IMG/VR virus record: IMGVR_UViG_3300005842_000042
Location: 1-25,398 of that record
Direction: 5' to 3' (one strand)
Length of the DNA: 25,398 nucleotides
Origin: a virus
Positions 1-25,398 of this stretch are shown here, in pieces. Within the stretch, counting starts at the first letter, position 1. Each line of letters opens with the position of its first letter. The notes under the pieces are model-generated. The model saw only the letters and a program-made list of their open reading frames with translations. It did not search any database and was not told the DNA's origin. Both the position numbers and the translations under genes were made by a program.

Positions 1-2
1 AG

Positions 3-83
3 GCTGAAGTTATCAGCAATGTGAAGACCGAACTGGAAGGGCTGATTGAGCTAGCAGTGCAGCGCCAAGTCAATGACGATTGA
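3..83 (+). CDS. C-terminal end of a head-tail connector-type protein (partial)
   Basis: The third forward frame is open from the left edge to a TGA at 81-83 and encodes 26 residues ending in VNDD. It runs 11 nt into the next gene, as expected in a packed phage operon. Its position just upstream of a tail-terminator-like gene is where HK97 gp10-like (neck or head-closure) proteins usually lie. The fragment is too short to show any family motif, so that identity rests on gene order only. Confidence 0.45.
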   Translation, partial: AEVISNVKTELEGLIELAVQRQVNDD

Positions 84-453
84 AGACTCGATCATCGCGT
101 ATCTGCAGCCTACGCCTAGCGATCCCGGAGTGAGTGGTCGCATCTACTACCGATTGGCTCCAGAGCGGCCTACGCAGCCATTCGCGGTCATCGATTGGGT
201 TTCAGTTCGAACCACGCACACGCAGTGCGGCCCGATCGTGCTCAAGGATAGGTCGTTACAGGTTGCCGTGTTCGCCACATCACAGCGTGAATGCGAGTTG
301 ATCTCTCGGACGCTGGAATTCATGCTCGACGGCTACAGCGGACCAATGGGCGATTTCACGGTGCGCATTCAGTACGAGATGGAAACCACAGTGTACGAGC
401 AGGAGACCAAATTGCACTCGAACAAGCTGCAATTCGGAGTGATGTACAAGTGA
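73..453 (+). CDS. Tail terminator / tail completion protein (DUF3168-like)
   Basis: A 126-residue protein. It starts with a short helix (TIEDSIIAYLQ), followed by a strand containing GRIYYRLAPE and a PFAVIDWV strand. A central LQVAVFATSQRECELISRT segment is strand then helix, and the protein ends in a beta hairpin. This layout, length and place match siphovirus tail terminator proteins (gpU/DUF3168-like), which cap the tail tube and join it to the head. In related phages the tail tube gene follows directly, but here that gene lies about 8.6 kb away at 9090. The family call is by pattern and context, not alignment. Confidence 0.65.
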   Translation: MTIEDSIIAYLQPTPSDPGVSGRIYYRLAPERPTQPFAVIDWVSVRTTHTQCGPIVLKDRSLQVAVFATSQRECELISRTLEFMLDGYSGPMGDFTVRIQYEMETTVYEQETKLHSNKLQFGVMYK

Positions 454-767
454 TTCCCTACAGAGAAGAAGAGACGCTGCGATGGGAGATGGAAAAGGCG
501 ATAAGCCGGGAGAGTCGTGTAATGGCCGAGATGCCAGAAATGCTCGTCAGCGTAACAAAGATTGACATCGAGGTGCTAGCCGAACTGATTGCGCAGAAGG
601 TATACGAGAAGCTCGAAGCCGCTGACGATGCGCGGGAAGCGGCGGCACGGCCCGTAGACGAGTGCCCGGAGTGCGGAGAGAAGGGCAAGAACTTCACCAC
701 GCAGGACTCGACGGGGCTGACGTACGCGTGTCCGAAGGGGCACGGCAAGTGGACGGTGGAACAATGA
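450..767 (+). CDS. Small helical protein with C-terminal zinc ribbon
   Basis: A GTG start at 450 is chosen because it overlaps the upstream TGA (GTGA) and follows GGAG at 437-440. The resulting protein has 105 residues. Residues about 31-62 form a charged amphipathic helix (IDIEVLAELIAQ onward). The C-terminus has a zinc-ribbon pattern, C72-x2-C75 and C94-x3-H98. Function is unknown; a nucleic-acid or protein-binding adaptor is plausible. It is the first gene of the cargo block that separates the tail terminator from the tail tube gene. A longer in-frame reading back to 291 exists but overlaps the terminator gene and looks like a shadow. Confidence 0.7.
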   Translation: MIPYREEETLRWEMEKAISRESRVMAEMPEMLVSVTKIDIEVLAELIAQKVYEKLEAADDAREAAARPVDECPECGEKGKNFTTQDSTGLTYACPKGHGKWTVEQ

Positions 768-772
768 CGAGG

Positions 773-961
773 CTAGTTTATCTCGGGAGCCATTCGTAAT
801 GCGTCAAGGATCTCTTCTATCAATTCCTTGGGCATCGTGGCCTCATCAGCGAAACGACAGGCATAGACAGTTTCTCCGGTTTCATCCTTAGTGGCGGTGA
901 GCACGAGCGGATAAATCTGTCCCCTGTAGCTCAGTGTCAATGGTCGGCTCATAAGAACCAT
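773..961 (-). CDS. Small minus-strand hypothetical protein (moron)
   Basis: A reverse-strand ORF that reads like real protein. Read from 961 it gives 62 residues: two basic/hydrophobic strands (LTLSYRGQIYPLVL), a TKDETGET turn, YACRF, and an acidic amphipathic helix (PKELIEEILDALR). It is opposite to every neighbour. Its start at 961-959 shares the palindromic CATG at 959-962 with the plus-strand start of the glycosyltransferase at 960. A later start at 952 (MSRPLTL) and earlier ones up to 1015 are possible. A CATAAT box sits on the minus strand at 976-971, about 9 nt before the start. I do not recognise the family. Confidence 0.6.
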   Translation of the reverse strand: MVLMSRPLTLSYRGQIYPLVLTATKDETGETVYACRFADEATMPKELIEEILDALRMAPEIN

Positions 962-1679
962 GATCTCATGCATTATGCCGACGCGGGACCGTCGCAATTT
1001 CATACCGCGTGTCATCGCCTGCTTCCTGTCTCAGACGTACACCGACAGCGAGCTAATCATCCTCGATGACGGGATAGACCGCGTAGAGGATCTGATCCCG
1101 CATGACAGGCGGGTGCGCTACTACCATTCGCAGTTTCGGCGCGTGGTCGGAGCCAAGCGAAACATGGCGTGCCAAGCAGCGAACGGCGACGTGATTGCGC
1201 ACTGGGACGACGACGACTGGTCGCACCCTGAACGGCTCGCTACTCAGATCGAACTGCTCAAGGCCGACCCCGACACGCATCTGACTGGTTACTACGCCAT
1301 GGGCTTCCATCGGTTGACCGACGGAAAGGTGTTCCGCTACGAAGCGCGACCGTCCTACGCCATCGGCACATCGTTCATGTACTGGCGTGGGTGGTGGCGC
1401 AGTCATCAGTTTCTCGACATGCAGAAGTCGGAAGATAACACGTTCCTCGGTCACGTCGGGCGAGCGGCATGCGTAGACGGATCGCAAATGATGGTCGCGA
1501 CGGTCCACAAGGATGGTACCTGCGACAAAGACGGCGCGATGGACCTTATCGAAGATCGTGAGAGAACACGGCAAGCTCGGATTCAGATGGGCGAAACGAA
1601 CCCGCCCAAGTACGAGTGGTCGCACTGGAGCTTCGATCAATTACCGGAAGGATACAGGAGGGTTGCTTGCTTAGGTTGA
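960..1679 (+). CDS. Glycosyltransferase family 2-like protein (GT-A fold)
   Basis: A 239-residue soluble protein starting MISCIMPTRDRR, the usual first strand of GT2 enzymes. LIILDDG at about 32-38 supplies the first nucleotide-binding acidic pair. AKRNMACQAANGDVIAHW leads into the metal/nucleotide-sugar DXD-like run D83-D86 followed by W87. No signal peptide or membrane segment is visible, so it should act in the cytoplasm using a nucleotide-sugar donor. Donor and acceptor cannot be told from sequence. No strong ribosome-binding site precedes the ATG. It starts the longest same-strand stretch of the sugar cargo and its 3' end overlaps the methyltransferase gene. Confidence 0.88.
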   Translation: MISCIMPTRDRRNFIPRVIACFLSQTYTDSELIILDDGIDRVEDLIPHDRRVRYYHSQFRRVVGAKRNMACQAANGDVIAHWDDDDWSHPERLATQIELLKADPDTHLTGYYAMGFHRLTDGKVFRYEARPSYAIGTSFMYWRGWWRSHQFLDMQKSEDNTFLGHVGRAACVDGSQMMVATVHKDGTCDKDGAMDLIEDRERTRQARIQMGETNPPKYEWSHWSFDQLPEGYRRVACLG

Positions 1680-2116
1680 ACCTCGGTTGCTCAAGTACGC
1701 TTGAGCCCGGATACGTGAACGTTGACATCGCGGAGCCTGCGGACCAAATCGCGGACCTCGCAGAGCGCTGGCCTTGGGATGACTCCACTGTTGACTTCGT
1801 GCGAGCGCATGACATCTTCGAGCACATCGCAGACAAGAAGCACACACTGAACGAGCTTTACCGCGTGCTTGTCCCTAACGGACGCTGCGAGATGGTCGTG
1901 CCCACGACTGACGGGCGCGGCGCGTGGCAGGACGTGGACCACAAGAGCTACTGGAACCCGAACAGCCTGTTCTATCTCGAATACAACAACCCGCACAACA
2001 CGCGATTCAAGGCCGCGTACGGAATGAATCACCACTTCCGCATCATCGAGCAGAAGCACGAGAAGCTCGCCGACGAGGTATGGAAGTTGACGGCGGTTCT
2101 GGAGGCAGTCAAGTGA
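1667..2116 (+). CDS. SAM-dependent class I methyltransferase
   Basis: A TTG start at 1667 is preferred because AGGAGG lies at 1656-1661, five bases upstream, and the protein then begins directly with the SAM-binding strand (149 residues). Motif I is LNLGCSS (residues about 4-10), followed by GYVNVDI with the acidic motif II residue. VDFVRAHDIFEHI at about 42-54 and a LNELYRVLVPNGRCEMVVP segment complete a Rossmann methyltransferase of the methyltransf_11/23 type. Such enzymes often sit in O-antigen or glycan loci. It overlaps the preceding glycosyltransferase by 13 nt, implying coupled translation and possibly methylation of the same glycan. Confidence 0.85.
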   Translation: MLRLNLGCSSTLEPGYVNVDIAEPADQIADLAERWPWDDSTVDFVRAHDIFEHIADKKHTLNELYRVLVPNGRCEMVVPTTDGRGAWQDVDHKSYWNPNSLFYLEYNNPHNTRFKAAYGMNHHFRIIEQKHEKLADEVWKLTAVLEAVK

Positions 2117-2505
2117 GAGATCCACGGACGGAGCCACGCGCTGGGGATGCGATTCTCAGCGATGGAAGCGCCTACGTAATCGGTGAGGTTGACGATGCCG
2201 AGGTTATGTACGGCTGTGGCGACCATCGGTATTGGTACAAGCCTCTAGATCAATGGCGCGACGACATGAAGGAAGCGACGGTTCTGCACGTTGCCGAGGA
2301 AGTAGTGAAGGAATGCGCCGCGTGCAAGGCTACACGCGATGGACTGGAAATCGTCCCCGCTGGCTTTGAAATCGCCGAACTGTGCGCGACTCACCTCAAG
2401 AGGTACAGGACGTTCGAGAAAGAAGAAACCCGCAAGCAATGGGAGGCTGAACTGGAGCGTATGCGAAAGGCTGGTCTGGACTTTACATGCCATATCGCGT
2501 TGTAA
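2113..2505 (+). CDS. Hypothetical protein with putative zinc ribbon
   Basis: A GTG start at 2113 overlaps the previous stop (GTGA), with GGAGG at 2101-2105 as ribosome-binding site; 130 residues. The N-terminus (RDPRTEPRAGD, then DAEVMYG and a WRDDMKEATVLH stretch) resembles small phage proteins of unknown function. The C-terminal half has C68-x2-C71 and C91-x2-H94, a likely zinc site, then a charged helix (EKEETRKQWEAELERM). Function unknown. Its last 19 nt overlap the next glycosyltransferase. Confidence 0.72.
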   Translation: MRDPRTEPRAGDAILSDGSAYVIGEVDDAEVMYGCGDHRYWYKPLDQWRDDMKEATVLHVAEEVVKECAACKATRDGLEIVPAGFEIAELCATHLKRYRTFEKEETRKQWEAELERMRKAGLDFTCHIAL

Positions 2506-3212
2506 TCTGCTCGCGCAATGAGGACAACCTAACCGCCTGCGTCAAAGCGATCCTGCGCAACCAGCCGGACCTGACGCCTGACCGAATCATCGTAGTCAAT
2601 GACGGGCTCAGCATCGGCGATCTGATGCGCGAGTTTGGCGGCGTGTTCCCGTTCACGATTGTTCAAGGCGAGAAGCCTTTCGTGTACGCGCGGAACAACA
2701 ACATCGGTATCCGGCACGCGGGCACGGATGACTGTTTGCTCACGAACGACGATGCCCTGCTGACTACACCAAACGGGTTCAATCTGCTCGCTGAGGCATG
2801 CGCGGCGCACCCCGAGATTGGCATCCTCTCCCCTGCGATCAACAACGTCGGCAACACGAACCAGAATCAAGCGAAGGGCTCAACAGGGATTCGGTATGAC
2901 GACCGCATGCTGTGCTTCTCGTGCGTATACATCCCGCGCAAGACTTTCGATGCTGTGGGCCTTTTAGAAGAGTGTTATGTAGCGTACGGAATGGAAGATG
3001 ATTCCTACTCCTTGATGGTCCGCAATGCCGGGCTGAAGCTCGGGATTCTAGATTCCGTCTTCGTTGACCATGGATCTCTGAAGAGCGAGTATCGCGGCAA
3101 GGGGAGCGGCGACTATCGGCCCAATCTGCGGATCTTCATTCGCAAGTGGGGCCATGACAACTGGGGAAAAACAAAAGAAAATTCCCAATTTCCTGAGTGT
3201 TTCGAGGATTAA
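2487..3212 (+). CDS. Glycosyltransferase family 2-like protein
   Basis: A 241-residue soluble protein. VVICSRNE (5-12) is the first strand. IIVVNDG (34-40) holds the donor-binding acidic residue. ARNNNIGI (68-75) is the typical GT2 helix start, and LLTNDDALL with D88-D89 is the DXD-equivalent. GLLEECYVAYGMEDDSYSLMVRNAGLKLGI carries the catalytic-base-type acidic cluster seen as ED in rhamnosyl- and galactosyl-type GT2 enzymes. No membrane helix is seen. It is the second of four glycosyltransferases in this block. Its stop is followed by the only sizeable gap in the block (about 80 nt), which leads into the HNH gene. Confidence 0.87.
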   Translation: MPYRVVICSRNEDNLTACVKAILRNQPDLTPDRIIVVNDGLSIGDLMREFGGVFPFTIVQGEKPFVYARNNNIGIRHAGTDDCLLTNDDALLTTPNGFNLLAEACAAHPEIGILSPAINNVGNTNQNQAKGSTGIRYDDRMLCFSCVYIPRKTFDAVGLLEECYVAYGMEDDSYSLMVRNAGLKLGILDSVFVDHGSLKSEYRGKGSGDYRPNLRIFIRKWGHDNWGKTKENSQFPECFED

Positions 3213-3216
3213 GCGG

Positions 3217-3222
3217 TAAAAT
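3217..3222 (+). promoter_or_regulatory. Possible -10 box upstream of HNH gene
   Basis: TAAAAT lies in the short gap after the second glycosyltransferase. No convincing -35 hexamer sits 16-18 nt upstream (TGAGTG at 17 nt). The context TAAAATAGT resembles TAGAATAGT before the small gene at 16080. It could let the HNH gene be expressed apart from the late operon. Weak evidence. Confidence 0.25.
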
Positions 3223-3290
3223 AGTAGTCGAGCCAAGCAGTGTTGGAAGCACCGCAAGGCTCTAATCACCCGATCTGGATTGGAGATCAA

Positions 3291-3908
3291 GTGCCTACCC
3301 AAGATACTAGCGCACCCTTACACAAGACCTGCAGTAAATGTGCCGAATGGAAGCCGATAGACGACTTTCCGCTCACGAGAGGAAAGCGCTTCAATTGCTG
3401 CCGTAAGTGCCAGAGCCTGAACGCCAAGAGATGGGCCGATGCAAACCGAGAGAAGGTTCGGATTGCGAAGAAGGCGTACGAGAAGCGATACCCCGATCGG
3501 GTAGCAGAATCTAAATCCAAAAACTTCGCGATCCATGGCGAGCGCTACAAGAAGGCGACGTCAGAGGCTAAGCAAGCGAACAGAGAAGAAGAAAACAGGA
3601 AACTCAGAGAGCAATACCGCCGTGATCCTACACCGTTTCAGTTGCGCAATAAGCGGCGTGAGGATCGTGAAGCGGCCCTGCCCGGAACATTCACGAAGGA
3701 CGATCGGATCACACTCCTGAACCAGCAGAATTGGGAGTGCAACGGATGCCTCAGGCCGATTGACGAGAGGGCTCACGCGGATCACAGGACGCCCGTAGTT
3801 CGCGGCGGATCTAACGGTATCGAGAATCGCCAGATGCTTTGCAAGCGGTGCAATCACTTGAAAGGAACGATGACGCAGGAAGAGTGGATGATGAGGCGCG
3901 CAGGATGA
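3291..3908 (+). CDS. HNH homing-type endonuclease
   Basis: A GTG start at 3291 has GGAG about seven bases upstream; the frame is also open from a GTG at 3240. The 205-residue protein begins with a treble-clef or zinc-ribbon pair (C14-x2-C17, then CCRKC) and a long basic helical middle. It ends with a classic HNH core: C150-x2-C153, H162-A-D-H165, an asparagine-containing loop (GGSNGIENRQML), and C184-x2-C187-N-H. Such enzymes are nicking or cutting nucleases, often mobile and free-standing in phages. The zinc-rich N-terminus probably binds DNA. It sits within the sugar cargo, and its stop codon overlaps the start of the Ntn hydrolase (ATGA). Confidence 0.88.
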   Translation: MPTQDTSAPLHKTCSKCAEWKPIDDFPLTRGKRFNCCRKCQSLNAKRWADANREKVRIAKKAYEKRYPDRVAESKSKNFAIHGERYKKATSEAKQANREEENRKLREQYRRDPTPFQLRNKRREDREAALPGTFTKDDRITLLNQQNWECNGCLRPIDERAHADHRTPVVRGGSNGIENRQMLCKRCNHLKGTMTQEEWMMRRAG

Positions 3909-4438
3909 CAGCCATAGCGGGGTTCTGTGAAGGCGGCAAGGTCTACATCGGGGGAGATAGCGCAGGGGTAAGTGGCTGGAGCATGACGGTACGTGCGGAT
4001 AGTAAGGTGTTCCGCAAGGGCGAGTTCATCTTTGGATTCACGTCATCATTTCGTATGGGGCAACTGCTCCGCTACAAACTGCAACCTCCGCAGCAAAATG
4101 CGGATCAAGACACCGCCGAGTACATGGCTACATCATTCGTAGATGCGGTGCGTACCTGCCTGAAAGATGGCGGATTCGCAGAGAAAGATAAAGATGCCGA
4201 GAAGGGCGGTACGTTCTTAGTCGGATATCGCGGCAGGATTTTCAGGGTCGCCAGCGACTACCAGGTTGGCGAATCGCTCTGCGGTTATGATGCGGCTGGA
4301 TGCGGCGAGGACGCCTGCCTTGGGGCGCTGTTCGCTACGAAGGGCATGGAGCCTGAAAAGCGGATGCAGATTACCCTTGAGGCGGCAGAGCAGCACAGCG
4401 CGGGAGTCCGGGGGCCGTTCCATACGGAATCATTGTGA
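3905..4438 (+). CDS. Proteasome-beta/HslV-like Ntn hydrolase
   Basis: An ATG at 3905 overlaps the HNH stop (ATGA); 177 residues. Numbering from the residue after Met, the catalytic positions of proteasome beta subunits are all present: Thr1 (TAIAGF), Asp17 (in IGGDSAG) and Lys33 (in ADSKVF). The strand EFIFGFTSS follows, as in the family. A later AAGCGEDACLGAL segment aligns with the GSG-x4-A-GAL region, with Cys where Ser129 normally lies. Known members are self-compartmentalised peptidases or small-molecule amidases activated by exposing the N-terminal Thr. Removal of Met1 alone would suffice here, so no propeptide is needed. Substrate unknown. The remaining frame open upstream of 3905 lies inside the HNH gene and is not used. 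Confidence 0.75.
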   Translation: MTAIAGFCEGGKVYIGGDSAGVSGWSMTVRADSKVFRKGEFIFGFTSSFRMGQLLRYKLQPPQQNADQDTAEYMATSFVDAVRTCLKDGGFAEKDKDAEKGGTFLVGYRGRIFRVASDYQVGESLCGYDAAGCGEDACLGALFATKGMEPEKRMQITLEAAEQHSAGVRGPFHTESL

Positions 4439-5991
4439 AAGTCCTGATTCTCGGAGCATCGGGGATCGTGGGGTCCAGCATGCGCCTCTGCGTTCCTCCC
4501 GGCATCGAACCGATCTGGCACCGCAAGGCGGCGGATGCGTGGCATTTCGGCACGGATTTAGAAAACGGGGCGGTTTCCCTGCGCGAATGGATTGAGAAGC
4601 GTTCTCCAGTAGGCGCGGTCGTTTATCTCGCTGGAGAGTGTGACGTTGACACCGTACAGAAGAATCCGAGGGCATGCAGGGGCGTAAACGTATCTTTCCC
4701 GGGCTCCCTATCCACACTCTGCGGTCGAAACGGGAGCCATCTGATATACGCATCCAGTCAAGCCGTGCTGGGCGGCCCTGTTAACGAGTATGGGATTCAG
4801 AAGTTGGCGGCTGAGAAACTGGTAGCGGCGAATGGGGACAACTGGACAATCGCCCGCCTAACCTTCGTTCTCGGCATCCGCCCAATGCCGCACCAGGGGC
4901 GCAAGAATCCGCTAGAGGCGATGCTGGACGGATCGCACACGAAGCAGGTGGCCGACCGCTGGTTTAGTCCGCTGTTCGCCCGCGATGCAGCCAAGGCGCT
5001 ATGGCGACTCGTGATCGACCAGCCGAAACGCAAGATTGTCCACATCGGTACGCCGATCAGGGTCAGCCGCTACGACATCTCTGTGGCCGCTGGAGTGCCC
5101 TGCGAGGCGGTATCGCATGATTCCTTCACCGGACTGGCACCGAGGCCGCTAGACACGACGTACCCGCCTGATTCGCTGCATTACAGCAGCCTTGAGGACG
5201 GCCTGAAGCAAGCCAAACAGGACTACGAGGATCGACAACAGATGAACGTGGCAGACCGAGCGCGGGAGATCGCGCTGTTTTTGGGGAGACGTGAGGATGA
5301 GTGCCTAGCGAAGCTCAGTCGCGGCTTCATCCCGCTGCACCACGAGGTAACGGCTGACTTCAAAGCGGCGAACATCGGCGACGACGACGCGAAGCTGCTG
5401 GAGTGGTACCGCACGACCGAGGCATATATCTGGGAACTGAGCGCCTACCACACAGACCCCGGATACAACTACGCGGGAAAGTGCCAAGGGATTGCGGAAG
5501 CGCTCGTGGCGAAGGGCTGCAAAACTGTTCTGTGTCTCGGAGACGGCATCGGGGATTTGACGTTGGCTCTGCTCAAGGCTGGGCTGCATGCCACGTACCA
5601 CGATCTAGCCGGGAGCCGAACTTATGAGTTCGCTAGGTTCCGATTTTCAAGGCACGGACGGCCACCAACGCACCTGATGACGGCAGGGTGGGAGCCTGAT
5701 ATCGCCTTTTTGAGCCAGTTTGATGCTGTCGTTTCGCTGGACTTCCTGGAACACGTATGTAATGTAGAAAGCTGGGTTGCCGCCATTCACGGCGTACTCA
5801 AGCCCGGAGGCTGGTTCGTCGCGCAGAACGCCTTCAATTGCGGCAGTGGGCCGGACGGCAGTATTCCGATGCACCTCAGCCGCAATGACAAGTACGAGCA
5901 ATTGTGGGATCCGACGTTGGAGCAGATCGGCTTTCGTCAGCATGGACCGAATTGGTACCAGCGGCCCGTCGGCGTCGAGGTAGCAGCGTGA
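4435..5991 (+). CDS. Fusion: RmlD-like NAD(P) sugar reductase/epimerase + SAM methyltransferase
   Basis: A GTG start at 4435 overlaps the previous stop (GTGA); 518 residues. The N-terminal half (about 1-265) is a short-chain dehydrogenase/epimerase. It has the nucleotide-binding GASGIVGS at about 7-14, VVYLAGECDVD, a catalytic Ser region (ASSQAV, S107-S108) and the YxxxK pair Y119/K123. It most resembles dTDP-4-dehydrorhamnose reductase (RmlD). From about residue 270 a helical linker leads to a class I methyltransferase with motif I LCLGDGIGD (366-374), a VVSLDFLEHV motif (432-441) and GVLKPGG. One polypeptide could therefore reduce or epimerise a nucleotide sugar and methylate the sugar or product. 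No membrane segment. Confidence 0.83.
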   Translation: MKVLILGASGIVGSSMRLCVPPGIEPIWHRKAADAWHFGTDLENGAVSLREWIEKRSPVGAVVYLAGECDVDTVQKNPRACRGVNVSFPGSLSTLCGRNGSHLIYASSQAVLGGPVNEYGIQKLAAEKLVAANGDNWTIARLTFVLGIRPMPHQGRKNPLEAMLDGSHTKQVADRWFSPLFARDAAKALWRLVIDQPKRKIVHIGTPIRVSRYDISVAAGVPCEAVSHDSFTGLAPRPLDTTYPPDSLHYSSLEDGLKQAKQDYEDRQQMNVADRAREIALFLGRREDECLAKLSRGFIPLHHEVTADFKAANIGDDDAKLLEWYRTTEAYIWELSAYHTDPGYNYAGKCQGIAEALVAKGCKTVLCLGDGIGDLTLALLKAGLHATYHDLAGSRTYEFARFRFSRHGRPPTHLMTAGWEPDIAFLSQFDAVVSLDFLEHVCNVESWVAAIHGVLKPGGWFVAQNAFNCGSGPDGSIPMHLSRNDKYEQLWDPTLEQIGFRQHGPNWYQRPVGVEVAA

Positions 5992-6212
5992 GATGCGGGG
6001 ATTGCAGGTACTGGGAAAGCCCGATTTCATTCGGACTGCATCGCGACTGGAAAAGCACCATGGGGATGTGCGGTTTGATGGGTAGCGCTGACGGAGATCC
6101 ATGCAATGAGCATGGCGTTTCCTCTAAAGCAACCGCGCTGGACTCCGAGGAACATGCGGCGCAGGTAATGTGTTCGGCTGATTTCGGATGTATCCAATTC
6201 ATAAGCAAATGA
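5988..6212 (+). CDS. Small Cys-rich protein
   Basis: A GTG start at 5988 overlaps the fusion gene stop (GTGA); 74 residues. The start MRCGDCRYWE gives a CxxC at residues 3-6, with further cysteines in MCGL, DPCNEH, MCSAD and FGCIQF, enough for one or two zinc sites. This pattern (CGDCRYW...GxC...C) recurs in small phage and bacterial proteins of unknown role. It is translationally coupled to its neighbours on both sides by 4-nt overlaps. Function unknown. Confidence 0.65.
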   Translation: MRCGDCRYWESPISFGLHRDWKSTMGMCGLMGSADGDPCNEHGVSSKATALDSEEHAAQVMCSADFGCIQFISK

Positions 6213-6625
6213 GGCCAATCCCAACCAAAGATAAATCCGGCGAGCCGAACGGCTACCTGATCCCGCTGTGGAGCGTGAACGAGGCCCCATGGTTGCGGCC
6301 CGATCAGGTGTACGTGACCGTGGTCGATCCCGGCAAGAGCAAGGGGCCGCACTTGCACATGAAGCGGCGCGGATTCTTCCACTGCATTTCAGGGCAAGTC
6401 GCATTCATTCTGCGGGTAGATGGTTACTACGTGCGCTACGAGGCGAGCCCGAACAACGGACCTGTGATCGTGCCACCGGGGACGCCCTGCGAGATTCGGA
6501 ACGTTGGCCCCAGTCCCGCCTTCGTGGTAAATATGCCGAGTCCCGCATGGGCGAAAGACGATCAAGACGACTGGCCAGTGGATGACTGGGATACGGGGGA
6601 AGGTTCTGTACTCAGTTTTCCATAA
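6209..6625 (+). CDS. Cupin-fold sugar epimerase/isomerase-like protein
   Basis: The start at 6209 is preferred because it makes an ATGA overlap with the previous stop; 138 residues. An in-frame ATG at 6188 would add seven. The core is a double-stranded beta-helix cupin: VYVTVVDPG, then GPHLHMKRRGFFHCISGQV (metal- or substrate-binding His pair), a VDGYYVRYE strand, VIVPPGTPCEIRNVG and AFVVNMPSPAW, ending in a DDQDDW acidic tail. This resembles WxcM/FdtA- or RmlC-type nucleotide-sugar ketoisomerases and epimerases, which fits the neighbouring RmlD-like reductase. The exact reaction is not determinable by eye. Confidence 0.75.
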   Translation: MRPIPTKDKSGEPNGYLIPLWSVNEAPWLRPDQVYVTVVDPGKSKGPHLHMKRRGFFHCISGQVAFILRVDGYYVRYEASPNNGPVIVPPGTPCEIRNVGPSPAFVVNMPSPAWAKDDQDDWPVDDWDTGEGSVLSFP

Positions 6626-6800
6626 CGAAGTGAAGCAGTCGCCGGAAACGGACTGCATACGGATCGCACGGCAGACCGCGTGGGGCTTGTGTAGGCAGAA
6701 CGGAGGCACGGCGCGAATCGAGCAGGATGGACGGGCGGTCGCGACCTTCGCGGCGGTTGAATTCGGCGTGAGTGTTTGGCGAGTAGAGGAGAGGGCTTGA
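6582..6800 (+). CDS. Small hypothetical protein
   Basis: A 72-residue ORF overlapping the cupin gene by 44 nt if begun at the ATG at 6582. No clear ribosome-binding site is seen; a GTG at 6630 would remove the overlap. The sequence (LYSVFHNEV, CIRIARQTAWGLC, GTARIEQDGRAVATF) looks like a compact alpha/beta peptide and ends in a TGATG junction with the next gene, supporting a real gene. Family not recognised. Confidence 0.55.
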   Translation: MTGIRGKVLYSVFHNEVKQSPETDCIRIARQTAWGLCRQNGGTARIEQDGRAVATFAAVEFGVSVWRVEERA

Positions 6801-7003
6801 TGATCTGTGGTGAGTGCGGTGGCGAGACTATTGCCGAGATTCCATCGGACGTAAAGGAATTGATCAAACAATCCGTACTGGTTGGGGAGATGTGCGACCC
6901 CGGAGGAAGGCTGCTGACATTCCAAGACGGCACTGAGGTTCGCCTAAGCGATTACTGCAGTTCGTGCGATTTCGAGACGATCAGAAAGGCTCTGGCTAAG
7001 TGA
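6800..7003 (+). CDS. Small zinc-ribbon protein
   Basis: An ATG at 6800 overlaps the previous TGA (TGATG) and has GAGGAGAGG just upstream; 67 residues. It starts MICGECGGE, with CxxC at residues 3-6, and later has YCSSCDFE with a second CxxC, making a four-cysteine zinc ribbon around a short helix. YgiT-type antitoxin N-terminal domains have a comparable pattern, but no helix-turn-helix or partner toxin is visible. Its stop overlaps the next glycosyltransferase (GTGA). Function unknown. Confidence 0.7.
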   Translation: MICGECGGETIAEIPSDVKELIKQSVLVGEMCDPGGRLLTFQDGTEVRLSDYCSSCDFETIRKALAK

Positions 7004-7887
7004 GGCGACTGGATATCGGTTGTGTTGTCTACGGCAATGCGGCAGCGCTGAGCAACTGCATCAACGCGATCAGGGAGCACAGCGTAACAGACTGGCGACT
7101 GTTCCTTATCGTCAATCCGCACCCTACGGACACCGAGGCAGCGGCACTCGCGGCAGATTGGGCCGCACGCGATACGCGCATGGTGCATGTGCCTTTACCG
7201 AAGAATATCGGCTATGCCGGGGGCGTTAATAAACTGCTCTTGGAGTTGGCAGAAACTCCCCTAGTTGCCTATCTCGACCATGACGCCTACGTACACACGC
7301 ACGGCTGGGACGAACAAATGGCCGCGATGCTGGATGCGAATAAGGAGTGCGGTCAGGTCTACTCAGGAGCAGGGCACTACGGCTTCCACAATGGGCGGTA
7401 CCGCGAATGCCTCTGGAGCGCTGGCTACTTTTGGATGTTGCGACGTTCGGCCCTGGAGCACCCACGGCTCGCAAGCGGGATGAATACCGAGCTAGGTCAT
7501 CACGAGGAAGTCGATCTGATGACCCGCATGAGGCTGGCCGGATACACGATCGGCTGCATCCCTGAGATCAGCGTCACGCACGATGAGAGCGCAACGCGGT
7601 CGCCAGAGAGCGCACAGCGCATCCATGACGGAGTAGTCCGGTGGATGAACCACTGGAACGGCTATTTTTGCGGCGACCAACTGAAGTACTGCATGACCGC
7701 TTACGACCCGCGCTCCCTGCGATACACGGATTGGAATGCCAACGCGCTGTTCTTGGAGCGGATGACCCTACATTACTTCCCCGATTGGAACAAGACACCG
7801 CGATCAGTCAGCGTACCCGGAGTTGGAGAGATGGACGTGATTGAAGTACTGAAGCCCAAAGGACCCTATGCTGGCCGAGCTATCTAG
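7000..7887 (+). CDS. Glycosyltransferase family 2-like protein (rhamnosyltransferase type)
   Basis: A GTG at 7000 overlaps the preceding stop (GTGA); 295 residues. The N-terminal strand is LDIGCVVYGN. FLIVNPHPTD replaces the usual VVDNxSxD. NIGYAGGVN (69-77) is the highly typical GT2 rhamnosyltransferase motif, and VAYLDHDAYV gives D93-H94-D95 as the DXD. ELGHHEEVDLMTRMRLAGY (E169-E170-D172 region) supplies the catalytic base cluster. No membrane helices. The altered VNPHPTD strand suggests an unusual nucleotide-binding site. It overlaps the last glycosyltransferase of the block by 20 nt. Confidence 0.88.
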   Translation: MRRLDIGCVVYGNAAALSNCINAIREHSVTDWRLFLIVNPHPTDTEAAALAADWAARDTRMVHVPLPKNIGYAGGVNKLLLELAETPLVAYLDHDAYVHTHGWDEQMAAMLDANKECGQVYSGAGHYGFHNGRYRECLWSAGYFWMLRRSALEHPRLASGMNTELGHHEEVDLMTRMRLAGYTIGCIPEISVTHDESATRSPESAQRIHDGVVRWMNHWNGYFCGDQLKYCMTAYDPRSLRYTDWNANALFLERMTLHYFPDWNKTPRSVSVPGVGEMDVIEVLKPKGPYAGRAI

Positions 7888-8896
7888 ACCCACAACGTAC
7901 ACCGAGATCGGGAACTCAGACGGTTGGATCTGCGCGTCTTGCGGTTCGGTTCGTGCGGCGCATTCGGGATCTACTCACGAGTTCGTGCGGTCAACCTGCA
8001 AGTTCGCGGCGATGCTACGGATCAAAAACGAGGCTCGCTGGATCGGAGAGGTCCTTGAGAGCATTCTGCCGCTCTGTGATCGCATCTTCGTCATGGATGA
8101 CAACTCCACTGACGATACGGTAGCGATCTGTGAAAGCTATGGAGTCACAGTGTTCCGCTCCCCGTTTCAGGGGATGAATGAGAGCCGCGATAAGAACTGG
8201 CTGTACGACCAGATCGTCTCGCAGGTGGAAGCGGAATGGATCGTATGTATCGACGGTGACGAAGTGATGGAGAAGCTCGGCCCGGAGATCATTCGCGAGA
8301 CGTGCGAAGGCTCCGAACGTAACTCATTCTCCCTGCAAATCGCGTTTATGTGGAACGATCTTCATTCTGTGCGCACGGATCGAATCTACGGAGACTTCTG
8401 GCGACCGTCTCTGTTTCGCCCGTACAAAGAAGACCCGAACGTCCCAGACACGCGCAAGATGCTCAGTGAGTTTCGCTTCATGGCGACTCCATTCGGACGC
8501 ACGGTCGGCAATGACCAGCCTAACCTGCACTGCTCATCGGTTCCTCAGCGATTCATTCACGGTCGCGGCCTTTGCCCAGCGCGATTGAAGCATTACGGCT
8601 ACGTCGCTCGTGAAGATCGCGTGCGTAAGTTGGACTTCTACACGTCGATCGACTGGAAAAACGCGGCGGAAGATTGCTACAGGCACATGTGCCAAGGGGA
8701 CACCCCGCGCCTCGAAGAGTTGCCGCGTATCCAGCAGAGGATGCGCGAAGGGCACCTCAACGATTCCGATATCCGATTTATCACCGATGTGCCAGCAGAT
8801 GGCCGCTTCGTACACGCAGGACCACTCAAGGTCGAGCCGTGGGACGAAATGAAGCCATGGCCCGTTACTGACTGGGCACGCCAACAGCACGCATAG
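7868..8896 (+). CDS. Glycosyltransferase family 2 with N-terminal Cys extension
   Basis: ATG at 7868, with AAAGGA a few bases upstream; 342 residues. Residues 1-45 form an extension with C22-x2-C25 and C44 that could bind zinc. The catalytic part begins FAAMLRIKNEARWIGEVLES, typical of WaaE/KdtX-like GT2 enzymes. RIFVMDDNSTDDTVAI (77-84 DDNSTDDT) and VCIDGDE (D129/D131) are the donor- and metal-binding motifs. The C-terminal WRPSLFR, HGRGLCPARLKHYGY and DW-rich tail are also seen in that group. Soluble. Its TAG stop (8894-8896) overlaps the first two bases of the tRNA. Confidence 0.87.
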   Translation: MLAELSRPTTYTEIGNSDGWICASCGSVRAAHSGSTHEFVRSTCKFAAMLRIKNEARWIGEVLESILPLCDRIFVMDDNSTDDTVAICESYGVTVFRSPFQGMNESRDKNWLYDQIVSQVEAEWIVCIDGDEVMEKLGPEIIRETCEGSERNSFSLQIAFMWNDLHSVRTDRIYGDFWRPSLFRPYKEDPNVPDTRKMLSEFRFMATPFGRTVGNDQPNLHCSSVPQRFIHGRGLCPARLKHYGYVAREDRVRKLDFYTSIDWKNAAEDCYRHMCQGDTPRLEELPRIQQRMREGHLNDSDIRFITDVPADGRFVHAGPLKVEPWDEMKPWPVTDWARQQHA

Positions 8897-8970
8897 CTCT
8901 TTAGCTCAGTTGGTAGAGCGCTGGAATCATAACCCAGAGCGCGCTGGTTCGAGTCCAGCAAGAGCTACCA
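8895..8970 (+). tRNA. tRNA with anticodon CAT (Met or Ile2)
   Basis: A 76-nt cloverleaf. The acceptor stem is AGCTCTT/AAGAGCT (8895-8901, 8960-8966), followed by A73 and an encoded CCA at 8968-8970. The D arm is GCTC/GAGC with loop AGTTGGTA. The anticodon stem is CTGGA/CCCAG with one A-C mismatch, and loop ATCATAA places CAT at 8928-8930. The T arm is GCTGG/CCAGC with loop TTCGAGT. The A1-U72 pair and absence of initiator features argue against tRNA-fMet; the T arm resembles Ile(CAU), whose C34 is changed to lysidine to read AUA. It overlaps the upstream stop codon by 2 nt, so it is probably cut from the operon transcript. Confidence 0.93.
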
Positions 8971-8994
8971 AAGTTTCCACAACACTACATTCGA

Positions 8995-9040
8995 CTGTCG
9001 CGAGACAGGCGATGCCGGGGCCGTCGTGAGACGCCCTCGG
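8995..9040 (+). promoter_or_regulatory. Two GNRA-tetraloop hairpins in leader of tail tube gene
   Basis: Hairpin 1 is CTGTC-GCGA-GACAG at 8995-9008. Hairpin 2 pairs 9015-9025 with 9030-9040: six base pairs (one G-T), a C-C mismatch, four pairs, and loop GTGA. Both loops fit GNRA. Together with the third hairpin at 9063-9076 they form a structured leader between the tRNA and the tail tube gene. They may stabilise the highly needed tail tube mRNA after tRNA processing. Role inferred. Confidence 0.6.
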
Positions 9041-9056
9041 TCACCATTTACGACCA

Positions 9057-9082
9057 CAACTACTGCCGTGAGGCAGGAGGAG
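9057..9082 (+). repeat. 26-nt leader repeat, copy 1 (hairpin + Shine-Dalgarno)
   Basis: Identical over 26 nt to 14995-15020. It contains the hairpin CTGCC-GTGA-GGCAG (9063-9076), whose 3' arm runs into AGGAGG at 9075-9080, eight to nine bases before the tail tube ATG at 9090. Only two copies were found. It probably acts as a strong translation or mRNA-stability element for abundant virion proteins. Confidence 0.8.
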
Positions 9083-9089
9083 AACAGCC

Positions 9090-9533
9090 ATGTCTTGCGT
9101 GACATCTGCGGGAACTCCCGCCCAGGGCACTTACATCATGTATGGCGATTGCGGATCGCCAGAGACCTACGTTCCGGTCAGTGGAGTCATGACGATCACT
9201 GGACCGGAAGTAACGCTCGGTGAAATCGAAACGACCAACCACGGCACACCGACTGCGACGCAAGTCGGCAAGACCTATCGCCCCACGCTCCCTGAACCGG
9301 GAACGATTTCATTCCCGATTGTTTGGAATGGGGCCGACGTGACGCACCAGGCCCTGGAAACCATGCAGAGCGCAAAGGAAGTCCGTCGGTGGAGGCTTCA
9401 GGAGTCCGATCCGAGCAACAGAACAAAGCAATTCGAGGGATTCGTTCAGAAAATCGGATCCGCCTTCGACCCGTCGGGAATCATCATGCGGAACGTCACT
9501 CTCCGATTGACCACCGTACCGCACTACGTCTAA
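9090..9533 (+). CDS. Major tail tube protein
   Basis: A 147-residue protein with the pattern of siphovirus tail tube proteins: an N-terminal strand with YIMYGDCGSPETYVPVSGVMTIT, an EIETTNHGTPTATQVGKTYR segment (the D/T-rich loop typical of tube proteins), a PGTISFPIVWNGAD strand, HQALETMQS helix and a C-terminal RLTTVPHYV strand. It lies directly upstream of the frameshifted chaperone pair and tape measure, the invariant order in long-tailed phages. Its structured leader and strong Shine-Dalgarno fit a highly expressed structural gene. Confidence 0.85.
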   Translation: MSCVTSAGTPAQGTYIMYGDCGSPETYVPVSGVMTITGPEVTLGEIETTNHGTPTATQVGKTYRPTLPEPGTISFPIVWNGADVTHQALETMQSAKEVRRWRLQESDPSNRTKQFEGFVQKIGSAFDPSGIIMRNVTLRLTTVPHYV

Positions 9534-9552
9534 CACCAAACCTGAGGAGAAA

Positions 9553-9948
9553 ATGAGCGCAACCCCCGCAGTAAAGATCACCCTCGCGGACGGGATCGAA
9601 AGGGCACTGTTCTATCCGTACAGTGCCCTCAAGAGAATCCGCGATGAATTCGGAATTTCCTTCAACAAGCGTGAGGGTTTCGATAAGGCAGACGAAGAGT
9701 TACTACCCGTCTTGGTTCAGATTGGCTTGGAGTGTGCGGCTAAATTGCAAAGCCTGACGCCACCAACTGTCGGGGAGGTTGCCGACCTGATGGACGGAGA
9801 GCAGAGCGACGAGTACTTCGCGCTTGTCTTGCGAGCGGCAACTGGCCGCGACATCATGGACGCAGTAAAAAAGTCGAAGAGCGGCACGGTACAGCCCAAA
9901 CCGGAGCCGCAGTCGAACGTGACACCGATCTCTACGGATGTCCAGTAG
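9553..9948 (+). CDS. Tail assembly chaperone, short form (gpG-like)
   Basis: 131 residues, with GAGG upstream of the ATG. The protein is helical (LTPPTVGEVADLMDG, EYFALVLRAATGRDI) with a Pro/Ser-rich low-complexity tail after residue 106, as in lambda gpG-type chaperones that coat the tape measure during tail assembly. Codons 105-107 contain the heptamer A AAA AAG (9867-9873) in frame, where a fraction of ribosomes should slip by -1 to make a longer G-T fusion of about 230 residues. The zero-frame tail after the slip site is disordered and ends at 9948. Confidence 0.88.
   Translation: MSATPAVKITLADGIERALFYPYSALKRIRDEFGISFNKREGFDKADEELLPVLVQIGLECAAKLQSLTPPTVGEVADLMDGEQSDEYFALVLRAATGRDIMDAVKKSKSGTVQPKPEPQSNVTPISTDVQ
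9867..9910 (+). promoter_or_regulatory. Programmed -1 ribosomal frameshift signal (slippery heptamer + stem-loop)
   Basis: The heptamer A AAA AAG lies at 9867-9873, in the correct phase for codons AAA-AAG of the zero frame. After a 7-nt spacer, GCGGC (9881-9885) pairs with GCCGC (9906-9910), and inside it CGGT (9887-9890) pairs with ACCG (9900-9903) around a 9-nt loop. The -1 frame is open from 9873 through to 10244. Heptamer, spacer and stem match known -1 frameshift sites, including that of dnaX, which uses the same heptamer. Confidence 0.88.
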
Positions 9949-9980
9949 TCCATCTCGACCCAATCGTAGAGGCGTGGTCG

Positions 9981-10244
9981 ATGGCCGTTATCGAGTTCGG
10001 CGTTTCGGACGCTGAATTTTGGGAGATGTGTCCTGACGATTTTATGGCGCTTTACTTGCGCTGGCGAGATCGGCATCGATGGGAAGAGTACCTTGCCTGC
10101 TTAATCAAAGCGGGCATGTGGGAGCTTAAGCGCGACGGCAAAGAGCGGCCACTGCCCTATATCGCTCGTGACTTCATGACGAGCGTTGTACCGCAGACCG
10201 AAGACGATCTAAGACGGCGATTCCAAGCAGCAAAACCTAGATAG
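9981..10244 (+). CDS. Tail assembly chaperone T domain, made by -1 frameshift (gpGT-like)
   Basis: The frame is open upstream of the ATG at 9981 back to the slip site at 9873, adding LDPIVEAWS and more. The natural product is therefore probably the fusion 9553-9873 joined to 9873-10244 (107 + 123 = 230 residues). The T part has the typical short helical signature: VSDAEFWEMCPDDFMALYLRW, then WEEYLACLIKAGMWELKR. In lambda the GT fusion bridges the tape measure and tail tube subunits and is absent from the virion. Independent initiation at 9981 is possible (GAGG upstream) but less likely. Confidence 0.82.
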   Translation: MAVIEFGVSDAEFWEMCPDDFMALYLRWRDRHRWEEYLACLIKAGMWELKRDGKERPLPYIARDFMTSVVPQTEDDLRRRFQAAKPR

Positions 10245-10251
10245 GAAACCC

Positions 10252-13200
10252 ATGGCAGATCTCGGCACACTCATGATGCGTATCGGCGTTGACGTCGCGG
10301 ATGGTGTAGCCGGGATAACTGGGTTTGCGCGTGAGCTGGAAGGGCTTGCTACTTCTGTAGATCGCAATTTTGCGGCGCTCGACAAGATAGGCGATAGGCT
10401 TACCAGCCTAGGCGTCGGGCTGACGGGCGCTTTGACCGCTCCACTGGCCGCTATCGGCCTAGCTGCTGGCAAGGCAGCGATGGATTTCGATGAGGCAAGC
10501 GATACCATTCGGGCCAAAACTGGAGCGGTAGGGGCCGATCTAGCGCGCATGGAGGAGTCTTTCAGGGGTGTATTTGCCAGCGTCCCGAATTCCGCCAAGG
10601 ACGTCACCGACGCACTAACTACGATCCGCATCGGATTGGGAGCGACAGGGGAGCCGCTGGAGCAGTTGAGCACGCAAATGCTCAACCTATCCCGACTCAT
10701 GGGGGAATCAATCGCCCCACTTGGCGCGTCTGTATCGCATGCATTCAATGACTGGAGCGTCAGCATTTCTGATGCCGGCGCGAAGCTCGACTATCTTTAC
10801 CGTGTAGCGCAGAGCACTGGGGTGGGCGTCACCACGCTGACCACGGAGTTGAAAAACTTCGGAGGACCATTGCGTGCTCTCGGTCTCGATTTTGAGCAGT
10901 CTGCGGTAATGCTGGGGACCTTTGAAAAGGCGGGTGTGAATCTTCAGACCGTGATGCCCGGATTGCGGACTGCAATCAAGACATTCGCGGGCGCTGGGCT
11001 CGAAGGCGCAGATGCGTTCAAGGCATTCATTGAAAAGGTGAAGGGACTCGACGACGCGCAGGCCACCCTGTTTACCAAGACGGTGGTGGGCGGCAGGGCT
11101 TTCGTCGATATGTTCCGAGCGATCAAAGAGGGACGTCTGGACCTAGACGACCTCACTGCGGCCATGAAAAAGGGCGGCGACACAATCAACAAGGCGGCAG
11201 AGGATACGCTGTCTTTTGCGGACAAACTGAAGCGCTTCAGGAATGAACTGGAAGTTGCGCTCGAACCGCTCGGTAAGGTGCTCGTGGGTGCGATGGAGAA
11301 CGCGCTTGACGGGATGAAGCCGCTGCTGGATAAGGTGCATGATCTAGCCGTCGGGTTCTCGCAATTGGCCCCATCGACGCAGACGTGGATACTGGCCCTT
11401 GGCGGTGCGGCTGCGGCGGCTGGTCCGCTGCTGATGCTGATTGGGCAAATGGCATCAGGTATTGCCGCACTCGCTCCCGCATTCGGGCTTGCGTTAGTCG
11501 GTATGGTTAAGTTCGTAACCTACCTGTCCGATCTAAATCCAGCGATTGCGACCGTAACGGCTGGGTCGGCGGCATTGGCCCTCGGAATCGTCGCGGCAGG
11601 AACTGCGTTGGCGGCAATTGAGATCAAGGGCATCGCCTCTGACTTTCATGAACTTGGTAACGTCCTGACGTTTGTAGAGCAGAATACCGCCAATTCGCGC
11701 GGGAGTCTCGAGGCGTGGTCCGCTGCTGGAGCCAATGCCAAGAACGAGATTGATCCGCTCTGCATTTCGGTCCAGAAAGCTGCTGGATTCTTTGATGAGC
11801 TTGGATCAAAGATGTCCGCCATCTCGTGGACTAGCCTGCTGACTCCGTTAGGGGCAGTGCGGCAAGCGTTCGCCGATGTCGTAACGAATCTCAAGATCCT
11901 CGTGGGCTATTACCCCGCGATGGACGCCGCGCAGCAGAAGCTCAACGCGACAATGACGGTGGGTATGAAGGCAACGGCCGATTCCGCTATCGCCGCTGGG
12001 CAGTTGGCGTTAGCGCATAAAAACCTATCCCCAACGATTGCGGCAAATACCAGCCTACTCGATGCGCTCGGGAAGAAGCATGGAGAAACCGCAGCACAGA
12101 TAGAGGCGCACCGCAAAAAAATGGAAGAGCTTGGCGCACAGATGACCAAGTTCGAGAACCAGTTCCATGGAACGGAGAATGTCAGCTTAGCCCTGTCGAT
12201 GTTCGGCGACTTCGACGCCAAAGCGGACGAGGTGAAGGCGAAACTCGAAGAGCTTCTAGTCCAGTATCAGGTAATGGCGAAGGCCATCAAGACCACTGCG
12301 GACGCGAACGCCGCGTTCGATATGAAGTGGGCGCGTGAGGCTATCAAGGATATTGCCGATCTAGCCAACGCGTTCGACCATTTCGGAATCGTATCGAAGC
12401 TCGCGTACGACGACGCCACTAAAGCGTCCGATACTTTTCTTGCGACCGTTCTTAACAGCAACAAAAGCACGATTGACCAAAAGCAACAGGCTTGGATTAA
12501 GCACTACCAGGAAATGATCGATCTTGATCGTAAGGCTGGGAAAACTATTAGCGATCAGGACGTTCTAAGGCTGGATCAGATGAAGACGGACTTCGCCAAG
12601 GCCCACATGGACTTGGAGCAGGCGTTCGACGCGATCGGATCTAAGTCGGCTAAGTCCGCGCAGGATAACGCGGAGATTGTCACGGCTGCATACAACCACA
12701 TTGTTGAGTCGTACAAGAAAGGCGACGCTGAGATCGGCGATGTCGAGCGGGCACGCCTAGCAAAGTATCAAGCAGACGCGGCGGCCATGATCGCGGCTGG
12801 TAAAGCCGTTCCTGAGGACTGGAAAGTCCAGATGGACAAGCTGGCCCAGATCACAAAAGACGGTCATAAGACCATGATCAACCTGTGGGGGGAATTCACC
12901 ACGTCGGTTGGAAAAACGGTAGCCACTGGGCTCGACAACATCTGGACCGAACTGCTCACGAAGGGCAAGGTAGACCTGAAGAGTGCGCTCAACTCGCTCT
13001 GGCAGGACATTGCCAAGGACTTCGTTAACGCTTTCATCAAGCCGATGGATAAAGCCATCGGAGACTTCATCGCGAAGTCAATCAAGAGCCTGATTGGTGG
13101 CGATGGATTCGGCGGTATCACCAAGTCAGTTAAGGAACTCGGAACGGAAATAGGCAAGGTGTTCGGTGTCGGTGCTGATGCAGCAAAGACGACTACCGGA

Positions 13201-14970
13201 GCGGCGGCTGCACCTGCTGCGTCGGCGGGTGGCAGTCTCGGAGAGGGGCTTGGATCCGTAACTAGTATCGTGGGGGCGGTTAGTGGAGTAGTTTCTGCAA
13301 TCTCCGGCGTTGTAAGCAACTTCCAGTTCGCGCACATGAATACGGCGCTCGGTCGCATCGAGGAATCGACCCGCAAGACATGGATCGTGACCGGAGAGCA
13401 GTCCGATTCGATCCTTCAAACCCTGCATGATTCGCGTGCATTCTTGGACGACATCAGGGCTCGTGTGTCCGAGATCCGCCCCGCGCTGTTCGACCCCGTA
13501 ACGGTCACCATTGACCGAATCGTAGACTTCCTGAGCGGGACGCTTGGTCCATGGCTGCGAGACAACACGGGCGGCGGTGGCAGTGGAGCGGCAGATACTA
13601 CGCCGACTCCGACCGACGGAGCCACCGACCCAGCCGTTGAGGTAATGAGCGGTGTACTTCGCTCGGTCAATCAACTCGGCGAGGCGACTTATCTCGTCGG
13701 CGGGCGTACGGCGCACACGATCGCCGATGCGGTCATGATGTCGCAGTCAGACTCGACTTCGATACTGGCTAACGGAATCGCGGCTGGTGACTACAACGTC
13801 GCGCAGACTTCGGCGGCTGGTTCGACGGCGGTTGCACAAGCAGTCATCGAAAGCGGCGGTATAGTCGCGGATGCTGTCAATACCACGACTATGAGCGTGC
13901 TAGAAGTCCGCGCCAAACTGGAGGACATCGGCAGTTCCTTTGACGGCGTGATGTACAACACCACGCAGGAATACAACGATCTCAAGGCGACTTTGATCGG
14001 CAAGTCCATCGACGGGACGGGATTCGCTGGGGTATCTCCGCTCAACGGCTGGACTTCGACTTCCACGACACCGATACCGCGCACTGATACGCCTGTTGCT
14101 CCTTACTGGATGCATGCCGCCAACGGATCGACCACTAACACCGACGTGAGCACTAGCGGATCACACGTCATCGTGAACAAGGGCGGAAGTTGGACCAACG
14201 CCTACAGCGACACTGGGACGGGAGCGTCCGCCGGAGGCGGCGTAACAGGCGGTCCTGTTACTTCGGTGCTGCCTCAGGGGATGACTCCGACCGCTACTGG
14301 TCCATCCTTCAGCGACACCATGAAGGCCACGCTGGACGTGTTTGCTGCCAAGCTGAAAGAGCAGGACGACGCCATGACCGCTCGTCTGAAATCGTATCCA
14401 GGCGAGTTCGCAAAGGTCATCAAGGCCATCGGCGACGACATGAAGGCTCTTGGCGAAATCGTCCAAGATGAGAAGCGGACACCAGCCGAAAAGGAAGCCG
14501 CGCAAAACAAATTCGATATTCTCAACGCCCAATATGCGCAGATGGTCAAGTATGGGACCCCGATCTATTCGCAATCCGTAGCGGGCAATCTCTACGGCGT
14601 AAACAGTGGGCTAGCCGTTGATCGTGGCACCCAAGAATCCACGCTTCCCGGAGTCTTCACTGGCACCCAGACTGGCGTTCGCGGCGACTACAACGCCCTT
14701 CAGGAGCGCGACGCCTACCTACGCTGGTTCACTGGCACGTCGGACGGGCAGGACATCCCGGCGTGGGCGCAGACGCTAGACTCCACCATCGGAAGCTGGA
14801 GCGATCTCACCACGCAGTACGTAGCAGCGCAGCAGCAAGCGGCGGCGGGTGGGGGCACTCCAACCGTACAGATCAACATCAGTGGCGATAACTACGGGAC
14901 CGACCCGAGCCAGATCGCTTCGGTGATCTTCGACCGCATCAAGGCCAGTTCCAAGGGCCTCATCGGCTAA
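10252..14970 (+). CDS. Tail tape measure protein
   Basis: 1572 residues, by far the longest gene, placed right after the chaperone pair. The N-terminal 300 residues have the TP901-type tape-measure core (LTGALTAPLAAIGLAAGKAAMDF, AQSTGVGVTTLTTELKNF, LGLDFEQSAVMLGTFEKAGV). Hydrophobic stretches at about 378-425 and 436-456 may insert in the membrane during DNA injection. The middle is long, charged helix (residues about 550-900), followed by Ala/Gly/Thr-rich regions. It ends with VQINISGDNYGTDP. Tape measure length sets tail length; at about 1.5 angstroms per residue this predicts a tail near 235 nm. AGGAAA precedes the ATG. Confidence 0.95.
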   Translation: MADLGTLMMRIGVDVADGVAGITGFARELEGLATSVDRNFAALDKIGDRLTSLGVGLTGALTAPLAAIGLAAGKAAMDFDEASDTIRAKTGAVGADLARMEESFRGVFASVPNSAKDVTDALTTIRIGLGATGEPLEQLSTQMLNLSRLMGESIAPLGASVSHAFNDWSVSISDAGAKLDYLYRVAQSTGVGVTTLTTELKNFGGPLRALGLDFEQSAVMLGTFEKAGVNLQTVMPGLRTAIKTFAGAGLEGADAFKAFIEKVKGLDDAQATLFTKTVVGGRAFVDMFRAIKEGRLDLDDLTAAMKKGGDTINKAAEDTLSFADKLKRFRNELEVALEPLGKVLVGAMENALDGMKPLLDKVHDLAVGFSQLAPSTQTWILALGGAAAAAGPLLMLIGQMASGIAALAPAFGLALVGMVKFVTYLSDLNPAIATVTAGSAALALGIVAAGTALAAIEIKGIASDFHELGNVLTFVEQNTANSRGSLEAWSAAGANAKNEIDPLCISVQKAAGFFDELGSKMSAISWTSLLTPLGAVRQAFADVVTNLKILVGYYPAMDAAQQKLNATMTVGMKATADSAIAAGQLALAHKNLSPTIAANTSLLDALGKKHGETAAQIEAHRKKMEELGAQMTKFENQFHGTENVSLALSMFGDFDAKADEVKAKLEELLVQYQVMAKAIKTTADANAAFDMKWAREAIKDIADLANAFDHFGIVSKLAYDDATKASDTFLATVLNSNKSTIDQKQQAWIKHYQEMIDLDRKAGKTISDQDVLRLDQMKTDFAKAHMDLEQAFDAIGSKSAKSAQDNAEIVTAAYNHIVESYKKGDAEIGDVERARLAKYQADAAAMIAAGKAVPEDWKVQMDKLAQITKDGHKTMINLWGEFTTSVGKTVATGLDNIWTELLTKGKVDLKSALNSLWQDIAKDFVNAFIKPMDKAIGDFIAKSIKSLIGGDGFGGITKSVKELGTEIGKVFGVGADAAKTTTGAAAAPAASAGGSLGEGLGSVTSIVGAVSGVVSAISGVVSNFQFAHMNTALGRIEESTRKTWIVTGEQSDSILQTLHDSRAFLDDIRARVSEIRPALFDPVTVTIDRIVDFLSGTLGPWLRDNTGGGGSGAADTTPTPTDGATDPAVEVMSGVLRSVNQLGEATYLVGGRTAHTIADAVMMSQSDSTSILANGIAAGDYNVAQTSAAGSTAVAQAVIESGGIVADAVNTTTMSVLEVRAKLEDIGSSFDGVMYNTTQEYNDLKATLIGKSIDGTGFAGVSPLNGWTSTSTTPIPRTDTPVAPYWMHAANGSTTNTDVSTSGSHVIVNKGGSWTNAYSDTGTGASAGGGVTGGPVTSVLPQGMTPTATGPSFSDTMKATLDVFAAKLKEQDDAMTARLKSYPGEFAKVIKAIGDDMKALGEIVQDEKRTPAEKEAAQNKFDILNAQYAQMVKYGTPIYSQSVAGNLYGVNSGLAVDRGTQESTLPGVFTGTQTGVRGDYNALQERDAYLRWFTGTSDGQDIPAWAQTLDSTIGSWSDLTTQYVAAQQQAAAGGGTPTVQINISGDNYGTDPSQIASVIFDRIKASSKGLIG

Positions 14971-14994
14971 GTAGCACCCCACCAAATCACAACT

Positions 14995-15020
14995 CAACTA
15001 CTGCCGTGAGGCAGGAGGAG
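14995..15020 (+). repeat. 26-nt leader repeat, copy 2 (hairpin + Shine-Dalgarno)
   Basis: Exact copy of 9057-9082. The hairpin CTGCC-GTGA-GGCAG spans 15001-15014, with AGGAGG at 15013-15018, six bases before the ATG at 15025. It has the same arrangement as in front of the tail tube gene, although the two downstream coding sequences are unrelated. Confidence 0.8.
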
Positions 15021-15024
15021 CCTT

Positions 15025-15432
15025 ATGGCAAATTTCGTTTACGACAAGGCCCGAGAATCGTTTCTCAAGGCTGAAATCAACATTACCTCGGACAACATCA
15101 AGGTCGTACTGTGCTCGTCGGGCTACACGGCGAATGCCTCAACCGATCAGTTCCTCTCCGATATCTCGGGCGGGAATCGGATCGCGACGACGGCTAACCT
15201 GGCGAGCAAAACGACCACGGCTGGAGTGTTCGACGCGGCTGATACCGTATGGTCTGCCGTCGCTGGTGGCAGCACCGGAACGCAAGCGGTGATCTATCAG
15301 GACACGGGCAGCGCTGCTACGTCGCGGTTGATCGCCAACATAAACGTGGCTACGAACCTGCCCGTTACCAGCAACGGCTCGGATATCGACATGATCTGGG
15401 ACAATGGTAGCAATAAAATTCTGAAATTGTAG
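15025..15432 (+). CDS. Putative virion structural / minor tail protein
   Basis: 135 residues, starting ANFVYDKARESFLKAEINITSDNIKVVLC. This opening and the later TDQFLSDI, TTTAGVFDAADTVW, AVIYQDTGSA and DIDMIWDNGSNKILKL segments are typical of a small beta-rich protein found next to tail genes in many phages, where it is usually listed as a structural protein of unknown role. It follows the tape measure. The shared 26-nt leader with the tail tube gene suggests high expression and a place in the virion. Confidence 0.72.
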   Translation: MANFVYDKARESFLKAEINITSDNIKVVLCSSGYTANASTDQFLSDISGGNRIATTANLASKTTTAGVFDAADTVWSAVAGGSTGTQAVIYQDTGSAATSRLIANINVATNLPVTSNGSDIDMIWDNGSNKILKL

Positions 15433-15455
15433 TGCTATATGTTCCGTTTGTAACC

Positions 15456-15461
15456 TATAAT
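15456..15461 (+). promoter_or_regulatory. -10 box for HNH moron
   Basis: A perfect TATAAT lies six bases before the ATG at 15468, which would put the transcription start at or next to the A of the start codon (leaderless message). No good -35 hexamer was found at 16-18 nt, so the promoter may be weak or use an activator. Confidence 0.45.
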
Positions 15462-15467
15462 GGTTGC

Positions 15468-16043
15468 ATGGTGATACGTGATTACGCGGAGAAGGAATGC
15501 GGTTCATGTGGAATAAAGTTTAAGCCCAACAGCGGCAGGCAGAGGTTTTGTTCTGGATGCGGTAGGCGCGGCACTACGGTTTGCGCGCACTGCGGCGCAA
15601 GCTTCCACCCGAAGGGGAGTTCGCACGGGGTCTATTGCTCTGTTCAATGCTGTGCATTGGGACGATCTCGGACTGATATGGCAAAGCGGGAATGTCCGAA
15701 ATGTGGGAAGCCGTTTAAGCCATCTTCAGCGATTCAGATCGGATGCTCGCGGGTCTGCGGATATGCGCTGAGAAAAGCTAAGCGTAAGGTTAGGACATGC
15801 CCGGTCTGCAATGTAGAGTTTTGGAATAAGCACTATCACCAAGCGACATGCTCAAGGGAATGCGGCGGCGTGCTACGCCAAAGATCCCTGTTGGCCTACG
15901 AGACCGTCCACCACATCAACGGCAACCGAGCCGACAACCGAATCGAAAACCTGCAACTCCGGGCTGGCAAGCACGGTCCTGGGCAAGCTTTCTGCTGTGC
16001 TGACTGCGGATCGCATAACGTCGTTCCGATCAGCCTGAAGTAG
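15468..16043 (+). CDS. Zinc-rich HNH endonuclease
   Basis: ATG at 15468 chosen over an open frame back to 15432, which has no ribosome-binding site; 191 residues. Cys pairs C11/C14, C28/C31, C39/C42, C57/C61, C76/C79, C93/C97, C111/C114 and C128/C132 form a chain of zinc ribbons or treble clefs. The nuclease motif follows: VHHINGNRADNRIENLQL (H148-H149, N151, N157, N161) and a final C177-x2-C180 pair. This is the HNH_3 type common in free-standing phage homing endonucleases. It probably spreads by cutting phage genomes lacking it. It is unrelated in layout to the HNH gene at 3291. Confidence 0.87.
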   Translation: MVIRDYAEKECGSCGIKFKPNSGRQRFCSGCGRRGTTVCAHCGASFHPKGSSHGVYCSVQCCALGRSRTDMAKRECPKCGKPFKPSSAIQIGCSRVCGYALRKAKRKVRTCPVCNVEFWNKHYHQATCSRECGGVLRQRSLLAYETVHHINGNRADNRIENLQLRAGKHGPGQAFCCADCGSHNVVPISLK

Positions 16044-16052
16044 CGCTAGAAT
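16024..16052 (+). promoter_or_regulatory. Possible promoter for the 81-residue gene
   Basis: TTCCGA (16024-16029), a 17-nt spacer and TAGAAT (16047-16052) make a plausible sigma70-type promoter overlapping the end of the HNH gene. A start near 16059 would leave a leader of about 20 nt containing AGGA before the ATG at 16080. Confidence 0.4.
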
Positions 16053-16079
16053 AGTCTGGGCTAAAGGACCGCCTAGATC

Positions 16080-16325
16080 ATGCCGATAGATGCTCGTATG
16101 GAACGTTCTTTGCAGATCACGCAAGCTATTCACTCCGCTATCCGCGAGTCGGGAGATTCGCAAAACTGGAACGCCCCGCAATTTGCGCAGGCCAGAAATC
16201 TGACCGATGGGCTTGTGTGGGATTTCGAGTCGTGGGGAGACACGTTGACCGCATTGCGGAATGGGATCCCGCGCGAGTGGATACCAGAGGCGATGGCGAT
16301 TGGCGGGGGTGACGTGCTCCGATGA
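16080..16325 (+). CDS. Hypothetical protein, 81 residues
   Basis: ATG at 16080, with AGGA about 11 bases upstream. The protein has an N-terminal amphipathic helix (ERSLQITQAIHSAIRESG), a middle with NWNAPQFAQARNLTDGLVWDFESWG, and a REWIPEAMAIGGGDVLR tail. No family recognised. Its stop overlaps the start of a 24-codon hydrophobic ORF (ATGA), and a terminator closes the unit. This fits an independently expressed moron downstream of the HNH gene. Confidence 0.6.
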   Translation: MPIDARMERSLQITQAIHSAIRESGDSQNWNAPQFAQARNLTDGLVWDFESWGDTLTALRNGIPREWIPEAMAIGGGDVLR

Positions 16326-16396
16326 CCGGGAGGCTGATTCTCCTAGCTGCCCTAGTTGTGATTTGCACGGCCATCATTGAGTACTCGCAGCCGTAG
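16322..16396 (+). CDS. 24-residue hydrophobic peptide
   Basis: ATG at 16322 overlaps the previous stop (ATGA). The translation is MTGRLILLAAL followed by VVICTAIIEYSQP: a single membrane-spanning segment of about 16 residues after a positively charged N-terminus. It lacks a cleavage site and is followed within 35 nt by a terminator. It could be a small membrane peptide such as a toxin, superinfection-exclusion factor or holin-like peptide, or a chance ORF. The tight coupling is the main support. Confidence 0.4.
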   Translation: MTGRLILLAALVVICTAIIEYSQP

Positions 16397-16430
16397 CACG
16401 CCGAGAGACTTAAAAATACAAGACCGAACA

Positions 16431-16456
16431 AGCCGCCTGTGTATTAGGCGGCTTTT
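16431..16456 (+). terminator. Rho-independent terminator
   Basis: AGCCGCC (16431-16437) pairs with GGCGGCT (16447-16453) around a 9-nt loop and runs into TTTT at 16453-16456. It ends the HNH/81-residue/24-residue island and would also stop late tail transcription unless read through or antiterminated. Confidence 0.85.
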
Positions 16457-16483
16457 CTGCGTCTGCGCGTTCACTGGAGTCAT

Positions 16484-16954
16484 ATGGCAAACGAAATAAG
16501 AGTAAAGCCGATCGCGAAAGCTACGTTCACTTGCACGCTCGCGTCCCTTGCGAGCGGCAGCGGGCGGCAGTCAACGATGATCGCCAATAGCAACAACTAC
16601 CCCGCCGCACTCATCACGATGAAGATCACGACCGGAGCGTCTGCGCCTACAGCAGGTAACGCGTACGAGATCTACTTACTGCGGGGGGACGACGCGAGTT
16701 CATCGACGTACCGAACCGACGGGGCGGGTGCGAGCGATGCGGCATTGTCGATAGTGAACGCGCAGTTATTGGGAACGATTGCCCTGAGCGCTTCGACTAA
16801 CACAGCGTTTTATGGGGAGTTCGACACCTCTCCGCTTGGTCCACTTGGCCCGGAATGGGGCATAGCCGTCAAGAACGCCAGCACGCAAGCGCTCAACAGC
16901 ACCGAAGGTAATCACCTGAAGGGCTATGTCTATTACATCCCAGAAGTCCAGTAG
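16484..16954 (+). CDS. Putative tail/virion structural protein
   Basis: 156 residues, with GGAG a few bases before the ATG. It is beta-rich, with Ser/Thr/Ala-rich strands (ATFTCTLASLASGSGRQS, PAALITMKITTGASAPTAGNAYEIYLLRGDD) and a GYVYYIPEVQ end. The composition and neighbours (structural protein at 15025, hub protein at 16958) suggest a decoration or tip-associated protein. No enzyme motif and no membrane segment seen. It is the first gene after the terminator, so it needs read-through or a promoter I did not find. Confidence 0.65.
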   Translation: MANEIRVKPIAKATFTCTLASLASGSGRQSTMIANSNNYPAALITMKITTGASAPTAGNAYEIYLLRGDDASSSTYRTDGAGASDAALSIVNAQLLGTIALSASTNTAFYGEFDTSPLGPLGPEWGIAVKNASTQALNSTEGNHLKGYVYYIPEVQ

Positions 16955-16957
16955 TTA

Positions 16958-18739
16958 ATGTCTAAGCCCAACCGCCAAAAGCCTCCGCTGCCTGTACTGA
17001 ATCGCAAGAGTTCCCTTGCGCGCGGGCTCGTATTGGCGATTCCGTTCAGCGAGCACGGCGGTAACACGTTCCGCGATTTGGCGTACAGAAAGTTCGCCAC
17101 CGGAACGGGTGGGCCATCTTCTATCGTCACGCCGTTCGGACGCGGCTTACTGTTCGATGGATCGACGCAGTTATTGACCGTGCCGAAAGGCGGTGCGCTT
17201 GATAATCTGACAACCCTGTCGATATCGTTCAGGGTCATGATGCCGACTTATGCCGGAAGCAAGGGCATACTTTCAAAGGGGGTGGGCGGCTGGGTCGTTT
17301 ACTCGACTGCCTCAAATAGGATCGGGCTTTTTCGGAACACTTCTGGAGGCTTCGTTCAAAATGAAGCCGCGTCTGCTCTGGTTAATGGTGTATGGGTCGA
17401 TCTGCTCGTTACCCATGACGGAGGGATTGTCGGTGCTAACGTCATCAAGTGGTACATCGATGGAGTCTTACAGACGGCATCTTTTGCTGTTTCGAGCGGT
17501 ACTGCCATCACGGCGTCGGACAGCACGCTTGACCTGATCGTAGCCGACGGGAATCCCGGAGACGGAATCGGCAAGGCGAATATCAATTTCGCCGACCTGA
17601 AAATATGGAATCGGGTACTGACCGGAACGGAGATCGAGACTCTATATTCCGATCCCTATAGGCTCTACCGGGCAACGAAACTACAGCCTGGGGGCAAATT
17701 TGCAACTACGCTGTACCCTTCGGGCATTGCCTCAGTTGAAGCATTTGGAACAGCATCCATATACCGTCAGGGGACGCTGTATCCAAGCGGAATCGCGTCG
17801 GATGAGGCGTTCGGAACTTCCGCTTTCGGGCAAAATCAAACCGTAACCGCATCGGGCATCGCTTCGGCTGAAGCATTCGGCACAGCGGCGCTCGTAGATC
17901 CGACAGCAACACAGACCATTACGGTCACTGCTGGCATTGCATCGACTGAAGCGTTCGGCACCACGTTCCTAATCCAAGGCGGCCGGCAGACGGTATTGCC
18001 GATGGGTATCGATAGCGGAGAGGCGTTCGGCTTCCCGCGATTCGTGCGGGGTTCAGCGTTCGAGCCCATCAGCGTCAAGATCAACGGTACGGTGCAGCCG
18101 ATCCGAAACGGGAGCCTGAACATCACGGCCACCCTCAACTCTCGGGGCGCTGCGACCTTCGATATTCTCTGGGATCTGACGTCGATATGCGCGGCATCAC
18201 CCGCGACGATGACGGTTCCAGTAGTCGGGCAGTACGTGGAGGTGTATGAGAATCAGCGCAAGGAATTTGCAGGCTGGCTGGAATCACTCACGCGGAAAGT
18301 CGTCCCGCAATCACCGCTGTTGCATCAGTGGTCGTGCTCTTGCGTAGACATGATCAGCCTCTTAGACCGCCACGTATTCACGGGCACATGGACAGCCGGA
18401 ACTTCAGTGGCAGCGATCATTCTAGACATCGTAAGCAGCGGACTAGCAGGCGAGAGCGTGACGAGAGCACACGTCAGCACTTCGGCGGTACTCACGGCAG
18501 ACTTGAAGAAAGAGAACGCGACCATTAGCGAGTTATTGAACGCGCTGCGCGATCTATGCGGCGGGCAGTGGTGGCTCGACTATAACCGCGATCTACACTT
18601 CGCAGTGGCTGGAGATGGCGACACCGCACCGTACGCATTCACATCGGGCGATCACTTCTTCCAAGATATGTCGATCAACACGGACGGCTCGGGATTCGCT
18701 ACTTCGGTGATTGTGCGGAGCGATCAGAACTTAGGCTGA
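16958..18739 (+). CDS. Tail tip/hub protein, N-terminal part (LamG + repeats + hub domain), apparently truncated
   Basis: 593 residues in three parts. Residues about 20-240 are a LamG/concanavalin-like jelly roll (RGLLFDGSTQLLTVP, LSISFRVMM, KWYIDGVLQ, LKIWNRVLTGTEIETLY), probably carbohydrate-binding. Residues about 252-362 hold five tandem units with consensus GIASxEAFGT. Residues about 368-593 are the start of a phage tail-hub or baseplate-type domain (EPISVKINGTV, GQYVEVYENQRKEFAGWLES, ISELLNALRDLCGGQWWLDYNRDL). The reading stops abruptly at NTDGSGFATSVIVRSDQNLG, mid-domain; the TGA comes from the acceptor stem of the minus-strand tRNA-like gene. The missing part continues at 19359. Confidence 0.82.
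   Translation: MSKPNRQKPPLPVLNRKSSLARGLVLAIPFSEHGGNTFRDLAYRKFATGTGGPSSIVTPFGRGLLFDGSTQLLTVPKGGALDNLTTLSISFRVMMPTYAGSKGILSKGVGGWVVYSTASNRIGLFRNTSGGFVQNEAASALVNGVWVDLLVTHDGGIVGANVIKWYIDGVLQTASFAVSSGTAITASDSTLDLIVADGNPGDGIGKANINFADLKIWNRVLTGTEIETLYSDPYRLYRATKLQPGGKFATTLYPSGIASVEAFGTASIYRQGTLYPSGIASDEAFGTSAFGQNQTVTASGIASAEAFGTAALVDPTATQTITVTAGIASTEAFGTTFLIQGGRQTVLPMGIDSGEAFGFPRFVRGSAFEPISVKINGTVQPIRNGSLNITATLNSRGAATFDILWDLTSICAASPATMTVPVVGQYVEVYENQRKEFAGWLESLTRKVVPQSPLLHQWSCSCVDMISLLDRHVFTGTWTAGTSVAAIILDIVSSGLAGESVTRAHVSTSAVLTADLKKENATISELLNALRDLCGGQWWLDYNRDLHFAVAGDGDTAPYAFTSGDHFFQDMSINTDGSGFATSVIVRSDQNLG
17711..18044 (+). repeat. Five tandem coding repeats (GIASxEAFGT)
   Basis: Five degenerate units of about 22-26 codons within the tail tip protein. 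Each has the core GIAS-x-EAFGT; the fifth is diverged to GIDSGEAFGF. DNA copies vary at third positions, so they are old and under protein-level constraint. They link the LamG domain to the hub domain, probably as an extended stalk. Confidence 0.85.
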
Positions 18740-18826
18740 TGTGCGGGATTCGAACCCGCGTAGCTCAGTTTCTCAAGAGCGGAGGCTCAAAGCGGCCCCT
18801 GGCTTTAACCACTCGTCCAACATCAG
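18735..18826 (-). tRNA. Class II (long variable arm) tRNA-like gene, anticodon uncertain
   Basis: On the minus strand, CTGATGT (from 18826) pairs perfectly with ACATCAG (ending 18736). T8, G9 and a D-loop GAGTGGTTAAA follow. The T arm is GCGGG-TTCGAAT-CCCGC. The variable arm GCTC/GAGC is long, as in tRNA-Ser or Leu. The anticodon stem GGGGC/GCCTC encloses eight bases (CGCTTTGA) instead of seven, the usual U33 position is not a T, and the D stem has a mismatch. CCA is not encoded. It may be degenerate or non-canonical. It overlaps the last codons of the upstream tail gene. Confidence 0.72.
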
Positions 18827-18831
18827 CCTGG

Positions 18832-18847
18832 CTCAATTATAACCAAT
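18832..18847 (-). repeat. 16-bp direct repeat, copy 1, containing TATAAT before the tRNA
   Basis: Matches 19345-19360 at 15 of 16 bases. On the minus strand it contains TATAAT at 18841-18836, ending ten bases before the tRNA 5' end, so it is a likely tRNA promoter -10 box. The TAA stop of the adjacent minus-strand gene lies inside it. Confidence 0.65.
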
Positions 18848-19124
18848 ATGGAGACTTAGCAAATAATCGGCTGATCTCCAGAGAGTGGCCGCCATCAATT
18901 TTTACGATGCGTGCCTGCCCACTTTCAAACAGATACCGCACTTCGTCATCATCGACCATCGAGGGATGCGCCAAGGCGTAGAAATCTTCAGGTAGTTTCC
19001 GATTCTTTAGGTCTAGGCATCTTTTGACGGCTTCCTTGCAGTCTACTGAATATGCGTTACAGGCAGCCCATATCGCCGGATATTTAGCCGCAGCCTCTGG
19101 GGTAATCTTCATGGGGGCTACCAC
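18837..19124 (-). CDS. Hypothetical protein on insert, about 91-95 residues
   Basis: A minus-strand ORF that may start at GTG 19124 (95 residues, overlapping the upstream gene stop) or ATG 19112 (91 residues, MKITPEAAAKYP). It is largely helical (PEAAAKYPAIWAACNAYS, CKEAVKRCLDLKNR), then KLPEDFYALAHPSMVDDDEVRYLFESGQARIVKIDGG. No family recognised. It lies downstream of the winged-helix gene with overlapping ends, so the two form a small operon running against the tail genes. Its stop is inside the putative tRNA promoter. Confidence 0.62.
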   Translation of the reverse strand: MVAPMKITPEAAAKYPAIWAACNAYSVDCKEAVKRCLDLKNRKLPEDFYALAHPSMVDDDEVRYLFESGQARIVKIDGGHSLEISRLFAKSPYWL

Positions 19125-19342
19125 TCCCCCATCGGAGCGGCTACCGATTCGTAAAGCGCACGGCCCGCTTCCGTAATTACAAAGCGGTCTGGATATAGCG
19201 TGCGCTCTTGGCTAGCGTGAGTGGCGAGAAGTCCGGCAGAGACAATGCGGTCGAGGCTGGCGTATGCGGGCCGTGTCTGCTGGTGCATCCCGGTAGTAGC
19301 GGCATCCTCAAGTGCGAATAGTTCGTACGGCTTAAGTTCCAC
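19118..19342 (-). CDS. Small winged-helix-like protein on insert
   Basis: GTG start at 19342, 74 residues. The helix MELKPYELFALEDAA is followed by RPAYASLDRIVSAGLLATHA (a recognition-helix-like segment) and TLYPDRFVITEAGRALYESVAA, whose RFVITEAGRALYE wing is characteristic of small winged-helix proteins. It may bind DNA or RNA. A TATGAT box at 19354-19349 ends six bases before the start codon, so its message would be leaderless. It is the first gene of the minus-strand pair in the insert. A different overlapping frame from 19359 looks like a shadow. Confidence 0.62.
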   Translation of the reverse strand: MELKPYELFALEDAATTGMHQQTRPAYASLDRIVSAGLLATHASQERTLYPDRFVITEAGRALYESVAAPMGEW

Positions 19343-19344
19343 CC

Positions 19345-19360
19345 CTCAATCATAACCAAT
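19345..19360 (-). repeat. 16-bp direct repeat, copy 2, containing TATGAT before the winged-helix gene
   Basis: Copy of 18832-18847 with one difference. On the minus strand TATGAT at 19354-19349 lies six bases before the GTG start at 19342. On the plus strand its last two bases supply the AT of the ATG at 19359 used by the downstream half of the tail gene. Confidence 0.65.
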
Positions 19361-20477
19361 GGGCGACATCATAAGGTACACCGAAACGACGACCATGGAC
19401 GGCGTTGCGTTCAGCGTCTCCACGGTCAACGCGATGTCGTTCAGGCCCGACGTCACGCTGGATGATGTCGCCGTGCAGCTTCTGACCGAGGGCGACGATG
19501 CTCCGGGGCAGGCTAGTTGGTATTGGCAACCCGACGGGCATTCCGTCTATCGTGGCGATGCGGTTCCGCCAGATGCGGGAGTAGTGCTCGTAATCGACTA
19601 CGAAGCAGAGATATCGAACGCGGTTGAGGTTTCTACGCCATTCGTTATCACGGACCAAAGCGCGAACAATCGCACAGGTGACTATGTGCGCGTGGTGGAC
19701 GTCAAGGGGCTGACCGACGCGTCCCAAGCGCAGGCCATCGCATCGGGTATCGCTCGTCGCGCATCGGTGATACCGGAGAAGGTGACGTATACCCACTTCG
19801 GCTCCAACTGGCAACCGGGGCAAGTGCAGTCGATCAACCTGCCCGACTACGATCTGGTCGGCGACTACCTCGTAACTCAGATCGTCAGCACGAGCAAAGA
19901 CGGCACAGAGATTGACCCGAACGGGACGGAGAGCCAAGGCCGCGGGTCGTCTTTCACGCGGCAGATCGAATTACTGAAGATCCAAGACGCGGCGATTCAG
20001 GATCCAGCGGCGACCGATCCCGGTATTCCGGCAACGTCGTACGACGGTTCGTGGACGTCATATAACGAGCGTATCGTCTCACAGAGTGCTGTAGCGGCTC
20101 CACAGGCTCAGTACGAAACCGCTCCGTTCGCTCTCGGCGTAGGCGGGTCGCTCACTGGAGGGGTTAGCTCAAGCAATCAGCATATTGTGCAATTTAGCGG
20201 AAACGCCATGATCGCGATTGCGCATATCACTACGCCAGCAACAGGCCAGAACGTCAAACTGGACATATTGCGAAATGGTCTGACGATCTTCAGTTCAAAG
20301 ATTACTGTTCCGGCTGGCTCAACGAGCGTGGTCACAAGTAGGGCGTTTATCGGCGCGCCGAGGCCGTACCGCCTCAAGCAATACGACAAGTTGCGCGCGG
20401 TCCTTACCTACCAAACTTCAGAACTGACCGTGACCGGAGCATCTGGCGTTTCCCTCTTCTTGGTGATATCCCGCTAA
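19359..20477 (+). CDS. Tail hub protein, C-terminal part
   Basis: 372 residues from an ATG at 19359 that has no Shine-Dalgarno. It opens directly in a beta strand (GDIIRYTETTTMDGVAFSVSTVNAM) and continues ASWYWQPDGHSVYR, VVLVIDYEAE, an ASQAQAIASGIARRA helix and WQPGQVQSINLPDYDLVGDYLVTQI. This order matches the second half of phage tail hub or baseplate-type proteins whose first half is the end of the gene at 16958. Residues about 240-372 are a jelly-roll-like tail domain (VKLDILRNGLTIF, LKQYDKLRAVLTY). The two parts could still assemble as separate chains if both are translated. Confidence 0.78.
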   Translation: MGDIIRYTETTTMDGVAFSVSTVNAMSFRPDVTLDDVAVQLLTEGDDAPGQASWYWQPDGHSVYRGDAVPPDAGVVLVIDYEAEISNAVEVSTPFVITDQSANNRTGDYVRVVDVKGLTDASQAQAIASGIARRASVIPEKVTYTHFGSNWQPGQVQSINLPDYDLVGDYLVTQIVSTSKDGTEIDPNGTESQGRGSSFTRQIELLKIQDAAIQDPAATDPGIPATSYDGSWTSYNERIVSQSAVAAPQAQYETAPFALGVGGSLTGGVSSSNQHIVQFSGNAMIAIAHITTPATGQNVKLDILRNGLTIFSSKITVPAGSTSVVTSRAFIGAPRPYRLKQYDKLRAVLTYQTSELTVTGASGVSLFLVISR

Positions 20478-21676
20478 TGCCCTATCCAGTTACCACGGCG
20501 TACGAGATTGACGTAGCGCGTGCAGCGGGAGTCGCCGCTTCGTTCGGGGAGAAAGCTGCGATCGCCACGTATGGCGGGGCCGTTTACACTACGGCCTTTG
20601 ACTTGACGGTGCCGCAGGGGACGTTCTACATCTACAAATCGCTTGACGGTGGCATCACATGGAGCCCAATAACTACAGGGATCGAGTCAGATCAGATCGG
20701 ATCGGATTACTACTGGGATGGCACCTCCAGCGTGTTTTATTTTGCCGTGCGAAAGGCAGTAGGTGCGCTGATTGAGGTAGTTGCAGGATCGTTCAACATG
20801 GCGACCGAGACCATAACCACGATTCCCAATCTGACGGGCGTCGAGAATGGCGATAACTATGTGCGATACGCACGCGGAGCGTACTACGTTCTCCATTTGG
20901 CTAACCCTGGATCCGTGCCGTCTGTATCGTATTCATCCGGGGCGGCGTGGACCACTGTACCGCTAGGCTCTGGAATGGGGGGAGCGAACTACGCGGTTGC
21001 TGGAGCGTGCGTTGATGACGCAGGCCGCGTGCATGTATTCCACAAGCATGTAGGGGCATCTCTGAATGTTGGACATAGCATTGTGGATGGAACTACCCTC
21101 AGCGGCCCGGACTGGGTATCGGTTGGACTTACCACATCTAGACTATCCCCACAGAGTGTACAGTTCTCTCAAGGCCATCTAATGTATTGGTGTCGAGTTG
21201 ACAGAATAGATGGCTTCCAAGACTGGCTCGCGCTGTATTCGGACACGGCGGAACTGAGCGCCCCGTTAACGAGCGAGGGTGGATTTAACTTTAACTGGAC
21301 TACGTACTTCATCGAGCAGAGTCCCAATGCTGGTGGATATGCGAAGTCTGGAGATGTCGTAGTTACTCCGACGGGGTTCACTCTGTTTTGGGGGTCTCGC
21401 GGAACCAGCGGGATCGAGCGGAAGATGAAGTATCTCGTGGCTGACGACCTCGGGAGCATCCCGCCTGAAGTGATCTTCTGGGATGGCGGAGATCCAGCTA
21501 ACGACTTCTTCGACTGCTCCGCGCGACTCCTAGACGACGGAGAGTACCACGCAGTGTTCGCTCCAGACTGGAGCGGTGGATTCACGCACCAGTTCGGGGC
21601 TTGGGATAACTGGTGGCTAAATCCGTACGCTGGCGGTGCGATCCCGTCCAGTGGAATCTTGAACTACGCATATTGA
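20477..21676 (+). CDS. Asp-box beta-propeller protein, probable receptor-binding protein
   Basis: ATG at 20477 overlaps the previous stop (TAATG); 399 residues. Residues about 55-62 (SLDGGITW) are a perfect Asp-box (S-x-D-x-G-x-T-W), the hairpin signature of sialidase/BNR propellers. Weaker versions follow (SYSSGAAW, GPDWVSVGL). The rest is repeating four-stranded blades (YYVLHLANPG, VHVFHKHVG, TPTGFTLFWGSRGTSG). Sialidase catalytic residues cannot be assigned. The position after the hub proteins and the lack of a signal peptide suggest a virion-borne sugar-binding or depolymerising protein. Confidence 0.72.
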   Translation: MPYPVTTAYEIDVARAAGVAASFGEKAAIATYGGAVYTTAFDLTVPQGTFYIYKSLDGGITWSPITTGIESDQIGSDYYWDGTSSVFYFAVRKAVGALIEVVAGSFNMATETITTIPNLTGVENGDNYVRYARGAYYVLHLANPGSVPSVSYSSGAAWTTVPLGSGMGGANYAVAGACVDDAGRVHVFHKHVGASLNVGHSIVDGTTLSGPDWVSVGLTTSRLSPQSVQFSQGHLMYWCRVDRIDGFQDWLALYSDTAELSAPLTSEGGFNFNWTTYFIEQSPNAGGYAKSGDVVVTPTGFTLFWGSRGTSGIERKMKYLVADDLGSIPPEVIFWDGGDPANDFFDCSARLLDDGEYHAVFAPDWSGGFTHQFGAWDNWWLNPYAGGAIPSSGILNYAY

Positions 21677-21683
21677 GGCAACC

Positions 21684-21893
21684 ATGGCAACCGAAGCAAT
21701 CATCTATTTCGAGGATCTGAAAGCAGCCCCAAAGCGCTGCGATGCTCCAGATGTGGAGTCACCCGACGGCATCTGTCCGAACATGACGTTCGGCGGTGCA
21801 AAGGTGATCCCATTCAAATGGACGCTCTGCGCGAAGCACCGCAACGATAAGACCGTGCAGGCCATCTGCGCGGCGCTAGAACCCCTCAATTAA
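21684..21893 (+). CDS. Small hypothetical Cys/His protein
   Basis: 69 residues; AGG lies shortly before the ATG. The sequence YFEDLKAAPKRCDAP, GICPNMTFGG and WTLCAKHRNDK has three cysteines and one histidine that could bind zinc, followed by a short helix. It follows the receptor-binding gene by 7 nt and probably belongs to the same transcript. Family not recognised. Confidence 0.65.
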   Translation: MATEAIIYFEDLKAAPKRCDAPDVESPDGICPNMTFGGAKVIPFKWTLCAKHRNDKTVQAICAALEPLN

Positions 21894-22033
21894 TCCCCAA
21901 CCATAACGTAGCTGCCCCGCTAGGGTCGCTGCTGACGCTGCTACACGGTGCGTGCCTTCGTGCGCCGGATGCGGTTTCAGCGGAGGCCCTAATTGCGCAT
22001 CTGCGCAAACTCCAAACACGAAGGACGAAACAA
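21894..22033. other. Intergenic region with small hairpin
   Basis: A 140-nt gap. It holds TTGCGC-ATCT-GCGCAA near 21993-22008, a six-base-pair hairpin without a T-run, and GC-rich sequence with no coding sign. AGGA just before 22034 is the ribosome-binding site of the next gene. No promoter was recognised. Confidence 0.4.
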
Positions 22034-22375
22034 ATGATCACTTTAGATGAAGTGGGTTCGAAATTGAACCCTGAAGGACAGGGCAAGCTCAAGGAGACCG
22101 CCCCCAATCTGGCACAGTTTTACGGCCTCAACCTCACACTGAAAAAGCTCCATGGCTACGAGTTGGCCGACAAGGTGGAGTTCGCGGTCTTCTACTTCGA
22201 GCCATTCGCTGGCTTGCCGCAGACGCAGGCCGTGTTCAAGCGCAAGAGCGGCGGAGGCATGTTCACATCCGACGTATCGACGTGGGTGAATGACGAAACG
22301 ATCAAGGCTGGTCGCGCCTTCGAAGTCATCGCGAATTCGGTTGACCACTTCGTGCAGACCGGGCAGGAGGAGTAA
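22034..22375 (+). CDS. Hypothetical protein, 113 residues
   Basis: A 113-residue protein with AGGA upstream. It begins MITLDEVGSKLNPEGQGKLKE with helical character, then KLHGYELADKVEFAVFYFEPFAGLP and a C-terminal helical end (RAFEVIANSVDHFVQTG). No signal peptide or membrane segment and no recognised family. It starts the putative late/lysis region and is followed closely by the hydrophobic protein at 22384, whose Shine-Dalgarno overlaps its 3' end. Confidence 0.65.
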   Translation: MITLDEVGSKLNPEGQGKLKETAPNLAQFYGLNLTLKKLHGYELADKVEFAVFYFEPFAGLPQTQAVFKRKSGGGMFTSDVSTWVNDETIKAGRAFEVIANSVDHFVQTGQEE

Positions 22376-22383
22376 GGAGGCAC

Positions 22384-22755
22384 ATGAAGAAATTCTTGTC
22401 AGTCCTCGGGAGCGTAATCCGCTTCGGCGCTCCAATCGCGACCCCGCTTGTTCAGGCGTTCCTCCCGACTCTGCCCATTGCCGGGATCATGACGGCGGTC
22501 GTCAATACCGTGCTCACTGTCGAAGCAACGCTGGGCGAAGGCAACGGCGCGGGCAAGATGCAGATGGTCGTGAACCTTCTGCGGGTCACGCTCGCTCCTG
22601 TTGTCCAATCCATCGAAGCCAGCACTGGGGCAAAGTTGGCGGACGAGGCGCTGTTCCTCAAGTCCGTTCAGGGCTTGGCCGAAAACATCGTCGGTCTGCT
22701 GAATTCGTTTCAGCATGCTGAGGTTCCGACCACTACAGCAGTAAAGACCGCTTAG
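22384..22755 (+). CDS. Membrane-associated phage protein, possible holin
   Basis: Excellent ribosome-binding site AGGAGG before the ATG; 123 residues. The N-terminal 45 residues are hydrophobic with a basic start (MKKFLSVLGSVIRFGAPIATPLVQAFLPTLPIAGIMTAVVNTVL), consistent with one or two membrane segments. The rest is amphipathic helix (KMQMVVNLLRVTLAPVVQSI, FLKSVQGLAENIVGLLNSF). Similar small proteins lie in phage lysis regions. A holin or membrane-bound accessory role is inferred from topology and place only. Confidence 0.55.
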   Translation: MKKFLSVLGSVIRFGAPIATPLVQAFLPTLPIAGIMTAVVNTVLTVEATLGEGNGAGKMQMVVNLLRVTLAPVVQSIEASTGAKLADEALFLKSVQGLAENIVGLLNSFQHAEVPTTTAVKTA

Positions 22756-22765
22756 CAGTACGAAA

Positions 22766-22791
22766 CCAGTGGCGGGTTCGCTCGCCACTGG
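22766..22791 (+). terminator. Strong hairpin, terminator-like without T-run
   Basis: CCAGTGGCG (22766-22774) pairs perfectly with CGCCACTGG (22783-22791) around an 8-nt loop. No run of T follows, so it may be an RNA stability or processing element rather than an intrinsic terminator. Confidence 0.5.
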
Positions 22792-22824
22792 ACACGCTCA
22801 TGAAATCCCTCCAAAGGACAAACA

Positions 22825-23244
22825 ATGGCCAACGACGAGCAGAACTCCATAGGAGCACTGATCTCCAAGATAGAAGGATTCGGGAGTGCCTTAAATCAAG
22901 TGCTTGAAGGCGTAAACAGGATCGGAGCTAAAGTGGATAACCACTCGGACAGACTTGCGACCATAGAGGCGACGTATACGACGCTGGGGGTGCGATCTTT
23001 TCAGGAGGCATCCCAAAAGGACCGTGCTGAAATTCGCTCAACGTTGATACAGCACACGCAGCAGATCGCAGATATAAAGAGCGATCAGGCGCGTGACGGG
23101 GAAACGCTAGACCGCGTTGAGGCTGACGTAGAGAGCCTGAAGCGCACGCGCATAGGTATCGAGTGGAGTTGGGGCACGATCTCCAAAATCGCCGTCGCTC
23201 TCGGTACGCTTCTCGGGGCCGCTCAGATCATCAAGCACTGGTAA
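22825..23244 (+). CDS. Coiled-coil protein with C-terminal membrane anchor, probable holin-like
   Basis: AAAGGA precedes the ATG; 139 residues. Residues about 5-105 are heptad-patterned (ISKIEGFGSALNQVLEGVNRI, HTQQIADIKSDQARDGETLDRVEADVESLKRT). One C-terminal membrane segment follows at about 115-137 (WGTISKIAVALGTLLGAAQII) and a short basic tail (KHW). This resembles XhlA-type or class III-like holin or lysis accessory proteins. It is next to another hydrophobic protein, but no endolysin gene lies in the window. Confidence 0.6.
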   Translation: MANDEQNSIGALISKIEGFGSALNQVLEGVNRIGAKVDNHSDRLATIEATYTTLGVRSFQEASQKDRAEIRSTLIQHTQQIADIKSDQARDGETLDRVEADVESLKRTRIGIEWSWGTISKIAVALGTLLGAAQIIKHW

Positions 23245-23435
23245 TGACCATCCGAGTCCAATCAGAGACGCTGTTCGAGCGCAGGCCAATCGGCTATATC
23301 GAATTCCGTGGACGTCGAGTTCTCGGCGCGCCGTGCCCGATGTGCAAAGCATTCAATTTGGTAAGTAGGCGCAATCCGTGTCCGCACTACGCCCGCGAGT
23401 CCAAGACGGAGATGGTGTTTATCCGAATCGAGTAA
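23244..23435 (+). CDS. Small zinc-binding protein
   Basis: ATG at 23244 overlaps the previous stop (TAATG); 63 residues. MTIRVQSETLFERRPIGYIEFRG is followed by PCPMCKAF and NPCPHYARES, giving a C-x2-C plus C-x-H knuckle. No recognised family. One of several short Cys-rich proteins in this genome. The 4-base gap to the next ATG suggests shared expression. Confidence 0.62.
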   Translation: MTIRVQSETLFERRPIGYIEFRGRRVLGAPCPMCKAFNLVSRRNPCPHYARESKTEMVFIRIE

Positions 23436-23439
23436 AGAG

Positions 23440-23679
23440 ATGTTAAACAACTGCCTGTTTTTCGCCTTGAGGAAGTTCGTCAAGGACGATGGCTACTTCA
23501 TTGTTAGGCGCTCCCGGCACGGCTGGTGGTGGCACTTTCTGTGGTCGAGCAATCTTGACCATTTCGAGGAATTTCAGCCGCTGGTAACGACCGACGGTCT
23601 CACGTCACCGCCGTGGCTGTTCAACGGCAAGGTCGTCACGCACGACATCCACGCATTCACCGAGGCGAACGATCACTGA
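23440..23679 (+). CDS. Small conserved-type phage protein
   Basis: 79 residues, with AAAGAG just upstream of the ATG. It is aromatic-rich (LFFALRKFV, YFIVRRSRHGWWWHFLWS) with an NLDHFEEFQPLVTTDG tail. Short proteins of this style (FIVRxSxxGxWxHFLW) occur near lysis or tail genes in several phages with no known role. No membrane helix is clear, though the N-terminus is hydrophobic. It overlaps nothing, and the next gene starts two bases after its stop. Confidence 0.62.
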   Translation: MLNNCLFFALRKFVKDDGYFIVRRSRHGWWWHFLWSSNLDHFEEFQPLVTTDGLTSPPWLFNGKVVTHDIHAFTEANDH

Positions 23680-23680
23680 T

Positions 23681-24148
23681 ATGAAAATCCTTATACTCGC
23701 CCTACTCGCCGCATCCTGCTACGGCCAATCAATCCAATGTGACCCCGATCAGGTCTGCGCTCAGGCGCGTTCACTGACGGGCTGGAGCGCAGGTACTCTT
23801 TGGTCCGCTTCGCCGACGGCCCTTGAGGTTCGGTACGCGTCGAACTTTAGCTACCGTGCTCCGATGAACAGCGGGCTGTACGTCGTGACGCTGTATTTCG
23901 TCGAGCCCAATGCGACCGCAAAGGGACAGCGGGTTTTTGACGTGCGGATCAACCAGCAACTGATCTATTCAAAGCTCGACGTTTTTGCTATCACGGGCGG
24001 AGCGAATCGCGTACTCAAGCGATCCGTGGTTGTGGCCGTAGCAGAGAACGTACTAATCATCGACTTCGACGCGCCGGGCCCTACCGCTAGGCCCGCCGTC
24101 GTCAGCGCGATCCGCATCGCGCCACTCGGTATCACTCTCAGCGAGTGA
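23681..24148 (+). CDS. Secreted malectin-like carbohydrate-binding protein
   Basis: 155 residues. The N-terminus MKILILALLAASCYGQS is a signal peptide; AASC could be a weak lipobox, or cleavage may follow YGQ. The mature part follows the malectin or malectin-like pattern: LEVRYASNFSYRAPMNSGLYVVTLYFVEPN, GQRVFDVRINQQLIYSKLDVF, ITGGANRVLKRSVVVAVAENVLIIDF and SAIRIAPLG. Malectin domains bind glucose-containing oligosaccharides and occur in eukaryotes and in secreted bacterial proteins. In a phage it may act at the host surface or periplasm as a lysogenic-conversion factor, or interact with the glycan made by the cargo genes. Confidence 0.75.
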   Translation: MKILILALLAASCYGQSIQCDPDQVCAQARSLTGWSAGTLWSASPTALEVRYASNFSYRAPMNSGLYVVTLYFVEPNATAKGQRVFDVRINQQLIYSKLDVFAITGGANRVLKRSVVVAVAENVLIIDFDAPGPTARPAVVSAIRIAPLGITLSE

Positions 24149-24167
24149 CGAACACAAGGAGGCGTAG

Positions 24168-24350
24168 ATGTTCGGAAGCGCCCTTTTCACGATCCGCGTT
24201 GATGTTCCGGCTCTGGACCGTCTTGTGAACTTTCTTCAAACCAGCCAGCAAGCCCAGATCGATGCAATCACGGCCCAACTCGGTCAGCAGACCCAGCGGC
24301 TCAACCAATCCAGCACGGCGCTGAAGGGCGTCGTTCCAACGAACCTATAG
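24168..24350 (+). CDS. Small hypothetical coiled protein
   Basis: AAGGAGG lies before the ATG; 60 residues. After FGSALFTIRVDVPALDRLVNFL the rest is Gln-rich helix (QQAQIDAITAQLGQQTQRLNQ), suggesting a short coiled coil. It sits directly before another small Ala-rich helical gene and both have good ribosome-binding sites, so they may be partners. Function unknown. Confidence 0.62.
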   Translation: MFGSALFTIRVDVPALDRLVNFLQTSQQAQIDAITAQLGQQTQRLNQSSTALKGVVPTNL

Positions 24351-24359
24351 GAGAACACA

Positions 24360-24665
24360 ATGCCAGCAGATTTCACTGGACTCGCCGCCGCCATCGCGGC
24401 TCTCACCGCACAGGTGACTGATACGGTAGGAGTAGAGGCAAGCGCCTCCGCAGTCCTTGCCGGGGTCAGCACGATTGTGCAGAAGGCCGTCTCCGACGCG
24501 CTCGCTGCCGACAACGCAGTTGACGATGCCGCTGCCGCGACCGCCAATGCAGCCGTGGCGGACGCGCTCGCCAAACTCAAGACATCTCGGGATGCCCTTG
24601 CTACTGCGGTAGCGGCCAACCCCGGACCTACTCCCACCCCGACTCCCGCCCCCAGCCAGCCGTAA
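24360..24665 (+). CDS. Ala-rich helical protein with Pro/Thr tail
   Basis: GGAG precedes the ATG; 101 residues. A long Ala-rich helix (AAAIAALTAQVTDTVGVEAS, ADNAVDDAAAATANAAVADA) is followed by a proline/threonine tail of TPTPTPAPSQP type. Low complexity prevents family assignment. It could be a minor virion or scaffold-like protein. A GC-rich hairpin follows the stop. Confidence 0.6.
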   Translation: MPADFTGLAAAIAALTAQVTDTVGVEASASAVLAGVSTIVQKAVSDALAADNAVDDAAAATANAAVADALAKLKTSRDALATAVAANPGPTPTPTPAPSQP

Positions 24666-24675
24666 ACACCAGACA

Positions 24676-24701
24676 GCGGAGGCTCCGCAGTGGGCCTCCG
24701 C
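24676..24701 (+). terminator. GC-rich hairpin without T-run
   Basis: GCGGAGGC (24676-24683) pairs perfectly with GCCTCCGC (24694-24701) around a 10-nt loop. No T-run follows. The GGAGG inside the stem is hidden from ribosomes, so it is unlikely to be the start signal of the gene at 24713. Confidence 0.45.
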
Positions 24702-24712
24702 ACAACACCAAT

Positions 24713-25216
24713 ATGCCAGCTTGGCACCAATGTTCATCGTGCAATGACGGACGCGCCCGTTACGGGCACAAACTGTGCGCGGAGTGCAAGCGTGCGGCGA
24801 ATGCATGGAATATCGTGGCGGCGCGCAAGGCGTGGCGCGATGACTATCAGGACCGATCTGGAATCCTTTCGGAGCGGCGCTATATGGAGCTATTGGAGAT
24901 CGAAGCCATCGGCGGACCCCGAGCATTCCCGCGGAGCACGATGGACCCAGCGAATAGTTACGTTGGGATGTGCGGTGGAGTGCGAGCAGGAAACCGTCTC
25001 TTGTACGCGGCAATCGCGAAAGCCACGGTGCGGATTAGGGTTTCTGACAAGGAACGAAAGACGCCAAGCCGAGGGTTGGATTACATTGCTGCCCGCTGTC
25101 CGTGCGGTATGTGGAGCCTTGCATTGGCTCGACAGCGGAACCATCGGTGCGACGAACACGGGGCGCTTCCGCGCATGTTCGAACGGGACGCTACGGGGAG
25201 ATTCATCACGAAATGA
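24713..25216 (+). CDS. Hypothetical zinc-finger protein, 167 residues
   Basis: ATG at 24713. The N-terminus has HQCSSCNDGRARYGHKLCAECKRAAN, two C-x2-C pairs of zinc-ribbon or DksA-like type, then a charged helix (RKAWRDDYQ). The C-terminus has ARCPCGMW and HRCDEHG, a second possible zinc site, and RFITK. No catalytic motif recognised. No strong ribosome-binding site is visible. Its stop overlaps the next ATG (ATGA). Confidence 0.65.
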   Translation: MPAWHQCSSCNDGRARYGHKLCAECKRAANAWNIVAARKAWRDDYQDRSGILSERRYMELLEIEAIGGPRAFPRSTMDPANSYVGMCGGVRAGNRLLYAAIAKATVRIRVSDKERKTPSRGLDYIAARCPCGMWSLALARQRNHRCDEHGALPRMFERDATGRFITK

Positions 25217-25398
25217 CGAAAAGACTACTACTCTACCTACTGGCGGTCCCGCTGTTCGCCGCGCAAACCACCGTTACTGATGTCATTCATACGCCATTCG
25301 GCGCGGACCTATTCAACGGGACGATTAGCATCAGTGCTCCCGCCATGACCACGGCAAGCGGTACATTCATCGCGCCATGGCAACGCACGATCACGGTC
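25213..25398 (+). CDS. Secreted protein, N-terminal part (partial at window edge)
   Basis: ATG at 25213 overlaps the previous stop (ATGA); 62 codons are open to the right edge. MTKRLLLYLLAVPLFAAQ is a clear signal peptide with likely cleavage after AA-Q or AAQ-T. The mature start (TVTDVIHTPFGADLFNGTIS) begins a beta-sandwich-like domain (SISAPAMTTASGT, WQRTITV). Similar secreted starts occur in soil bacteria and their phages, but the family is uncertain from this fragment. Confidence 0.65.
   Translation, partial: MTKRLLLYLLAVPLFAAQTTVTDVIHTPFGADLFNGTISISAPAMTTASGTFIAPWQRTITV

Follow-up and report, generated by a model that had tools for sequence, protein, structure and literature searches.

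A phage-borne proteasome-like Ntn hydrolase with an intact catalytic triad, and rhizobial relatives with candidate NifA/sigma-54 promoters

Genes and catalytic residues at the locus

Inspection of the open reading frames in the window, i.e., the whole 25,398-base stretch of an IMG/VR virus record analysed here, places a proteasome-like Ntn hydrolase gene at 3905-4438 on the plus strand, with a product of 177 amino acids. The gene is joined by an ATGA overlap (3905-3908) to an upstream HNH / endonuclease VII-like nuclease gene (3240-3908, plus strand; PF01844, E 5.7e-9; phrog_1035, E 6.9e-21) and by a GTGA overlap (4435-4438) to a downstream RmlD/epimerase and methyltransferase fusion (4435-5991, plus strand; PF04321, E 2.6e-17; PF08242, E 6.8e-9), both of which are treated here as neighbours only. 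The coupling to an HNH nuclease and a sugar-enzyme fusion, as described in an earlier note on this DNA, is hence present, with both neighbours confirmed by Pfam. A run of glycosyltransferase-2 and methyltransferase genes (960-8896) surrounds the gene and is followed by a major tail protein gene (9090-9533) and then a tape-measure gene (10252-14970), 3' of which a second HNH endonuclease is encoded (15432-16043). No gene for an AAA+ / HslU-type ATPase was found among the scanned open reading frames of this 25-kb fragment. The record has 10,435 identical bases in common with one other IMG/VR record, and a megablast search of the window against phages gave no match.

Given what is known of the specificity of methionine aminopeptidase, the initiator Met should be cleaved off in front of Thr. 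Once it is removed, Thr1 (codon 3908-3910), Asp17 (3956-3958) and Lys33 (4004-4006), all on the plus strand, fall at the catalytic positions of the proteasome and HslV, with exactly the spacing that the earlier note had given. Two homologue alignments, one of 15 diverse members and one of 75 close relatives, were used to assess conservation. In the former, M1, T2, D18, K34, G132 and G134 (Met counted) are invariant; in the latter, T1, D17 and K33 are themselves invariant in 75 of 75, and the exact 17/33 spacing is kept in 68. An oxyanion-type glycine, Gly43 (alignment position 44; codon 4034-4036, plus strand), is likewise invariant in both alignments, including all 75 close relatives, and corresponds to the oxyanion-hole Gly47 of the proteasome according to the HslV alignment. 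Further downstream, the protein contains the segment DAAGCGEDACLGAL, in which Gly-Cys-Gly (4298-4306, plus strand) replaces Gly-Ser-Gly. The Cys in place of Ser129, already remarked upon from the sequence, is a clade trait, since C133 occurs in 72 of the 75 close relatives and Ser in the other 3, G132 and G134 being invariant.

Among 154 relatives whose upstream region could be read, 95 offer no possible start codon upstream of M1, so that the family lacks a propeptide. The window gene has an alternative TTG start in the same frame at 3839, and the absence of a propeptide from its product, as claimed earlier, therefore draws its support from the homologues.

Homology, predicted fold and spread

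The window protein matches PHROG 1040, 'peptidase HslV family', over its full length (residues 1-176, E 5.6e-20). Single-sequence searches of Pfam, NCBIfam and the PDB returned nothing useful, no NCBIfam model, and hence no curated HslV model, matching at E <= 1, and HslV was reached by the family alignment only. With a profile of 15 members, the best match in the PDB was HslV (5.7e-12), followed by BPH (1.6e-8) and proteasome beta (1e-5), and the catalytic Thr is in register in these matches. PF00227 (Proteasome) was matched by 9 of the 15 diverse homologues.

An AlphaFold2 model built from the alignment of 75 (pLDDT 95.9, pTM 0.90) has helices at residues 49-58, 70-88, 135-144 and 150-164, and its best Foldseek matches are BPH (3e-11) and HslV (5e-9). 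By VIA-align, it superposes on BPH with Z 20.7 over 168 residues at 2.4 A and on HslV with Z 20.0 over 162 residues at 2.9 A, model residue 2 lying on chain residue 1 in both cases. The monomer model thus has the sandwich fold with the topology of BPH, HslV and beta subunits. The earlier note had named a fold other than the Ntn sandwich, or homologues in which T1, D17 or K33 are not conserved, as grounds against its reading; structure prediction and fold search gave the BPH/HslV fold, and all three residues proved invariant. Its central claim of a proteasome-beta-like Ntn hydrolase whose catalytic triad is intact is consequently borne out by fold, homology and conservation.

Relatives were detected by tblastn in at least 185 phage records, the nearest annotated copy being that of Moorella phage MTATph1 (56% identity), with others in T5-like Salmonella and Escherichia phages and in jumbo phages, and a scan of IMG/VR yielded at least 441 stretches that encode relatives. 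A scan of genome contigs (loci L107-L186) further revealed bacterial relatives in Rhizobium, Sinorhizobium, Mesorhizobium, Azospirillum, Frankia, Actinoplanes and its kin (Micromonosporaceae), and Bacillota. The notion that such a hydrolase is unexpected in a phage does not hold, since phage homologues have already been described (PMC8665760) and public phages carry genes annotated 'peptidase HslV family' or 'proteasome subunit'; the window gene is an ordinary member of this widespread phage family. In Aeromonas phage 2L372X and in Vibrio phage R16F (L013, L022), two neighbouring genes bear an annotation as HslV-family protein or nucleophile aminohydrolase, which might represent a two-subunit arrangement.

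Gene context in phages

The neighbours found in reference phages are diverse and include nucleotide metabolism, HNH, PhoH, peptide deformylase and Sir2 genes. Of 60 IMG/VR loci retained after dereplication, 22 have the gene directly beside a terL, portal, S78 protease or capsid gene, 30 have it at most three genes away from one of these, and 22 have no head gene within reach. When the position of the gene was reshuffled within the same loci, 13.6 such adjacencies were expected against the 22 observed (p 0.003), under a null that is itself tilted towards adjacency, each locus being centred on the gene; the excess holds under stricter dereplication. The gene is repeatedly found in the slot that separates terL from portal, and the terminases at these loci belong to unrelated families. 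The head-gene neighbourhood is, however, a bias and not a rule, and permissive insertion of cargo could yield the same pattern.

A functional tie to the glycan cargo, as suggested by the earlier note, is not supported by this comparison, the adjoining genes being different in nearly all relatives. Because of this variation and the head-gene bias among relatives, the glycan setting, which is local to the window contig, offers no guide to function.

One set of phages, most of them with large genomes (contigs of up to 480 kb), carries the gene in a conserved block together with a phenylalanyl-tRNA-synthetase-like gene, Thg1 and an NAD-dependent DNA ligase (L061, L062, L065, L086, L088, L091, L094, L096, L105 and L106). 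At another locus (L051:2916-4799), the terminase large subunit near the gene has a Hint/intein domain.

Bacterial copies and nitrogen-fixation promoters

In a quick tree of 145 rows, in which many forks remain open, the rhizobial copies group into a single clade (SH-aLRT 99) that is placed among phage sequences; clades of Azospirillaceae, Frankia and Micromonosporaceae are placed likewise, and the window gene falls into a phage-only group. Phage genes are absent from the surroundings of many bacterial copies and, read from their neighbours, the bacterial copies appear to be resident genes and not parts of prophages. Several of the rhizobial ones lie in or near nif/fix regions, where they adjoin nifE, nifN, nifX, a NifX-associated gene and fdxN, others are located between rpoN and nifS-nifV-nifW-fixA, and the copy of R. 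tropici CIAT 899 is found near nifH and nifD on plasmid pRtrCIAT899b.

Of 17 rhizobial loci, 16 have a sigma-54 -24/-12 box (at most two mismatches) between -111 and -124 upstream of the gene, against a background of 6% per 450 nt, and 12 of the 17 additionally have a NifA site, TGT-N10-ACA, 90-190 nt upstream of the sigma-54 box, the background for the pair being 1.6%. The same scan found no such promoter in ten control loci, which included two rhizobial prophages. When 11 diverged upstream regions were aligned, most of the columns without any variation belonged to the two cores, GG-A and TTGC, to the GGA of the ribosome-binding site or to the start codon. The 17 loci are not independent, as all belong to one clade; despite this shared ancestry, the putative promoter footprint stands out from its flanks. 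It can be viewed at about 5690-6003, with the gene at 6001, in L110, L111, L113, L114, L116, L117, L119, L126, L134, L135 and L144.

Judged from these motifs, the rhizobial gene seems to belong to the NifA-RpoN regulon without having been noticed there before. The literature on the NifA regulon of M. loti R7A and alphaproteobacteria, as far as it was covered, makes no mention of a proteasome homologue, and an earlier description elsewhere is possible. Four R. tropici-like copies (L118, L120, L121 and L122; gene at 6001) have an in-frame stop at codon 39, so that the gene looks dispensable there, and these copies are apparently decaying.

The position of the rhizobial clade among phage sequences suggests that a phage gene was taken into the nitrogen-fixation regulon. 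On balance, we lean slightly towards a scenario, drawn from sequence comparison, in which phages brought an unfoldase-free relative of the proteasome into bacteria several times and in which the rhizobial version joined the NifA/sigma-54 regulon, where a phage-derived peptidase would work in symbiotic, microoxic nitrogen-fixing cells.

Discussion

From our point of view, the window gene probably encodes a ring-type, unfoldase-free Ntn hydrolase of the proteasome kind, best filed with AAH by description, that would most likely serve the phage as an accessory late-gene peptidase and clear or trim phage or host proteins. The protein likely cleaves peptide bonds with Thr1 as the nucleophile and without a dedicated unfoldase. 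Thr1 would be exposed by a host methionine aminopeptidase, and its O-gamma would then attack the amide carbonyl, the amino group of the same residue serving as the base and Lys33 and Asp17 assisting, whereupon an acyl-enzyme would form and be resolved by water. By analogy with BPH, the subunits may assemble into a ring-type oligomer that hides the active sites, and unfolded or short polypeptides could be processed in this way without a dedicated AAA+ partner.

Since the gene is frequently found beside head genes, one could also imagine a head-assembly or packaging factor that trims or clears capsid or portal proteins during head maturation. The excess of head-gene adjacency and the recurrence of the terL-portal slot with unrelated terminase families are both in line with this idea. 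However, more than a third of the loci lack a head gene within reach, the copies in huge phages reside next to a tRNA synthetase, Thg1 and NAD ligase and those in T5-like phages next to nucleotide-metabolism genes, head-linked phages in many cases have an S78 prohead protease of their own, numerous bacterial copies are devoid of surrounding phage genes, and the slot may simply tolerate cargo, all of which makes such a role unlikely. An anti-host factor that degrades a regulator or defence protein of the host during infection would fit the patchy, mobile distribution over very different phages, as expected for an accessory host-interaction gene, but resident bacterial copies have been kept, in rhizobia apparently under nitrogen-fixation promoters, which ill suits a host poison, so that we regard this role as distinctly improbable.

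Connectase, a member of the same superfamily, is a monomeric ligase (PMC8665760), and a specific amidase or transpeptidase that modifies a single partner, such as a component of the glycan or surface pathway whose genes lie close by, might be envisaged on this basis. The glycosyltransferases and the epimerase-methyltransferase around the window gene are compatible with such an activity, as is the weak match of two homologues to the connectase N-domain in Pfam (E 0.017), whereas the model has H1 and H2 without the two-helix S3/S4 insert of connectase and glycan neighbours are not the rule around relatives. We therefore consider an amidase or transpeptidase quite doubtful; its glycan-pathway version was set aside because the relatives examined generally do not share that setting. 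Lastly, the change of the Ser129 position to Cys could be taken as a sign of a catalytically dead scaffold that is kept for binding alone, but Thr1, Asp17, Lys33 and the oxyanion glycine are unchanged in all 75 close relatives and both Ser and Cys occur at the altered position within the clade, which renders the loss of activity very improbable. We hence retain the accessory late-gene peptidase as the preferred reading.

Comparison with known proteasome homologues

The 2021 survey by Fuchs, Alva and Lupas added 22 new homologues of the proteasome, PPH and AAH among them, for which it found no informative gene context, no AAA+ partner and no function (PMC8665760). As AAH belongs to these proteasome relatives without function or informative context (PMC8665760), clues from gene context are of value, and two of them now bear on the function of AAH-type proteins, namely the preference for a terminase-portal neighbourhood in phages and the putative NifA/sigma-54 promoter in the nif/fix region of rhizobia, both of which make that function testable. 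While the phage family of proteasome homologues is known, the terminase-portal bias and the candidate rhizobial promoter are what the present analysis adds.

With HslV and BPH, the window protein has the fold and the catalytic positions in common at an identity of about 17-22%, but their GSG motif contains Ser where the window protein has Cys, and HslV pairs with an HslU-type ATPase, none of which was seen among those open reading frames of the 25-kb window that were scanned. PPH, which is found in phages and their hosts, comprises about 140 residues and lacks helix H2 (PMC8665760). It resembles the window protein in being phage-borne and in having the same catalytic triad; the length of 177 residues and the two helices (49-58 and 70-88) at the place of H2 nevertheless speak against membership. 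PHROG 1040, represented by Moorella phage MTATph1 and the T5-like Salmonella phage Sw2, matches over the full length with the same MT start, D18, K34 and GxG, and the sole difference is divergence in sequence, with 56% identity to the closest copy annotated in a phage.

The best fit, matched by description in terms of fold, length, helices and host range, is the AAH branch of group I, near BPH and HslV. AAH occurs in alpha-proteobacteria and Actinobacteria, with Firmicutes also within its range, and in many phages (PMC8665760), and the window family, compared with that description, is similarly found in Rhizobiales, Azospirillum, Frankia, Micromonosporaceae and Bacillota as well as in many phages. 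The compact group I-like fold of AAH, with helices H1-H4 free of insertions and no propeptide, is in all these respects also that of the window protein and its family.
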